Shown here one piece after another: positions 1 to 64,000 of a stretch of 64,000 nt of DNA; within the stretch, counting starts at the first letter, position 1, and every line of letters begins with the position of its first letter. A program made the translations under genes and the position numbers. The notes under the pieces are model-generated. The model was not told the origin of the DNA and ran no database searches. It saw nothing but the letters and a program-made list of their open reading frames with translations. The stretch comes from Erythrobacter sp. 3-20A1M (GTDB taxonomy: Bacteria; Pseudomonadota; Alphaproteobacteria; Sphingomonadales; Sphingomonadaceae). Location: contig NZ_CP045200.1 of assembly GCF_018636735.1 (NCBI RefSeq), positions 1,488,001 to 1,552,000 on the forward strand, written 5' to 3'.

Positions 1-104
1 GCACGCACGATGGCCTCCTCCGCGACGATGTTGAGGTGGTCGGTCAGGGCCGGGTCGCTCGCCAGCCAGTCGATCAATGCGGCGCGCAGGGCGGTTTCCA
101 TCAT
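1..104 (-). CDS. DUF3168 GTA/phage tail terminator, 5' part only
   Basis: Only the first 34 codons lie in the window; the gene continues past the left edge. The visible N-terminus (MMETALRAALIDWLASD, then an ALTDHLNIVAEEA stretch) looks like the start of DUF3168 proteins, the tail terminator (g8 position) of Rhodobacter-type gene transfer agents. It would cap the tail tube at the head-tail joint. Its ATG overlaps the stop of the preceding 56-aa ORF as ATGA (101-104), so it is the next cistron of the GTA operon. A second in-frame ATG follows at once, so the exact start is uncertain by one codon. The family call is based on position plus a short match. Confidence 0.7.
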   Translation of the reverse strand, partial: MMETALRAALIDWLASDPALTDHLNIVAEEAIVR

Positions 105-271
105 CGCTCGTCTCCGAACAGGGGCCAGAGCAGCGCTGCGTCGCGCCACCGGGCTTCGTCGCCACGCCGCCGGTGCAGCATGTCGTCGGCCCGCGCACCG
201 GCTGCTTTCGCGGCGCGGTCGGTCATTCGACGCACTAGCGCCGCGCCGCCGGTCAGCTGCGCGGCGATCAT
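101..271 (-). CDS. Small GTA-operon protein, 56 aa, unknown
   Basis: A 56-residue basic, Ala/Arg-rich ORF (starts MIAAQLTGGAALVRR, ends LLWPLFGDER) fits exactly between two GTA genes. Its start overlaps the connector stop as ATGA (268-271) and its stop overlaps the DUF3168 start as ATGA (101-104). This double coupling is the main evidence that it is translated. It sits where RcGTA has g7, the head-closure/stopper protein, but is about half the usual length (roughly 110 aa) and I see no recognisable stopper motif. It may be an unrelated small protein or a strongly reduced g7. No function is assigned. Confidence 0.6.
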   Translation of the reverse strand: MIAAQLTGGAALVRRMTDRAAKAAGARADDMLHRRRGDEARWRDAALLWPLFGDER

Positions 272-813
272 GCGAGGCGCATCCGGCGCCACGGCTGCCA
301 CAGCGCGGCGATGGCGGCGGGCGGTTGCGATTCGCCCCCTTCTACCCGCTCGCGGAAGAGATGCGCGGCGAGGCGCAGCATCCCGTGGCGCAGACCGTCG
401 GGCACGGCGGACCATGTGGCGGCGAGCCCCGCATCGAAGCGGACGCGCACCCGGCCAGCAGCGCCCTGGCGCAGCAGCCGGACATGCCCGGTTCCGTCCG
501 CCGCGATGTCGAAGGCGTAGGCATCGGCGGCGAAGGGGAAGGCGGGACCGTCGGCCGGAACCCCCTCGACCTGCGTGATCGCCAGCACTGGCCGGGTGCC
601 TAGCACCCGCCACTCGCCCGATGCGGGCAGCGTTTCCTCCGCCGTCGCCACCAGCGGCAGCACGCCGGTAAAGGCCTCGCACGCCTCCGCCGCCGTGCGC
701 AGCAGCGCGGCGAGCGCCGCATCGTCGCCGGTGGTGGTGATCGCCAGCCAGTGCTTCAATTCGGCCAGCGCCGCCGCCCCGGGGTCGGGCGGGGTGATGA
801 AAGTCCGCTGCAT
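268..813 (-). CDS. GTA head-tail connector (gp6-like, phiE125 gp8 family)
   Basis: A 181-aa protein in the g6 position of the GTA head cluster, directly after the capsid gene. It would form the ring joining the portal to the tail. It opens MQRTFITPPD and has the helical AALAELKHWLAI and AAEACEAFTG segments and a C-terminal LRLAAHLFRERVEGG helix typical of phage gp6-like/phiE125 gp8-family connectors. The reading frame is open further upstream to 888, but I chose the ATG at 813 because a GGAG lies about 10 nt before it and the added N-terminus looks non-native. It ends in an ATGA overlap with the next ORF. High confidence in family, moderate in start. Confidence 0.85.
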   Translation of the reverse strand: MQRTFITPPDPGAAALAELKHWLAITTTGDDAALAALLRTAAEACEAFTGVLPLVATAEETLPASGEWRVLGTRPVLAITQVEGVPADGPAFPFAADAYAFDIAADGTGHVRLLRQGAAGRVRVRFDAGLAATWSAVPDGLRHGMLRLAAHLFRERVEGGESQPPAAIAALWQPWRRMRLA

Positions 814-899
814 GGGAGAGTGGCTCCGGTCAGTTGTGAGAGTGCGGAAAGGGTGTTTGTTTGCGCACGCCCATCCGGGCGCGCGCAAACAACAACCTC

Positions 900-2087
900 T
901 TACCCCTCGATCTTCAGCAGCTTGATCGCCGCGCTATCCAGCACCTGCCCGCCCACGCGCTTGGTGGCGTAGAAATGCACGAACGGCTTGTTGGTGAAGG
1001 GATCGCGCAGCACCTGCGTCGCGCTGCGCTCCGCGATCAGATAGCCGTGGCGGAAATTGCCGAAGGCGATGGGGAAAGCGCCGGTCGCGATGTCGGGCAT
1101 GTCCTCCGCCTCGATCACCGGATAGCCGAGCAGCCGGTCGGGCTGTCCCTCCACCATGCCCGGCTGCCACAGGAACGCGCCGTCGCCGGTCTTCAGCTTG
1201 CGCACCTGCGCCAGCGTGGCCGAGTTCATCACGAAGCTCGCGCCCTGGCGATGCCCTGCCTTCAGCGTGTGGACCAGATCGATCAGCAGCGCGTCGGGGG
1301 CCATGCCCAGCCCGGCATCGTCGCCGGTACCCACATATTGCAGCGTGCCGAAGGCGCGGATCGAGTCCGCGGCGGCGGAAGCCGGCGCGGCGAGGAACCC
1401 CTCCGGCTGGTTGGTGCCGGTGCCGGTCACGAAGGCCGCCCCTTCCGCGCGGGCGAACTCCATCGCGATCTCGCTCGCCAGCCACGCCTCCAGATCGAAG
1501 CCCGCATCGTCCAGCATCGCCTGCGAAGCGGCGGGGTTGGCGTAGAGCTCGCCCGTCGGCGGGGCGATCTCGGCGAAGCGCGGGGTGTCGGTCTCCGGCC
1601 GACCGGCGGTCTCGCTGACCCAGCCCGAGGCGGTGCCGCCGGTGGACACAAGCTTGCGATAACCGGCGCTGCCGGTCTGCACGACCTGCGCGATGGCGCG
1701 GATCGGGCTGATCTCGGTCAGTTCGCGGGCGATCAGCGCGTCGATCTGGCGCGGCACGGCATAGCCGCCGTCCGATGGCACCGCGCCGCTGATCGACTTG
1801 ATCTCCGCGGTGGAGCCGCGCCGCAGGTAGCCGTCGACGAAGCCTTTCACTTCGGGCGTGTCGGAGACGGGCGCGAGCGCGGGACGTGTCGCCGCGCGGG
1901 CGATGCGGTCGACCCGGGCCTTCACCTCGTCGACGTCGGTGCGCAACGTCGCGATCGCGGCGTCGGCCCCTTTCTGCTTCGCTTCGAGAACGTCCTGGCG
2001 CGCGACGATGTCGAAGCTCTGCTCGGCCGGGTCGGCGGGAACGGAGGCGATGGTGGGGGTGGCCATGGGGGTGGTGGCGATATCCAT
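900..2087 (-). CDS. GTA/phage major capsid protein, HK97 fold
   Basis: A 395-aa HK97-type major capsid protein (g5 position) that builds the particle shell. The first ~75 residues are a charged, helical delta-like segment (EAKQKGADAAIATLRTDV) that the neighbouring prohead protease would remove. The body has the family's signature stretches GAVPSDGGYAVPRQI, GYRKLVSTGGTASGWVSE, a GTGTNQPEGFL loop, LGYPVIEAEDMPD and the AFGNFRHGYLIAER end. I start at the ATG at 2087 because AGAAAGGA lies about 11 nt upstream; the frame stays open to 2165. The gene follows the protease after an 86-bp gap. Confidence 0.93.
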   Translation of the reverse strand: MDIATTPMATPTIASVPADPAEQSFDIVARQDVLEAKQKGADAAIATLRTDVDEVKARVDRIARAATRPALAPVSDTPEVKGFVDGYLRRGSTAEIKSISGAVPSDGGYAVPRQIDALIARELTEISPIRAIAQVVQTGSAGYRKLVSTGGTASGWVSETAGRPETDTPRFAEIAPPTGELYANPAASQAMLDDAGFDLEAWLASEIAMEFARAEGAAFVTGTGTNQPEGFLAAPASAAADSIRAFGTLQYVGTGDDAGLGMAPDALLIDLVHTLKAGHRQGASFVMNSATLAQVRKLKTGDGAFLWQPGMVEGQPDRLLGYPVIEAEDMPDIATGAFPIAFGNFRHGYLIAERSATQVLRDPFTNKPFVHFYATKRVGGQVLDSAAIKLLKIEG

Positions 2088-2173
2088 AGGGGTACGGTCC
2101 TTTCTTGGGGGGATGGGGATAATTTGGAACCAGGTGTGAGGGGGGAGCAGGAGGCCTTCGCCCACGCGGGGCC

Positions 2174-2599
2174 TTACGATGCGACGAAATGCACTCTCGC
2201 GCCGTGTTGCAGAGGGTGGGTGACGAGGCTCACCTCGAACAGGTCCACCTCCGTCAGTTCGCGCCCCGCGAGCGAGTGCGTGGCGGCCCGGGTGCGGAAG
2301 CCGAAGCTGAGGCCGTCGATCGCGCGGCGGCGCAGCAGCGTGCCCGCCCGGCCCGCCGGGTTGTCGATCGCGGCAATCACGCGCAGACCGCGCGCGTCCT
2401 CCGCGATATGTTCGACCCAGCCGATACGCTGGTCGGGGCGGTGCTGCCAGAACAGCGGCAAGGAATCCTTGCGTCCGGCCAGCGTGCGCACGAACGCGCC
2501 GCGCCGGATGGTGTCGCGCGCGCCGTCCGCTCGGTCGAACAGGGCGGCGTATCCTGCGAAGCGGAGCGTGTCCCTGCCCCGGACCCGATCCGGGCTCAT
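2174..2599 (-). CDS. GTA prohead protease (HK97 family)
   Basis: A 141-aa HK97-family prohead protease (g4 position) that matures the capsid during assembly. It begins MSPDRVRGRDTLRFAGYAALF, the usual opening strand, and has the LPLFWQHRPDQRIGWVE segment with the conserved His, followed by the RRRAIDGLSFGF segment with the conserved Ser and the LTEVDLFEVSLVTHPL end. The ATG overlaps the stop of the DUF6127 gene as ATGA (2596-2599), which settles the start although the frame is open to 2716. It is shorter than many phage prohead proteases, as is usual in GTA clusters. Confidence 0.92.
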   Translation of the reverse strand: MSPDRVRGRDTLRFAGYAALFDRADGARDTIRRGAFVRTLAGRKDSLPLFWQHRPDQRIGWVEHIAEDARGLRVIAAIDNPAGRAGTLLRRRAIDGLSFGFRTRAATHSLAGRELTEVDLFEVSLVTHPLQHGARVHFVAS

Positions 2600-2904
2600 T
2601 TCAGCAGCTCCGTCAGGCCGAGCCGCACCGCCAGCCCGATCAGCAGCAGCGCGGTCAGCCCGCGCAGCAGCCAGGCGAGCATCGCCTTCCACGCGCTTTT
2701 CTTGGCATCGCGCCACGCGCCCAGCAGCTCGCGCAATTCGCCAAGGTCGCCCTGCGCCTTCGCATCGCCCAAGCCCATGCGGGCGAGCGCGCGATCCGCG
2801 CCCAGATCGCTCGCCTCCTCCACGATGGCGCGCAGCGTCACCAGGTCGCCGCCCTTCGCCTGCGCCTCGGCCATCAGCCGGGCGAGCATGTCCACATTGT
2901 GCAT
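2596..2904 (-). CDS. DUF6127 membrane protein in GTA cluster
   Basis: A 102-aa protein between portal and protease. The N-terminal half is helical and acidic (DMLARLMAEAQAKGGDLVT, ASDLGADRALARMGL); residues ~72-100 form one membrane-spanning helix (AMLAWLLRGLTALLLIGLAV). It resembles DUF6127 proteins seen in sphingomonad GTA clusters at the g3.5 position. The role is not known; a membrane-anchored assembly helper is a guess. It starts 5 bp after the portal stop and overlaps the protease start by 4 bp, so it is coupled on both sides. Confidence 0.8.
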   Translation of the reverse strand: MHNVDMLARLMAEAQAKGGDLVTLRAIVEEASDLGADRALARMGLGDAKAQGDLGELRELLGAWRDAKKSAWKAMLAWLLRGLTALLLIGLAVRLGLTELLK

Positions 2905-2909
2905 CTCGG

Positions 2910-4049
2910 TCACTCCAGTCCCAGCAAAGCGCGCTTCTCGCCGTCGGTCAGGAAGTCGGCGGCGCTGACCTGCGCCCACAGCTTCTCGCGGTCCTCGGCC
3001 AGCGCGGGGATGCGGTCGAGATCGACCGACAGCCGGGCATCCGGGAACCACGGGCCAAGCCCCTCGGCCACGCCCGACAGGATTTTCCCCGCCAGCGGCA
3101 GCAGGGTGAGCCGCCACAGCGCGCGGTTGGCCTCGCGGTAATTGGCGTAGGTGTTGTCGCCCGGCAGGCCGAGCAGCATCGGCGGCACGCCGAAGGCGAG
3201 CGCGATGTCGCGCGCCGCCGCGGCCTTCAGCGTGGCGAAGTCCATGTCCGCCGGGCTCATCGCCATCGATTGCCAGGCCAGCCCGCCTTCCAGCAGCATC
3301 GGCCGGCCCGCATTCCCCTCGCCCGAGAAAGCGCGTTCCAGCTCGCCCTTCAGCCGCTCGAACTGCTCGCCCGTCAGCGCCATGCCGTCGCCCGGCTGGT
3401 GCACCAACGCGCCCGAAGGCCGCGCTGCATTGGCCAGCAGCGCGCGGTTCCACTCCGTCGCCGCATTGTGCGCGGCGACCGCACGCTCGGCGGCGGCAAG
3501 GCAGCCTGCGCCGTAATGGTCGTCGCCCGGATGGATCGATTTGAGATGCACGATCTCGGGCCAACCGTTCTCGTCCTCCAGCGGGATGGCAACCGTGCGC
3601 GCGCCGAGCCGGTACTCGTAGGACGCGGGCCAGCCGTCGGGGCCGGGCAGGATCGCCACCCGCTCGGGGCGCAGCGCGAACAGCTCCACCGGCGTACCCG
3701 CGCCGTCCTTCAGCACCTGCACATAGGCATTGCCGTGCAGCAGCAGGTGCGCCGCCAGCGTTTCGAGCAGCGACTGCCCGGCGGACGTCGCGCCGACCAG
3801 CTTCGCGAGCGCCGGATCGGTATCGGCCAGCGGCGCGCTGCCGACGCCCTCGGCCACGATCCGCACGCTGCGCTGCGCGACCGGGTTCTCCACGAACGCC
3901 TGCCGCAGCGCGCCGGAATAGTCGAACGGCCGATGCGCCGGACCGCCCTCGAAAGCGGTCGCCCACGGCGAAACGAACCCGCGCGCGATAGGCACGCGGG
4001 GAGCCGCCCCGCCCTTGAAGGCGGAAGCGATGGTAGTGAGGAAAGACAT
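2910..4049 (-). CDS. GTA portal protein (HK97 family)
   Basis: A 379-aa HK97-type portal protein (g3), the dodecameric DNA gate at the capsid vertex. Typical stretches are FVENPVAQRSVRIVAEGVGS, LLLHGNAYVQVLKD, a LHLKSIHP-like segment, WNRALLANAARPSGAL, the AFGVPPMLLGLPGDNTYANY motif and WRLTLLPLAGKIL. Length matches GTA portals (about 380-400 aa). Unlike the usual layout, the terminase gene does not lie directly upstream; two opposite-strand lipoprotein genes intervene, leaving about 60 bp between the divergent portal and lipoprotein starts. The portal may therefore need its own promoter there or rely on antisense read-through from terminase. Confidence 0.95.
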   Translation of the reverse strand: MSFLTTIASAFKGGAAPRVPIARGFVSPWATAFEGGPAHRPFDYSGALRQAFVENPVAQRSVRIVAEGVGSAPLADTDPALAKLVGATSAGQSLLETLAAHLLLHGNAYVQVLKDGAGTPVELFALRPERVAILPGPDGWPASYEYRLGARTVAIPLEDENGWPEIVHLKSIHPGDDHYGAGCLAAAERAVAAHNAATEWNRALLANAARPSGALVHQPGDGMALTGEQFERLKGELERAFSGEGNAGRPMLLEGGLAWQSMAMSPADMDFATLKAAAARDIALAFGVPPMLLGLPGDNTYANYREANRALWRLTLLPLAGKILSGVAEGLGPWFPDARLSVDLDRIPALAEDREKLWAQVSAADFLTDGEKRALLGLE

Positions 4050-4108
4050 GTGATTTGCTCCCGGATGAGGAGTGTGGGACTACTACGTCGTCATGCGACG
4101 GAGGGGCT

Positions 4109-4600
4109 TTGAGGCGGAGGTTTGCAATCTTGTCGTACTGCTTCGGCGCCATGGCCACCTCGTGCAGCGAACGTGCACCGGTGGACTGCGAAGCCGTCGC
4201 GCGTGAAATCTACGCCTGCGTCGGCGATGATGCGGATCGCATCACAAGCTGCATTCCGTTTTCGCGTCCGGCCAGACTGAGCGGCGTCTGGACGAGCGAC
4301 TTCGAACACAACGTCTTCTTCGAAGACGACGCCAGCGAGAGCGACATGGATGATCTGGCGCGGTTCGAACGCTATGTCGTTGAATACCCGGAACTGACCG
4401 GCGCCGGTGAGGCTCTGCGTTCCGTGAAGCAAGGCAAAGATGCCGTTATCGTACACCTCTCCTTCATCGGGCGGCGCCCTCTGTGCGACCCGATCCACTC
4501 GCGTCCATGGATACTTGTCGACAAGGTGATCTCCCATCGCATTCTGGAGAAGCGCCCACCCGGCGCAATCACTTGGGACCCGGATAACGCGAAGCAATGA
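4109..4600 (+). CDS. Putative lipoprotein inserted in the GTA cluster (first of two)
   Basis: A 163-aa protein of no family I recognise, on the strand opposite to the GTA genes. I start at TTG 4109, which has GGAGGGGC just upstream and gives a short basic leader RRRFAILSYCFGAMATSC; ATSC is a plausible but not ideal lipobox. An upstream in-frame ATG (4055) adds a sequence that does not look like a signal. The mature part is acidic, with cysteine pairs (DCEAVAREIYACVGDD, ITSCIPFS, PLCDPIHS), suggesting an exported, disulfide-bonded protein. Its stop overlaps the next gene's start by 4 bp, so the two form an operon. Confidence 0.65.
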   Translation: MRRRFAILSYCFGAMATSCSERAPVDCEAVAREIYACVGDDADRITSCIPFSRPARLSGVWTSDFEHNVFFEDDASESDMDDLARFERYVVEYPELTGAGEALRSVKQGKDAVIVHLSFIGRRPLCDPIHSRPWILVDKVISHRILEKRPPGAITWDPDNAKQ

Positions 4601-5082
4601 GAAGAAGTCCTGCAGCATTTCGAGCAAGCCTGCTCGTTGGCCTCACCATGCTGCTGACCGGTTGTTCCTACATCTACGACATAACGGCAGAACTCCGCGG
4701 CGGGGAACTGGTATTCACCAGCGGGAAGGACTGGTTTCGCGAACGGTGCGTGCGCGAGATCGCAGTGATTGCCGCTGATCGAAGGGATCGCGCCGAGGCG
4801 GCGCCGGGCGATGACGCCAGCCGCGGGGGCTTTGGCATGTACTGGCGCGACGTCGTCGGTTATCACTGCGCCAATCGTTTTCCGATTGGCTACGGGCAGC
4901 GGCTTGCCGGTGAGGCATTGCCCGAGGGACAGGCGACCGGAACCGTCAGTGCGAAGCCGCTCAAGATCGGCGTGGTATATGACGTTCAAACGGTTTCCGG
5001 TGCCACCGGCTATGGCAGCGGGCGGTTTGTAATCCGGGCGGATGGCACTGTTCAAAATTTTGGCACCTCGAAGCGCGACTAG
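4597..5082 (+). CDS. Putative lipoprotein inserted in the GTA cluster (second of two)
   Basis: A 161-aa lipoprotein of unknown function. It begins MRRSPAAFRASLLVGLTMLL followed by a good lipobox, LTGC (Cys23), and continues as a small, exported domain with several cysteines (RERCVREIAV, YHCANRFPIG). It is coupled to the preceding lipoprotein gene by ATGA (4597-4600). Its TAG stop interlocks with the TAG of the convergent terminase gene in the 4-bp sequence ctag (5079-5082), so the insertion left no spare sequence on that side. I cannot assign a role; an accessory cargo of the GTA locus or an independent surface lipoprotein are both possible. Confidence 0.75.
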   Translation: MRRSPAAFRASLLVGLTMLLTGCSYIYDITAELRGGELVFTSGKDWFRERCVREIAVIAADRRDRAEAAPGDDASRGGFGMYWRDVVGYHCANRFPIGYGQRLAGEALPEGQATGTVSAKPLKIGVVYDVQTVSGATGYGSGRFVIRADGTVQNFGTSKRD

Positions 5083-6449
5083 AACCCGACTACCTGAGGC
5101 CTCCCAACCCGCCCCAGCATCAGCTCGGTCAGCGCCCAGACCAGCGCGTCGGCGCGGTCGGGCGAGCGGCCCGGGCCTTCGTAGCCGCCGCCCGCCATCA
5201 GGCCGCACAGCTCGTCCTCCAGCTTCGCGAACAGGGCGGCGTGGCGCACGCGGCCGGCTTCGTAGAGCGCGGCGACCGGTTCGGCGCGGGCGGTCTTGCC
5301 GCGGCTCGCATGGACCAGCTTGACCGGCAGGGTGATCTCCGCCGCGCGTAGCACGCTGGCGACCATCGCGCCGCCCTGATTGGCCTCGGCCACCACGCGG
5401 TCGGCGTGCCATGCCGCCGCCGCCTCCGCCACCGCACGCGCCCAGCGTTCGGGGCTGGGGCGCTCCACGCTGGCATCGGCGAGGACCAAGGCGGTGCCGT
5501 CCGCCAGCAGCGCGGCGACCACGATGCCGCAGGCGTCGCCCTGCGCGCTGGCGGGCGGGTCGACGCCGATGACGACGCGCGACCACGCACCGTCCGGCGC
5601 TGGCCCACCCCCCGATCCCGTGCCGCAGGCGGGAGGGGAAGCAGCTTCGCGGCACCGCTCCAGCAGGGCGCGGCTCCACAGCGCGCCGTCGACTTCGGCG
5701 AGGAGTTCGCCGTTCAGTTCCTGCCGGCCGAAGCTGGTGCCCGCATATTGCCGCTCGATCACCGCGATGAAGCCGGGCGAGAGATTGCGCGCATTGGCGA
5801 GCGTGGTGCCGCCGGTCACCACCGTGCCCTCGTCCGCGATCAGCCGCCGGACCAGCGGCACCGCGCGCGGGGTGGTGGTCACCACGCTGCGCGGATCGCG
5901 CCCGAGCCTGAGGCCGAGCTGGAGATTGTCCCAGCACGCCTCCGCCCGGCTGGTGCTGGCGGGCCATTTCGCCAGCTCGTCGCACCAGGCGTGGCTGTGC
6001 TGCGGGCCGCGGAGGCTTTCCGGCTCGGCGGCGGAATAGAGCCGCGCCTCCGCCCCACCCGGCCAGCGCAGCAGGTTCTTCGACGGCTCGAAGCGGGGGC
6101 GCTGCTTCGCGCCCGCCACCGCCAGCAGACCGCTCGGCCCCTCGACCATGATCGCGCGCGCCTCGGCCAGCGAGGCCCCGACCAGCGCGATCCGCGCGGT
6201 GCCGTCGGCCTGCGCGACGGCGCGGGCCCATTCGGCCCCCGCGCGCGTCTTGCCGAAGCCGCGGCCCGCCATCAGCAGCCAGGTCGACCATTCGCCCGGC
6301 GGGGCGATCTGGCCGTCATGCGCCTGGAGTTCCCAATGCTTGTCGAAGGCGAGTCGTTCGTCTTGGGCCATGTCCTGTATGAAATCGGCCCGTCGGCCGC
6401 GCCTTATGCGACCGAGATAGCGACCGCGTGCGTCCGCCATCTCAACCAT
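5079..6449 (-). CDS. GTA large terminase subunit (DNA packaging ATPase/nuclease)
   Basis: A 456-aa large terminase (g2) that pumps host DNA into GTA heads. Walker A is AGRGFGKT (residues 61-68) and the Walker B/catalytic Glu is in AWCDELAKW (about 154-162). The C-terminal RNase H-like nuclease shows VVIGVDPPAS, VVAEANQGG and PDRADALVWAL with the expected acidic residues. GTA terminases package about headful lengths without a specific pac site. I start at ATG 6449 because GGAGGA lies 5 nt upstream; this overlaps the preceding gene by 8 bp. A second ATG at 6440 is possible. The stop interlocks with the convergent lipoprotein gene. Confidence 0.95.
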   Translation of the reverse strand: MVEMADARGRYLGRIRRGRRADFIQDMAQDERLAFDKHWELQAHDGQIAPPGEWSTWLLMAGRGFGKTRAGAEWARAVAQADGTARIALVGASLAEARAIMVEGPSGLLAVAGAKQRPRFEPSKNLLRWPGGAEARLYSAAEPESLRGPQHSHAWCDELAKWPASTSRAEACWDNLQLGLRLGRDPRSVVTTTPRAVPLVRRLIADEGTVVTGGTTLANARNLSPGFIAVIERQYAGTSFGRQELNGELLAEVDGALWSRALLERCREAASPPACGTGSGGGPAPDGAWSRVVIGVDPPASAQGDACGIVVAALLADGTALVLADASVERPSPERWARAVAEAAAAWHADRVVAEANQGGAMVASVLRAAEITLPVKLVHASRGKTARAEPVAALYEAGRVRHAALFAKLEDELCGLMAGGGYEGPGRSPDRADALVWALTELMLGRVGRPQVVGF

Positions 6450-7050
6450 GCGCGTCCTCCGGCGGCAGGTCGCCATCTTCGCGCCGCATCCGGTCGATCA
6501 GGTCGTTGATCGAGGCGATGACCTCTTCTTCGGAGCGCTCATCCTGGCTCGCGCGAATTTCCGCGATGGTCTGGCGATGCGCGGCGAGCAGGCGGATCGC
6601 GTTGGCGACGTCGATCCTGCGGTCCGGCAGGTTGCCGCGCAGATGCGCCAGCACCTCCATTTCCAGATGCTCGTACCCCTCGTGCAGCGCGGCGCGCCAC
6701 TTCCGCGCGAAGGCGGGATCGTCGCGGCGCTTCTTGTAGGCGGTTGCGACGGGCACGTTGGCGGCGCGCGCGCTGGCCGAGACGCTGGAGCTGTGGGCCA
6801 GCTCCTCCAAAAACGCGGCGCGCCAGTGCGGCGGGGGCGGGGCGGTCTGCCCGCGCAGGGCCTTGCGCTGGCCGGCCTCGCGCGCCGCATCCCATGCGCG
6901 GGCGAGCCGCGCATCGTGCCGCCGCCGGTGATAGGCGGTGGACCGCTCCACCCCGGCCTCGCGAAAGGCCTCGGCCACACTCCCTCCCCTGCGAAGCGCG
7001 GCGAGGAACGGCTCCTCCCACGTCCGCCGTTCCGCATTGCTGGCGGTCAT
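6442..7050 (-). CDS. GTA small terminase-like DNA-binding protein (g1 position)
   Basis: A 202-aa protein directly before the large terminase, the place of GTA g1 (small terminase). It contains two tandem, clearly related helix-turn-helix modules: residues ~14-58 (FLAALRRGGSVAEAFREAG, then STAYHRRRHD) and ~79-125 (FLEELAHSSSVSASARAAN, then ATAYKKRRDD). The C-terminal third is a long helix with DVANAIRLLAAHRQTIAEI and an acidic tail. Small terminases bind DNA and feed it to the large subunit. This is the first gene of the visible GTA operon, and a transposon begins only about 120 bp upstream of its ATG. Function is inferred from position and fold. Confidence 0.8.
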   Translation of the reverse strand: MTASNAERRTWEEPFLAALRRGGSVAEAFREAGVERSTAYHRRRHDARLARAWDAAREAGQRKALRGQTAPPPPHWRAAFLEELAHSSSVSASARAANVPVATAYKKRRDDPAFARKWRAALHEGYEHLEMEVLAHLRGNLPDRRIDVANAIRLLAAHRQTIAEIRASQDERSEEEVIASINDLIDRMRREDGDLPPEDAHG

Positions 7051-7162
7051 GGCTGGCCCTCCCAGGTCCGTTGATATGATGAAGCGCGACAGCCGAACGA
7101 GAGCGGGCGACCCCCCATTGCTGGAGCGCCGCCCGTTCGAATCACACTATCGCGATGTTCCG

Positions 7163-7170
7163 TTTCTCTA
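7163..7170. repeat. Left 8-bp target-site duplication
   Basis: The octamer tttctcta lies immediately outside the left inverted end and is repeated exactly at 10756-10763 outside the right end. IS1595-family elements are known to duplicate 8 bp on insertion. Confidence 0.9.
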
Positions 7171-7195
7171 GGCGTTTATGTCGTTTACAAACCCA
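7171..7195 (+). repeat. Left terminal inverted repeat of the transposon
   Basis: Reads inward GGCGTTTATG, a two-base variable step, then TTTACAAACCCA. The reverse complement of 10731-10755 matches it at 21 of 25 positions, the mismatches falling at positions 5, 8, 12 and 13. Confidence 0.9.
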
Positions 7196-7638
7196 AGAGA
7201 AAGAACACCGCTCGCAAGGCGGAATAACCTAGGAAACACAGGGCCATAAACAGCAGGGTTCCGAATTCGAGGTCCTGCAATGACGGTGGCTTTCGCATGC
7301 CGCCGGGTAACCGATACGGTTAGATTTAGGAAAGGTCTTTGCGCGGAAGCGCGGAATGAATCTATTTGATTCAAAGCTGGCAATGCCATTCACCGCACTG
7401 GTGATTCGTTTCGTCGCGGTTTCAGCACGACTCACCTTGCAAGTAGGATTTAATATATCTAGATCGCGTTTAACAGGGCTTGAGGGGGGTGTGAGTCGAG
7501 CCATGATGATTGATCTAACAGCACTGAGCACAGCAGAGCGCGATGATTCTAAGGTTGAAGAACCTCGGCGGGCGCTTGACTATCCTAAATCCGAGCCAGT
7601 ACTCGAAAGCTCCTACATATTTCCGAAGGTAGAGAGCA
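7196..7638. other. Left non-coding arm of the transposon
   Basis: About 440 bp between the left inverted end and the first cargo gene. Both strands have short open frames (for example 7229-7531 minus and 7356-7694 plus) but none has a convincing start, composition or protein-like sequence. I see no tRNA or clear terminator. It probably holds the promoter of the proteinase gene. Confidence 0.5.
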
Positions 7639-8468
7639 ATGGCGGATGGAAATTCGCAGCACCCGGCGTTATCGCAATTTCCACGGACTGCTGACCTTAC
7701 GTCTCAATCGCCGAAGTATTGGGCGAAGGAGAAAGATCGCTACCTCCGGCAATTGCTGATCCTTGATATCGAGGAAATTACCGGCAGACCATTGATGGTC
7801 TGTTTTTCGCAGCTCAATCAGCCCATCAATCATACCGATCCGGACGATATCGCTGAGATTATACAGGCGATTGATGGCGATGCATGCGATATCTTGATCC
7901 AGACCCCCGGGGGTTCGGTGGATGCCTGTGAAAAAATCATCTCCGTCCTGAGTAAGAAGTTCTCGGATTATCGCGTGATTGTTCCGAGCTGGGCGAAATC
8001 GGCCGGTACGGTAATTGCGCTTTCATCGAACGAAATCGTGCTGGGCATCAACTCTGAGTTAGGCCCAATAGACCCGCATCAGGCAATCAACGGAATGAGT
8101 GTTCCGTCATTGCTCAAGACCAAACGCTACCGCCACACGTGCGTACGATGGCTGACTTGAGCGCACAACGAATGCGACAGATGGCATTCGATATCCTCGA
8201 AAAGGGTATGATGAGCGGTAAGGATCATACCGAAGTCAATGATGTCCTGAACAAGATTTCGGACACTGCGGGGTATAAGTCGCACGGTGCGGTGATAGAT
8301 TTTGATGAAGCTAACGCACTGGGACTCAAGGTTTCATTTCTAGAGCCAAGCGATCTGCTTTGGCGGCGCATTTGGCTGCTCTATTGCCTTTATGATTACG
8401 ATATGCGGCTAAAGCAACTCGGCAAGATATTCGAGGGTAACAAGTTCTCAATCGGTCGACCTGCCTAA
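7639..8468 (+). pseudogene. SDH-type Clp-fold serine proteinase, broken by one frameshift
   Basis: Two frames together encode one ~276-aa protein of the serine dehydrogenase proteinase (SDH)/SppA-like Clp fold. Frame one (from ATG 7639) has DILIQTPGGSVDACEKI and the nucleophile Ser121 in SWAKSAGTVIA, then NSELGPIDPHQ with the usual Asp. After about position 8118 the family sequence continues in another frame (QTLPPHVRTMADLSAQRMRQ to GKIFEGNKFSIGRP). One missing C in the accaaacg run near 8118-8124 explains the break (an extra C gives KTQTLPPHV). It is transposon cargo. Either a real inactivation or a sequencing indel; the C-terminal half is otherwise well kept. Confidence 0.8.
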
Positions 8469-8603
8469 TTTGCTGTCAGCCTTTGCGATCTTCCCTAGCC
8501 GTTCCTTAAAGCGCACCTCGTCTTCGTCGCATTCTAGGTCGCGCGCGGCTTCCTCAAACTTTTGCCTTTGACTCTTTTCGATTTTCGGGGTTGCTTCTGG
8601 CAT
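8448..8603 (-). CDS. Small charged protein beside DUF3800, transposon cargo
   Basis: A 51-aa, highly charged, helical protein (MPEATPKIEKSQRQKFEEAA, then DLECDEDEVRFKERLGKIAK). Proteins of this kind, with the LECDEDE...FKERLGKIA pattern, recur next to phage and mobile-element genes in alphaproteobacteria, in my recollection often beside DUF3800 genes. GAGG precedes the ATG at 8603; an ATG at 8606 is also possible. Its start region overlaps the divergent DUF3800 start (8605), and its 3' end overlaps the end of the proteinase frame by 21 bp. Function unknown. Confidence 0.6.
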   Translation of the reverse strand: MPEATPKIEKSQRQKFEEAARDLECDEDEVRFKERLGKIAKADSKLGRSTD

Positions 8604-8604
8604 C

Positions 8605-9468
8605 ATGTCCTCGGAACAAAAAGAATGCGGGTACATAGCCTACATTGATGAGGCTGGCGACCCAGGCCTGAAAACCGTGCGCCCAATCGATCCGAACGGG
8701 GCGAGCGAATGGCTTGTTCTGAGCGCAGTCGTAATGAAGGCTGAGTGCGAACCCGTCGTTATCGATTGGGTTCGCGAACTAGTCGATGATCTTGGCATCA
8801 GTCAGAGAAGAGACCTCCACTACCGAACGCTGTCGCCGACGAGGAAACGTGTGGCTGGCGAGCGTATTGCTTCGCTGCCATTGCGCGGGTTTGCAGTCTG
8901 TTCAAACAAGAAGAACATGCGAGGTTATCGGAACCCGCGAGCTGAGAAAATCCCATCTCAACAGTGGTTCTATAATTTTTGTGTTCGATTGCTGCTGGAG
9001 CGTGTGACCGCCTTTTGTGATAGGCGCACCATCGATGATTACGGAGAGCGCCGGAAGATCAAAATCGAGTTCTCAGAGCGTGGCGGGCACCGATACAGCC
9101 AAACGAGTGCCTACCACTATTATCTCAGGCAACAGCAGCAAGCAGGGGCTCTCTACCTCACAAAGCGCGCACCGGTAACCGACTTGCTCGACTGGCAGAT
9201 GATGGAAGCCCACCCCCATGGGGATCGTGCCGGACTCCAGCTTGCTGATTTCGTGGCGAGTTCATTTTACCAAGCAATCGACACTGGCGGATCGAGTAAC
9301 TGGAACCTTGAACCCGCGCTAGCGCTTGCGCCTGTCATGGCGCGTGAAGGGCGATCGCAGAAAGATTTTGGGGTAGCGCTTTTCCCCTCCCGATGGTGGG
9401 AGGCGAAACTGTCGAAAGAACAGCAGCAAATTTTCCGCCACTACGGTTACGAGTTTGCAAGGTGGTAG
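8605..9468 (+). CDS. DUF3800 protein, transposon cargo
   Basis: A 287-aa DUF3800 protein. Signature features are YIDEAGDPGL near the start (residues ~10-19), a central RRDLHYRTLSPTRK stretch, IEFSERGGHRYS, and LQLADFVASSFYQAID near residue 215. DUF3800 proteins have an RNase H-like core with conserved acidic residues and are frequent on mobile elements and in defence islands; the biochemical role is not established. The frame is intact. Start at 8605 is supported only by the frame; the start codon is embedded in the divergent start of the small protein (catcatg at 8601-8607). Confidence 0.85.
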   Translation: MSSEQKECGYIAYIDEAGDPGLKTVRPIDPNGASEWLVLSAVVMKAECEPVVIDWVRELVDDLGISQRRDLHYRTLSPTRKRVAGERIASLPLRGFAVCSNKKNMRGYRNPRAEKIPSQQWFYNFCVRLLLERVTAFCDRRTIDDYGERRKIKIEFSERGGHRYSQTSAYHYYLRQQQQAGALYLTKRAPVTDLLDWQMMEAHPHGDRAGLQLADFVASSFYQAIDTGGSSNWNLEPALALAPVMAREGRSQKDFGVALFPSRWWEAKLSKEQQQIFRHYGYEFARW

Positions 9469-9721
9469 GCCCCCAGCACCCGGATCTTACGCGCTTTTAG
9501 GCTGTCATCCAAAGGACAACCGTCACGCAAGGGGTGGCCCGTTCTTTACCTCGGGCCACAGGGCTTATCTGGCGTTGCCTACCGCCTGCTCTTTGAGCCG
9601 AAATGCGGGCAGTTGTCAAGATTCATCTAGCGATTCCAAAAACTTAAAGCTAAGTTGTTGAAATAGATTCGGAATATCTTGACGGAAGCGACTCGGGCGC
9701 GCCCGTCTCCCTCGGCCACGA

Positions 9722-10687
9722 TTAGGCAGAGACGTTATCCCGCCGATAGGTGATGCGCTTGCCGACAATACCCTTCACCGCTTCTGCGCCACGCTGGCGA
9801 TCATCGAAGCCGTTCGCGGTACGAGTGTTGTAGCGAAACTCGTACTCGGCAAGGTAGCGGTGCAGGTGATGCTCGCCACAATGCTGGTACACGCCGCGCA
9901 TACCGCGCTTGAAGATGGAGAACGCGCCTTCGACGGTATTGGTGTGGATGGTGCGATCCTTGGGGCTCACAAACTCCATGCGGGCATGGGTGGTGGTGCC
10001 ATGCTCGGCAAAGTCGCGGCCAATCTTGCGGTACATCTTGGCCTCGTCCGTCATAAGGCGGGCTTCGCGGGCGATGTTGTTGAGAACAATAGGGTGGATC
10101 TGATCGGCGGTGCTGCTGTCGATCTTGAACCAACGGCTCTGGCCGCTGTCACGGTCCACCAGCGCGACAACGCCGTGCTTGTGGTGAGTACCGCGACGGG
10201 TGGGAACGTCACGCTTGAAGCCGATGTAAGTCTCGTCAACCTCAACCGCGCCGCCTTCGCTGCCGAAGGGCTGGGCAAGGTCGCCGGAGCGCATCGCTTC
10301 GCGGATACGGTGGGCCAGGAACCACGCGCTCTTGTAAGTAATCTCTAGAACGCGGTGGAGCTGGTGGGCGCTAATGCCCTTCTTGCTCGACACCATGAGG
10401 TGAACGGCCTGCAGCATCTTGTGAAGCGGGATGCGCGCATGCTCGAAAACGGTGCCGACCTTCACGGTGAACTGCTTACGGCACTCACCGCACTTTTTCA
10501 GGCCGTGGCGAACCTTGCCCTCGGGGTGCTTCTTGCTCGGCTTAGTGCGAACACCCGAGAGGTCATACACGCGGCCATCGATCGCACCGCAATGCGGGCA
10601 AACCACTCCGTCCGCCCACACGATGCTTTCCAGATACTCGAAAGCCTTCGCTTCATCGTGGAAATAGGGGGAAGAGAGAACCGACAT
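9722..10687 (-). CDS. IS1595-family (ISXO2-like) transposase
   Basis: A 321-aa transposase. The N-terminus has a zinc ribbon (VCPHCG and KKCGECRKQF) followed by the FTVKVGTVFEHARIPLHKML segment typical of IS1595 proteins. The DDE domain shows VEVDETYIG (first Asp), LMTDEAKMY (second Asp) and NTVEGAFSIFKRGMRGVYQH (Glu with the H-rich end). It is intact. I chose ATG 10687, preceded by CGGAG about 11 nt upstream; an ATG at 10723 is in frame but lacks a ribosome site. The gene reads leftwards from close to the right inverted end, so it points towards the cargo and the GTA cluster. Confidence 0.93.
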   Translation of the reverse strand: MSVLSSPYFHDEAKAFEYLESIVWADGVVCPHCGAIDGRVYDLSGVRTKPSKKHPEGKVRHGLKKCGECRKQFTVKVGTVFEHARIPLHKMLQAVHLMVSSKKGISAHQLHRVLEITYKSAWFLAHRIREAMRSGDLAQPFGSEGGAVEVDETYIGFKRDVPTRRGTHHKHGVVALVDRDSGQSRWFKIDSSTADQIHPIVLNNIAREARLMTDEAKMYRKIGRDFAEHGTTTHARMEFVSPKDRTIHTNTVEGAFSIFKRGMRGVYQHCGEHHLHRYLAEYEFRYNTRTANGFDDRQRGAEAVKGIVGKRITYRRDNVSA

Positions 10688-10730
10688 GGTGAAAATGCTC
10701 CGTTGTTGAGCATTATCTAGCACTTACCGC

Positions 10731-10755
10731 TGGGTTTGTAAAGTACACAATCGCC
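10731..10755 (-). repeat. Right terminal inverted repeat of the transposon
   Basis: On the plus strand it reads TGGGTTTGTAAAGTACACAA followed by TCGCC; its reverse complement starts GGCGATTGTG and ends TTTACAAACCCA, matching the left end at 7171-7195 at 21 of 25 positions. Confidence 0.9.
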
Positions 10756-10763
10756 TTTCTCTA
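10756..10763. repeat. Right 8-bp target-site duplication
   Basis: The octamer tttctcta, identical to 7163-7170, sits directly outside the right inverted end. Confidence 0.9.
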
Positions 10764-10900
10764 ACCAAACAGCGTCACGATGTCAATAGAAAAGTGCCAA
10801 ATGGGTTAACAGAGGCGTGATTGCCTCGGTTTCACGGTTCGTCTAGGCGATGCGCGCCGCCGCTTGCCCGGCGCGCGATTACGGGAAGGGCGCGCAGCCG

Positions 10901-11545
10901 ATGATCAGGGGTCTCTACAACTGGGTGCTGGACAAGGCGGCGCATCGCCACGCGGTATGGTGGCTGGCGCTGTTCTGCTTCGTGGAGGCGAGCTTCTTTC
11001 CCGTTCCGCCGCACCCGCTGCTGGGCCTGATGTGCCTGGCCGAGCCGAAAAAGGCCCTGCGCTTCGCCGCCGTGGCCACCGCCAGCTCGGTCCTCGGCGG
11101 GTTCCTCGGCTACGCCATCGGCTGGGGGCTGTACGACACTGTGGGGGAGCAATTGCTCGCCGCACTGCACCTGACCGAGAGTTTCCCCGTCGCCGCCTGC
11201 TATCTGCGCGAGGCGGGCTTCTGGATCTTCGTGGCCAAGGGCGCGACCCCGATCCCGTTCAAGCTGTTGACGATCACCGCCGGGTTCATCGGGATGAACC
11301 TCGTTACCTTCTTCTTCGCGGCGGTGATCAGCCGCGCGATCAGCTTCATGATCGTCGGTGTCCTGTTCCGCCTGTTCGGTGCCCCGATCAAGCGCTTCAT
11401 CGACAAGTATCTCGGCCTCGTCACCGCGGCGTTCATCGTGCTGGTGGTGGGCGGAGTGCTGGCCGTCACGCTGCTGGAGGGCGGCGACGGGGCGCAGGAC
11501 CGCTGCGCCGGTGCGACGCAGGTCCATGCGGGGCCGCTCGGCTAG
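10901..11545 (+). CDS. YqaA/DedA-type (VTT domain) membrane protein
   Basis: A 214-aa inner-membrane protein of the YqaA/SNARE-associated (VTT) family. Several hydrophobic helices are visible: WWLALFCFVEASFFPVPPHP, the AATASSVLGGFLGYAIGWGL re-entrant-like stretch, ITAGFIGMNLVTFFFAAV and AAFIVLVVGGVLAVTLL. The motif FPVPPHPLLGLMCLAEPKKA is typical of the YqaA branch. DedA-superfamily proteins are linked to phospholipid flipping and envelope homeostasis. I start at ATG 10901 (MIRGLYNWVLDKAAH) rather than 10850; GGAAGG lies upstream. It is the first chromosomal gene to the right of the transposon. Confidence 0.85.
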   Translation: MIRGLYNWVLDKAAHRHAVWWLALFCFVEASFFPVPPHPLLGLMCLAEPKKALRFAAVATASSVLGGFLGYAIGWGLYDTVGEQLLAALHLTESFPVAACYLREAGFWIFVAKGATPIPFKLLTITAGFIGMNLVTFFFAAVISRAISFMIVGVLFRLFGAPIKRFIDKYLGLVTAAFIVLVVGGVLAVTLLEGGDGAQDRCAGATQVHAGPLG

Positions 11546-11638
11546 CCAAGGTCGGTCGCTGGTTGCGGCGCGATCGGGAACCCAACGCGTCCTGCATGGC
11601 TGTGACAGCAGGAGTTCGTTCACCAAAGGAGAGAGCCG

Positions 11639-12253
11639 TTGCGCACACCCATCATGACCGCCGCCATCCTGTCGCTGACCCTTCCGCTGGGCCTTGCCGC
11701 CTGCGGATCGAGCCAGGACGCCCCCGATACCGCCGCCGAGCAGACGCCCGCCGCCACCGAGACCATGGCGCAGACCGCGCCCACGGATGGTCCGACGCAG
11801 GCGAGCGCGACCCTGGCGACCGCCGATGGCAAGGATGTGGGCACCGTCACCGCCATGCAGACGCCGGACGGGGTGCGGATGATGATCCGCGTCACCGGCA
11901 TGACCCCGGGCGCGCACGGCGCGCATATCCACGATGTCGGCACCTGCACGCCGGACTTCATGGCCTCCGGCCCGCACTGGGCACCGTTCGACACCGCGAT
12001 GGGCCTCGGCAACGAGAGCGAGGCCGACGACAGCAAGGATGCGAAGATCACCGTCGGCGATGACGGTACCGGCACGCTCGAATACACGCTGGCCGCGCCT
12101 ATCACGCTGGCGGGCATCATGGAAGGCGACGGATCGTCCTTCATGATCCATCAGCGCTCGGACGCGCCCAAGATGGACGCGGCGAACGGTAATGGCGATC
12201 GCATCGCCTGCGGCGTCTTCGCGGCCGCCACGCCGGCTGCAACCGGCACCTGA
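11639..12253 (+). CDS. SodC-like superoxide dismutase lipoprotein lacking zinc ligands
   Basis: A 204-aa periplasmic lipoprotein of the Cu/Zn superoxide dismutase family. It starts at TTG 11639 with AAGGAGA just upstream; the lipobox is LAAC (Cys22). Copper ligands are present: His96 and His98 in GAHIHDVGTC, the bridging-type His113 in SGPHW, and His171 in FMIHQRSD; Cys103 and Cys191 (RIACGVF) can form the usual disulfide. The zinc loop between residues 114 and 140 (APFDTAMGLGNESEADDSKD) has no histidine, so the normal zinc ligands are gone. It may be a copper-only enzyme or a diverged copper-binding protein. Confidence 0.85.
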   Translation: MRTPIMTAAILSLTLPLGLAACGSSQDAPDTAAEQTPAATETMAQTAPTDGPTQASATLATADGKDVGTVTAMQTPDGVRMMIRVTGMTPGAHGAHIHDVGTCTPDFMASGPHWAPFDTAMGLGNESEADDSKDAKITVGDDGTGTLEYTLAAPITLAGIMEGDGSSFMIHQRSDAPKMDAANGNGDRIACGVFAAATPAATGT

Positions 12254-12342
12254 GCGCATCCCGCCGCTCGCGAAGAACGGTGAGCGCAGCTTCGCGGCGC
12301 GCTCCCGTTCCGCGCGGAGGGCCCAAAAGCGCGCAAGGTCGC

Positions 12343-12885
12343 TTAGGCAGGATGGTCGCCATCCCCGATCCGCGAGCAGGCGATCAGCCGCCCGGTCATC
12401 TCGTCGGTCGTGGCGACGGCGTGGCCCGACAGCCAGTGCCGCAGCATGGCAAGCTGCGCCGCCGCCATTCGGACACAAGGGAGCGGCGTCTGATCGCCCT
12501 CTGCCGGGCGGCCGCCATGCGTCGCGATCGCCTCGGCTAGGCGGCGCTCCAGTGGAAGGGCGGCGGTCGATTCGAGGATCGGTCGCACGAGCGACCGGCG
12601 TTCCCACAGATGCGCGACCATCGGCCGGATGTAGGAATGGGCCGCGCGTCCCGATGCGGCTGTGGTCAGCGCCAGCAGGATCGGCTGCAGCGCCGCTAGC
12701 AGGACATCGTCCTTGCCCCGGAAATGCTCGTAGAAGGTGGATTTGCCGACGCCCGCACGGGCGATGATATCGGCCACCCGGATCGCCTCGTAGCGCCGCT
12801 CGGTCAGGAGAGCGGCCAGCGCGTCCACCATCGCCGTCTCGCTGCTCGAAAGCTGCCGCGCCGTCCCAGACCGATGCCCCGCCAT
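12343..12885 (-). CDS. TetR/AcrR-family transcriptional regulator
   Basis: A 180-aa TetR-type repressor. The helix-turn-helix is at residues ~33-60 (VADIIARAGVGKSTFYEHFR followed by KDDVLLAA). The C-terminal ligand domain (ALQPILLALTTAASGRAAHS onwards) is variable and gives no hint of ligand. It is divergent from a VOC-family gene across a 156-bp gap, so it may control that gene and itself from the shared region; I see no clear palindrome to prove it. Confidence 0.88.
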   Translation of the reverse strand: MAGHRSGTARQLSSSETAMVDALAALLTERRYEAIRVADIIARAGVGKSTFYEHFRGKDDVLLAALQPILLALTTAASGRAAHSYIRPMVAHLWERRSLVRPILESTAALPLERRLAEAIATHGGRPAEGDQTPLPCVRMAAAQLAMLRHWLSGHAVATTDEMTGRLIACSRIGDGDHPA

Positions 12886-13041
12886 GGCCCGGTGTACCAG
12901 TTACGCAGCGTTGCGAAAACGTCGGCGCCCCGGACAATCGCCCTGGAAGGTCCGGACCGCCCCGGAAACGCGCCCTTTTCACTCGCCAACCGCCACGGCT
13001 CGCGCCACACCGGGGTCTCCTCGGAAAGGGAGTGAAGCGTC

Positions 13042-13392
13042 ATGGAACATCGCGCGGTTGCGATCGTCCCCACCAGCGATCTGGGCGCGAGCGAGGCGTT
13101 CTACCGCCGCCTGGGGTTCTCGGTCTCCAGCGATTACGGCCACTACCGCATCCTGGAGGATGGCCGGGGGTGGCACCTGCACCTGACCCACGCGCCCGGC
13201 TGGCCGCGAAGGATAGAGGACAACCCGTTCGGCCTGTATCTCTATGTCGAGGATGTCGATGCCGTGGCCGACGCGGTGCGCGACCTGATCATCGAAGAGG
13301 GCAGCCCCCACGCCAAACCATGGGGGACCTACGAATTCGCGGTCAGCGATCCCAGCGGTCTGCTGGTGCGCGTCGGCCGGCCGATGGACTGA
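13042..13392 (+). CDS. VOC-superfamily (glyoxalase/bleomycin-resistance fold) protein
   Basis: A 116-aa single-module VOC protein. It has the paired beta-alpha-beta units: AVAIVPTSDLGASEAFYRRL and GFSVSSDYGHYRILEDGRGW, then LYLYVEDVDAVADAVRDLI and YEFAVSDPSGLLVRVGRP. Members bind drugs such as bleomycin or act as metal-dependent enzymes; the substrate cannot be read from the sequence. An AAGGGAGTGAAG ribosome site precedes the ATG. The divergent TetR gene suggests inducible expression. Confidence 0.85.
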   Translation: MEHRAVAIVPTSDLGASEAFYRRLGFSVSSDYGHYRILEDGRGWHLHLTHAPGWPRRIEDNPFGLYLYVEDVDAVADAVRDLIIEEGSPHAKPWGTYEFAVSDPSGLLVRVGRPMD

Positions 13393-13511
13393 GCGCAAGC
13401 CGATTCTCGCGGCAATGCCTGTCACGGAGCTAATTCGTCATTACGCGGCAATACGAAGAAAAGGCCCGGATTAGCAAATAGTTAAGCGCCGCATTGCCAT
13501 TCTACGGCATT

Positions 13512-15086
13512 ATGTATCGGGAAAGGTCGGTCAGGGAGCAGAGTCGTGCGCGCCTGAAGCGCACCATCTGGCGCGACGCGCTGATTATCTTCGGCGTGTT
13601 CACGGGCCTGCTCGCCTTTTTCATTTCGGTCCAGGCGTTCGAGCATGTCGTCAACTTCTCGGACGGCCACGAAAGCTGGGAACTGGACGAGATCCTGACC
13701 GCGATCATGGTGCTGCCCGTCGCCATGGCCATCTTCTCTCTGCGCCGCTTGCGCGAGGTGCACGCCGAGCTCGAGGGACGGATCGAGGCGGAAGAGCAGG
13801 CGCAGGCCATGGCGATGCACGATCCGCTGACCGGCCTGCCCAACCGCCGCAATTTCAACCGGGTGCTGGATCACGCGATCACCGATGCGGACGAACGCCC
13901 GCTCGCCCTCCTGCTGATCGACCTCAACCGGTTCAAGGCGATCAACGATCTTCACGGCCACCGCGCAGGGGACGATCTGCTGATCGCGGCGGCCAGCCGC
14001 CTCGCGGAGCATATCGGCCCACTCGCCTTCGTCGGCAGGCTCGGCGGCGATGAATTCGTCGTCCTGCTGAAGGACGTGCGGGAGGGCGACGCGCTGATCG
14101 CCCGGCTGGAGAAAATCTCGGCCTGCTTCGATCCCCCCTTCCAGCTGGCCGCCGGGCCGGTCTCGGTCGGCGCGAGTATCGGCGTCACCTATGTCGATAC
14201 GCTGGACCTGTCGGCCGACGCGGTGCTGTCGCAGGCCGATGCCGCGATGTACGAATGCAAGCAGCAGCGCGGCAATGGCTTCCGGTTGTTCGAAGCGGGC
14301 ATGGAAACGGTCGCGATCCACCGGGCGGAGATCGAGGCGGAATTGCGCGACGCGCTGCGCAGCGGGCGGATCGAGCCGTTCTATCAGCCGCTCGTCCGGC
14401 TGGAGGATGGCCGCATCATCGGATACGAGGTGCTGGCGCGCTGGCGGCTCGACGATGGCAGCCTGCGCATGCCGGACGACTTCATTGCCGTCGCGGAAGA
14501 GGCCGGCCTCATCTCGAACCTGTTCTACGCCCTGCTCGAACGCGCCGCCGCCGATGTGCGACAGTGGCCGGCGGACCTGATCTTCGCCGTGAACCTCTCC
14601 CCGGTGCAGTTCGGCGACGCGTGGCTGATCGAGCGCGTGCTGCAAATCCTCACCGAAGCCGGGGTGGCGCCGGGGCGGCTGGAAATCGAGATCACCGAAA
14701 ATGCCTTGGTGACGGATATCGAACTCGCCTGCGACATCATCCGCCGGTTCAAGCGCCAGGGGATCAAGATAGCGCTCGACGATTTCGGCACCGGCTATTC
14801 GTCGCTGCGGCATCTCGGCGAGCTGGAATTCGACAAGCTGAAGATCGACCGGTCCTTCATCGCCAACCTCCAAAGCAGCGAATCCTCGCGCACCATCGTG
14901 CGCACCATCACCGCGATGGCGCACAATCTCGGCCTGCAGGTGACGGTGGAGGGAATCGAGAATGCCGAGAGCGCGCGCAGCGTCATCGATTTCGGCTGCG
15001 ACATCGGGCAGGGCTATCTCTACGGACGCCCTGCTTCCGAGGCCCGGCTCGATCGCGACGATGAGCCGGGCGAACGCGTGGCGTGA
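13512..15086 (+). CDS. Membrane GGDEF-EAL cyclic-di-GMP enzyme
   Basis: A 524-aa bifunctional c-di-GMP protein. Two membrane helices (residues ~23-42 and ~61-78) anchor it; a short coiled linker follows. The diguanylate cyclase domain has an intact GGDEF at 178-182 with no RxxD inhibitory site at the expected place. The EAL phosphodiesterase domain keeps YEVLARW, NLSPVQF, EITEN, DDFGTGYSS, KIDRSF, EGIE and the QGYLYGRP end, so both activities are possible. I use ATG 13512; a TTG at 13494 would add six residues. Neither has a clear ribosome site. Confidence 0.92.
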   Translation: MYRERSVREQSRARLKRTIWRDALIIFGVFTGLLAFFISVQAFEHVVNFSDGHESWELDEILTAIMVLPVAMAIFSLRRLREVHAELEGRIEAEEQAQAMAMHDPLTGLPNRRNFNRVLDHAITDADERPLALLLIDLNRFKAINDLHGHRAGDDLLIAAASRLAEHIGPLAFVGRLGGDEFVVLLKDVREGDALIARLEKISACFDPPFQLAAGPVSVGASIGVTYVDTLDLSADAVLSQADAAMYECKQQRGNGFRLFEAGMETVAIHRAEIEAELRDALRSGRIEPFYQPLVRLEDGRIIGYEVLARWRLDDGSLRMPDDFIAVAEEAGLISNLFYALLERAAADVRQWPADLIFAVNLSPVQFGDAWLIERVLQILTEAGVAPGRLEIEITENALVTDIELACDIIRRFKRQGIKIALDDFGTGYSSLRHLGELEFDKLKIDRSFIANLQSSESSRTIVRTITAMAHNLGLQVTVEGIENAESARSVIDFGCDIGQGYLYGRPASEARLDRDDEPGERVA

Positions 15087-15113
15087 CCCGCCGGGCGCGC
15101 TTCGACGGCCGCT

Positions 15114-15545
15114 TTAGCCCTGAAAATTCGTCTCCAGCGTGATCTCGCAATCGAGCAGCTTGGAAATCGGGCAGCCTTCCTTGGCCTTCTTCGCCAGCTC
15201 CTCGAACTTCGCCTGATCGGCGTCGGCGACCTTGCCGGTCAGCGTCAGGGCCGATTTGGAAACCCTGAACCCGCCGTCGGGATCGTCTTCCAGGGTCACC
15301 TTGGCGGTGGTTTCGAGATGGCCGTCTTCGAAGCCTGCGTTCCCCAGTTGGATCGACAGCGCCATCGTGAAGCAGCTGGCATGCGCGGCGGCGATCATCT
15401 CTTCGGGATTGGTGCCCGGCTTGTCCTCGAACCGCGTGTTGAAGCCATAGGGATGGTCGAGCGCGCCCGACTTGGTCTTGACGTGGCCCTTCCCGGACTT
15501 GCCTAGGCCATCATAGGTCGCGGTGGCGGAATTGGTGGTCTTCAT
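15114..15545 (-). CDS. OsmC-family peroxiredoxin
   Basis: A 143-aa OsmC/Ohr-superfamily protein that reduces organic hydroperoxides with a thiol pair. The peroxidatic Cys is in AAAHASCFTMAL (about residue 58) and the resolving Cys in AKEGCPISKLL (about 124), both present. The opening ATATYDGLGKSGKGHVKTKS and the GTNPEEMIAA motif are typical of the OsmC branch. It stands alone and convergent with the GGDEF-EAL gene across a 27-bp gap. GGAGAAACGCAG lies just before the ATG. Confidence 0.92.
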   Translation of the reverse strand: MKTTNSATATYDGLGKSGKGHVKTKSGALDHPYGFNTRFEDKPGTNPEEMIAAAHASCFTMALSIQLGNAGFEDGHLETTAKVTLEDDPDGGFRVSKSALTLTGKVADADQAKFEELAKKAKEGCPISKLLDCEITLETNFQG

Positions 15546-15620
15546 CTGCGTTTCTCCGTTTAGGGTTCGCGCGATAGACGGATCGGGCCGGCTATGCGTT
15601 CCCCGCTTCGGACGCTCTTC

Positions 15621-17060
15621 TCAACTGGCGGATTTCACCACGTACAACTCCCCATCGCCATCAAGGATATAGAGGCGTCCGTCGGTATCCCGGACGACCG
15701 CCACCGGCCGCTCCAGAGTGCCACTATCTGGCACGAAATCGGCGGTCCGGTTCTCCATTTCGGTGGACGGATGCAGAATCCCGTCACTCAGGAAACCGCC
15801 ACGGAAGGCGAAGATCTTGCCTGAAGCGTCGGTCACCAGAACCCGGTCGTCGAGGCTACCGATGCCGCCGGTGTAGTAGACTCCGCCCGTCATGCCCTGA
15901 CCCTGGAAAAAGCCATCGCCGTATGTGTAGGTAAGCGACGGGCCGATAACGGCGGCCGGTGGGTTGTCTATCCGCTCGTAGGTTCCCTCGCGATACGGCC
16001 AACCAAAATCGAGGGGCTGGGCGTTCTGATTGAAGTAATCGACTTCTTCCTGCCGCCCGGTTCCGCTGTCGAGCAGGAAACTGCGTGACGCGTAGCCACC
16101 TCCGCCCGCGGGCGCATGGACACCGTCACCGAACAGTTCCGCAGCGATGCAATAACTTGACAAGGAAGCGCCGCAATAGGGATCGACCTGGACGCGATAG
16201 AACTTGCCGTAACCGGACGTGGGATCCTGCGCGAGTTGTCCCCCGGGATCGCCGAGGGCCCCGAACAGGAACCCGTCGCCGCCGATGAAGAGCGTTCCGC
16301 GCGCTTGCTGCGAAGAAGGCTGTGCAATCCGCGTGGAGATGGAATAGTTCTGTCTCGATTCCTGCAAGACGATCGTACGAACGAAGACGCCCTTCCCGGA
16401 GATATCGAGCATCACGACGCCGTACCCGTTGAAGTGCGCCACCGCGAGAACGCGGCCCGTTTCTCCGGGCAGGAAGACGTTGCCGGTAAGATTGCCGGAC
16501 GCCGATCCGCCGAAGAATTCGCGGACCGTGCCGTCTTGGGAGACGGCGATGAGGCCGGCGGAGCCCCGGGTTCGGGCTGCGATCACCGGGTCGTTCCCGA
16601 GGCCGCTAACAAGGCGCGTAACCGCGACGCCCTCGCGGTCGTTCGTGACTTCGACTGTCAGTGCGAGGTTTGCCGCGCCACCCTTGCCGTCCTTCGCTGT
16701 CAGGGTGACTTGGTAGAGATTGTCGTAGCCCGCATCGGTAGGCTGGTCGAAATTGGGCGCTTTGACAAAGTTGAGCGCGCCGCCGGAAATTGAAAACGCA
16801 GAAGCATCGCTCCCACCGGAAATCGATATGGTGACCGGGTCGCCGTCGGGATCAGTGGCAGTGGCCGTGTATATCGTTCCACCCGAATTCTCGACTACCG
16901 AGACCGCAGATCCCGAAGTGAAGGTCGGAGCTTGGTTTGTCGGGGCGGACGGCGGGGCTGTCGGCGTGGATACCCCGTCATCACCCCCACACGCTACCAG
17001 AGCAAATGACGCAAACAACGCAGCATAACGCCGCCCACCGATCGTGATACCGCCCATCAT
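15621..17060 (-). CDS. Lipoprotein with cadherin-like and PQQ glucose-dehydrogenase-like domains
   Basis: A 479-aa exported lipoprotein. The signal ends in the lipobox LVAC, followed by a Gly/Pro/Thr linker. Residues ~40-140 form a cadherin-like repeat (NQAPTFTSGSAV, ATDPDGDPVTISISG, FVKAPNFDQPTDAGYDNLYQ). The rest is a beta-propeller of the soluble PQQ-dependent sugar dehydrogenase (GSDH) type, with GDGFLFGALGDPGG, PLDFGWPYREGTYE and DTDGRLYILDGDGELYVV. Whether it is a true dehydrogenase or only a structural relative is unclear. Start at ATG 17060 or 17057; the frame is open to 17114. Confidence 0.8.
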   Translation of the reverse strand: MMGGITIGGRRYAALFASFALVACGGDDGVSTPTAPPSAPTNQAPTFTSGSAVSVVENSGGTIYTATATDPDGDPVTISISGGSDASAFSISGGALNFVKAPNFDQPTDAGYDNLYQVTLTAKDGKGGAANLALTVEVTNDREGVAVTRLVSGLGNDPVIAARTRGSAGLIAVSQDGTVREFFGGSASGNLTGNVFLPGETGRVLAVAHFNGYGVVMLDISGKGVFVRTIVLQESRQNYSISTRIAQPSSQQARGTLFIGGDGFLFGALGDPGGQLAQDPTSGYGKFYRVQVDPYCGASLSSYCIAAELFGDGVHAPAGGGGYASRSFLLDSGTGRQEEVDYFNQNAQPLDFGWPYREGTYERIDNPPAAVIGPSLTYTYGDGFFQGQGMTGGVYYTGGIGSLDDRVLVTDASGKIFAFRGGFLSDGILHPSTEMENRTADFVPDSGTLERPVAVVRDTDGRLYILDGDGELYVVKSAS

Positions 17061-17128
17061 GCACCCCCCATTTGAAGGAGGTGGTCGCATTGCTGGCGCG
17101 AACCTGCAATGCAAAAATTCTCAAAATG

Positions 17129-18379
17129 TCAGATGATCCCCACGGCCTTCCCCGCCGCCTCGAACATCTTCAGGATAGTGTCCACTTCCTCCTCGCTGTG
17201 TTCGGCACACAGCGAGCAGCGCAGCAGGGTCATGTTGGCGGGCGTTGCGGGCGGGCGGGCGAGATTGACGTAAAGCCCTTCGGTCAGCAGCGCTTCCCAC
17301 ATCGCCGCGCCCTGCTCCAGGTCGGGCATGATGACCGCCACGATCGCGCTCTGCGGCTCGTCGGTGCCGAGCTCGAACCCCAGCTCCTTCAGGCCGCCAT
17401 GCAACCGCTTGGAATTCTCCCACAGATGCGCCCGCTTGTTGCTGCCCTGCATCAGTTTGCGGATGGAGGTGCAGGCAGTCGCCACCACGCTTGGCGGAAG
17501 GCTGGCGGTGAAGACGTAGGGGCGGCAGACCAGCCGCATGATCTCGAACTTGGGATGGTTGGACACGCAGAAGCCGCCCACCGTGCCGACGCTTTTCGAG
17601 AAGGTGCCGATGACGAAATCGACCTGGTCGAGCACGCCCTGGTCCTCCGCCACGCCGCGGCCGTTCTCGCCGATGAAGCCCATCGAGTGCGCCTCGTCGA
17701 CCAGCACCATCGCGCCGTTTTCCTTCGCGACGCGGATCATGTCCTTCAGCGGGGCAACGTCGCCCAGCATGGAATAGACCCCTTCCAGGACGACGAGCTT
17801 GCCCGCGCCTTCCGGAATGCGCTTCAGGCGCTTTTCCATCGCCTCGATATCGTTGTGCTTGAACGGCACGATCTCGGCATCGCCCAGCTTGCACCCGTCC
17901 CAGATGCTGGCGTGGCTGTCGATGTCGAGGACGACGTAGTCGCCCTTGCCCGCGATGGTGGAGATGATGCCGAGATTGGCCTGATAGCCGGTGGAAAAGA
18001 CCATCGCATGGTCCATCCCGTAGAATTCGCGCAGCGCGTCCTCGCACTCGCGGTGCCCCTGATAGGTGCCGTTCAGCACCCGGCTGCCGGTGGTCCCGCT
18101 GCCGAAATCGCGCAGCGCCTGCTCGCCCGCCTCGATTACCTGCGGATCGAAGGTCATGCCCATGTAGTTGTAGGTGCCCAGCAGGATCGTCTCGCGCCCG
18201 TTGCAGATCGCCCGGGTCGGCGACAGCACCTGTTCCATCACCAGGTTGAACGGATCCGCAGCCCCGCCCGCGAGCAGGTTCTCGCGCGTCTCGATCAGCC
18301 CGTCGAACTTGCTGAACAGGTCGCGGTCGCCGCCTTCGCGGGTCTGCGGCTGGTCGGAAGTGGCCAGCCCCTCGCTCAT
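17129..18379 (-). CDS. spt: Serine palmitoyltransferase
   Basis: A 416-aa PLP enzyme of the alpha-oxoamine synthase family that condenses serine with palmitoyl-thioester, the first step of sphingolipid synthesis. Key residues are in LDIDSHASIWDG, LVVLEGVYSMLGD, VLVDEAHSMG (Asp228) and GTFSKSVGTVGG (PLP Lys262). Length matches the Sphingomonas enzyme (about 420 aa). It overlaps the upstream acyl carrier protein gene by ATGA (18376-18379), the arrangement that marks bacterial sphingolipid operons and separates it from close relatives such as 2-amino-3-ketobutyrate ligase and BioF. Confidence 0.93.
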   Translation of the reverse strand: MSEGLATSDQPQTREGGDRDLFSKFDGLIETRENLLAGGAADPFNLVMEQVLSPTRAICNGRETILLGTYNYMGMTFDPQVIEAGEQALRDFGSGTTGSRVLNGTYQGHRECEDALREFYGMDHAMVFSTGYQANLGIISTIAGKGDYVVLDIDSHASIWDGCKLGDAEIVPFKHNDIEAMEKRLKRIPEGAGKLVVLEGVYSMLGDVAPLKDMIRVAKENGAMVLVDEAHSMGFIGENGRGVAEDQGVLDQVDFVIGTFSKSVGTVGGFCVSNHPKFEIMRLVCRPYVFTASLPPSVVATACTSIRKLMQGSNKRAHLWENSKRLHGGLKELGFELGTDEPQSAIVAVIMPDLEQGAAMWEALLTEGLYVNLARPPATPANMTLLRCSLCAEHSEEEVDTILKMFEAAGKAVGII

Positions 18380-18621
18380 GCGTCTGCCTGCAGCTTGGTC
18401 ACCGCATCGACCAGCTGGCCGTAGGTCTCGATCTCGGCCTGCTGGTTCATCGAGATGATGATATCGAACTCGTCCTCGATCGCCGCGACGAAATCCATCA
18501 CCGTCAGGCTGTCGAACTCCAGATCGCCCTGGAACGTGGTCGCATCGGTGATCGCCACGCCCTTCTTGTTGAACGGTTCGATGAGCTCGCGGATTTTCTG
18601 GTCGACCTCGGCGCGGTCCAT
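18376..18621 (-). CDS. Acyl carrier protein for sphingolipid synthesis
   Basis: An 81-aa acyl carrier protein. The phosphopantetheine Ser38 is in LEFDSLTVMDF, followed by the helix-III stretch VAAIEDEFDIIISMN. It is distinct from the fatty-acid ACP in sequence and is translationally coupled to the serine palmitoyltransferase gene (ATGA overlap), so it probably supplies the acyl group to that enzyme. I use ATG 18621 (MDRAEVDQKIREL); the frame is open to 18669 but the extension looks non-native. Confidence 0.92.
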   Translation of the reverse strand: MDRAEVDQKIRELIEPFNKKGVAITDATTFQGDLEFDSLTVMDFVAAIEDEFDIIISMNQQAEIETYGQLVDAVTKLQADA

Positions 18622-18696
18622 GGCGGTGTGTCCTTTAGCAAACTGGCCCTCGCGGCAAAGCGGGGGCACGGGGGTATTGTCAAGCTCTGCGGCGTA

Positions 18697-19079
18697 TCAC
18701 GCGCTGGCCAGCAGGCGTTCGACGCAGGCGGAAAACGGCCCGATCGACACCGGCTTGGCGAGGTATTCGGCCGCGCCCGCATCGCGAATCCGGTCCTCGT
18801 CCCCCTTGCCGGCGAAGGCGGTGACGGCGAGGATGGGCACGTCCGCCAATCCGGCCTCGCGCTTCATCTGCGCGATCAGGTCGAGGCCGGAGATATCGGG
18901 CAGCTGGATATCCAGATGGCGAGATCGGGGCGGAACTTGCGCGCGGCGGGCAGCGTGCTCGCCCCGTCGGGACAGCCCATCACCTCGTGCCCGCGCGCCC
19001 GCAGCACGTCGCAGAACAATTTCCGGTTGAGGTCGTTATCCTCGACAACCAGTATTCTCTTTGTCACGGCGGGGCTCAT
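18697..19079 (-). pseudogene. DivK-like response regulator, broken by one frameshift
   Basis: A single-domain response regulator in two frames. Frame one begins MSPAVTKRILVVEDNDLNRK and runs through HEVMGCPDGASTL to RKFRPDLAI. The sequence continues in another frame as DIQLPDISGLDLIAQMKREA, PILAVTAFAGKGDEDRIRDA and YLAKPVSIGPFSACVERLL. This matches DivK, the cell-cycle regulator. The break falls at the phosphorylated Asp (expected AIMDIQ): one base is missing around 18913-18917 (catctgg where catcatgg is expected). DivK is usually important or essential in alphaproteobacteria, so an assembly error is as likely as real loss, unless another copy exists. Confidence 0.85.
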
Positions 19080-19408
19080 CCTTTCGATCCCCCGACCCTA
19101 GGCCAGCCACAGGACGCAAGACAATCATTCGCGAGCCCAAACCCCACGAACATTCCCCCAGCGACCCCGACGCGCTGGCGCTGAACGCGCTCGGCTGGGT
19201 GCTGACCGACGACCAGCGGGCCGAACGGCTGCTGTCGCTCACCGGCCTGACGCCCGAGGTGCTGCGCGACCGGCTGACCGACCGGCAGGTGCTGGCCGCG
19301 GTGCTCGACTTCCTCGCCAATCACGAACCCGACCTGCTGCTGGCCGCCGACGCGCTGAGCGTCGAACCGGCGGACCTGCTGGCCGCGCGCGAGAGGCTGG
19401 CGCGATGA
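19061..19408 (+). CDS. DUF3572 protein
   Basis: A DUF3572 protein; the domain covers residues ~35-115 (ALALNALGWVLTDDQRAERL, LSLTGLTPEVLRDRL, AAVLDFLANHEPDLLLAADA). No ATG is available: the only ordinary start in frame is TTG 19061, which overlaps the divergent divK-like start by 19 bp, so the true start may be a later non-standard codon near the domain. Genes of this family are often adjacent to divK in alphaproteobacteria. The function is unknown. It is coupled by ATGA (19405-19408) to the HAD gene and starts the operon running to 22400. Confidence 0.8.
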   Translation: MSRRGSSFRSPDPRPATGRKTIIREPKPHEHSPSDPDALALNALGWVLTDDQRAERLLSLTGLTPEVLRDRLTDRQVLAAVLDFLANHEPDLLLAADALSVEPADLLAARERLAR

Positions 19409-20052
19409 GCGCTTCCTCCGCAAAACGCCCGCTGGTCATCTGCGACTGCGACGAGGTGCTGCTGCACATGGTCAGCCATTTTCGCGACTGGCTGGCGGAA
19501 ACGCAGGCGATCGAATTCCGCATGCAGGGCAACGATTTTGCGCACGCCATGCGCTGGCAGGAAACAGGCGAGCTGGTCGAGCAGCCCGAGATCTGGCGCC
19601 TGCTTGGGCGCTTCTTCGACACCGAGATGGACCGGCAGGATCCGATTCCCGGCGCGCTGGAGGCGATCGCCGAGATTTCCAGGCATGCCGAGGTGGTCAT
19701 CCTGACCAACCTGCTCGACGAACGGCGCGAGAGCCGGGTGGAACAGTTGCGCAAGTTCGGGCTGGAGGTCGAGGTCTATACCAACCAAGGCCCGAAAGGC
19801 CCGGCGATCGCCGACATCATCGAACGCCACGCACCGGGCAAGACGATCTTCATCGACGACCTGGCGCAGCATCATGGATCGGCGGCGGAAACCGTGCCGG
19901 ACGTGATCCGTCTGCACCTGTGCGGTGAGCCCTCGCTCGCCCCGCACATCGCGTGCGGCAAGGAGGCGGGCCACGCCCACGCCCGGATCGACAGCTGGGA
20001 CGAGGCGCTGCCGTGGATACTGGAACAGTTGAAGGAGGACGAGGACGCATGA
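19405..20052 (+). CDS. HAD-superfamily hydrolase-like protein
   Basis: A 215-aa HAD-fold protein. Motif I is LVICDCDEVLL (DxDxV), motif II is VVILTNLLDE, and motif IV is TIFIDDLAQHH. The substrate is not evident. It sits in a tightly coupled operon (ATGA at both ends) between a DUF3572 gene and a RidA-family gene, a set common to sphingomonads. Possibly a phosphatase acting on a metabolite; this is inference from the fold only. Confidence 0.85.
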   Translation: MSASSAKRPLVICDCDEVLLHMVSHFRDWLAETQAIEFRMQGNDFAHAMRWQETGELVEQPEIWRLLGRFFDTEMDRQDPIPGALEAIAEISRHAEVVILTNLLDERRESRVEQLRKFGLEVEVYTNQGPKGPAIADIIERHAPGKTIFIDDLAQHHGSAAETVPDVIRLHLCGEPSLAPHIACGKEAGHAHARIDSWDEALPWILEQLKEDEDA

Positions 20053-20510
20053 GCATCGAGAACAGGTTGAACGAGCTGGGCCTGAAACTGCCCGAGGCGG
20101 CAGCCGCGGTCGCGAGCTATATCCCGGTGGTGGTGCAGAACGATTTCGCCCACGTCTCCGGCCAGCTCCCCTTCATCGACGGCGAGCTGGTGACAGGTCG
20201 GCTGGGCGAGGACGTCTCGCTGGACGAGGGGATCGCAGCGGCGCGCGCGTGCGGACTGATGATCCTGGCGCAGCTGCACCAGGCGCTGATCCCGCTCGAC
20301 CGGGTGGCCCGGATCGTGAAGCTGGGGGCGTTCGTCAATTCGACTCCCGATTTCACAGACCAGCCCAAGGTGGCGAATGGCGCATCGGACCTGATGTTCG
20401 ACGTGTTCGGCAAGATCGGGCGGCATTCGCGCGCGGCGGTCGGCGTCGCCGCGCTGCCGCTCGGCGCGGCGGTGGAGGTGGATGCGATTGTCGCTCTTCA
20501 CCCCCATTGA
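20049..20510 (+). CDS. RidA/YjgF-family enamine/imine deaminase-like protein
   Basis: A 153-aa RidA-family protein. It shows ENRLNELGLKLPEAAAAVA, HVSGQLPF, GEDVSLDEGIAAARACGLMI and the GRHSRAAVGVAALPLGAAVE end. RidA removes reactive enamine intermediates made by PLP enzymes. This branch (with LGLKLPE and the longer N-terminus) is the YjgF-like group whose activity is less sure. Start at ATG 20049 from the ATGA overlap with the HAD gene. It overlaps the next gene by 29 bp. Confidence 0.9.
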   Translation: MSIENRLNELGLKLPEAAAAVASYIPVVVQNDFAHVSGQLPFIDGELVTGRLGEDVSLDEGIAAARACGLMILAQLHQALIPLDRVARIVKLGAFVNSTPDFTDQPKVANGASDLMFDVFGKIGRHSRAAVGVAALPLGAAVEVDAIVALHPH

Positions 20511-21264
20511 TCGCCGGCGCGCGCCGCCCCCGGCCCCCGGGATCGCGGACTGGCTGGGGCAATGGGCCTACGCCCATCGGGGCTTGCACGGCGAAGGCCG
20601 AGTGGAGAACTCGCTGTCGGCGTTTCGCGCCGCGGTGGACGCGGGCTACGGCATCGAATGCGACATCCAGCGCAGCCGCGACGGGCGGGCGATGGTGTTT
20701 CACGACTGGGAGCTGGATCGCCTGACGGGGCAGCGCGGCCCCGTCGCCGCGCGGACGGCGGACGAGCTGGCAGCCATCGGACTGACCGGTGGCGGGGATA
20801 CGATCCCGACGCTCGACACCGTGCTGGGCGAGATCGCCGGGCGCGTCCCGCTGCTGATAGAAATCAAGTCGCGGCGCGGAATGCCCGTGGTTCCGGTGTG
20901 CCGCGCGGTGCGCACCGCCCTGGAGGGCTATCGCGGCCCATTCGCGGTGATGAGCTTCGACCCGCGCATCGCGCGCTGGTTCGCGGCTGAAATCCCCGGC
21001 ATGCCGCACGGGCTGGTGGTGACGGAGGAAAACGCGCGCGGGGTTGCCGGAACCTGGCGGCGGCACGCGGCGCTGTGGCATGCGAAGCCAGCCTTCCTCG
21101 CCTACGATATCCGCGACCTGCCCAGCGCCTTCGCCGCGGCGCAGCGCGCCCGGGGTCTGGGGCTCCTGACCTGGACCGTGCGCGGCGCAGCGCAGCGTGC
21201 GGTGGCCGAGCAGCATTGCGATGCCCCGATCTTCGAGCAACGCGACGAAGTGGAGGCCGCGTGA
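20482..21264 (+). CDS. Glycerophosphodiester phosphodiesterase family protein
   Basis: A 260-aa GDPD TIM-barrel enzyme that cleaves glycerophosphodiesters to glycerol-3-phosphate and an alcohol. Catalytic signatures are AHRGLHGEGRVENSLSAF (His, Arg), GIECDIQRSRDG (Glu, Asp), VFHDWELDRLTG (His) and LLIEIKS (Glu, Lys). No signal peptide is seen, so it acts in the cytoplasm. ATG 20482 overlaps the RidA gene by 29 bp; a TTG at 20488 is an alternative. It ends GTGA into the next gene. Confidence 0.9.
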   Translation: MRLSLFTPIDRRRAPPPAPGIADWLGQWAYAHRGLHGEGRVENSLSAFRAAVDAGYGIECDIQRSRDGRAMVFHDWELDRLTGQRGPVAARTADELAAIGLTGGGDTIPTLDTVLGEIAGRVPLLIEIKSRRGMPVVPVCRAVRTALEGYRGPFAVMSFDPRIARWFAAEIPGMPHGLVVTEENARGVAGTWRRHAALWHAKPAFLAYDIRDLPSAFAAAQRARGLGLLTWTVRGAAQRAVAEQHCDAPIFEQRDEVEAA

Positions 21265-22400
21265 GCGAGCTGGTCGGGCGCATCCGCGGCAGCGTGGGCG
21301 AATTCGATCGCGGCGCGTGGGATGCGCTGGCGGGGCCGGGCAATCCCTTCCTCTCGCACGCCTTCCTGACCGCGCTGGAAGATTCGGGCAGCGTCGGGCC
21401 CGGCACTGGCTGGGACCCGGTGCCGCTCGCGATCTCGCAGGGGGAGGACGGTCCGCCGCTCGCCGCCTTGCCCGCCTATCTCAAATCGCACAGCCAAGGC
21501 GAATATGTCTTCGACCATGGCTGGGCCGACGCGTGGGAGCGCGCGGGCGGCAGCTATTATCCCAAGCTGCAGATCGCGGTGCCCTTCACCCCCGCGACCG
21601 GGCCGCGCCTGCTGTTGGCGGACGAGGCGCTGGCCGCGCCGCTGTTGCGCGCGGCGGAGATGTTCTGCGACCAGAACGGCATTTCGGGCGCCCATGCGAC
21701 CTTCATCGCACCCACGCAGGTGCCGCTGTTCGAGGATGCGGGTTGGCTCATCCGCTCCGACATCCAGTTCCACTGGGAAAACCGTGGCTACGCGGATTTC
21801 GACGCCTTCCTGGATGCGCTTTCCAGTCGCAAGCGCAAGAACCTGCGCAAGGAACGCGAGCGCGCGCAGCAATCGGTGGACGAGATTCGCCACCTGACCG
21901 GCGACGATCTGACCGAAGAGGTGTGGGACGCGTTCTGGCGGTTCTACCAGGATACCGGACAGCGCAAATGGGGCCGGCCCTATCTGACGCGCGAGGCCTT
22001 CAGCCTGCTGGGGCAACGGATGGCCGACCGGATCCTGCTGGTATTCGCCTATAGCGGCGGCGAGCCGGTGGCGGGCGCGCTGAACATGATCGGGGACGAT
22101 GCGCTGTATGGCCGGTACTGGGGCTGCACGCGCGACATCCCCTATCTGCATTTTGAAATCTGCTATTACCAGGCGATCGATGCCGCGATCGCGCGCGGGC
22201 TGGCGCGGGTCGAGGCGGGTGCGCAGGGCGGGCACAAGCTCGCCCGCGGATACGAACCGGCGCAGACATATTCGGCGCACTGGATCGCGGATCCCGGATT
22301 TCGCGCCGCGATCGCCGATTTCCTGGAGCGCGAGCGGCAGGGCGTGGCGACCGACCAGCTCTTCCTGGGCCAGCGGACGCCGTTCAGGAAAGACGGCTGA
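21261..22400 (+). CDS. FemAB/GNAT-like acyltransferase (PF04339 family)
   Basis: A 379-aa protein of the DUF482/PF04339 peptidogalycan-type family with a double GNAT fold. Typical stretches are NPFLSHAFLTALEDSGSVGP, YVFDHGWADAWERAGGSYYP, LSSRKRKNLRKERERA, FYQDTGQRKWGRPYLTREAF and EAGAQGGHKLARGYEP. The substrate is not known; the family is thought to transfer acyl or aminoacyl groups. I start at GTG 21261, which overlaps the GDPD stop as GTGA; the frame is open to 21075 inside the GDPD gene. It closes the coupled operon begun at 19061. Confidence 0.85.
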   Translation: MSELVGRIRGSVGEFDRGAWDALAGPGNPFLSHAFLTALEDSGSVGPGTGWDPVPLAISQGEDGPPLAALPAYLKSHSQGEYVFDHGWADAWERAGGSYYPKLQIAVPFTPATGPRLLLADEALAAPLLRAAEMFCDQNGISGAHATFIAPTQVPLFEDAGWLIRSDIQFHWENRGYADFDAFLDALSSRKRKNLRKERERAQQSVDEIRHLTGDDLTEEVWDAFWRFYQDTGQRKWGRPYLTREAFSLLGQRMADRILLVFAYSGGEPVAGALNMIGDDALYGRYWGCTRDIPYLHFEICYYQAIDAAIARGLARVEAGAQGGHKLARGYEPAQTYSAHWIADPGFRAAIADFLERERQGVATDQLFLGQRTPFRKDG

Positions 22401-22721
22401 TCAGGCAGCGCTGCGTTCGGCGGACAGCCATTCGCGGGCCCGGCGCTGCGCCTCGGCAATCTCGCGCGCGGTCATTTCGTCGGCGATCTCCGCCCGGCAC
22501 CAGCACGCGGCCTCGTGCCCCCGCGCGGCGGCGAGGTTGAACCATTTATGCGCCTCGATCATGTCGCACCGCGCGCCGTGGCTGCCGGTCGAGAAGATCA
22601 CGCCGAGATCGTACAGCGCCTCGATTCGCCCGCTGGCGGCGGCGGCCAGGCATTCGGCCACCAGCGCGTCGGCCAGATAAGGCGGCATTTCCCCCGCCGC
22701 CTCGATCGCTCTCATCTGCAT
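22401..22721 (-). CDS. Short Sel1-repeat protein
   Basis: A 106-aa helical protein with Sel1/TPR-like repeats: AAAASGRIEALYDLGVIFST and DMIEAHKWFNLAAARGHEAA. Such repeats mediate protein contacts. No signal peptide is seen from the ATG at 22721; an ATG at 22754 with GGGGAG upstream would add 11 residues (MSGAKQGETR). It is convergent with, and abuts, the FemAB-like gene (stop 22400). Role unknown. Confidence 0.8.
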   Translation of the reverse strand: MQMRAIEAAGEMPPYLADALVAECLAAAASGRIEALYDLGVIFSTGSHGARCDMIEAHKWFNLAAARGHEAACWCRAEIADEMTAREIAEAQRRAREWLSAERSAA

Positions 22722-22990
22722 ACGGGTTTCCCCCTGTTTCGCGCCGGACATGCCGGCTCCCCACCCCGAAAGGTGCGACAGCATGGTAAAAACTTCGTTA
22801 AGCATGGCGCGCGTAGTGGCTGCGAAACCCCTCCGCCCGGTGTCCCCACCTAGTCCCGCGCCCAATTGCAGAGCGCGCTTGTGCCCGCCCGGCGCGGCTC
22901 CTATAGGCCCGCTCGTGGATCGGCGGGGAATGTTGCGGGGTCGCACTCGCTTCGTCAGTGAGCCCGGCGGGACGAGCTGAAGAGGATCGG

Positions 22991-23449
22991 ATGTCCGCTT
23001 TGCCCAACGATGACAATGCCATACTCTCGCGGGCCAACGCCGTGCTCGACGCCGGTTACGTGCCCGACGACGACGAGCCCTATATGGGCGAGCGGCAGCA
23101 GCATTATTTCCGCAAGCTGCTGATAGAGTGGAAACGCTCCATCCATACCGATGCGGGCTCCACCCTCCAGAACCTGCAGGACGGCCCACTGCGCGAGCCC
23201 GACGTGGCGGATCGCGCATCGAGCGAGACCGACTGGAGCATCGAGCTGCGCACCCGCGACCGGCAGCGCAAGCTGATTGCCAAGATCGACGCGGCCCTGC
23301 GGCGCATCGACGCGGGCGAGTACGGCTATTGCGAAGTAACCGGCGACCCGATCGGGTTGAAGCGGCTGATCGCGCGGCCGGTCGCCACGATGAGCGTGGA
23401 GGCGCAGGAGGCGCACGAGCGGCGCGAGAAGATTTCGCGCGACGATTGA
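22991..23449 (+). CDS. dksA: DksA-type RNA polymerase-binding regulator
   Basis: A 152-aa DksA. It has the coiled-coil with the tip region (RQQHYFRKLLIEWKRSI, then DVADRASSETDWSIELRTRD) and the C-terminal globule with YGYCEVTGDPIGLKRLIARP followed by ATMSVEAQEAHERREK. Only one cysteine of the zinc-finger positions is kept, as in several alphaproteobacterial DksA proteins that resist oxidation. DksA with ppGpp retunes transcription in the stringent response. ATG 22991 has AGAGGA four nt upstream; the frame is open to 22958. Confidence 0.93.
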   Translation: MSALPNDDNAILSRANAVLDAGYVPDDDEPYMGERQQHYFRKLLIEWKRSIHTDAGSTLQNLQDGPLREPDVADRASSETDWSIELRTRDRQRKLIAKIDAALRRIDAGEYGYCEVTGDPIGLKRLIARPVATMSVEAQEAHERREKISRDD

Positions 23450-23595
23450 TCGCGCGCCACCGATTCGGGCTTCATGGCTTGTTAGCCGTGGCCTTAAACC
23501 TTCGTTAGCCGTCGGCGCGCTATCTCGTAACCATCTCGGTATATCCGCCACCGCGTCCCGGGCGCTGGCCAGCGAAGAGGAGAAAGCGAGAAACC

Positions 23596-23970
23596 ATGTC
23601 TGCGGTCGACACGCGATCCATTTCGCGGGACAGCCTGCTGCTGCTGGCCGAGGTTTCGGCTGGCGAGGGCGCGCCTGTGCGCGTGAAGGTGCGCAACCTG
23701 TCTGCCGGCGGCATGATGGCGGAAGGCGACATCCATCCGCAGCGCGGGGCGAAGCTCGACATCAATCTGCGCAATATCGGCTGGATCGACGGGACCGTGG
23801 CCTGGACCCAGGACGACCGCTTCGGCATCGCCTTCGACCAGGAAATCGATCCCAAGCTGGTGCGCGCGCCCGGCCCGGCCAAGGGCGAGGACGGGTACCA
23901 AACGCCGCGCTATCTGCGCCCGGCGGTCGACGATAGCCGCTTCGCCGGCGGCCCCCGGCGCAAGATCTAG
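23596..23970 (+). CDS. PilZ-domain protein
   Basis: A 124-aa PilZ-like protein. The NLSAGGMM motif (of type D/NxSxxG) and the IGWIDGTVAWTQDDRFGIAF end are typical, but the RxxxR c-di-GMP-binding motif near the start is poor (RDSLLLLAEV), so ligand binding is uncertain. GAAGAGGAGAAAGCGAG precedes the ATG. The GGDEF-EAL protein at 13512-15086 is another c-di-GMP component in this window, but not adjacent. Confidence 0.82.
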   Translation: MSAVDTRSISRDSLLLLAEVSAGEGAPVRVKVRNLSAGGMMAEGDIHPQRGAKLDINLRNIGWIDGTVAWTQDDRFGIAFDQEIDPKLVRAPGPAKGEDGYQTPRYLRPAVDDSRFAGGPRRKI

Positions 23971-24017
23971 CATTTGGCCCGCTGACCGCGCCCCGCTTGC
24001 CTGCTAGGCCTTGCCCG

Positions 24018-25478
24018 ATGCGGGCGTTGCCGATCCTGATCCTGTTCCTGGCCCTCGCCATCGCGGGGTGCGACCGCTCCGACCCGCAGGGCGGGGTCGC
24101 GCTCGCCACCATCGACGACAACCCGATCGCGGCCGATCCCGGATTGCGCCTGTCCTACGCCGAACAGCAGGTGCGCGGGGCCGTGGCGGAGGGGCTGGTC
24201 ACGCTGGACGCGGCGGGCGAAGTGGTGCCGGCCGCCGCCGAAAGCTGGATCGTCACCGATGACGGGCGCAGCTTCATCTTTCGCCTGCGGCAGGTCCGCT
24301 GGCCGGACGGATCGGAACTGACCGCGCGCGAAGTGCGCAATTCGCTCCAGCGCGCGCGCAAGGAACTGTCCGGCACCTCGCTCGGCCTCGACCTGGCGCG
24401 CATTCGCGATATTCGCGCGCTGACCAACCGGGTGGTCGAAGTCCGCCTCACCAGCGCCATGCCCGAATTTCTCCATTTGCTGGCGCAACCTGAACTCGGA
24501 ATACGCAAGCGGGGCTCGGCGGCAGGGTTGGGCCCGATGCGGCTGGTCCCCGAGCGCGACGTCTCGATCCTGACCTTTCCGGAAAGGGCACCGGACGAGC
24601 CCGCCGCGGAGGATCGCCGCGTCGTGTCGCTGCGCGCGCTGCCCGCCCGCGAAGCGATTGAACAGTTCCACAGCGGCGCTCTGGCGGCGGTCTTCGACGG
24701 CCGGTTGCAAGACTGGCCGTTCGCCGATGTCGGGCCGCTGTCGCGCGGGACCATCCGCCTCGATCCAGCGCTCGGCCTGTTCGGGCTGGAATTCGTCAAT
24801 GCCGACGGGCTGCTGGCCGATGCCGCGCGGCGCGAGGCGCTGTCGATGGCGATCGATCGGGAGGCGCTGTTGCAGCCGTTCAACGTGGGCGGGATCACCT
24901 ACGCGACGCGGATGGTGCCCGATCTGGTGGTGCCGACCGAACTGGCCAGAGGGGATCGCTGGCCCGACCTGACGATCGCGCAGCGCCAGGCGGAGGCCGC
25001 GCGCCGCATCGCGGCCTGGGCGCGCGGCAGCGCCACGCCGCCGGTGCTGCGCATCGCACTACCGGGCGGGGAAGGGGGCGATCTGCTGTTCGCCGGCCTC
25101 GCGCGCGATTTCGCGGCGATCGGCGTCCGGCTCGAACGCGCGGAAGAGGGCGGCCCCGCCGATCTGCGCCTGGTCGACCGGCTCGCCCGCTACGCCGCTC
25201 CCCGCTGGTTCCTGAACCAGTTCAACTGCGCGATCTCGCGCAGCATCTGCTCGCCGGACGCCGATCTGCTGACGGCGCAGGCGGTGGCGGAGCCCGACGC
25301 GGCGCTCAGCACGAATCTGATCGCGGAGGCGGACGCGGCGCTGACCGGCGCGGAGGTGTTCATCCCCCTCGCCATGCCGATCCGCTGGTCGATGGTGCGC
25401 GGCTCGCTCGGCGGGTTCGCCGAGAACCGCTGGGGCTGGCATCCCTTGTTCCCGATCGCCACTGCCCCCACCTCGTGA
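24018..25478 (+). CDS. Extracellular solute-binding lipoprotein, family 5 (oligopeptide-type)
   Basis: A 486-aa ABC-transporter substrate-binding protein of the dipeptide/oligopeptide family (SBP_bac_5). The signal ends in the lipobox IAGC. Family stretches are VRGAVAEGLVTLDAAGEVVP, AESWIVTDDGRSFIFRLRQV, RWPDGSELTAREV and REALSMAIDREALL. It lacks adjacent permease or ATPase genes, so its transporter is elsewhere or the protein has another role. The start is ATG 24018 (MRALPILILF); upstream frame to 23997 adds no useful sequence. Confidence 0.85.
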   Translation: MRALPILILFLALAIAGCDRSDPQGGVALATIDDNPIAADPGLRLSYAEQQVRGAVAEGLVTLDAAGEVVPAAAESWIVTDDGRSFIFRLRQVRWPDGSELTAREVRNSLQRARKELSGTSLGLDLARIRDIRALTNRVVEVRLTSAMPEFLHLLAQPELGIRKRGSAAGLGPMRLVPERDVSILTFPERAPDEPAAEDRRVVSLRALPAREAIEQFHSGALAAVFDGRLQDWPFADVGPLSRGTIRLDPALGLFGLEFVNADGLLADAARREALSMAIDREALLQPFNVGGITYATRMVPDLVVPTELARGDRWPDLTIAQRQAEAARRIAAWARGSATPPVLRIALPGGEGGDLLFAGLARDFAAIGVRLERAEEGGPADLRLVDRLARYAAPRWFLNQFNCAISRSICSPDADLLTAQAVAEPDAALSTNLIAEADAALTGAEVFIPLAMPIRWSMVRGSLGGFAENRWGWHPLFPIATAPTS

Positions 25479-25502
25479 GGGGTGAGAGAGGACCCCGACA
25501 CG

Positions 25503-25919
25503 ATGACAGACAGTGAGCGCGCCCGCCCGATGGGGATCGACCTGCCGACCGGCAGCGATCCCGCCTCCATCCGCCGGCGGATCGAAGCGATGGAGCAATT
25601 GCTGGAACGCAGCTTCCGCGTGCCCGGCGTGAACTACCCGATCGGGCTCGATTCGATCGTTGGGCTGATTCCCGTGGTGGGCGATTTCGTGACCGCCGCG
25701 ATGGGCGCCTATATCGTTTGGGAAGCGCGCAATCTCGGTCTGCCGAAGTGGAAGCTGTGGCGCATGGGCGGACATATCGCCTTCGACACCGCGCTGGGGG
25801 CGGTGCCGCTGGTGGGCGATGCGTTCGACTTCCTCTATCGCTCCAACAGCAAGAACCTGAAGATCATCCGGAAGCATCTCGACAAGCATCATCCGGCCCA
25901 GCGCACGATCGATGGCTAG
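25503..25919 (+). CDS. DUF4112 membrane protein
   Basis: A 138-aa DUF4112 protein. The family signature is clear: LLERSFRVPGVNYPIGLDSI followed by VGLIPVVGDFVTAAMGAYI, and GGHIAFDTALGAVPLVGDAF with DFLYRSNSKNLKIIRKHLD. Two hydrophobic helices are predicted in the VVGDF and VPLVGDAFD regions. The function is not known. ATG 25503 (MTDSERARP) is 25 bp after the solute-binding gene stop, so the two may be co-transcribed. Confidence 0.88.
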   Translation: MTDSERARPMGIDLPTGSDPASIRRRIEAMEQLLERSFRVPGVNYPIGLDSIVGLIPVVGDFVTAAMGAYIVWEARNLGLPKWKLWRMGGHIAFDTALGAVPLVGDAFDFLYRSNSKNLKIIRKHLDKHHPAQRTIDG

Positions 25920-25976
25920 CATGATCGATGACTAGACCGGTTTCGCGCGCAACCAGGCCGCGCTAGGGCAACGGGC

Positions 25977-26771
25977 ATGGCGAAACGCGACGTCACCTAT
26001 TCCTCCTATCTCGATCTCGACCGCGTGCTCGCGGCGCAGCACCCGGTCTCGGGTGCCGACGACGAGATGCTGTTCATCATCGTCCACCAGGCGAGCGAGC
26101 TGTGGCTGAAGCTGTGCCTGCACGAATTGCAGCGCGCCCGGCGGCGGATCGTGGCGGACGATTTGCGTCCCAGCTTCAAGATGCTGGCCCGGGTTGCCCG
26201 CGCGCAGGGGCAGCTGATTCAGAGCTGGGATGTGCTCAGCACCATGACCCCGCACGATTATTCGCAGCTTCGCCCGCATCTGGGCGGATCGAGCGGGTTC
26301 CAGAGCGCGCAGTACCGGATGATGGAATTCCTCCTCGGCGGGCGCAATCCCGACATGGTGACCATGCACGAGGCGACGCCCGAGGTGGCCGCGGAATTGC
26401 GCGCCGAACTGGACCGGCCGAGCCTGTACGAGGAATGCGTCCGGTTGCTGGCGCGGCGCGGCTTCGCCATTCCGGACGAGGTGTTCGACCGCGACCGGGA
26501 AAGCCCCTGGGAACGCAGCGCGGCGGTGGAGGCAGCCTGGGCCGCGATCTACCGCGATCCGGAGGCCAACTGGGACCTGTACGAACTGGCCGAGAAGTTG
26601 GTCGATCTGGAATACCATTTCCAGCGCTGGCGCTTCGGCCACCTGAAGACGGTGGAGCGCATCATCGGCTTCAAGCGCGGGACCGGCGGCACGCCCGGCG
26701 TGCCCTATCTCGGCAAGGTGCTGGAGCAGGCCTTCTTCCCCGAACTGCTGAGCGTGCGGACGGCGTTGTGA
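25977..26771 (+). CDS. kynA: Tryptophan 2,3-dioxygenase
   Basis: A 264-aa heme dioxygenase that opens tryptophan to N-formylkynurenine, the first step of the kynurenine pathway. Motifs: VTYSSYLDLDRVL, LFIIVHQASELWLKLCLHEL (His37), FQSAQYRMMEFLLG, YHFQRWRFGHLKTVERIIGF (heme-ligand His) and GTGGTPGVPYLGKVLEQ. Length is right for bacterial enzymes. kynU follows after a 115-bp gap that contains a REP-like palindrome. The formamidase gene kynB is not in this window. Confidence 0.96.
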   Translation: MAKRDVTYSSYLDLDRVLAAQHPVSGADDEMLFIIVHQASELWLKLCLHELQRARRRIVADDLRPSFKMLARVARAQGQLIQSWDVLSTMTPHDYSQLRPHLGGSSGFQSAQYRMMEFLLGGRNPDMVTMHEATPEVAAELRAELDRPSLYEECVRLLARRGFAIPDEVFDRDRESPWERSAAVEAAWAAIYRDPEANWDLYELAEKLVDLEYHFQRWRFGHLKTVERIIGFKRGTGGTPGVPYLGKVLEQAFFPELLSVRTAL

Positions 26772-26780
26772 CCATCAAGT

Positions 26781-26872
26781 CCGCTCGCCCTGAGCCTGCC
26801 GAAGGGCCGTATTTCTCTTCCAGCGCTGCGCTCGAAGAAAGGGCGGTCCTTCGACAAGCTCAGGACGAGCGG
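26781..26872. repeat. REP-like inverted repeat between kynA and kynU
   Basis: Arms at 26781-26805 (CCGCTCGCCCTGAGCCTGCC, then GAAGG) and 26848-26872 (CCTTCGACAAGCTCAGGACG, then AGCGG) are reverse complements at 22 of 25 positions, separated by 42 nt. The CTGAGCCTG...GAAGG core is the widespread sphingomonad REP motif. It could fold in RNA and affect read-through from kynA to kynU. Confidence 0.85.
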
Positions 26873-26886
26873 GAAGGGGAGGGCTC

Positions 26887-28116
26887 ATGACCGACCAGAT
26901 CCTCTCCCGCGCCCGCGAGATGGACGCCGCCGATCCGCTGGCCCAGTTCCGCTACAGGTTCACCCTGCCCGAGGGGGTGATCTACCTCGACGGCAACTCG
27001 TTGGGCGCGCTGCCCAAGGCGACGCCCGCGCGGCTGGAGGAGGTCGTGCGCGGCGAATGGGGCACCGGCCTGATCCGCAGCTGGAATGACGCCGACTGGA
27101 TCGACATGCCGCAGCGCGTCGGCGGCAAGATCGCCCCCCTGCTCGGGGCCCGGCCCCATGAGGTGATCGTCGCCGATTCGACCAGTGTGAACCTGTTCAA
27201 GCTGATCGCCGCCGCGCTGGAAATGCGGCCCGGTCGCAAGGTCATTCTGTCCGAACCGGGCAATTTCCCAACCGACCTTTACATGATCGCCGGGCTGGAG
27301 CGGCAGGGGCTCGCCGAGCGGCGGCTGGCTGAGCGCGTGGGCATCGCGGGAGCGCTGGATGAAGACGTGGCGTTGCTCCTCCTCACCCACGCGCATTACA
27401 AGACCGGCGAGCTGTTCGACATGGCCGCGCTGACGAAGGCCGCGCACGATGCGGGCGCGCTGGTGCTGTGGGACCTGTCGCATTCGGGCGGCGCGCTGCC
27501 GGTCGATCTGAACGCGGCGCACGCGGATTTCGCGGTCGGCTGCGGCTACAAATATCTGAACGGCGGCCCAGGCGCGCCCGCTTACGCCTTCGTGGCGGAG
27601 CGGCACCATGCGCAGCTCGCTCAGCCGCTGACCGGCTGGTTCGGCCACAATGCCCCGTTCGACTTCACCGACGATTACGAGGCGGCTGGCGGGATCGAGC
27701 AATTGCTGTGCGGCACCCCGCCGATCCTCGGCCTCGCCGCGCTGGAGGTGGGGGTGGATCTCGTCGCGGAGATGGGCGTCGATCGCCTGCACGAAAAATC
27801 CATGGCGCTGTCCGAGGCGTTCCGTTCCTGCCTCGCCGCGCACGGCGTCGAGCTGGAACTGGTTAGCCCCGAGGACCCCGAGCGGCGCGGCAGCCAATTG
27901 AGCTTCCGCCACGAGAACGCCTATGCCCTGTCGCAGGCGCTGATCGCGCGCGGCGTGATCGGCGACTTCCGCGCGCCCGACATCCTGCGCCTGGGCTTCG
28001 CACCCGCCTACCTCCGCTTCGAGGACATGGCCGAAGCCGCGCGCCACCTCGCCGAGGTGCTGGCGAGCAGCGAATGGCAGCGGCCCGAGTTCAATCGTCG
28101 GGCGGCGGTGACGTGA
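26887..28116 (+). CDS. kynU: Kynureninase
   Basis: A 409-aa PLP enzyme that cleaves kynurenine to anthranilate and alanine (or 3-hydroxykynurenine to 3-hydroxyanthranilate). Motifs: YLDGNSLGALPKATPARLEE, VIVADSTSVNLFKLIAAALE, LLLTHAHYKTGELFDM, LVLWDLSHSGGALPVDL and the PLP-lysine in GCGYKYLNGGPGAPAYAF. Substrate-pocket GWFGHNAPFDF is present. It lies downstream of kynA on the same strand, with a REP-like palindrome between; GGGGAGGGCTC precedes the ATG. Confidence 0.96.
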   Translation: MTDQILSRAREMDAADPLAQFRYRFTLPEGVIYLDGNSLGALPKATPARLEEVVRGEWGTGLIRSWNDADWIDMPQRVGGKIAPLLGARPHEVIVADSTSVNLFKLIAAALEMRPGRKVILSEPGNFPTDLYMIAGLERQGLAERRLAERVGIAGALDEDVALLLLTHAHYKTGELFDMAALTKAAHDAGALVLWDLSHSGGALPVDLNAAHADFAVGCGYKYLNGGPGAPAYAFVAERHHAQLAQPLTGWFGHNAPFDFTDDYEAAGGIEQLLCGTPPILGLAALEVGVDLVAEMGVDRLHEKSMALSEAFRSCLAAHGVELELVSPEDPERRGSQLSFRHENAYALSQALIARGVIGDFRAPDILRLGFAPAYLRFEDMAEAARHLAEVLASSEWQRPEFNRRAAVT

Positions 28117-28120
28117 TCTG

Positions 28121-28567
28121 CTAGACCACCGCCCGCGCCGCGATCGCCAGCAGGCTGAGCACGGCGATCGGGAACTGGGTCGGGCGCAGCCGCGCGAAGA
28201 AGGCGGGTGCGTTGCCACGCTTCGCCGCGCGGGTATCGATCAGCGTTGCCAGCGCGAAGCCGAGCGCCAGCGCCATCACGCCCCACAGCGGCGGCAACAG
28301 CACGCCCAGCCCGGCGAGCACCACGTAAGGGATCATCGTCGCGATCTCGACCGGGGTGGAGGCACGCTCGCGCTCGAACGCGAAGCCGCGCCGGACACCC
28401 GCGACGAACGCCAGGATGAGAGCGCCCCATACCTGCGTAAGCCACAGCGCCAGCGCCTGCCACGCGGGGGTGCCCAGCCACACGCCCAGCGCTCCCGCGA
28501 CGAAGGGTAGCATCGGGCCGTAGCCGAATATGATGCTGGGGAGGGGGGTGGTCTCGCGGTCGCTCAT
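28121..28567 (-). CDS. DUF3429 membrane protein
   Basis: A 148-aa inner-membrane protein with about five hydrophobic helices (MLPFVAGALGVWLG, ALALWLTQVWGALILAFVAG, MIPYVVLAGLGVLL, WGVMALALGFALATL, PIAVLSLLAIAARA) and the IIFGYGPMLPF opening typical of DUF3429. The SF(V)RRGFAFE loop is also common to the family. Function unknown. It converges on kynU with a 4-bp gap between the stops. Confidence 0.85.
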   Translation of the reverse strand: MSDRETTPLPSIIFGYGPMLPFVAGALGVWLGTPAWQALALWLTQVWGALILAFVAGVRRGFAFERERASTPVEIATMIPYVVLAGLGVLLPPLWGVMALALGFALATLIDTRAAKRGNAPAFFARLRPTQFPIAVLSLLAIAARAVV

Positions 28568-28643
28568 GCCGACCTCAACCCATCGGGTTCACAGCATGCC
28601 GCATGCAGGGATTTGTGTCCGATGTCGCCGAATGTGGGCAGCG

Positions 28644-28683
28644 GCGGTATGCGCGACGCCAGTCGAGGAGCCGCGCATACCGC
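28644..28683. repeat. Perfect 12-bp inverted repeat downstream of the PEPxxWA protein gene
   Basis: Arms gcggtatgcgcg (28644-28655) and cgcgcataccgc (28672-28683) are exact reverse complements around a 16-nt loop. They lie between the end of the PEPxxWA-CTERM gene and the DUF3429 start, both on the minus strand. A stem-loop here could protect or end the upstream transcript, but no U-tract follows. Confidence 0.6.
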
Positions 28684-28695
28684 GCGCCAAGACCG

Positions 28696-29289
28696 TCAGG
28701 CGTAGGACAGGCCGGCGCTGCGAAGGCGGGGCTTGCGCGACCGCATGGCCCAGCCCAGAGCGCCAAAGCCGAGCAACATCAGCGCCCAAGTGGCAGGCTC
28801 CGGCACGCCGCCGGCGGTGGCGGTGATTGCGGTATTCGGCGTGGTCTGGAATCCAAACGAATTCAGTGTGGTGTTGGTCGTATACGCAAACCCGTAAAAG
28901 TAGTTGCCTGCCGATCCGACCCGCAAACCGAGGAAATTGTCGCCATTCGAATAGGGGGCCGCCGTGGCACGGGGAAAGGAGCCATATCCGCCCAACGTCG
29001 AATCATCATAGGTGACCGTGCCGCGGTTGACGAAGTCGACCGAAGGGCTCCCGAAGACGTTGCGCACGGCTGCGTTGCCTCTGGTGGAAACAGCGAGGGG
29101 CCCGAAGATATCGCCGGTGCCGCTGAAGGTGAAAGTGCCCCCCATGAAGCGGAAGCTCACCGGCGTGTCGCTGAAATCGGAGTTGAGCTTGACGATGAAG
29201 GGCGCTGCCTGCGCCGTGGTCGCGGTAAGGCCAAGCGCGAGCGCGCTCGTGGTGAGCAGGATCGCCCGGTTAATCGAAATCTTGCGCAA
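28696..29289 (-). CDS. PEPxxWA-CTERM sorting-domain protein
   Basis: A 197-aa exported protein. Residues 1-28 form a Sec signal peptide (ILLTTSALALGLTATTAQA). The C-terminus is the PEP-CTERM-type tripartite signal VPEPATWALMLLGFGALGW followed by the basic tail AMRSRKPRLRS, the PEPxxWA variant common in sphingomonads. Such proteins are handled by an exosortase and are linked to exopolysaccharide and surface display. The mature part is Gly/Thr/Asn-rich beta-type sequence without a known enzyme fold. Confidence 0.92.
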   Translation of the reverse strand: MRKISINRAILLTTSALALGLTATTAQAAPFIVKLNSDFSDTPVSFRFMGGTFTFSGTGDIFGPLAVSTRGNAAVRNVFGSPSVDFVNRGTVTYDDSTLGGYGSFPRATAAPYSNGDNFLGLRVGSAGNYFYGFAYTTNTTLNSFGFQTTPNTAITATAGGVPEPATWALMLLGFGALGWAMRSRKPRLRSAGLSYA

Positions 29290-29465
29290 GGTCTTTCTCC
29301 TGTTACCCGTCGGCTACGATGGTTAACAGTTCCTTGGCGCGCGAGCCATCAAAGGCACTTTGAAAACAAATCAAAATTCCGATGGAACGCAAGGGTGCGC
29401 TGATTGTTTTGAGCCGAACGCGCGCGTAATCCTGCGCGCGCGTAATCCTGCATTCGCAGCCCGAT
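29290..29465. other. Non-coding region upstream of the PEPxxWA gene
   Basis: The region before the PEPxxWA protein start holds its ribosome site (AGGAGAAAGACC in minus orientation) and presumably its promoter. It contains a short direct repeat, gcgcgcgtaatcctgc, in tandem at about 29419-29453, next to the decayed HNH fragment. Nothing else is evident. Confidence 0.5.
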
Positions 29466-29640
29466 TTATTCCTCCGGCGCGGTGTCCCAATAAAGCCTGC
29501 CGCGCCAGGTTTCGTGTGATTGGGTGGATAGCTCTTGCCGTGCTGCTGCAATTGCCACCTGATGGGGCGGATCGCGCCGTCTGTTCATGCGCTTCTTCCT
29601 CCGCTGAGCGTAGCGCGGGGTCCCCGGCAACTTTCGCGCT
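29466..29640 (-). pseudogene. Decayed partial copy of the HNH endonuclease 3' end
   Basis: About 175 bp repeats the last ~50 codons of the HNH endonuclease gene at 29892-30500 with many changes. One frame reads QQHGKSYPPN, another SHETWRGRLYWDTAPEE before a stop; the functional gene has LQQHGKSYPPNYLHETWRDW followed by LYWDIELEE. Frame breaks and absence of the HNH core show that it is a remnant of a duplication, not a gene. Confidence 0.85.
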
Positions 29641-29891
29641 CCCCACACCTTGCGCGTCGGTCTAGCGCCCGCCTGTCTGCGCGTCGCTGAGTATGGTCGG
29701 CGATGGCCGCTTTCCTACCCGGCCCAAACGCGATTAGCTACGCGTCATGTCTGCCGTAGCTCCTCCCGCTCCGTTGCCGGAAGTTGACACCGAACGTTCG
29801 GTTTCCCGCAACAAGCCCTTGAAGCTGAGCCGAAAATCCAAAAGTCGCAGTTTCGCAAAACACCCCCTTCGGTGTTCCATGCGTGCCGCGA

Positions 29892-30500
29892 TCACTCCTC
29901 CAGTTCGATGTCCCAATAGAGCCAGTCGCGCCAGGTTTCGTGGAGGTAGTTCGGCGGATAGCTCTTGCCGTGCTGCTGCAATTGCCAGCTGGTCGGGCGG
30001 ATCGGGTCGCAGGCGAGGTGCATGTGCGCCTGGCGCGGGGTGCGACCGCCCTTCTTCATGTTGCACGGCGCGCAGGCGGTAATGATGTTCTCCCACGTCG
30101 TCTTGCCGCCGAGGCGCCGGGGCACGACATGGTCGAAGGTCAGGTGCTGCCCGCTGCCGCAATACTGGCAGGCGAACCGGTCGCGCAGGAACAGGTTGAA
30201 GCGGGTGAAGGCGGGGAACTCCGAATGCTTCACATAGTCGCGCAACGCGATCACGCTGGGGATCTTCATGTCGAGCGAGGGGCTGTGCACGCGCCGGTCG
30301 TAGCTTTCGACGATATCCACCCGGTCGAGGAACACCGCCTTGATCGCGGTCTGCCACGGCCACAGGCTGAGCGGATAATAGGACAGCGGCGTGTAGTCGG
30401 CGTTCAGCACCAGCGCGGGGCAGGCCGAAAGGTTGCAACCCGCATCCTCCGCCATGGTGCGGAAGCGGGACCGGTTTTCGATCAGATCGGACTTGAACAC
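29892..30500 (-). CDS. HNH endonuclease family protein
   Basis: A 202-aa HNH protein. The HNH module is at residues ~112-150: CQYCGSGQHLTFDHVVPRR, then LGGKTTWENIITACAPCN, with paired zinc-binding cysteines (CxxC at both ends), the DHVVPR histidine and the N. The N-terminal region (ALVLNADYTPLSYYPLSLWP) is the one common to a widely conserved single-copy alphaproteobacterial HNH family of unknown role. Starts at GTG 30500; an ATG at 30455 (MAEDAGCNL) is an alternative. A decayed copy of its 3' end lies immediately downstream. Confidence 0.85.
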   Translation of the reverse strand: MFKSDLIENRSRFRTMAEDAGCNLSACPALVLNADYTPLSYYPLSLWPWQTAIKAVFLDRVDIVESYDRRVHSPSLDMKIPSVIALRDYVKHSEFPAFTRFNLFLRDRFACQYCGSGQHLTFDHVVPRRLGGKTTWENIITACAPCNMKKGGRTPRQAHMHLACDPIRPTSWQLQQHGKSYPPNYLHETWRDWLYWDIELEE

Positions 30501-30630
30501 GGTGTGCGTCCCCAGCTGATTTCGATCAAAGCACCACTTGCGGCAAAAAGCGTCAAGCCTGTTACAGACACGCTATCCACAGTGTTTTCCACTTCGCGCG
30601 AGTCGTCTTCGCAACACCGATGCCCCTGAC

Positions 30631-31467
30631 ATGACGATCGTCACTCGCTTCGCCCCCAGTCCCAACGGCCAGCTTCACTGGGGCCACGCCCTGTCTGCGA
30701 TCACCGCGCACGATCTGGCGCGGGCGGAGCCCGGCGGGCGCTTCCTGCTGCGGATCGAGGATATCGACGGCCCGCGTTCGCGCCCCGAACTGGCCGGGCA
30801 GTTCCGCGAAGACCTCGCCTGGCTGGGGCTCGAATGGGAGGAGGTGCCCGCCCAGGGGACCCGGATCGCCAGCTACGAGTATGCGGCACAGCGGTTGCGG
30901 GGGATGGGGCTGCTCTATCCGTGTACCTGCACCCGGACACAGATCGCGGCGGGGGCGGAGAGGATCGGACCCGAAGGCCCCGTCTATCCCGGCACGTGCC
31001 GCCATCGGACCGAGGAACCGGAAGGACCCGTCGCCTGGCGGCTCGACGTGTCAAAGGCGCTGGAGCGGACGGGGCCGCTCACCTGGATCGACGCGATCGC
31101 GGGGGAGCAGCGCGCCGATCCGCTCACCGCGGGCGACCCGGTGCTGGTGAGGAAGGGCCTGCCCGCCAGCTATCACCTCGCCGCGACGCTGGACGATGCG
31201 GCTGACGGGGTGACGCTGGTGACGCGGGGCATGGATCTGTTCGCCGCATCGCACACGCACCGGTTGCTGCAGGCGCTGCTGGGTCTGTCGGTGCCGCGCT
31301 GGCATCACCACCGGCTGCTGCTGGACGCGGAGGGGAAGAAGCTCGCCAAGCGCCGGGGATCGCGCGCGCTGGCCGATCACCGCCTTGCGGGCGAGGACGG
31401 GCGGGAATGGGCGCAGCGGTTGCGGGAGGGGCGCTGGCCCGCTGGCATTTCGCTGCAGAATGCCTAG
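30631..31467 (+). CDS. gluQ: Glutamyl-Q tRNA(Asp) synthetase
   Basis: A 278-aa truncated glutamyl-tRNA synthetase paralogue that charges glutamate onto queuosine at position 34 of tRNA(Asp). It has the class I motif in FAPSPNGQLHWGHALSAI, the RIEDIDGPRSRPE stretch, the zinc motif YPCTCTRTQI ... YPGTCRHR, and a KMSKS-like KLAKRRG. It lacks the anticodon-binding domain, as expected for GluQ. ATG 30631; divergent from the HNH gene across 130 bp. Confidence 0.95.
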   Translation: MTIVTRFAPSPNGQLHWGHALSAITAHDLARAEPGGRFLLRIEDIDGPRSRPELAGQFREDLAWLGLEWEEVPAQGTRIASYEYAAQRLRGMGLLYPCTCTRTQIAAGAERIGPEGPVYPGTCRHRTEEPEGPVAWRLDVSKALERTGPLTWIDAIAGEQRADPLTAGDPVLVRKGLPASYHLAATLDDAADGVTLVTRGMDLFAASHTHRLLQALLGLSVPRWHHHRLLLDAEGKKLAKRRGSRALADHRLAGEDGREWAQRLREGRWPAGISLQNA

Positions 31468-31476
31468 ATAGAAAGC

Positions 31477-31707
31477 ATGAACGCAATCCTCATCATCGCC
31501 CTCGTGATCCTGATGGGCCTCGTCGTCTATTCTCTGGTTCGCGGGATCATCGCGTTTCTGCAAAGCACGCGGGAGGATCTGGAGGATCAGTCCAGCGATC
31601 GCGCGAGCGAGCTGCAGCTGATGCAGAACAAGATGATGTTCAACCGCATCAAGTATCAGGCGCTCGCCATCGTGGTGGTTGCGGTGTTGCTCGCGGTCGC
31701 CAGCTAG
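31477..31707 (+). CDS. HIG1-domain (twin transmembrane) small protein
   Basis: A 76-aa protein with two hydrophobic helices (NAILIIALVILMGLVVYSLV and YQALAIVVVAVLLAVAS) joined by a charged loop (STREDLEDQSSDRAS, then QNKMMFNRIK). It matches the HIG_1 twin-membrane family, found in alphaproteobacteria beside the cobalamin adenosyltransferase gene, as here. HIG1 proteins are linked to respiratory complexes, but the bacterial role is not established. Confidence 0.85.
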   Translation: MNAILIIALVILMGLVVYSLVRGIIAFLQSTREDLEDQSSDRASELQLMQNKMMFNRIKYQALAIVVVAVLLAVAS

Positions 31708-31734
31708 GCGCGCGCGCTTCCCCCCTTTTGCGAC

Positions 31735-32310
31735 GTGGTCAAGCTCAACAAGATCTACACCCGCACCGGCGACGACGGCACGACCGGCCTGGTCGACGGC
31801 TCGCGCCGGCCCAAGCACGATGCGCGCATGGCCGCGATCGGTACGGTGGACGAGGCCAACTCGGCGCTCGGTTTCGCGATACGCAAGCTGTCGGGCGCGC
31901 CGGCGGACGATGTCCGGCGCATTCAGAACGACCTGTTCGATCTGGGCGCCGATCTCGCGACCCCGGCGGGCGAGGACGAGGATTTCGCGCCATCGGAAAT
32001 GGTGTTGCGCATCGTCCCCGCGCAAGTCGACCGGCTGGAGCAGGGGATCGACCGGCTGAATGCCGATCTCGAACCGCTGACCAGCTTCATCCTGCCTGGC
32101 GGGACGGAGGCGGCGGCGCGCCTGCATCTGGCGCGCGGCACCGTGCGGCGGGCGGAACGCGACATGGCGGCGCTGGCGGCTGCGGAGCCGGTCAATCCGG
32201 CGGCGCTCGCCTACATCAACCGCCTGTCGGACTATCTGTTCACACTCGCCCGCGCGGCCAATGCCGATGCGGGCGGCGATCCGCTATGGGTGCCGGGCGC
32301 CAATCGCTAG
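31735..32310 (+). CDS. Cob(I)yrinic acid a,c-diamide adenosyltransferase, PduO type
   Basis: A 191-aa ATP:cob(I)alamin adenosyltransferase making coenzyme B12. Motifs: [20 protein letters not shown] (ATP site), [40 protein letters not shown] and [15 protein letters not shown]. It starts at GTG 31735, giving the family N-terminus MVKLNKIYT; 27 bp follow the HIG1 gene stop, so an operon with it and the downstream dehydrogenase is likely. Confidence 0.95.
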
Positions 32311-32347
32311 CGCGCGCCAGGCAGACGCAAACAGGGGAATTACGATC

Positions 32348-33217
32348 ATGAAGACGGTGGGAATCATCGGCGCGGGCCAGATGGGCTCCGGCATCGCGCA
32401 GACGGTCGCGGCGCACGGGATCGACGTGCTGTTGGCCGATATCGACCTCGCCACTGCCGAGAACGCGAAGGCGGGCATCGCCAAGGCGCTGGATCGGCTG
32501 GTCGCCAAGGAGAAGATCGACCAAGCGGCGGCGAACGAGACGCTGGGTCGTATCACCCCCGTGGCGGATTACGCCCCGATGGGCGAGGCCGAGCTGATCG
32601 TCGAAGCCGCGACCGAGAAGGAAGCGATCAAGCAGGCGATCTTCGAGAAGGCCGGAGCGGTGCTGGGTGAAGGCGCGATCATGGCCAGCAACACCAGCTC
32701 GATCCCGATCACCCGCATGGCGAACCACGCGCCCGATCCGGCGCGCTTCATCGGGCTGCATTTCTTCAATCCGGTGCCGGTCATGGGGCTGATCGAAGTC
32801 ATCCCCGGCCTCGCCACCGCGCAAGAGACGACCGACCGGATGACCGCTTTCGCGCAAAGCCTGGGCAAGGAAGTGGTGCTGAGCCAGGACGAGCCCGGCT
32901 TCGTCGTCAATCGCATCCTGCTGCCGATGATCAACGAGGCGGTATTCGTGCTGGGGCAGGGCACCGCCAGCATCGCCGATATCGACAAGGGCTGCCGGTT
33001 GGGTCTCAACCACCCGATGGGGCCGCTGCAGCTGGCCGATTTCGTCGGTCTCGACACCTGTCTGGAGATCGTGCGCGTGCTCCACGACACCACCGGCGAC
33101 AGCAAATATCGGCCCGCGCCGCTGCTGGTGAAATATGTCGAGGCGGGCTGGCTCGGCCGCAAGAGCGGCCGGGGCTTCTATGATTATTCGGGCGAGGAGC
33201 CCCGGCCTACCAGATAG
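32348..33217 (+). CDS. 3-hydroxybutyryl-CoA dehydrogenase
   Basis: A 289-aa NAD(P)-dependent 3-hydroxyacyl-CoA dehydrogenase, acting on acetoacetyl-CoA/3-hydroxybutyryl-CoA. Rossmann motif [15 protein letters not shown], the [10 protein letters not shown] serine, catalytic His in [11 protein letters not shown] and the [15 protein letters not shown] asparagine are all present; the C-terminal domain ends [14 protein letters not shown]. Length (about 285 aa) fits the short single-function family. GGGGAATTACGATC precedes ATG 32348. Confidence 0.94.
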
Positions 33218-33268
33218 GCGGAACCGGGCCGCAAAGCCGCTCGTTCATGGGGCAAAGGAGATACCAGC

Positions 33269-33649
33269 ATGAGCGACGACAAGAAGACCACCCCCGACGT
33301 CGGCGAGAGCAAGGAAGCGCGCATGGCCGACCAGGCGCCCGAGATGCACAACGACGAGCAGGACGATCACCGCAGCCAGGCACAGGAAGTCGCCGAGGAG
33401 GCGGAAGGGACAACGCGCGAGACGCGCAGTCCGACCGAAAGCGTGAAGGGAGACAACAAGTCGGGCCTGATGAACGATTCGACGCAGGACACCGTCGATC
33501 ACATGCGCGACATGGAAAGCTCCGGCCGGATCGACATGGACGCCTATCGCGGCGAGCCCAATATGGACGATAACGAGGACAAGTACGGCCGGTCGAACAA
33601 GCTCGACAAGGAGCTGACGTCGGACGGCAGCGACGTCCCGGAGAGCTGA
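33269..33649 (+). CDS. Acidic, probably disordered hypothetical protein
   Basis: A 126-aa very hydrophilic, acidic protein rich in Asp, Glu, Asn and Met (MSDDKKTTPDVGESKEARMA, QAQEVAEEAEGTTRETRSPT, MDAYRGEPNMDDNEDKYG). It has no hydrophobic core and no motif I recognise, so it is likely disordered; some stress proteins look like this. A clear AAAGGAGAT ribosome site precedes the ATG. It is convergent with the DUF202 gene (3-bp gap). Confidence 0.75.
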   Translation: MSDDKKTTPDVGESKEARMADQAPEMHNDEQDDHRSQAQEVAEEAEGTTRETRSPTESVKGDNKSGLMNDSTQDTVDHMRDMESSGRIDMDAYRGEPNMDDNEDKYGRSNKLDKELTSDGSDVPES

Positions 33650-33652
33650 TCG

Positions 33653-34060
33653 TCAGGCTAAGGCAAGCCCGTCGTTGAGAATCCACAGCCCCGCGACCAA
33701 CAGTAGCGCACCGAGGATCAGGCCATAGGACAACAGCTTGAAGTTCGGCAGCGATGCCGGCTTCAAGTGGTGCGACGAAAGCTTGGCGAGCGTGATACAG
33801 GCGCGGCGCTGAGCGACGAAGGCCAGCACCGCGCCGCCCATGATGAACGCGGTGGCGATCGCCTTCGCCAGCCAGGGCGGATCGAACTCGCCGAACAGCG
33901 CGCTGAAGGCGACCCCTATGCCGATCGCGGCCAGCGCGGTGCGCAACCAGCCGGCAAAGGTACGCTCCACCGACATGATGTTGCGATCTTCGGCGAGGTC
34001 CGTTCGGACCTCCGCCCACTTCACCCGCGGATCGTCTTCCTCAGGATCGTCCTGTGCCAT
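33653..34060 (-). CDS. DUF202 (YidH-like) membrane protein
   Basis: A 135-aa DUF202 inner-membrane protein with three helices (WLRTALAAIGIGVAFSALFG, AIATAFIMGGAVLAFVAQRR, LLSYGLILGALLLVAGLWIL). The family motif is the LAEDRNIMSVERTFAGWLRT stretch with RTxxAWxRT-type residues. Role unknown. The N-terminus is acidic and cytoplasmic. It stands alone, upstream of and in the same direction as mutS's 3' end is far side; no operon is implied. Confidence 0.85.
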   Translation of the reverse strand: MAQDDPEEDDPRVKWAEVRTDLAEDRNIMSVERTFAGWLRTALAAIGIGVAFSALFGEFDPPWLAKAIATAFIMGGAVLAFVAQRRACITLAKLSSHHLKPASLPNFKLLSYGLILGALLLVAGLWILNDGLALA

Positions 34061-34105
34061 GGGCGACAGGCTAGCGCGCGCATGCGCTTTTACAATTGAT
34101 GGATG

Positions 34106-36739
34106 TCAGTCCTCGCCCGCTTCGCGTTTCAATGCATAAAGCCGGTCCAGCGCCTCGCGCGGGCTCAGCGCATCGACGTCGAGCGCGCGCAGGGTTTCGC
34201 GCAAGCTGTCGCACTCTTCCTCCTGCGCCTTCAGCGCCGCGCTGAACAGGGGCAGGTCGCCGAGCCCGGCCGCCAGCCCGCCGGTTTCGGCGCGTCCTTT
34301 CTCCAGTCTATCGAGGACCGATTTCGCCCGGGCGACCACTTCCTTCGGCACGCCCGCCAGTTTGGCCACCGCCAGGCCGTAGCTGCGATCCGCCGGTCCC
34401 TCGGCCAGTTCGTGGAGGAGGACCAGATCGCCTTTCCACTCGCGCGCGCGCACATGGTGCAGGCTCAGCGCATCGCAGCTTTCGGCGAGCCGGGCGAGTT
34501 CGTGATAGTGCGTCGCGAACAGGCAGCGGCTGCGATTGGTCCCGTGCACCGCCTCGACCACCGCCCAAGCGAGCGCGAGCCCGTCATATGTGCTGGTCCC
34601 GCGCCCGACCTCGTCCAGGATCACGAAACTCCGCTCGGTCGCCTGGCTCAGGATCGCGGCCGTCTCCACCATCTCGACCATGAAGGTCGAGCGCCCGCGC
34701 GCCAGATTGTCGCTCGCGCCCACGCGGCTGAACAGGCGATCGACGATCCCGATCCGCGCCGCTTCGGCGGGCACGTAGCCGCCCGTCTGCGCCATCAGCA
34801 CGATAAGCGCGTTCTGCCGCAGGAAGGTCGACTTGCCGCCCATATTCGGCCCGCCGATCAGCCACAGCCGGTCGTGGGGCGCGAGGCGGCAATCATTGGG
34901 CACAAACCGCTCGTTACCGTTGGCGCGCAGCGCCTGCTCCACCACCGGATGTCGCCCGGCAGTGATCGCCAGCGCGGTGTCGTCGGTGATTTCCGGACGG
35001 CACCAGTTGCCCTCCGCTGCGCGTTCGGCCTGCCCCGCCGCGACATCCAGCCGGGCGATCGCACCCGCGGTCGCGGCGATCGCCTCGCGTGCCTCGCAGA
35101 CAGTGCCGACCAGATCCTTGAAATGCGATTCCTCGGCCGCCAGCGCCCGCCCGCCCGCTTCGGAAATGCGGCTCGCTTCCTCATGCAATTGCAGCGAGTT
35201 GAACCGGACCGCACCCGCCATGGTCTGCCGGTGGGTGAACCCGCTGTCGGGGGCCATCAGCGGATCGGCATGCTTGCTCGGGACCTCGATGAAATAGCCG
35301 AGCACGCCGTTATGCTTGATCTTGAGCGCGGCAATGCCGGTCTCGTCGCGGTATCGGGCTTCCATCGCCGCGATCGCCCGCCGGGCATTACCCGAAACCT
35401 CGCGCAATTCGTCCAGCGCGGCGTCGTACCCTTGCGCGATATAGCCGCCGTTCTGCCGCTCCGTCGGCGGGGAGGGGACCAGCGCGCGCTCGAGATGATC
35501 GACCAGCGCCCCATGGCCGCCCAGCTTCGGCAGCAACGCCTCCAGCAGCGCGGGCCGGTCGGCCTGTTGGCCGAGATGGTCGCGGATGCGACGCGCTTCG
35601 CCCAGCCCGTCGCGGATCTGTCCCAGATCGCGCGGACTGCCACGTCCCGCCACCAGCCGCCCCAGCGCGCGGGCGAGATCGGGCACGGCGCGCAACACCC
35701 CGCGCAGATCGGCGCGCAGCAGCGGATCGTCGTGGAAAAAGCGCACCAGCGCCAGCCGGTCCTCGATCCGGGCGCGATCGGTGAGCGGGGCGGCGAGGTC
35801 CTCCGCCAGCAGCCGCGCGCCGGCACCGGTGGAACAGCGGTCGATCGCGGCGAGCAGGCTGCCCTCGCGCCCACCCTTCGCCCCGGCGATAATCTCCAGG
35901 CTGCTGCGCGTCGCCGCGTCCATCGCCAGGTGCGCTTCGCCCTGCGCCGCTTCCGGTGGCAGCAGGAATGGCAGCGTGCCGCGCCCGGCGTGCTCGAGAT
36001 AGGCGAGCAACCCGCCCCCCGCCGCCAGCATCGCCCGGGTGAAGCCGCCGAACCCGTCGAGCGTCGCCACGCCATGCAGCGCCTTCAGCCGCGCTTCGCC
36101 GTCATCGCTGGCGAAGTCCGCATCGGGCCGCACGATCGCGTCTTCCACCGGCGGATCGAAGCCGTCGGGCAAGACCACCTCGCGCGCGCCGATCCGGGCG
36201 AGTGCCGCTTCCACGGCTTCGGGCGCGCACTCCTCCAGCACCATGCGCCCGGTCGAAATGTCGCAATGGGCGAGGCCCACCCGCCCGCGCACCTCGCACA
36301 GCGCGGCGAGCGTGTTGGCGCGGCGCGGTTCGAGCAGCGCGTCCTCGGTCAGCGTGCCCGCGGTGACGAAGCGCACGATGTCGCGCGCGACCAGCGCCTT
36401 GGACACGGGCGAGCCCTCACGCTTCGCGCGCTCCTTTGCTTCGTCGGGCGTTTCGACCTGTTCCGCGATGGCGACCCGGCACCCGGCACGGATCAGGCGC
36501 GCGAGATAGCCTTCTGCCGAATGCACCGGCACGCCGCACATCGGCACCGGCTCCCCGCCGTGCTCGCCCCGGCTGGTCAGCGCGATGTCGAGCACGCCGG
36601 CGGCGCGCTTGGCGTCGTCGAAGAACAGCTCGAAGAAATCGCCCATGCGATAGAACAGCAGGCAGTCGCCCGCCTCGCGCTTCAACGCGAGGTATTGCTC
36701 CATCATCGGGGTCGCCCCGCTGTTCTTCGAACCGGCCAT
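34106..36739 (-). CDS. mutS: DNA mismatch repair protein MutS
   Basis: An 877-aa MutS that recognises mismatches and starts repair with MutL. The mismatch-binding Phe-x-Glu is in YRMGDFFELFFDDAK; the Walker A is WLIGGPNMGGKSTFLRQ, Walker B lies in RSFVILDEVGRGTSTYDGLA, and ATHYHELARLAE follows. Domains are in the normal order and length is normal (about 850-900 aa). ATG 36739 gives MAGSKNSGATPMMEQYLALK, the usual start. It is divergent from the malic enzyme gene. Confidence 0.98.
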   Translation of the reverse strand: MAGSKNSGATPMMEQYLALKREAGDCLLFYRMGDFFELFFDDAKRAAGVLDIALTSRGEHGGEPVPMCGVPVHSAEGYLARLIRAGCRVAIAEQVETPDEAKERAKREGSPVSKALVARDIVRFVTAGTLTEDALLEPRRANTLAALCEVRGRVGLAHCDISTGRMVLEECAPEAVEAALARIGAREVVLPDGFDPPVEDAIVRPDADFASDDGEARLKALHGVATLDGFGGFTRAMLAAGGGLLAYLEHAGRGTLPFLLPPEAAQGEAHLAMDAATRSSLEIIAGAKGGREGSLLAAIDRCSTGAGARLLAEDLAAPLTDRARIEDRLALVRFFHDDPLLRADLRGVLRAVPDLARALGRLVAGRGSPRDLGQIRDGLGEARRIRDHLGQQADRPALLEALLPKLGGHGALVDHLERALVPSPPTERQNGGYIAQGYDAALDELREVSGNARRAIAAMEARYRDETGIAALKIKHNGVLGYFIEVPSKHADPLMAPDSGFTHRQTMAGAVRFNSLQLHEEASRISEAGGRALAAEESHFKDLVGTVCEAREAIAATAGAIARLDVAAGQAERAAEGNWCRPEITDDTALAITAGRHPVVEQALRANGNERFVPNDCRLAPHDRLWLIGGPNMGGKSTFLRQNALIVLMAQTGGYVPAEAARIGIVDRLFSRVGASDNLARGRSTFMVEMVETAAILSQATERSFVILDEVGRGTSTYDGLALAWAVVEAVHGTNRSRCLFATHYHELARLAESCDALSLHHVRAREWKGDLVLLHELAEGPADRSYGLAVAKLAGVPKEVVARAKSVLDRLEKGRAETGGLAAGLGDLPLFSAALKAQEEECDSLRETLRALDVDALSPREALDRLYALKREAGED

Positions 36740-36863
36740 CGTGGACCTGCCTAGCGGGTGGGGATTCGATTCGGGAAGCGTCGCGCCGATCCTATCCCCG
36801 CCGGTGCTTTACCCTATCGCTGCGTGGGAAGTGACGTTAGGGCACGGCCTGAAGGAGCAGACC

Positions 36864-39128
36864 TTGGCCGACGATAAACAGACCGACTTCACGACGCGCG
36901 AAGCGTTGTTCTACCACGAGACCATCCGCCCCGGTAAGATCGAGATCGTCGCATCCAAGCCGATGGCGACGCAGCGCGACCTCAGTCTGGCCTACTCGCC
37001 CGGCGTCGCGGCACCGGTTCAGGCGATCGCCGACGATCCGTCGAACGCGGCGAAATACACCGCGCGCTCCAATCTCGTCGCGGTCATTTCCAACGGCACC
37101 GCGATCCTGGGCATGGGCAATCTCGGCGCGCTGGCGTCCAAGCCGGTGATGGAAGGCAAGGCGGTCCTGTTCAAGCGCTTCGCCGACGTCGATTCGATCG
37201 ACATCGAACTCGATACCGAGGACCCGGACAAGTTCATCGAGGCGGTCGCGCTGATGGAGCCGAGCTTCGGCGGCATCAATCTGGAAGACATTGCCGCGCC
37301 CGAATGCTTTATCATCGAGCAAGCGCTGCGTGAGCGTATGAACATCCCCATCATGCACGACGATCAGCACGGCACCGCGATCATCGCGGCGGCGGGCCTG
37401 ATCAACGCCTGTCACTTGACCGGGCGCGAGCTGAAGGACTGCCGTATGGTGGTGAACGGCGCGGGGGCCAGCGCGCTCGCCTGTACCGCGCTGATCAAGG
37501 CGCTGGGCATTCCGGGCGACCAGGTGATCGTGTGCGACCGGCAGGGCCCGATCTATCCGGGGCGCGAAGACGTGGATCAGTGGAAAAGCGCGCATGCGGT
37601 GGAAACCGAGGCGCGGACGCTGGAAGAGGCGCTGGATGGGGCCGACATTTTCCTCGGCCTGTCCGCCGCCGGGGCGCTGAAACCCGAATGGGTGGAGAAG
37701 ATGGCCGATCAGCCGATCATCTTCGCGATGGCGAACCCGGTGCCCGAAATCATGCCCGACGATGCCAAGCGGGTCCGCCCCGACGCCATCATCGCAACCG
37801 GCCGGTCGGATTATCCCAACCAGGTCAACAACGTGCTGGGCTTCCCCTTCATCTTCCGCGGCGCGCTCGACGTCCGGGCGACCGCGATCAACGAGGAGAT
37901 GAAGATCGCCGCGGCGGAGGCCATCGCCAGCCTTGCGCGCGAGCGCGTGCCGGACGAGGTCGCCGCCGCCTATGGCGTCAACCACCAATTCGGGCAGGAT
38001 TACATCATTCCCGCGCCGTTCGACCCCCGTTTGATGGAGGTGGTATCCTCCGCCGTCGCCAAGGCGGCGATGGATTCGGGTGTGGCGCAGGACGCGATCG
38101 AGGATTTCGACGCCTATCGCCTCTCGCTCAAGTCGCGGCTCAATCCGACGACCTCGGTGCTCACCCGCGCCTACGAAGACGCGCGCGCCAATCCCAAGCG
38201 CGTCGTCTTCGCAGAGGCCGAGGAGGACGTGGTGCTGCGCGCGGCGATCCAGTTTCGCGATTTCGGCTATGGCACGCCGGTGCTGGTGGGCCGGACGGAC
38301 GCGGTGAAGGAGCAGCTTGCCGCGCTGGCGGTCGACGATATCGACGCGTTCGAAATCCAGAACTCGCGCGACAGCGAGCATGTACCGGCGATGGTCGACT
38401 ATCTCTACGAACGGCTCCAGCGGCGCGGCTATACCGAGCGCGATGTGCGCCGGATGGTCAACCAGGAACGCAACGTGTTCGCAGCGCTGTTGCTCGTGCT
38501 GGGCAAGGGCGATGCGATGATCACGGGCGTGACGCGACCCTTCGCGCAGAGCCTGCGGGAGATATCCCGCGTGCTGGACGCGAAGCCGGGCGCGACGCCG
38601 TTCGGCATCCACATGCTGATCGGCAAGAACCACACGACCTTCCTCGCCGACACCACCATCAACGAGCGGCCGACCTCGGAACAGCTCGTCTACATCGCGA
38701 AGGAAACCGCCGCGGTGGCGCGGCGCATGGGCCACACGCCGCGCGTCGCCTTCCTCTCCTACTCCACCTTCGGCAACCCGTCGGGCCAGTGGCTCGGGAA
38801 TATCCGCGAGGCGGTGCACCTGCTCGACGAGGACGAGAGCGTCACCTTCGAATACGAAGGCGAAATGGCGCCCGACGCCGCGCTCAACCCGAAGGTCATG
38901 GCGCTCTATCCGTTCAGCCGCCTGTCCGGCCCCGCCAACGTGCTGATCATGCCGGGGCTGCAATCGGCGAACCTGTCGGCGAAGCTGCTGCGCGAACTGG
39001 GCGGCGACGCGACGATCGGTCCGATGACGATCGGTTCGGAAAAGCCGGTGCAGATCGCCCCGATGACGGCGATCGCGCCCGACATTCTCACGCTGGCAGT
39101 GCTCGCCGCGGCGGGCGTGGTCGGGTGA
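36864..39128 (+). CDS. maeB: NADP-dependent malic enzyme, MaeB type
   Basis: A 754-aa long malic enzyme converting malate to pyruvate and CO2. The malic domain covers ~1-430 ([74 protein letters not shown]); the rest is a phosphotransacetylase-like regulatory domain (from [20 protein letters not shown] to [16 protein letters not shown]), typical of MaeB. I start at TTG 36864, preceded by a strong AAGGAG seven nt away, giving the family N-terminus [18 protein letters not shown]. The frame is open upstream to 36741 in the mutS 5' region. Confidence 0.95.
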
Positions 39129-39144
39129 AACGGACGGGGGCTGC

Positions 39145-39831
39145 CTAGAACGGCAGCTCATCGCCCGAATAGTCGACGAAGCGATAGCCGCCTTCGGCAC
39201 TCTCGATCACGTCGGCAAGGCCTGCGGCGCTTTCCTCGACCGTGATTTTCGCATGGGGTCCGCCCATGTCGGTCTGCACCCAGCCGGGATGCAGCGAGCG
39301 CACCGCGATGCCGCGCGTCTTGGCCTGCTGCTCCGCGATCCCCTTCGCCAGCATGTTCTGCGCCACCTTGCTGGTGCGATAGAGCTCGTATCCACCGGAT
39401 GAATCGGCGATCGAACCCATGCGCGAGGTCATCAGGCCGAGCGTTCCGCCGTCCTTCACCAGCGGCAGCAGCTCGTGCGCCAGCCGCGCCGGGCCGAACG
39501 CGTTGGTCATCATGACATGCGCGACCTCGTCGGCGCTCGCCTGCACCGCGGACTGGTGGGAAGCGCCCGATATGCCGGCATTGACGATTATCGCGTCGAG
39601 CGCGCCTTCGCCGAACTTGCCCTTCAGCCCTTCGTAACTGTCGGGCTGCGTCACATCGACCGTCACGATCTCGATGCGCGGTCGGTGCTCCTCGGCCGCG
39701 TCGTGCAGCGCGTCGCCTTCGCTGCGTTCGCTGGCGAAAACCTTCCAGCCGCGCTGCGCGAATTCCCGCGCAAGGCCCAGCCCGATCCCGCGCGAGGCCC
39801 CGATGATGAGGATTTTCCTGTCGTCTGCCAT
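39145..39831 (-). CDS. SDR-family oxidoreductase
   Basis: A 228-aa short-chain dehydrogenase. Cofactor motif [24 protein letters not shown], catalytic [11 protein letters not shown] (YxxxK) and [14 protein letters not shown] are present; the serine position reads TSRMGSIAD. The substrate cannot be told. It is one of the CsgA/sniffer-like SDRs that often act on small carbonyls. It is 22 bp downstream of the aldehyde dehydrogenase gene, so the two are likely co-transcribed. Confidence 0.9.
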
Positions 39832-39853
39832 CTGTCGTCGTCCTTCCGCCGCC

Positions 39854-41221
39854 TCAACCGGGCACCATCACCGTTTTGAGGTTCATGAATTCATGCAGCC
39901 CGAACCGGGCGAGTTCGCGCCCATGGCCGGACCGCTTGACCCCGCCGAAAGGTGCCTCGGGGGCCGAGGCGAGGAACTGGTTCACCGCGGTCATCCCCGC
40001 CTCGATATCGCGCACGAAGCGTTCGCGCTCTTCGTCATCATTGGTCCATACCGAGGAGCCGAGTCCGAAGGGGATCGCGTTGGCGATGCGGATCGCGTCG
40101 TCGATATCCTCCGCTCGATAAAGCTGCGCGACCGGGCCGAAGATCTCTTCCTTCGCGGTCTCGCTGTCCAACGGCACATCGGTCAGGATGCCGGCGCTGA
40201 TGTAGGCTCCCGGGCCATCGGTCGGCTCGCCGCCGAACAGCAGCTTCGCCCCTTCGTCTTGCGCGGTCTTGAGCTGGTCGAGCACCGTGTCGAGCTGCTC
40301 CTGGCTGGAAAGCGGCCCCATGTCGGTATCGTCCTCGAAGGGGTCGCCCGCCGTCACATCCTTCATCGCGGCGCTGAACCGGTCGAGGAAGTCGTCGTAA
40401 ATATCGGCGTGTACGATCATCCGCTTGCCGCAGATGCACGACTGCCCGGTGTTCTGGATACGCGCCTTGACCGCCTGCTCCACCGCTTCTTCCATGTCGG
40501 CGCTGGGCATGACGACAAACGGGTCGGAGCCGCCGAGTTCCAGGACGACCTTCTTCAGATATTTGCCGCATTGCTGCGCCACCGCACGACCCGCGCCCTC
40601 GCTGCCGGTCACGGTCGCGGCGATCACGCGCTCGTCGGCGAGGATGTCGGCCACGGGATCTGAGGAAATCGCGAGGTTCTGGAACACACCCTCGGGCGCG
40701 CCCGCCTCGATCATCATCTCCTCCATCAGCGCGGCGGTGCCCTGCACGATGCTCGCATGCTTCAGCAGCCCGACATTACCCGCCAGGATCGTCGGCGCGA
40801 GGAAGCGCACGACCTGCCAATAGGGGAAGTTCCACGGCATCACTGCCAGCACCGGACCTTGCGGCAGCCAGCGCCCCTCGGCACGCCCGCCATCGCCCAG
40901 CTGCCAGGAAAGCGGTTCGAGCATCGGCGCGCCTTCCTGCGCATAATGCCGGAACAGTTTGGCGCATTTCTGCACTTCGGAGCGGGCGGAGGCGATGGTC
41001 TTGCCCATTTCCAGCGTCGCCTGCCGTGCCAGCTTCTCCTCGTTCGCCTCGTAGGTCTCGGCGAGCTTTTCGAGCAGCTCGGTTCGCCGCTCGATCGTGG
41101 ACAGGCGCCATTCGCCGAACGCGTCCGTCGCCGTCGCCAGCTTCGTCTCGATCTCGTGCCTGGTCAGCTCTTCGTATCGATCGAGTTCTTCGCCGGTGGC
41201 CGGGTTGCGGGTGGTGATCAT
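39854..41221 (-). CDS. NAD(P)-dependent aldehyde dehydrogenase (succinate-semialdehyde type)
   Basis: A 455-aa aldehyde dehydrogenase, probably oxidising succinate semialdehyde to succinate. Motifs: [38 protein letters not shown], catalytic Glu in [13 protein letters not shown], catalytic Cys in [12 protein letters not shown] and [16 protein letters not shown]. The short length (about 455 aa) and [20 protein letters not shown] stretch fit the GabD-type SSADH group. It leads an operon with the SDR gene. Confidence 0.92.
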
Positions 41222-41316
41222 GGGGCGCTCCTGATGAATGGGGAGGGCGCGAGTGGCCCTTCATCCCATCAGCGCGGGTCGGCGCGAAGCGTTCCGACGA
41301 TCGATGCCTCCGCCCC

Positions 41317-42111
41317 TCAGGCACCCCGCTGCGTATAATCGATCCTGATCCGGACCCAGCTTCCCACGAGGGAGCGGCCGCCGATTCGAGGCGGGCGGAC
41401 CTTGAACTGCCACGCCGCGGCCAAAATCGCGCGGTCGATGTTCGATCCTTGCGGGGACTCGCCCAGCGCGACGCAGTTCTCGACGCGGAACTGCGGTGCG
41501 GTCTTGCACGCGATCATGCCCCAGCCGGGCCCGCTCGCGGTCGAGAGATAACCGGCGAGCTCGTCGTGAGTCGGCTCGCGATACCAGCGCGCGGCATACA
41601 TCGGCTGCCCGTCGGGCGCGGTTCCGACCAAGGGGGTGTCGTTCGAAATGCTGCTGGCCGTGGCGCCCAGCATCGGCCCCTGCATCGCACCCATCTTCAC
41701 CTGCGGTTTGGGACGTTGCGGGGGCGGGCTGGACGGTTGAGGCTCGGGCGCCGGGGCGGAAGGTTGCGCGAGAGGGACGTCGGGCAGGGTCAGCGCGGGC
41801 TTGCGCTGAGGCGGCGCAGGCGCGACCGGCTGCGGCCGATCGCTCGATGAGGCGGCCTGGGAAGGCTCGGGCTTCGCCGCTTCGGCCTCCGCTTGCGGCT
41901 GTTCGGGCTTCGGGGCGGAAACGTCGAACGCGGTCACCGCCTCCAGTGGCGGCTTGGGCGGGGGCTCGCCGCGACCCAGCGTCAGCAGGAGCAGGATGAT
42001 CAGCAATTCCGCCACGATCGCCGCGACGATGCCCAGCGTGCGCCGACCGAAGCGATCGATCAGTCGCTCGACCAGCGGGTTCTGCGTCACGAAAGCGAGG
42101 TCGAAGGTCAT
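41317..42111 (-). CDS. TonB-like energy-transducer protein
   Basis: A 264-aa protein with a cytoplasmic N-terminus, one membrane helix (residues ~28-46, LGIVAAIVAELLIILLLLTL), a long Pro/Glu/Ala-rich periplasmic linker (for example PQAEAEAAKPEPSQAASSSD) and a C-terminal domain (FRVENCVALGESPQGSNIDR, AAWQFKVRPPRIGGRSLVGS). That is the design of TonB, though the C-terminal domain is only loosely like canonical TonB. I use ATG 42111 (MTFDLAFVTQNP). No ExbB/ExbD genes are nearby. A perfect inverted repeat lies about 57 bp upstream. Confidence 0.8.
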   Translation of the reverse strand: MTFDLAFVTQNPLVERLIDRFGRRTLGIVAAIVAELLIILLLLTLGRGEPPPKPPLEAVTAFDVSAPKPEQPQAEAEAAKPEPSQAASSSDRPQPVAPAPPQRKPALTLPDVPLAQPSAPAPEPQPSSPPPQRPKPQVKMGAMQGPMLGATASSISNDTPLVGTAPDGQPMYAARWYREPTHDELAGYLSTASGPGWGMIACKTAPQFRVENCVALGESPQGSNIDRAILAAAWQFKVRPPRIGGRSLVGSWVRIRIDYTQRGA

Positions 42112-42167
42112 GCTATTCCAATTCGGGGGCCTCAGCGCCGACGGTAGCGGAAGTACCACACCTTAGT

Positions 42168-42187
42168 GGTCATACTATCGTATGACC
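42168..42187. promoter_or_regulatory. Perfect 8+8 bp inverted repeat upstream of the TonB-like gene
   Basis: ggtcatac and gtatgacc (arms 42168-42175 and 42180-42187) are exact reverse complements around tatc. An AT-rich stretch (atatataatc at 42191) that could serve as a -10 region lies just upstream in the minus orientation. It looks like an operator for a dimeric regulator of the TonB-like gene; the regulator is unknown. Confidence 0.55.
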
Positions 42188-42309
42188 CTGATATATAATC
42201 ATTAATCAGCATTTTTTGATGCCCATTTTCTCGGCTAGCAATCACCGGGTAATCACCATGCCAAATTTGATAAGCACGCACCCCCATGGACGGACTTCTG
42301 CGTTTGCGA

Positions 42310-43560
42310 TCATGACGCGGGTGCTGCCAATCGGAAGCAGGTTGCGAAACGCTTGCGGTCAGCCGCGCTTATCCCAGCCTCCGTGAACAGCTGTTCCCAC
42401 CGTGTCGCTACGGTTCTGCTCATGTTTTCGGCGATTGCTTTCGCGTCATCATGGCTGAGGTCGAAGACCGCGGCACCGGCGAGAGCATTCTCGATCGTTG
42501 CATTGCGGCCTTCCGGCCCCACGCCGAGGACGAGCCGTCGCTCCAGTCCCAGCTGCGGTTTCGGCACTACATCGTAAAGCGGCGATAGCCGCCAACCCTC
42601 ACCATCGAACAGGAAGCCATGATTACGTAGGTGATCATCATCATTCGTGACGAGGATATTGAGCAGCATTCGACGAAATAGCTCATGTAGATCCTGGCGC
42701 ACTTCGGTTCCGAATTGCCGGATCGCTCCTGCGAGATCCGCATAGCTGAAGCTGCTGACCTCGCTCTCATGCGCCCCGAGCATTGTGAGCCCGGAAGCAA
42801 AGGGCCTGCGTTCCAGCCAGTTGCCGTGAGGAATCCGATCGAACCGCTCGATCAGATAGATGTCGCGATCAAGGACACAGCGGAAGTCGAGTGGCGGAAC
42901 GTCGAGACCACACTCGCTGGCAAGCCGCATTGTCGCTAGTTCGACCCTGCATTCGGGAAAGCTGTCTCCCCGCTTCTGGAATTTCGCGATCCAGGGTTGG
43001 TAGCCGATTTTTGTAGCAGCCTTCGGCCGGGCGCCGCCCAGAGATGATCCGGCTGCCAGCAAGGCTCTTAAGTTCTCGTCGAGTTCGTCGACATGCTGCG
43101 CGCGTTCGGCGGCTTCCGCTAGCTCTGCGAGCGTGAACTCTTCGCCCGGAGCAGGGCCACCCCCCCATGGCGTAATTCTCTCCGGCTGGGCGGATGTCGG
43201 CCCAAAGGCGAGCGCCCCTACACGATGTTCGCCCGAGGCCAGAATGAGATCGATTTCGCTCGGCAAGCGATCGCCCATCGCCTTGTACATCAGGTATTGG
43301 CCCCAGCCATCGGGAGCAGCATCCCGAATGCCACCGAACACGGCAAAGCCTTCTTCCGTCCTGAACGTTCGAGAAGTTCCAGCTTCGTGCAACGGTAGAG
43401 CTACAGGATCGACCGGAATACGGTCAGTGCGTTCCAGATAACGCCGCCCGTAAGCGAAGGTAGCAAACTGGTTGCGCGGTTCGTCGGTCATCGTGAGAAG
43501 GCCTGCCGGAACAGGCCCCTCCTCTAGATGCACGAAGACATAGGTGCGGATGGTCGTCAC
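42310..43560 (-). CDS. hipA: HipA-family serine/threonine kinase toxin
   Basis: A 416-aa HipA-type toxin kinase. The N-terminal subdomain (VFVHLEEGPVPAGLLTM, LPLHEAGTSRTFRTEEGFAV) precedes the kinase core with the Gly-rich/auto-phosphorylated segment AAGSSLGGARPKAATKI, the IYLIERFDR stretch, catalytic NILVTNDDDHLRNHGFLFDG and SPLYDVVP. HipA of E. coli phosphorylates glutamyl-tRNA synthetase to bring on dormancy. The antitoxin gene lies directly upstream with a 6-bp gap, the usual hipBA order. Confidence 0.93.
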   Translation of the reverse strand: MTTIRTYVFVHLEEGPVPAGLLTMTDEPRNQFATFAYGRRYLERTDRIPVDPVALPLHEAGTSRTFRTEEGFAVFGGIRDAAPDGWGQYLMYKAMGDRLPSEIDLILASGEHRVGALAFGPTSAQPERITPWGGGPAPGEEFTLAELAEAAERAQHVDELDENLRALLAAGSSLGGARPKAATKIGYQPWIAKFQKRGDSFPECRVELATMRLASECGLDVPPLDFRCVLDRDIYLIERFDRIPHGNWLERRPFASGLTMLGAHESEVSSFSYADLAGAIRQFGTEVRQDLHELFRRMLLNILVTNDDDHLRNHGFLFDGEGWRLSPLYDVVPKPQLGLERRLVLGVGPEGRNATIENALAGAAVFDLSHDDAKAIAENMSRTVATRWEQLFTEAGISAADRKRFATCFRLAAPAS

Positions 43561-43566
43561 GGCTTG

Positions 43567-43908
43567 CTAGAAATCCAGATCATCGTCGCTGACAGCGTGG
43601 GTCTTTTGGGGCAGGCGGGACAAATCCTCGCTGATGCCAGCCCGGTCACTGTCTGGGGTTACCAGCTCGGCAAGGCGCTGTGTCATCCCAAGGACATGCA
43701 GGGCGCTCGCCAGAACCGCGAGGCCCACGGTAGGATCCCCCGCTTCGAGGCGTTGCAGCGTTTGAACCGAGACGATCATGCGCTCGGCCATTAAACGCTG
43801 AGGAAGTTTTCTCCGGCGGCGAGCAAGGGCGATATCCTTGCCTAGCCGTGTAATTGCACGTTGGCTCTGGGGCGGTAGTCCGCTAGCAGCTCGAGACGAA
43901 CGGGGCAT
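43567..43908 (-). CDS. hipB: HipB-type antitoxin (XRE helix-turn-helix)
   Basis: A 113-aa XRE-family protein. The helix-turn-helix spans ~residues 22-62 (LGKDIALARRRRKLPQRLMA, then ERMIVSVQTLQRLEAGDPTV); the C-terminus is acidic and flexible (ISEDLSRLP, HAVSDDDLDF), the part that would cover HipA. It is the first gene of the pair, so it represses its own operon and neutralises the kinase. A strong palindromic operator lies just upstream of its ATG. Together with hipA it is a type II toxin-antitoxin module. Confidence 0.9.
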   Translation of the reverse strand: MPRSSRAASGLPPQSQRAITRLGKDIALARRRRKLPQRLMAERMIVSVQTLQRLEAGDPTVGLAVLASALHVLGMTQRLAELVTPDSDRAGISEDLSRLPQKTHAVSDDDLDF

Positions 43909-43918
43909 GGCCCGATAT

Positions 43919-43962
43919 ATGACATATCATGCGAAATTACGCAAATAGAAATGATATGTCAT
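43919..43962. promoter_or_regulatory. Probable HipB operator pair
   Basis: Two 12-mers, atgacatatcat (43919-43930) and atgatatgtcat (43951-43962), are exact reverse complements of each other separated by 20 bp, and begin 11 bp upstream of the hipB start codon. They fit repressor half-site pairs for autoregulation; a -10-like element lies between them in the AT-rich spacer. Confidence 0.75.
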
Positions 43963-44282
43963 GTTTTTGTGCTCTTTCGCTTGAAGCAGATTTACCGAAG
44001 GAAAATGCTTCAACGCCTCCTGCACGAGGCTTACGATGGCCATGGCTGAGTGGAGAGGCGCTAGTGAGAGGTCGCTAGGCCGTGGCTTGACCATTGTACT
44101 TCAAAGTCGCTGTGCAGTTGCGCGAATTGTCTCAGCGACTATATCGCAAACGTCACGCATGTCGGCACAAGCCGACAGCCTCGGAAGAATTCCGAGGTCC
44201 CGTCCTCCAGTTGGAGGTTAACCGGCGGACCCTGCAGAGGGTTCGCCGAATTTCGTTCGAACGCTCTCGCAGGTCCAACCCG
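43963..44282. other. Non-coding gap right of hipBA
   Basis: About 320 bp between the hipBA operator and a small plus-strand ORF. Short open frames exist (44036-44221 plus; 44094 onward) but show no protein-like pattern or ribosome site I trust. No tRNA or integrase site is seen. Confidence 0.45.
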
Positions 44283-44510
44283 ATGGAGCATCGAATGCAT
44301 TATTCAGACGAGGAAATCGAACGCGCGAAGACATTATTCGCTTGTGAGGCAGGTAAGGACGGCCATGGCAGAATGGCGATTGCTGCGATGGCGGGAATGA
44401 GCAAGCCCAGAAAAATCAGCCATATCATTCATCTGCGGACTTGGCGCGACTACCTTCCAAGGGCACGACGCGCTTTACAGAAGGAAAGATCGGATCGAAA
44501 TTTTCGATAG
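44283..44510 (+). CDS. Small hypothetical protein in the accessory island
   Basis: A possible 75-aa basic protein (MEHRMHYSDEEIERAKTLFA, GRMAIAAMAGMSKPRKISHI, RTWRDYLPRARRALQKERSD). The composition is that of a small nucleic-acid-binding protein, but I recognise no family. The frame stays open upstream to 44094, and ATG 44295 is an alternative start; the ribosome site is weak. It lies between hipBA and the Toprim gene, all on different transcription units. Moderate-to-low confidence that it is real. Confidence 0.45.
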   Translation: MEHRMHYSDEEIERAKTLFACEAGKDGHGRMAIAAMAGMSKPRKISHIIHLRTWRDYLPRARRALQKERSDRNFR

Positions 44511-44756
44511 GGATCGCAAGTTATCGCATGATCTGAACTGACCAAGTCGTGGGGCAACAATAAGAATTAACGGCGATAGTGAGAAGTCACTGCGACTAAT
44601 GGGTAGACCTCGCGGGTGCGCGGTGATGTCGATGTGACGCCCAAACAGAAGGGCTCGCAGTGCAGATGTGAATCCCCTCCAACCTGTTCTCACAATACAG
44701 ACGGGCTGGAGGGGAGGAGGGCCTTTGTGAGCGAGCCGAAAGGATCGCGATGTGCC

Positions 44757-45662
44757 ATGTCTCACCCATATTCCATCAAGATAAGCTCATTGGAAGCAAC
44801 CGCCCGCCGCATCTGTGAAGACCGGGGCGGCAAATGGTCCGGCACAAAGGGCATGGCCTGTTGCCCTGCGCATGATGACCGCACACCGTCACTCGGTGTG
44901 TCGCTCGGCCGACAGGCCATCCTCTTCCACTGTTTTGCGGGATGCGACCAGCAGAGCGTGCTGGCTGCTCTGGCGCGTGAAGGTTTCGAGGCACCGGCGC
45001 TTTTTTCAGGTTCTGCGACCACCAACGAACCCGAATCGACCAGCACCCGCAAACCCTCGGCGGCAGCGCTGAGGATTTGGAGCGATGCACAGCCGCTACG
45101 TGCCAGTCCGGCAAAGGCATATCTTGAGAGCCGCGGCATCCTCGCCGCATCGTCGGCGCTCCGCTTCCATCCACGAACGCCGCTTGGTCCGAAGGGTCGC
45201 ACCCGCTTTTTGCCGGCCATGATTGCGGCGGTCAGCCTCGACGAGGGGCCGATCGCCGTCCATCGCACGTTCCTTTCGGGCACTGCCAAGGCTGATTTCG
45301 ACAGACCGAAACGCGCGCTCGGGGCGCTCGGTGAAGCTGCGGTCCGCCTCTTCGCCCCGGCTTCCGGCAAGCTCGGCCTTGCTGAAGGCATCGAGAGCGC
45401 GATGTCGGCCTATGCTCTTACTGGTATTCCCATCTGGGCGACCCTGGGCAATGAACGCTTCGGCCTAGTCAGCGTGCCTGAGAGCGTGACCGAGCTTCAC
45501 CTCTTCGTCGATCATGATGCTGGCGGCGAGCTGGCTGCGTCGCGTGGCCTGGCCACTTATGCCCGCGATGGACGGACGATCCAGGTTCGCAAACCATCCT
45601 CACGCGGCACCGACTGGAACGATGAACTGACAGCATGGCTGCGCCGCAAGGCGGCGCCGTAG
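44757..45662 (+). CDS. Toprim-domain primase-like protein
   Basis: A 301-aa protein with a CHC2-like zinc region (GMACCPAHDDRTPSLGVSLG, then ILFHCFAGCDQQSVLAALAR) and a C-terminal Toprim domain (LGLAEGIESAMSAYALTGIP, then LHLFVDHDAGGELAASRGL). It resembles mobile-element primases with DUF7146/Toprim_3 domains that prime replication of plasmids and integrative elements. No helicase domain is attached. It precedes a giant methylase-helicase gene on the same strand (75-bp gap) and probably acts with it. The ATG at 44757 follows AAAGGA at a longer spacing; a GTG at 44727 is possible. Confidence 0.85.
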   Translation: MSHPYSIKISSLEATARRICEDRGGKWSGTKGMACCPAHDDRTPSLGVSLGRQAILFHCFAGCDQQSVLAALAREGFEAPALFSGSATTNEPESTSTRKPSAAALRIWSDAQPLRASPAKAYLESRGILAASSALRFHPRTPLGPKGRTRFLPAMIAAVSLDEGPIAVHRTFLSGTAKADFDRPKRALGALGEAAVRLFAPASGKLGLAEGIESAMSAYALTGIPIWATLGNERFGLVSVPESVTELHLFVDHDAGGELAASRGLATYARDGRTIQVRKPSSRGTDWNDELTAWLRRKAAP

Positions 45663-45737
45663 AGGAGAGAGGGCTTCTCGAATTCCTGATCCGGCAGAGG
45701 GCGTGTCCCGATGCCCCCATCAGGAGGACGAATTGCC

Positions 45738-48700
45738 ATGTTTCAATCAGACCTGTTTCCCGCCGGCGAGCAGTTGCCGTCCATGCCCTTGGCCTATGCC
45801 ATTGGCACCCGAGTTGCCGCGCTTCTTGCTTTGGGACGTCATCTTACCCGTACCGACATTTCCGGGCTGTTCGCCGAAGAGACCGGCGTTCTGGACTGGG
45901 GAGGTGCCTGGACGATCGACGACTACAACAGCGCGGTCGAGATCGGCGCACTACTCTGGCTTCGAGAGTCCTCACGGATCGATCCGGCGACGAATGTACA
46001 CGAAGCCGAAGCGCGGTTCGACTGGCTCGAAGCAGCCTTGCCGCCGCGGCACGTTCGCAGCGAAGCACAGGTCGAGCTCCAGCAGTTCTCGACCCCGCCA
46101 ATGCTGGCCTGGCTGATGGCGAAGGCCGCAGCTGTCTCTGCGCAAGACACCCTACTCGAACCGTCCGCAGGCAATGGTGCCCTTGCTCATTGGGGCAGCG
46201 TTCAGAACGCCTCGTTGGCCCTTAACGAGATCGATCCGGCGAGACGAGACAGCCTGGGCCACATCTTCCCTTCGGCCGCGATTATCGCGCATGACGGGGA
46301 ACTGATCGCCGACCTGATTCGCGGCCCTGTTCCGTCGGTCGTGCTGATGAACCCGCCGTTCGCCCGAAGCCAGGAACGCGGCAAGGACGGTGCGGCGGCG
46401 CAGCGCCACCTACGCAGCGCGATCCGTGCCGCGGCGAATGGGGCGAGGATCGTCGCGATCATGCCTGAAGGCTTCGTTGCTTCCGCTTTCGCCAAGGCAC
46501 AGGACGAAGCGGCGCTGCTCCTCGATGTTCGCTTGCAGCAGATGTTTCGTCGGATGGGCACGGGAATTGCCGTTCGCCTGGTCGTCTTCGACAAGACGCC
46601 GACTGCGTCCTCGCCCGCACTCAACGGAGATACTGCCGACCTGCTCGCGCTCCACGAGCTTATCACTGCGCTTCCGCCACGCGTACAGACCTCCGCCAAC
46701 ATCCATCGCCTGCCGCTCGGCAAGCCAGTGCGCCTCGTTGGCAAGACTTCGATCCAAAGCGCGCCGGTTCGGCCGGTGGCGCCGTTCGCCGCGACACCAG
46801 CAACCACGGCGAATGCGATCGACCTTGCCTATTCGGTCCTCGCCGACCCCGCGCCTGTGCCCGAACAGGCAGGCATCTACCTGCCTTACCGCCCCAGCCG
46901 TATCATGTTCGAGGATGCGCCGGTTCATCCCACCCCGCTCGTGGAATCGGTCGCCATGGGTTCGGTCGCGGCACCGCAGCCCGATGTTTGCCCGCGTCTC
47001 CCCGCAAATTGGCAGGCCAATGGCCTCTTGTCCGAAGCGCAATGCGAGACACTGGTCTACGCTGCCCAGGCATTCGCACACGACCTCCCGGGTCAATTCA
47101 AGGTCAGCCAAGAAGGCACCTCGCTTGAGCTTGCCAACGACGGCCACGCCTACCGCCAAGGCTTCTTCCTCGGCGACGGGACAGGAGCGGGAAAGGGACG
47201 ACAGATCGCCGCGGTCATCATGGACCGCTGGCTCGCCGGCGAGCGTCGCCATATCTGGATCACCAAGAACGAGGCGCTGCTCGAAGATGCACGCCGCGAC
47301 TGGGTAGCACTTGGTGGGCTGCCGCTCGACATCCAGCCGCTCTCCCGCTGGAAACTTGGCCACCCTGCAACGATGTCCGAAGGCATTCTCTTCGTCACCT
47401 ATCCGACGCTGCGCTCGGGCCGCGCCGAGGATACGCGGCTCGACCAGATCCTTGCCTGGGCGGGCGAGGATTTCGATGGCGCGATCGCTTTCGACGAAGC
47501 CCACGCCATGGCCAATGCGCTCGGGGGCTCTTCAATCCGCGGCAAGGTCAAGGGCTCCGAACAAGGGATGGCGGGCCTCAGGCTGCAGAACCATCTCCCG
47601 CGCGCCCGCGTGCTCTACGCGTCTGCCACTGGCGCTTCGGATATCGCCAACCTCGGTTACACCTCACGGCTTGGTCTCTGGGGACCCGAGACCGCTTTTC
47701 CGACCCACGAGGCGTTCATGACCGAGATCCGCGCTGGCGGCGTCGCGGCGATGGAGCTCGTCGCCCGCGACCTCAAGGCCCAGGGCCTCTACCTTGCCCG
47801 TGCGCTGTCCTTCGCCGGGGTCGAGTACGAGATACTCGAGCACCGCCTGACCGACGCACAGGTGCGGATCTACGATGCCTATGCCGAGGCCTGGGCGATC
47901 ATTCACCGCAATCTCGAAGCGGCGCTCGAAGCAACCCGCGTGGTCGACGAGGACTGCGGCGACACGCTCAACCGCAATGCCAAGGCTGCGGCGCTATCGA
48001 TCTTCGAAGGCACCAAGCAGCGCTTCTTTGCCCAACTCCTGCTTTCGATGAAACTGCCGAGCCTGATCCCCGCGATGGAAGCAGCGCTTGGCGAAGAGCA
48101 TTCGGTTGTCGTGCAGCTGGTCTCGACCGCCGAGGCCATGCTCGACCGGCGCCTTGCCGACCTCACCGTGGAAGAACGCGAAGCGCTCGATATCGATCTG
48201 TCCCCGCGTGAATACGTCATCGACTACCTTACGAAGAGCTTCCCGGTACGATTGATGCAGGTCTTCGCCGACGAGGACGGCAATCTTCGCTCCGAGGCGA
48301 TGAGCGACGGAGAGGGCAATCCCGTTTTCTGCCCGCGCGCCGTGGCCGCGCGCGATGCGCTGATCGAGCAGCTCTGTGCGCTGCCGCCCATCGCCACTGC
48401 GCTAGACGCGATCATCGAGCATTTCGGGACCGAGGCCGTCGCCGAGGTTACGGGCCGGACCCGCAGGCTGGTATCGGGCCGCGATGGTCAACAACGTCTC
48501 GAACGGCGTAGTCCCAGTGCCAATGTCGCCGAAGCGCAGAGCTTCATGGAAGGGACCAAACGTATCCTGGTCTTCTCGGATGCGGGCGGCACGGGGCGAT
48601 CCTACCATGCCGACCTTGGCTGCCGGAACCAGCAGCGCCGGGTCCATTTTCTGCTCGAGCCGGGCTGGCGCGCCGACAACGCCATCCAGGGTCTCGGCCG

Positions 48701-49991
48701 TACCAACCGCACCAACCAGGCCTCGGCCCCGCTGTTCCGCCCGGTAACCACCGACGTGAAGGGCGAGCGCCGGTTCATCTCGACCATTGCGCGAAGGCTC
48801 GACGCATTGGGCGCGCTGACGCGCGGCCAGCGCCAGACCGGCGGACAGAACCTGTTCGACCCGGCCGACAATCTCGAAAGCGACTACGCGCGCGAAGCGC
48901 TCAGCCGCTGGTTCCAGCTGCTCTATGACGGCAAGCTCGAGGCCACGAGCTTCGGCAATTTCGTCGAGCGGACCGGCCTCCGACTTGAAAGCCCCGATGG
49001 CGGATTGACCGATAATCTCCCCACGATCCAACGCTGGCTCAACCGCATTCTCGCGCTGCCGATCGCGCTCCAGAACGCCATATTCGACGAATACCTTGGT
49101 CTCGTCGAAGCGCGGATCGAAGCTGCGCGTGAAGCCGGAACGCTTGATCAGGGACTGGAAACCGTGAGGGTCGATCGCTTCACGGTGCTCGCCGATGAAC
49201 TCCTGCGCACAGACCCTGTGATCGGTGCCGAGACCCGTCTCGTCTCGCTCGAAGTGACCAGGCACCTTCGGCCTCTGCGATTGAAGCGCCTAGTGCGGAT
49301 GCACGAGATTGGCAGTTCGCACGCGATCCCGATGCGCAATGCGCGCTCGGGCAAGGTCGCGCTGTCGGTTCCGACCCGCCGTCTCATCACCGACGACGGG
49401 GCCGTGATCGAACGCCGACGCCTTCTGCGCCCGCTCAACTCCGCGAACTGGACAATCGAGGCACTCGCTGAAAGCCACTGGGAAGAAATTGGCGTCACCG
49501 CATTCACGAGGGCCTGGCGTGCCGAGGAAGAGCGAGCGGCCAAGTCACCGGTGACCGAGCGCGTGCATCTCGCCACCGGGCTGCTGCTCCCGGTGTGGAA
49601 ACGTCTGCCGGGCGATCATGTCCGCGTCACCCGGCTCGTTGCCGAGGACGGTCAGTCGATCATCGGCCGCGAAGTGCTCGATATCGATCTCGCTGCGATC
49701 GCTGAGACCTTTGGCCTCTCCGGAGTTACCGGTCCGGCGCCGGACCAGATCGGCGATCTCGTCCTCGCCAGCGGCAAACCGTTGGGCCTCGCAAGCCACG
49801 ATCCACTCACAGTGAAGCGTTCGCTGGTTGGCGGCGAACAGCGCCTTGAACTGACCGGATTCTCGCCGGATCGCCTCGACTGGTACAAGAACAAGGGCTG
49901 CTTCACCGAGATCATTCGCTACCGCACGCGGCTGTTTGTCCCGACGCCGAGAGCAAGCGAGACCCTCCAAAGCATCGCAATCAAGTCTTGA
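45738..49991 (+). CDS. Methyltransferase-strawberry notch helicase fusion (1417 aa)
   Basis: A very large protein with three parts. Residues ~100-300 hold an adenine-methylase-type Rossmann domain (EPSAGNGAL at 141-149 and NPPF at 205-208). Residues ~430-800 form the strawberry-notch AAA/SF2 ATPase, with Walker A GDGTGAGKGRQ (~479), DEAH in FDEAHAMAN (~586) and ASATGASD. Residues ~900-1060 form the strawberry-notch helicase C domain (VFSDAGGTGRSYHADLG, IQGLGRTNRTNQAS). The family occurs on plasmids and integrative elements with Toprim and ParB-like genes, as here; its task (DNA replication, modification or anti-restriction) is not settled. GGAGGA lies 10 nt before ATG 45738. Confidence 0.9.
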   Translation: MFQSDLFPAGEQLPSMPLAYAIGTRVAALLALGRHLTRTDISGLFAEETGVLDWGGAWTIDDYNSAVEIGALLWLRESSRIDPATNVHEAEARFDWLEAALPPRHVRSEAQVELQQFSTPPMLAWLMAKAAAVSAQDTLLEPSAGNGALAHWGSVQNASLALNEIDPARRDSLGHIFPSAAIIAHDGELIADLIRGPVPSVVLMNPPFARSQERGKDGAAAQRHLRSAIRAAANGARIVAIMPEGFVASAFAKAQDEAALLLDVRLQQMFRRMGTGIAVRLVVFDKTPTASSPALNGDTADLLALHELITALPPRVQTSANIHRLPLGKPVRLVGKTSIQSAPVRPVAPFAATPATTANAIDLAYSVLADPAPVPEQAGIYLPYRPSRIMFEDAPVHPTPLVESVAMGSVAAPQPDVCPRLPANWQANGLLSEAQCETLVYAAQAFAHDLPGQFKVSQEGTSLELANDGHAYRQGFFLGDGTGAGKGRQIAAVIMDRWLAGERRHIWITKNEALLEDARRDWVALGGLPLDIQPLSRWKLGHPATMSEGILFVTYPTLRSGRAEDTRLDQILAWAGEDFDGAIAFDEAHAMANALGGSSIRGKVKGSEQGMAGLRLQNHLPRARVLYASATGASDIANLGYTSRLGLWGPETAFPTHEAFMTEIRAGGVAAMELVARDLKAQGLYLARALSFAGVEYEILEHRLTDAQVRIYDAYAEAWAIIHRNLEAALEATRVVDEDCGDTLNRNAKAAALSIFEGTKQRFFAQLLLSMKLPSLIPAMEAALGEEHSVVVQLVSTAEAMLDRRLADLTVEEREALDIDLSPREYVIDYLTKSFPVRLMQVFADEDGNLRSEAMSDGEGNPVFCPRAVAARDALIEQLCALPPIATALDAIIEHFGTEAVAEVTGRTRRLVSGRDGQQRLERRSPSANVAEAQSFMEGTKRILVFSDAGGTGRSYHADLGCRNQQRRVHFLLEPGWRADNAIQGLGRTNRTNQASAPLFRPVTTDVKGERRFISTIARRLDALGALTRGQRQTGGQNLFDPADNLESDYAREALSRWFQLLYDGKLEATSFGNFVERTGLRLESPDGGLTDNLPTIQRWLNRILALPIALQNAIFDEYLGLVEARIEAAREAGTLDQGLETVRVDRFTVLADELLRTDPVIGAETRLVSLEVTRHLRPLRLKRLVRMHEIGSSHAIPMRNARSGKVALSVPTRRLITDDGAVIERRRLLRPLNSANWTIEALAESHWEEIGVTAFTRAWRAEEERAAKSPVTERVHLATGLLLPVWKRLPGDHVRVTRLVAEDGQSIIGREVLDIDLAAIAETFGLSGVTGPAPDQIGDLVLASGKPLGLASHDPLTVKRSLVGGEQRLELTGFSPDRLDWYKNKGCFTEIIRYRTRLFVPTPRASETLQSIAIKS

Positions 49992-50050
49992 ACTTCTCAT
50001 TTGCCCAAATCGGGTCTATATGGAGACCAAATTCAGTCCTAAGGTGTTCT

Positions 50051-50320
50051 ATGAAACTGGACCAGCGCATCAAACCGATCAGCTATCTGAAGGCCCACAG
50101 TGCAGAAATTATCCGGGAGATTGGAGATGGCGCCGGGCCAATGGTCATCACGCAGAATGGCGAAGCCAAGGCAGTTCTGCAGGATGTCGCCAGCTACGAG
50201 CGCGCACAAGAAACGCTCGCTCTGCTTAAACTTCTGGCGCTCGGACAGGCCGATGTTGCCGCCGGTCGGACCCGCCCGGTGGCAGGCCTCGCGGATCGCG
50301 TACGAGGTAAGTCAAACTGA
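50051..50320 (+). CDS. Phd/YefM-type antitoxin
   Basis: An 89-aa antitoxin. The N-terminal DNA-binding part is RIKPISYLKAHSAEIIREI followed by GPMVITQNGEAKAVLQDVAS, the hallmark of Phd/YefM; the C-terminal tail (ETLALLKLLALGQADVAAGR) would wrap the toxin. I use ATG 50051; the frame is open to 49988 inside the end of the helicase gene, but the extra residues do not belong to the family. The toxin gene begins at the next base after its stop. Confidence 0.9.
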   Translation: MKLDQRIKPISYLKAHSAEIIREIGDGAGPMVITQNGEAKAVLQDVASYERAQETLALLKLLALGQADVAAGRTRPVAGLADRVRGKSN

Positions 50321-50686
50321 ATGATGGCGGCCGCTGTAGCGATCGAGATCACCTCCGGTGCGGAGCGCGATCTGGTGGGTATCTGGCAGCGCCGCCTGAC
50401 GCAGCGCGGGCCGGATGGCGACGATGGTGCGGACGCACTGCTCGATGACCTTGTCGCGTCTATCGGCTCCCTTGTGAACAATCCTGAGAAAGGACCGGTT
50501 CCACCGGAACTTGAGGCTCTCGGGATCACCGACTTTCGGCAATTGTCGCGCTTTCCGTTCCGCATCATCTACGGGTATCAGCCTGAGCCAGCACCCGGTC
50601 AGGTGACCGTGTTCGTAATTGCTGATGCGCGTCGGGATTTTCGGACGCTTCTCGAAGAGCGCTTGCTCAGCAGCGGACAGGCATAG
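50321..50686 (+). CDS. ParE/RelE-superfamily toxin
   Basis: A 121-aa toxin of the RelE/ParE fold (IEITSGAERDLVGIWQRRLT, LVNNPEKGPVPPELEALGIT, FRQLSRFPFRIIYGYQPEP, VFVIADARRDFRTLLEERLL). It starts immediately after the antitoxin stop, so the two are translated together. ParE-type toxins target DNA gyrase; RelE-type cut ribosome-bound mRNA. The PFRIIYGY and DARRDFRTLLEERL parts favour ParE. The pair sits between the helicase and ParB-like genes, suggesting it stabilises the element. Confidence 0.88.
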   Translation: MMAAAVAIEITSGAERDLVGIWQRRLTQRGPDGDDGADALLDDLVASIGSLVNNPEKGPVPPELEALGITDFRQLSRFPFRIIYGYQPEPAPGQVTVFVIADARRDFRTLLEERLLSSGQA

Positions 50687-51059
50687 GCTCCGCCAAAGAG
50701 GTCAGGGTCCGAATGAATCTGAGCGCTGCCTCCGATTGCGCCCTAGTTTCCCTTCCTCTCCTCCCCTCCGTGTGACTGAATGAATCGACAAGTTCCCGTG
50801 TCGCGTAGCGTCAGAGCCTGATCACGTCCTTCCTTAAGTCCGGGCGACTAATCTGCCTGTGCCCGGTGCTGACTGGCCTGCGGATGAGTTCGCGCATCGA
50901 GAACAACTGCTCTCATGGACGGATCTCAGCCGATCCCTGATCGCCCCATCCCGGTCGTATAGATGGTCGCCACAGCCATTGAAGAGAGTGGAGGGAGCCC
51001 TTTGGGCTTGTGGGCCTCGTGATCCTCACCTGCGCCTTCATTCCATCAGGAGAACACCC
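50687..51059. other. Non-coding gap upstream of the ParB-like gene
   Basis: About 370 bp between the ParE toxin and the ParB-like start. It holds GAGAGTGGAGGGAGC-type purine tracts and the AGGAGAACACCC ribosome site of the ParB-like gene (51047-51058), presumably with its promoter. No protein-coding or RNA feature is convincing. Confidence 0.5.
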
Positions 51060-53032
51060 ATGATCCAGTCGATTCCCTTGAAGAAGCTCGTCCCGAGCCC
51101 GCGCAACGTTCGCAAGTCGAGCGATGTGCTGGCTGACCTCCAGCTGCGGGCAGACATTGGTGCGCGCGGTCTGCTGCAGAACCTCGTCGTGCGCAAAGGA
51201 AAGCGCGGCAAGTTCGAGGTCGAGGCCGGCGGCCGGCGTCTCGCCGCGCTGCAGGCACTGGCCGAAGAGGGCCCCTTGTCCGAAAGCCATGAGGTCACCT
51301 GCCTCGTCATCGAAGGCGAGGAAAGCGAAGTTCGCGAGGCCAGCCTTGCCGAGAACTTCCAGCGTCTCGCGATGAACCCGGCCGACGAAGCGCAGGCTTT
51401 CGCGGCGATCATCGAGGCAGGCGCTACCACCGAAGACGTGGCGCGCCGCTTCGGCCTCACCGTCCGATTCGTCGAAGGGCGTCTGCGCCTGGCAAGTCTG
51501 GCACCCTGCGTCTTCGAAGCGCTCGCCGAAGGCACGATTACGCTCGACATGGCCAAAGCCTACGGCGCGATCTCCGACGTGGAGCGCCAAGCGCATGTCT
51601 ATGCCGAGCTGCAGGACGCCTGGTACCAGATCACGCCTGACACGATCCGCCGCATGGTGCTCGACGCAACTGTCGTGGCTCCGATCCGCGAGCGGTTCTC
51701 GTCGGACGCGATGCCTACCTCACTGCGGGTGGCCGGATCGAACGCGAACTGTTCGACGACGATGCCAGCGAAAGCTGGATCGATGTCGCGCTGCTCGAGG
51801 ACCTCGCACACAAGGCCATGGAAGAAGCCGCAGAAAAGGTCGCGATCGAATATGGCCTTGCCTGGGTTCGGCCGACGCTTGGCACCTATGTCAGTCATGA
51901 CCTTGTCGACGGCCTCAATCGCTTGCCCTGCGAGCCTGCGCCAATGACCGACCGGGAAGTGCAGGAGCTCGGCGAGCTCGAGGCCGACTGCGACCGCGTC
52001 GCCGCCGTGCTCGAAGACGAGGAAAGCGATGAGGACCAGGTCGCCAAGGCAGAACAGGAACTCGTCGTCATCGACCGCGCCATGCGCGCGATCAATGACC
52101 GGCCGCCGGTACTCGCCGACGAACTGAAACCGGAGGCCGGCGCCTTCCTCGTCCTCTCGCGCAATGGCGAGCCGACCTTGGTCCCACAGTACTACACCGA
52201 AACCGAAGTCATCGCTGACGAAGGCGTTGTCGAGGCCATCGAGGAAAGTGGCGCGGCAAAGCCCAAAGGAAGTTCGCTGTCGCAACGCCTACTCGACGAA
52301 CTGGCCATGCAGCGCCGCGATATCCTGGCGATCCACCTCGCCAACGATCCGGCACTGGCGCTCGACTTCATGGTCTTCACGCTCGCAGATGCAGATGGAC
52401 ACGACTGGCGCGCCAAGAATGCGTCGACGCTGGTCGGATCGGTTGCGGCTGGGCCTGTCACCGGGTTCGAGGCCAAGGATGCACCGGCGAGCGCTGCCTT
52501 GGCCGAGTTCGCCGGGTCGCTCGATGAAAGCTGGCGTGCTGGTGAAAGCGATGTCGAGCGGTTTGCCAGGTTCCGGGCGCTTTCCGACGAGGCACGCTCG
52601 GACTGGCTTGGCCATGTCGTCTCGCGCACTCTGGTTGCCAGCCTTGCCTGCCAAGGGGAGCGCTCGGTGCCACTGCACGAGGAGCTGGGCTCACTGCTCG
52701 AAATCGAGACCGCACACTGGTGGCGTCCCACGGCGGCGAACTACTTCGATCGTGTGGCCAAGGCTCGCACGCTCGAGGCGCTCGATGCCGCCGGTGGTCC
52801 CGAACTCGTCAGTCGCTATGCCGCATCGAAGAAGGCCGAACTGGCAAGCGCTGCCGAACGCATTTTCTCGGGCAACTTCATCGGCGAGGCAGATATCAAG
52901 GAACGGGCGCAAGCCTGGGTGCCCTCTATCATGCGCTTCGCCGATACCGAGGATGTCGCGCTGGCAGATGCCGAAGCCCACGAACCTGTCCGCGAGGACA
53001 CAATTGACGAACTTGCCGAGCAGGCTGCCTGA
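51060..53032 (+). pseudogene. ParB/RepB-like nuclease-domain protein, broken by one frameshift
   Basis: Two frames give one ~657-aa protein. Frame one (ATG 51060) is a ParB N-terminal domain: IPLKKLVPSPRNVRK, GLLQNLVVRKGKRGKFEVEA, EVREASLAENFQRLAMNPAD and a helix-turn-helix ATTEDVARRFGLTVRFVEGR. The family sequence then continues in the other frame (from SDPRAVLVGRDAYLTAGGRI to the C-terminus LADAEAHEPVREDTIDELAE). One missing base near 51673-51682 (gtggctccg, where gtgggctccg restores the frame) explains the break. Mobile-element ParB-like proteins of this length accompany the helicase and Toprim genes. Real decay or sequencing indel cannot be told apart here. Confidence 0.85.
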
Positions 53033-53062
53033 CCCCTCCTGACAGGTCCAGGTCACTCGGCG

Positions 53063-53096
53063 GGCGGTCCGTCCCCCGCGGGACGGGCCGCCTTTT
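53063..53096 (+). terminator. Rho-independent terminator after the ParB-like gene
   Basis: A 13-bp stem, arms ggcggtccgtccc (53063-53075) and gggacgggccgcc (53080-53092) with one T:G wobble, closes a 4-nt loop and is followed by tttt (53093-53096). It lies 30 bp after the stop and is a very strong terminator for the island operon. Confidence 0.92.
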
Positions 53097-53215
53097 GCTC
53101 GTGGTATCGAGCAAGTTGCCGCTTAAAACATCACAAATAAACCACGTTGCGCTGGCTTCGAGGAAAATCAAGCTGGATCAATCGAATTTTAGTGTGCCGT
53201 CCAATATCTAGGTCT

Positions 53216-53475
53216 GTAGCGACCCTAGAACAGCGAAGGCAGATGTTCCGTATCCTTCTCGAGTCGGACGAGCATCTTTCGGTGGAAGATCTATATAAGC
53301 GCGCTCGCCTCCGTTATTATGGCATCTATCTCTTGACCGTCTAACGAACGTTCTCCTTACTGGAGACTCTCCGTCTATTGGAAAGCACGATTTTGGTGAC
53401 GGCAGAACGCGTTTGGAAGCAATTCCGGAAGCGCAAAAAGATCATCTCACCGACGTAACGACCGTACCGGTCTAA
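53216..53475 (+). pseudogene. Decayed Fur-family regulator fragment
   Basis: Pieces of a Fur/Zur-type protein lie in three frames: LEQRRQMFRILLESDEHLSV then EDLYKRA (the winged-helix region), LRLLES, and HDFGDGRTRLEAIPEAQKDH (the metal-site region, frame beginning 53386). Frame breaks, an in-frame TAA and the missing CxxC metal part after QKDHLTDV show a dead, truncated gene. Fur relatives control iron or zinc uptake. It marks the boundary between the island and the metal-resistance genes. Confidence 0.75.
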
Positions 53476-53491
53476 CTCGGTCATTAGGGTC

Positions 53492-53509
53492 GGGGTTTTC
53501 GAAAACCCC
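53492..53509. repeat. Perfect 18-bp palindrome
   Basis: ggggttttcgaaaacccc is its own reverse complement. It lies between the decayed Fur fragment and the lipoprotein gene and might be an operator or a remnant terminator stem; nothing else supports either. Confidence 0.5.
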
Positions 53510-53692
53510 TACTTTCGTTCATCAACGGACTTGCTGATTTTGTGAGTAGACGTGTGCTTGTTGTGCAACCATCCGAGTGGATCATGTATAGGTCTCTGGG
53601 TGATGGTCAAATTCTCCCCACATTTGCATTGGCGCGGCCACTCCGCGCAGGTATGGTGCACCTGAGTCGCATTGACCGTAGGTATCTCTTCG

Positions 53693-54286
53693 ATGCGAAA
53701 GCGACACCAACTCACCCTGACCGGGCTCGCCGCCCTGCTCGTGTCATGCAATGGCAGCGATACTGCGGAGGCGGATATTGGCAACGAAAATGGGGAACCA
53801 AACTTCGCTGGCGAACAGATCACTTTGACCGGCGATGCTCTTCCCGTCGTTGGTGCAGCATCCGCGACGCCCGGAGCTGCCATCGGCATCACTCCAGCGA
53901 TAGAACCCGCGGCGAGCGGCACCGCGCCAGATCTGACAAACTATGTTGGCAAATTCCCGTTCGACGAGGTCTCTGGTGTTTCCTGGAACGAACACCCAAT
54001 GGTCAAAGCGGGAAGCCAGAAGACCGTGACCGACGCCTCCGTACTCGAGGCGATGGCGATGCCTGGAGGTCCTTCCGCTCCGATCGCGACATACCTGGGT
54101 AAGGTCGGTTCTTGGGGTTGCCAGGTGCACAACTGCGGTGACCATCAATGGGCCGTCTTGGTTGATCCACGCACCGGCGAGACCGATGTCTGCTATCACA
54201 ATGCGGCAAAAGTCCGAGGCAAATCGCGGTGGTTTCTGGCCAATGGTGTCGAAGAAATACGACCCGGCAACTGCGCAGTCGTGTGA
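53693..54286 (+). CDS. Lipoprotein with a CxxHNC loop, lysozyme-inhibitor-like (uncertain)
   Basis: A 197-aa exported lipoprotein (MRKRHQLTLTGLAALLVSC; lipobox VSC, Cys19) with a Thr/Glu/Ala-rich linker and a folded C-terminal domain: PFDEVSGVSWNEHPMVKAGS, then VGSWGCQVHNCGDHQWAVLV and TDVCYHNAAKV. The CxxHNC loop has the spacing of the CKPHDC loop of Ivy-type lysozyme inhibitors, which suggests but does not prove a similar role. Start at ATG 53693; 53672 lies upstream in frame. Confidence 0.65.
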   Translation: MRKRHQLTLTGLAALLVSCNGSDTAEADIGNENGEPNFAGEQITLTGDALPVVGAASATPGAAIGITPAIEPAASGTAPDLTNYVGKFPFDEVSGVSWNEHPMVKAGSQKTVTDASVLEAMAMPGGPSAPIATYLGKVGSWGCQVHNCGDHQWAVLVDPRTGETDVCYHNAAKVRGKSRWFLANGVEEIRPGNCAVV

Positions 54287-54823
54287 CCTTATCGCGAACC
54301 CGTCGAACCTCTACATTTGTTTGCGCGGACAATTGTTCCGCAGGCACGTAACATGCGCTTCAACGCGATGCTTTCGCCCTTGAAGAACTCAGCAATTTGG
54401 AGTGCGATCATACTGGTCGCTTGGGAAATCGATCGCCTTCAGGATCGTTTAATCGGCTCGATGGCGCACGGTTTTCTTGCAACTTTGCCTTGACCGCTGA
54501 CCCTGCGTCTTGTGGATGAACCTGCTAAACACGTTTCCTGCAAAATCAACCTACTCGACTGAAAAAACTTCGTCGTTATGCCCAACACCGAGCATTCTAA
54601 ACTTACTCAACTTTGAGTGTTTGTACACTGTAACTCTCGCTGGGCTGAAGAATACTTGAACTCTATCCGCAATTATTCTGAGCACAAACGGGAGAGCAAA
54701 TTGCGGCTCCAACGACGCGTTCGGCTGCGGTGAGAAGTATGATATTGAAGTCTTTGGATCGGCTGCATGCGGCATGAGTTGATCGGAGTAGACCCATCCG
54801 ACGCCAATTGGGAGAGCCCTAAC
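54287..54823. other. Non-coding gap upstream of gcd
   Basis: About 537 bp with no coding or RNA feature I can support. It is rather AT-rich (for example 54541-54660) and contains stop codons in all frames. It presumably holds the promoter of the glucose dehydrogenase gene. No palindrome stands out. Confidence 0.5.
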
Positions 54824-57247
54824 ATGGAAGTGATCTCGGAACCCCGCGAGCAACGCTCGCTTTGGCTGGCGCGAACCCTTGGCGTCGTAATTGCGCTGAT
54901 AGGTCTCATCCTTCTTGCTGGCGGAGGCTGGCTCGTCGCCCTGGGTGGGTCTGCCTATTATCTGCTCGCGGGCGCGGGACTACTTGCGTCCGGATTCTTT
55001 CTGTTCCGTGGAAAAAGTTTTGGAGCATGGATTTTCCTCGCAATCTTCGTTGCGACCGTCCCTTGGGCGTTCTGGGAAAGCGGACTTGATGCTTGGGCGC
55101 TGGTGCCGCGCCTCACGGGTCCCGCGATTTTACTAGCGTGTGTTTCGCTCGTTTCGCCGACCCTCGACCGAGGGCCTCGCTGGCCTGTCGGACTTGCCGG
55201 TGCTGCATTGTCTATGGTGTTCCTCGCGCTGGTGTTCTGGGGCGCCGCATGGTTGCATCCCGACCGCCCAATCGGTCCTCTGCCGGCCCTTGCGGGGGCG
55301 GCTCCAGCGCAAGCGCCAGCCTCCGACTGGCCAGCGTGGGGCGGGACATTCGCTGGCCAGCGCTACTCAGGCCTTAAACAAATCACTTCCGAAAATGTCG
55401 GTCAGCTCGAGCGGGTGTGGGTCGCCCATACGCGCGACCTGCCCCAAGGGGCCGGCGAAGGGAAATACGCCGCTGAAACGACGCCGCTCAAGATCGGCAA
55501 CCGTCTCTACCTCTGCTCCGCCAAAAACATTCTGATCGCGCTGGATGCCATTAGCGGCCGGGAAATCTGGCGCTACGATCCAAAAGTCTCCAATGCCGCC
55601 ATTCCCTACTCTGCTAGCTGCCGGGGCGTGACTGCCTTTCGAGCGCCGCTTTCAAACCCGGACAGATTGGAACTGACCCAAGGGCCCCGCGCTCAGCCTT
55701 GTTCGCTGCGCATTATAGAGGGAACTCTCGATGGACGGATTATCGCCGTTGATGCGGAGACTGGACGACCGTGTGCTGACTTCGGTCTCAATGGTCAGGT
55801 CGACATCAAACAGGGAATGGGGGTGGTCTACCCGGGTATGGCTGCGATCACCGCGCCTCCGGTGATCGTGCGCGGCAATATCGTAACCGGCCATCAGGTC
55901 ATGGACGGTCAGCGCAACAGTGCGCCGTCAGGCGTAATTCAGGCGTTCGATGCCGTCACAGGTGAACGCGCTTGGGCCTGGGACATGGGCCGGCCGGGTG
56001 AGTACGGTCAGCCCGAGCCTGACGAAGAGTTCACGCGCGGAACGCCCAACATGTGGACAACTGCGTCTGCAGATGAAAATCTGGGGCTTGTCTACCTGCC
56101 CATGGGTAACAGCGCGGTTGACTACTGGAGTTCGGACCGGAGCTCCCAAGAAAATCGCTACTCGACATCATTGGTGGCGCTTGATGCCGAAACGGGCGAA
56201 CCACGATGGCATTTTCAGACCGTTCATAAGGACGTCTGGGACTACGACCTCGGGAGCCAGGCCTCGCTTGTCGATCTGCCCGACGGAACGCCCGCGATCC
56301 TTCTCCCGTCGAAGCAGGGAGAGCTCTATCTACTCGATCGCCGGACCGGCGAACCGCTTCACACCGTGGAAGAACGGCCCGTGCCACAAGGCGGGGTCGA
56401 ACCCTCCGAGCGCTCGCCGACCCAGCCCTTTTCGGGCTTTGCCACTCTTCGCAAGCCTTCGCTGGAAGAGCGGGACATGTGGGGCATGACGCCGATCGAC
56501 CAGATGATCTGCCGCATTCAATACCGGCAGTCGGCGTATGAAGGCTATTACACCGCTCCAACGACTGACCGCCGATGGATCCAGTATCCTGGCTATAATG
56601 GCGGTTCGGACTGGGGCTCTGTAGCGGTCGATCCCCGCCGCGGCGTGATCTACGCGAATTACAATGACATGCCCAATCACAACCGGCTTGTTCCTCGCTC
56701 GGTGGCCGACAAGAAGGGTTGGAAACCGAGAGGGCCGGCGGGGAACTCCGGCAATGGCGGACCGGAAGGTGCAGGCGATCCGCAAGTCGGGACACCGTAT
56801 GCAATAGACGTAAATGCCGGCTGGCGACTTGGTCTCACGCAGTTGCTGTGTAAGGAACCGCCCTATGGGGGTCTGCGCGCAATTGACCTGCAGACTGGCA
56901 AAACGCTTTGGGACAGGCCTTTTGGCACTGCGCGTGAAAACGGACCCTGGGGCCTCGCACTGGGGATACCCTTCACGATCGGGACACCTAACAATGGCGG
57001 AGGAGTGGTCACGGCCGGAGGGCTGATGTTCATCGCAGCCGCGACCGACAACCTCATTCGCGCAATCGACGTCGAAACCGGTGAGACGCTGTGGACCGAT
57101 AGGCTGCCGGGCGGCGGGCAAGCAAATGTGATGACTTACGAGGAGGGCGGTCGTCAATTTGTCGTAATCATGGCTGGTGGCCACCACTTTATGGAGACTC
57201 CGATCAGCGATGCCGTCGTGGCTTACGCATTGGAAAATACCCCATGA
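54824..57247 (+). CDS. gcd: Membrane-bound PQQ-dependent glucose/quinate-type dehydrogenase
   Basis: An 807-aa membrane dehydrogenase of the glucose/quinate/shikimate family, oxidising sugars to the lactone in the periplasm and passing electrons to ubiquinone. The N-terminus has five membrane helices (residues ~15-140), then a PQQ beta-propeller: WPAWGGTFAGQRYSGLKQIT, DALSGR-like repeats, WDYDLGSQASLVDLPDGTP, PFSGFATLRKPSLEERDMWG and the LGIPFTIGTPNNGGGVVT end. Length agrees with Gcd. I use ATG 54824 (MEVISEPREQRSLW). PQQ synthesis genes are not in the window. Confidence 0.94.
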   Translation: MEVISEPREQRSLWLARTLGVVIALIGLILLAGGGWLVALGGSAYYLLAGAGLLASGFFLFRGKSFGAWIFLAIFVATVPWAFWESGLDAWALVPRLTGPAILLACVSLVSPTLDRGPRWPVGLAGAALSMVFLALVFWGAAWLHPDRPIGPLPALAGAAPAQAPASDWPAWGGTFAGQRYSGLKQITSENVGQLERVWVAHTRDLPQGAGEGKYAAETTPLKIGNRLYLCSAKNILIALDAISGREIWRYDPKVSNAAIPYSASCRGVTAFRAPLSNPDRLELTQGPRAQPCSLRIIEGTLDGRIIAVDAETGRPCADFGLNGQVDIKQGMGVVYPGMAAITAPPVIVRGNIVTGHQVMDGQRNSAPSGVIQAFDAVTGERAWAWDMGRPGEYGQPEPDEEFTRGTPNMWTTASADENLGLVYLPMGNSAVDYWSSDRSSQENRYSTSLVALDAETGEPRWHFQTVHKDVWDYDLGSQASLVDLPDGTPAILLPSKQGELYLLDRRTGEPLHTVEERPVPQGGVEPSERSPTQPFSGFATLRKPSLEERDMWGMTPIDQMICRIQYRQSAYEGYYTAPTTDRRWIQYPGYNGGSDWGSVAVDPRRGVIYANYNDMPNHNRLVPRSVADKKGWKPRGPAGNSGNGGPEGAGDPQVGTPYAIDVNAGWRLGLTQLLCKEPPYGGLRAIDLQTGKTLWDRPFGTARENGPWGLALGIPFTIGTPNNGGGVVTAGGLMFIAAATDNLIRAIDVETGETLWTDRLPGGGQANVMTYEEGGRQFVVIMAGGHHFMETPISDAVVAYALENTP

Positions 57248-57353
57248 GAGCCTCCGGCAATCAAGTGGCGATCGACAAAAAGCCAATACAGGAAGCGCCG
57301 GCTAAATGTTGTTGTCCGATCCGTTTAACTGGCTGCAGCTAGGGATCGGGGCC

Positions 57354-57530
57354 TCAATCATTGCCTTTTTGCCAGGCGGTCTCGTTCTTCTTCTCGTAAT
57401 CGGAGAACGCCTTATGCAGCCCGCCGATGACCTCGGCTGCGGTTTCGAACATCGCCCGCAGCTGGGGTTCTTCGACGCGTTCGATGTCCTTGCGCAAATG
57501 ACCGCGCATTTCCTCGAAACGTTCGCGCAT
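57354..57530 (-). CDS. Small charged coiled-coil protein, perhaps truncated
   Basis: A 58-aa, strongly helical, charged protein (MRERFEEMRGHLRKDIERVE, then EPQLRAMFETAAEVIGGLHK). It reads as a coiled-coil. The frame is open to 57572 and into the MFS reading, so its N-terminus may have been lost by the same event that truncated the MFS gene: the two overlap in different frames, and the MFS tail is the +1-frame reading of this gene. Unknown function; the ATG at 57530 is the first that fits the helical sequence. Confidence 0.5.
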   Translation of the reverse strand: MRERFEEMRGHLRKDIERVEEPQLRAMFETAAEVIGGLHKAFSDYEKKNETAWQKGND

Positions 57531-58551
57531 CCGCCGACGAGCGTTTGAGCAATCTTCCGTTGGGCGTGACACAAAGCGAATACCCGATACCCATCGTCAG
57601 CCAGCCCACAAGCAGAACCGGCCAAAAGGTTTGGGTCTCCACCTGCCCGAACACCAGCCCTATCGTTGCCAGCGTGACCAGCAAGAGGCCGCCACCAGCG
57701 ATCATGATCGTGCGATCGTTAATTCGTGCCAGGATGCGCGGGAGGGCGAGCGCAGCCAGCATCGAGCCCGCTCCGTAAGCCGCCAGAGCCAGCGCGACGT
57801 CGCCCTCCGTCCCTCCCATGTTCTTCACGATCACGACCGTGTTGACGATGACCATGGCGCTGCCGGCTGCCGCTGCCAGGGTGACCGCCAGCAAGCCGAC
57901 AAGCCTCGGGGTCTTGAGATACACCCGCATACCGCGCGTGGTTTTACGCCAGACGCCCTCGACACGCTTTGCGGTCGATTTTCTGTACGGCAGAGCCGCA
58001 CTCATGACGAGCAACGCAGAGACTACAAAACCGATAGCCGTTCCCGCGAATAGCCAATGGAAATTTATGATAACAAGTAGCGCGGCAGCCAGGACCGGGC
58101 TGATGAGGCTTTCGAGATCGTAGGCCAGTCGGGACAGGGACAGAGCCTTGGTGTATTTCTCTTCGTCGGGCAGGATGTCGGGTATGGTGGCCTGGAAGGT
58201 AGGCGTGAACACGGCCGATGCCGATTGTAGCAGGAAAATGAGCAGATAGATCTGCCAGACCGCATCGACGAAGGGGAGCAGGAGCGCCACGCCGGCACGG
58301 ACAATGTCCATTCCTACAAGCAGACGTTTGCGTGGTAATTTGTCGGCATAAGCGCCCGCGAGGGGGGCGATGCCGACATAAGCGACCATCTTGATGGCCA
58401 GGGCCGTTCCCAAGACCGCGCCGGCGTCGGCACCGGCGAGATCGTAGGCCAGCAAGCCCAGAGCGACCGTGGCCAGCCCCGTTCCGACAAGCGCGATGAC
58501 CTGCGCAAGAAACAGGTGACGATAAGTGCGATTAGTCAGAACGGAGAGCAT
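57412..58551 (-). pseudogene. MFS transporter, 3' end replaced by foreign sequence
   Basis: The first ~337 residues are a normal major facilitator (FLAQVIALVGTGLATVALGL, YVGIAPLAGAYADKLPRKRL, FLLQSASAVFTPTFQATIPD, WLTMGIGYSLCVTPNGRLLK), close to MFS efflux pumps with the ADKLPRKR loop. After CVTPNGRLLKRSS the family sequence stops and the frame runs through an unrelated +1-frame reading of a small coiled-coil gene (ARTFRGNARSFAQGH) to a stop at 57412. The last two or so membrane helices are missing, so it is probably non-functional. The junction lies at about 57530-57547. Confidence 0.8.
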
Positions 58552-58581
58552 GGCGATGTCTTCCTTCAGCCAGAGCGTGAT

Positions 58582-59184
58582 CTAGACCACGCGCTTGATA
58601 TCGGAGTAGCTGCCGTCGGTCTTGAGGGTCACGGTGACGGTTGCGCCTGAACGATTGCGCCAGAACCACCCATGGCTGCCATCGAAGGCGGCGACGAGCG
58701 TGCCCGCTTCTCCCGTGGATTCACGGCCCTTGTCATACCCGTGATAAGAGATGCCCGGCGCATCGGCATGCGTATCGAAGTTGACGTGGCCGTCCTGCAC
58801 CGACCATTCGTATTGAAGGCTAGCCCCTTCGGCCATGACCGCCTTGACTTCCGCACCCTCACCAGGCGCGAGCGTTAATTCGGTCACATCGCTGCGCGTT
58901 ACCGCTTCGGAGCCGCTATCGCTGTTACCGGCGAGCGTACGAACCTCCCCGATGGCTGTGTTCTGCTCGTCGGCGGCTGCTTCCGCGGCAAGTTGCTGTT
59001 TGATCTCGCCCATCTCGGAATATCCCAGAAGACGGCCCGCTCCGGTCGGATCGATCGCATATTCCGCGGGTAGAACCACGGTGACCAGAAGGACGGTCGC
59101 GGTCACCAAGGCGAACGCGGTCGCCTTGACGAGCTGGCGGTTGGTGGGAAGGTCGCTGGAGGACGGGCGCTGTGAATTGAACAT
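58582..59184 (-). CDS. Membrane-anchored protein of the heavy-metal efflux cluster
   Basis: A 200-aa protein with an N-terminal membrane helix (AFALVTATVLLVTVVLPAEY) and a periplasmic domain (RSDVTELTLAPGEGAEVKAV, VNFDTHADAPGISYHGYDKG, GSHGWFWRNRSGATVTVTLK). It resembles the proteins annotated as 'transmembrane anchor protein' that accompany CzcA and HupE-like genes in sphingomonads; its role is unknown. The WFWRNRSG stretch is the most conserved-looking part. It is 25 bp downstream of the HupE-like gene, so it belongs to the same operon. Confidence 0.8.
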   Translation of the reverse strand: MFNSQRPSSSDLPTNRQLVKATAFALVTATVLLVTVVLPAEYAIDPTGAGRLLGYSEMGEIKQQLAAEAAADEQNTAIGEVRTLAGNSDSGSEAVTRSDVTELTLAPGEGAEVKAVMAEGASLQYEWSVQDGHVNFDTHADAPGISYHGYDKGRESTGEAGTLVAAFDGSHGWFWRNRSGATVTVTLKTDGSYSDIKRVV

Positions 59185-59209
59185 GTCTATTGCTCCTGGA
59201 AGAATGTGA

Positions 59210-59932
59210 TCAGGCTACGGCGAAGCCGACGAGTTGGTTGCCGACGAGCATGAAGCCCGCGGTCATGAGAAGCGTGTTGGCGGCGAAGGCGTGACGTATG
59301 AAGCTCTGGGTTCTGCGCCAGAAGCCCATCACGATCAGGATTGCGCCAAGGGCGAGCAATTGCCCGATTTCCACACCGACATTGAAGGCGAGAAGATTTG
59401 GGACGAGGCCGTCTTCGGCGATTTCGAATTCGATGATCTTCGTGGCAAGGCCGAAGCCGTGGAAGAAGCCGAAAATGAGGGTTGCTGCCTTGGTGTTGGG
59501 CTGGAATCCGAACCACCGCTGGAAGGCACCGAGATTGTCCAAGGCCTTGTACACGACCGACAGACCGATGATCGCATCGATGAGATAGGCGTTGGCGGTG
59601 ATACCGGTCAGGACACCGAAAAGCAGCGTGGTCGAATGGCCGATCGCGAACAGCGTCACGTAGATTCCGACGTCCTTCAACCGGTAGAGAAAGAAGATGA
59701 CGCCGAAAAGAAAGAGCAGGTGATCGTATCCGGTCACCATGTGTTTCGCGCCGAGATAGATGAAGGGCAGGATCAGCGTTCCGCTGCTCTCCTGGATGTA
59801 GCCCTTGTCCCCCTCGGCGACATTGTGCGCCCACGCTTCGGCACCCGAGGCGAGGAAGATCAGCAGAACTGTAGCGAGCGCGAGGATGCGCATGACTGCT
59901 GTATTGGATCGAGATTGCGTTATCGATATCAT
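59210..59932 (-). CDS. HupE/UreJ-family membrane protein
   Basis: A 240-aa membrane protein with about seven helices and an N-terminal signal-like segment (ILALATVLLIFLASGAEAWA). The family signature is LGAKHMVTGYDHLLFLFGVI and FAIGHSTTLLFGVLTGI, with conserved His residues of the HupE/UreJ nickel-type permeases, and GFFHGFGLATKI. HupE proteins move nickel or other divalent metals; here the location in a czc operon points to a metal role. It lies 65 bp after the CzcA gene. Confidence 0.88.
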   Translation of the reverse strand: MISITQSRSNTAVMRILALATVLLIFLASGAEAWAHNVAEGDKGYIQESSGTLILPFIYLGAKHMVTGYDHLLFLFGVIFFLYRLKDVGIYVTLFAIGHSTTLLFGVLTGITANAYLIDAIIGLSVVYKALDNLGAFQRWFGFQPNTKAATLIFGFFHGFGLATKIIEFEIAEDGLVPNLLAFNVGVEIGQLLALGAILIVMGFWRRTQSFIRHAFAANTLLMTAGFMLVGNQLVGFAVA

Positions 59933-59997
59933 TTCGTTCTCCGGTCCCGGATGTCGGCCGCCCGCAGGATTGCACCCTGCGGACGACTGCTCCGGCT

Positions 59998-64000
<4,003 letters not shown>

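Follow-up and report, generated by a model that had tools for sequence, protein, structure and literature searches.

The element described here is a member of an IS1595-type lineage of cargo transposons which, judged from sequence, probably homes to the -10 region of the promoter of rcGTA-type clusters in Sphingomonadales; we put this reading at roughly 70%. The element lies in a stretch of 64,000 nucleotides from Erythrobacter sp. 3-20A1M, hereafter the window, between a GTA cluster and a divergent DedA-like gene (Table 1). The cluster is of the rcGTA type as known here from its genes, with co-oriented terminase, portal, capsid and tail genes, including an Rcc01698-type domain.

Table 1. Features of the element and its surroundings (window positions).
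Feature	Position	Strand	Evidence
GTA portal protein	2910..4049	-	
GTA terminase large subunit	5079..6476	-	
GTA g1, terminase small subunit	6442..7050	-	Pfam match below cut-off
Target-site duplication, GTA (g1) side	7163..7170	.	
Terminal inverted repeat, cargo end	7171..7195	+	
SDH-type ClpP-like proteinase ORF, part of family profile only, probably broken	7639..8160	+	Pfam 3e-16
Overlapping ORF in another frame, possibly rest of proteinase	8139..8468	+	no family match
Small constant protein of ~52 aa, low-confidence prediction of a helical hairpin; its start codon lies opposite the DUF3800 start	8448..8606	-	
DUF3800 protein, RNase HII-like fold predicted	8605..9468	+	Pfam 2e-13
Candidate DUF3800-VII-type RNA	9459..9583	-	27.5 bits vs gathering score 36.2
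IS1595 transposase, conserved start codon (MSVLSS) at 10687	9722..10723	-	Pfam and NCBIfam
Terminal inverted repeat, transposase end	10731..10755	-	
Target-site duplication, DedA side; contains predicted -10 box TAGAGA (10758-10763, -)	10756..10763	.	
GTA promoter core TTGACATCGTGACGCTGTTTGG, predicted -35 at 10781-10786, reads into transposase	10765..10786	-	
DedA-like membrane protein, divergent neighbour	10850..11545	+	VTT domain, below cut-off

A complete transposon with precise ends

The cargo transposon is 3,585 bp long (7171-10755). The sequence-only reading had described a complete IS1595-type transposon with cargo, and this is confirmed by the inverted ends, the 8-bp duplication and the IS1595 transposase. 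The match of 21 of 25 bp between the terminal repeats and the perfect 8-bp duplication tttctcta were both reproduced. This inverted repeat is the longest among the seven inverted pairs listed. When ends were searched beside the transposase, no other good pair was flanked by an exact 8-bp duplication; the next best matched at 13/22, with 7/8 duplicated bases. The transposase itself matches DDE_Tnp_IS1595 (4e-32) and Zn_ribbon_IS1595 in Pfam, and IS1595 in NCBIfam (9e-52). It is a DDE transposase with an N-terminal zinc ribbon which, together with the terminal repeats and 8-bp duplication, places the element in the IS1595 family.

Similar ends recur around IS1595 transposases elsewhere. A terminal repeat pair with 7 or 8 of 8 duplicated bases is present in 42 of the first 44 loci, window included, and in 60 of 79 further named loci. 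Nine other genomes of the genus were compared. In seven the site is uninterrupted and occurs once, with the terminase small subunit adjoining the DedA-like gene; in the remaining two, the same place is taken by different IS1595 elements. The earlier reading had named two results that would speak against it, namely relatives with the same gene order and no insertion boundary, or ends that do not recur around such transposases. Given the uninterrupted congener sites and the recurring ends, neither was seen.

Insertion at the GTA promoter

Our main set comprises 36 full-length loci with a transposase at least 75% identical, the window included, and the transposase reading frame is open in all of them. 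Thirty-five are located in the promoter of an rcGTA-type cluster, in at least four families of Sphingomonadales. The assignment comes from TerS, TerL or portal matches for 32 loci, from the motif only for two (L120 and L123, with no GTA genes in the searched flank) and from a partial motif plus DedA for one (L107). The search for these matches covered 4 kb of flank or, at loci whose far end was unmapped, the stretch beyond the transposase.

The insertion address is the predicted -10 box of the cluster promoter, its -10 and -35 being predicted from spacing. The duplication starts +23 or +24 bp from the start of TTGACA in 28 of the 29 loci with both ends mapped. Transposase and GTA genes point in the same direction at 32 of the 35 sites, and in opposite directions at three. 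In the host genome, the promoter motif has one occurrence at up to 3 mismatches. In a sample of 396 Sphingomonadales genomes, ten have a single transposase of this kind listed, in every case at the GTA promoter.

In the transposase tree, 37 rows form one clade (SH-aLRT 97), of which 35 are at GTA and two, L112 and L072, are away from its promoter. The GTA-site label changes 8 times on the tree, compared to 31.8 in shuffles, with 0 of 500 as low. Elements range from 2.25 to 3.84 kb, overlapping the range of non-GTA relatives. On sequence grounds, the picture is one of precise ends and duplications, at the same position within one base across genera and in both orientations. It includes many uninterrupted sites, a single such element in each of the ten genomes examined for this, a constant small protein and rapid exchange of cargo.

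A constant small protein with changing cargo

In the window, the small charged ORF spans 8448-8636 on the minus strand, with the conserved start probably at 8606. A small protein of ~48 aa is found in 58 of 58 mapped elements with a transposase at least 57% identical (one of these, L174, has a truncated transposase). Its distances correlate with those of the transposase (r = 0.65, n = 57, 0/2000). An IS1595 transposase was not found near the small protein in 7 of the 16 genomes carrying it, and six orphan copies have no inverted-repeat ends around them. As for a known family, 46 members gave only scattered weak matches to Pfam (E 1) and PHROGs (E 0.1), and a PDB search to E 1 returned no relative. 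That this protein stays constant as its partners change speaks against its being a dedicated antitoxin of DUF3800.

The cargo is exchanged rapidly. In a Sphingopyxis group, transposase DNA is 83-94% identical, but only 3-21% of the cargo is shared. The exchanged genes include DUF3800, BstA, type II restriction-modification, PIN and SocA-like genes. The sequence-only reading had seen a novel trio of proteinase, small protein and DUF3800. The DUF3800 gene and the small charged ORF were identified as such, but the proteinase ORF aligns to no more than positions 79-171 in a Pfam profile of 286 and is followed by an ORF in another frame, so the gene looks broken. The proteinase family is also absent from 40 sister cargo proteins. 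The novelty does not lie in the trio, nor is the trio a fixed module, given the split proteinase with no counterpart in sisters and a small protein that stays constant while its partners vary.

The defence role suggested for the cargo holds for sister elements and not for the window, whose five proteins gave no PADLOC match up to E 0.1. Across 20 sister cargo proteins scanned, we found BstA (L117, L133), HEC-09 (L119, L029), a type II MTase with a weaker REase (L110) and a weaker PDC-M34A match (L121).

The DUF3800 protein has a predicted RNase H fold with conserved acidic residues. Beside its gene, the candidate DUF3800-VII RNA scores 27.5 bits (E 0.0017 for 305 bases), which is under the Rfam gathering threshold of 36.2. 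The Rfam scan covered 19 loci, 14 of which carry a gene of DUF3800 type (11 recognised by Pfam, L133 and L072 by eye, and L110 from a match below cut-off), and an above-threshold DUF3800 RNA appeared in L132 only. The 150 nt between transposase and DUF3800 have fold z-scores of -0.9 to -4.0 (12 sites), for the most part below the -1.2 to 1.2 of six transposase controls. Gene-end terminators can be a partial cause of these low values.

Alternative explanations

The observed position could result from selection instead of targeting: as GTA production kills cells, insertions that silence the GTA promoter would be recovered whatever the transposase prefers. The insertion does lie on the predicted -10, and strong terminator-like sites in the GTA direction are present in some elements. 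IS1595 branches outside the main clade are also found in the GTA promoter (L092 at +24; L144 and L181 at +5), and others (L172, L165) lie some 0.25-0.8 kb upstream of TerL. However, silencing would be expected from insertions anywhere in the ~14 kb cluster and in either orientation, not from a position constant within one base and mostly in one direction. At 65 of 80 fetched motif sites a TerS/TerL match starts at most 0.8 kb downstream with no transposon between, hence nothing large is inserted there. The 80 stretches contain a single match to IS1595, the family searched by name, ~4.8 kb downstream (L300). Large GTA proteins were aligned across occupied and uninterrupted genomes, and the major GTA genes are open in the occupied ones; four short or 5'-extended reference ORFs have a stop in the window genome, the control for this comparison being too close a relative. 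Furthermore, sister subclades that share this small protein and layout are located elsewhere than the GTA promoter, and we consider selection unlikely as the explanation.

A general taste of IS1595 for AT-rich spots resembling promoters or terminators, with the GTA promoter as one good spot, seems quite improbable to us. Outside-clade relatives do insert at AT-rich 8-mers and rho-independent terminators, the latter accounting for 14 of 59 rejoined sites compared with 11 of 1340 control windows, but among mapped clade sites terminator-like sites number 0 of 30. Each genome also offers very many possible -10 boxes, yet all but one of the 36 elements sit in the GTA promoter. Nor does a single old insertion passed down vertically, its cargo exchanged afterwards, appear credible beyond a very slight chance, even if the transposase tree follows host groups in part. 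Besides the seven congeners, the site is uninterrupted in 39 of 80 Sphingopyxis genomes, sister transposases are oppositely oriented (window and L104; L126 and L129), and between hosts the transposase is more alike than the flanks.

Proposed mechanism

If the lineage targets the GTA promoter, its transposition complex would recognise the conserved core of the promoter, which lies between -35 and -10, with the small protein as a putative part of the transposition core. The left junction retains -35, spacer and -10, so GTA activation would read into the transposase, and transposition would be coupled by this promoter to GTA-producing cells.

Occupied genomes contain a DUF6456 gene, which we take to be of the GafZ type. 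In Caulobacter, passages of PMC11150451 describe GafZ as an antiterminator that binds between -35 and -10 at a single target and acts through antitermination. RNA polymerase with GafZ might read through the element into the GTA genes, in which case insertion need not kill GTA production. In 29 elements, terminator-like sites (weak included) number 45 in the GTA direction and 75 in the other, while strong ones number 11 and 11. This strand bias gives no clear sign that read-through is kept open, and some elements could thus block GTA transcription.

The cargo, in the window DUF3800 and a candidate partner RNA, may act as a module that protects or addicts the host and so pays for the element's passage. 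Tentatively, and with more doubt than belief, the lineage might parasitise GTAs. Docked in the promoter, it would have its transposase activated by the GTA switch in particle-making cells, ride the particles to relatives, re-enter the promoter there and swap anti-phage modules at this single site, so that GTA loci would serve as a hub from which defence genes spread.

Comparison with known systems

GTAs are widespread in Alphaproteobacteria, and the reason for their persistence is debated. If the element targets the GTA switch, GTAs would have their own parasites or riders, and such an element would be a natural marker for GTA evolution that makes a coupling between GTA activity and mobile-element movement testable. 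For the study of target choice, a DDE transposase whose address is a promoter would likewise make a useful model, and the exchangeable cargo amounts to a compact catalogue of candidate defence modules.

In terms of family likeness, the element shares with IS1595 the DDE_Tnp_IS1595 domain with zinc ribbon, the ~25-bp ends, the 8-bp duplications and the passenger genes, which some members reportedly carry according to Siguier et al. 2009. It differs in its fixed GTA-promoter address, the constant small protein and the exchangeable defence-like modules.

Tn7 has a conserved chromosomal address, attTn7. Tn7 and Tn7-like transposons also carry cargo that includes defence systems, according to passages of PMC8649781, and our element resembles them in both respects. 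It differs by a single transposase, of IS1595, a size of 2-4 kb and the GTA promoter as address; TnsA/B/C were not found among the scanned ORFs of the window element, which hold that one transposase.

The ISAjo2/IS1202-family elements at dif/pdif, as described in passages of PMC10132070, likewise keep a constant spacing to the binding site of a protein and a single orientation, but have another transposase family and are 1.5 kb long. The Rfam RNAs DUF3800-VII and DUF3800-VIII resemble the candidate RNA beside the DUF3800 gene in the window and in L132, with the difference that here they would be cargo of a GTA-homing transposon. In Caulobacter, GTA release is controlled by the immune-like system LypABC, which similarly ties defence-type genes to a GTA; it is a host system, and the passages of PMC13236601 do not describe it as a transposon.

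Lastly, a search of the PMC literature, with subscription papers mostly outside it, found no link between IS1595 or another transposon and the GTA promoter. Passages of PMC9208149, PMC6209633 and PMC3646047 hold IS1595 and GTA terms without linking them, and those of PMC9836097 and PMC3925955 contain no such link. What is new compared to these systems is the insertion site, the GTA promoter, together with one constant small protein with exchangeable partners.

The GTA promoter as the address of the transposons

The promoter of an rcGTA-type gene transfer agent (GTA) cluster is strongly supported as the address of the transposon lineage to which the window element belongs. The sequence-only reading had proposed a complete IS1595 transposon with inverted ends, and this was borne out: the ends agree at 21 of 25 positions, tttctcta is found on either side, and an IS1595 transposase lies between. 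The element occupies window 7171-10755. On the left the element is flanked by the GTA terminase small (TerS) and large (TerL) subunits and portal, and on the right by a DedA-like gene. These flanking genes all fall within one 6-kb stretch in the nine other genomes of the genus. The expected empty site is single and uninterrupted in seven of these nine, and the remaining two (loci L029 and L032) have IS1595 elements with different cargo at the identical spot. An uninterrupted site was found in 39 of 80 Sphingopyxis genomes, and is absent from the three known to be occupied.

Related loci (L-numbers) came from a transposase search over 396 genomes of the order, with 40 neighbourhoods fetched, and from a scan of a species-genome collection, with 79 further named loci. 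Ends were detected automatically, as a TIR pair with a duplication at 7 or 8 of 8 bases. Such ends do recur around IS1595 transposases elsewhere, as had been anticipated, in 42 of the 44 first loci (window included; not L097 and L098) and in 60 of the 79 added from the collection. After dropping 12 duplicates, L097 and L098, the final set has 109 loci; both ends are mapped in 90, and the transposase is full-length in 103. Address counts exclude six fragments (L166, L169, L171, L174, L175 and L179).

Among full-length loci with a transposase at least 75% identical to that of the window, 35 of 36 (window included) are in the GTA promoter, L112 being the single exception. For 32 of the 35 the placement comes from terminase or portal matches, found in the 4-kb flank or, if the far end could not be mapped, beyond the transposase. 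L120 and L123 were placed from the promoter motif alone, and L107 from DedA together with part of the motif, its contig containing Ns. Orientation is that of the GTA genes in 32 of 35 and reversed in three (L104, L126, L132). Counted from the first base of TTGACA, the duplication starts at +23 (12) or +24 (16) in 28 of 29 rejoined sites, with L109 at +41. Given the 17-bp spacer, the target is therefore the predicted -10 hexamer, the -35 and -10 being assigned from spacing. Ten genomes of the order sample list a transposase of at least 75%, one copy each, and all ten copies are at the GTA promoter (L071 assigned from motif and portal). The window transposase has one match in its host genome (one contig, 3.1 Mb).

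Allowing up to 3 mismatches, the host genome has the 22-bp core at one place. A looser motif was found at 98 places in 85 of 199 genomes of the family, of which 80 were fetched; the remaining 18 were 6 sites already known as occupied, 1 already known as uninterrupted, 9 that start with something other than TTGACA, and 2 others. TerS or TerL matches starting within 0.8 kb downstream accompany 65 of these 80 sites, each in a different genome; at L290 the match covers just the later portion of TerL. No such match was found within this distance at the other 15 (L255, L256 (G535), L280, L281 (G260) and 11 others; G-numbers are genomes), which may mark diverged clusters or further promoters under GTA regulation. 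Across all 80 fetched stretches IS1595 was matched just once, at L300, 4.8 kb downstream of the motif.

DUF6456, which we take to be a GafZ-type domain, is present in all 14 genomes checked (10 occupied of the order sample, G297, G301 and two uninterrupted), and among 14 controls in Caulobacter only. In a Caulobacter study (PMC11150451), a GafZ element is located between -35 and -10 of the GTA promoter, antitermination depends on GafZ, and this promoter is stated as the single target of GafZ.

Independent insertions

In the transposase tree, a 37-row clade (SH-aLRT 97) holds 35 GTA rows, L072 and L112, and explaining the GTA label takes 8 changes on this tree, compared with 31.8 when the label is shuffled. 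Two pairs of sister transposases are oppositely oriented (window/L104 and L129/L126). Across nine Sphingopyxis-group loci, transposase DNA is 83-94% identical versus 40-51% for the left flank. Their downstream side is 44-78% identical (L120 unmapped, L123 without GTA genes there), and just 3-21% of cargo is in common.

Outside the clade, 6 of 67 full-length loci have a GTA-type flag. Three are in the same promoter, L144 and L181 with the duplication at +5 and L092 at +24. Two more precede TerL, L165 by about 0.77 kb and L172 by about 0.25 kb. At L083 a TerS-like match is nearby, with the insertion outside the promoter. Rho-independent terminators are frequent targets there (14 of 59 rejoined sites vs 11 of 1340 control windows), and none of the 30 GTA-clade sites is terminator-like. 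Insertions in or beside a terminator T-tract include L078, L082, L084, L086, L091, L101, L102, L139, L154, L155, L162 and L178, among others.

Further observations concern particular loci. The distant L092 element (54% identical) sits at +24 of the GTA promoter in opposite orientation, and the small protein described below was not found in it. L087, L096, L099 and L100 form another small group, whose insertion sites have TTGACA/GTAAAG-like motifs in repeat (AGGGTGCT, AGCGTGCT, AGGGACAT, AGAGCTCT) and may belong to a different regulated promoter. A chrB-b RNA above threshold lies about 1.3 kb upstream of the L122 element, which starts at 3125.

Organisation and cargo

Elements run from the transposase through slot A and the small protein to slot B. 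This small protein (about 48 aa; about 52 aa in the window element) is present in every one of the 58 mapped elements whose transposase is at least 57% identical, counting L174 with its truncated transposase, and in 11 of 32 below 57%. The L174 element has two ends and a non-GTA site, and is perhaps a non-autonomous form. Small-protein and transposase distances are correlated (Mantel r 0.65, n=57; within the clade 0.57, n=30; 0 of 2000 permutations each). Among 196 genomes, 16 have the small protein: by position, 8 copies adjoin an IS1595 transposase or a fragment of one, 1 is near a short fragment, and near 7 no IS1595 transposase was found. It matched no family, and a helical hairpin is predicted with low confidence.

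Of the 77 cargo ORFs listed for the clade and L072, a Pfam scan covered 44 (40 sister ORFs and the four window ORFs, one slightly longer). Above cut-off were DUF3800 in 12 elements, SocA_Panacea in 3, and PIN, NYN, DUF5343 and helix-turn-helix in one each. The proteinase ORF in the window aligns to a 286-position profile at 79-171, and the ORF after it is in a different frame, so this gene is probably broken. PADLOC, run on 20 sister proteins, gave BstA (L117, L133), a type II MTase with a weaker REase (L110), HEC-09 (L119, L029), PDC-M34A (L121) and a weak PbeC match (L105); it gave no match for the window element's five proteins.

Five IS1595 elements, four in the GTA clade, carry a tRNA gene with anticodon TTA (Rfam 53-59 bits); L116 and L127 additionally have tRNA-Thr. 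Its body we take to be leucine-type, and it would read the stop codon UAA. Such a candidate mobile stop-suppressor tRNA is odd for standard-code hosts.

Features of the window element and of related loci
Feature	Location	Strand	Basis
IS1595 transposase	inside window 7171-10755	-	ORF of element
DUF3800 gene	inside window 7171-10755	+	ORF of element
Small ORF	inside window 7171-10755	-	ORF of element
SDH-type proteinase ORF	inside window 7171-10755	+	ORF of element
tRNA, anticodon TTA	L116 8736-8823	-	Rfam tRNA, inside IS1595 element
tRNA, anticodon TTA	L123 4385-4473	-	Rfam tRNA, inside IS1595 element
tRNA, anticodon TTA	L127 1772-1859	-	Rfam tRNA, inside IS1595 element
tRNA, anticodon TTA	L131 8547-8632	-	Rfam tRNA, inside IS1595 element
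tRNA, anticodon TTA	L143 8585-8671	-	Rfam tRNA, inside IS1595 element
Distant IS1595 element	L092 648-3477
960-bp element	L174 6276-7235
chrB-b RNA	L122 1775-1822		RNA match above threshold

Possible mechanism

Because the predicted -35 and -10 and their spacer are retained at the left junction, transcription from the GTA promoter should run directly into the transposase, whose first conserved codon is 65-68 bp into the element in 30 of 30. Terminator-like sites in the elements had no useful strand bias. In the window genome, 9 of 15 reference GTA ORFs, large structural proteins included, align at 93-100% without stops, and 2 align only partly. The other 4, short or 5'-extended, contain a stop; the only other uninterrupted genome compared is too closely related to the reference to serve as a control for these stops. 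Spread of the element via GTA particles might be put forward purely as a hypothesis. This kind of transposon is already known; what is new is its address and its organisation.
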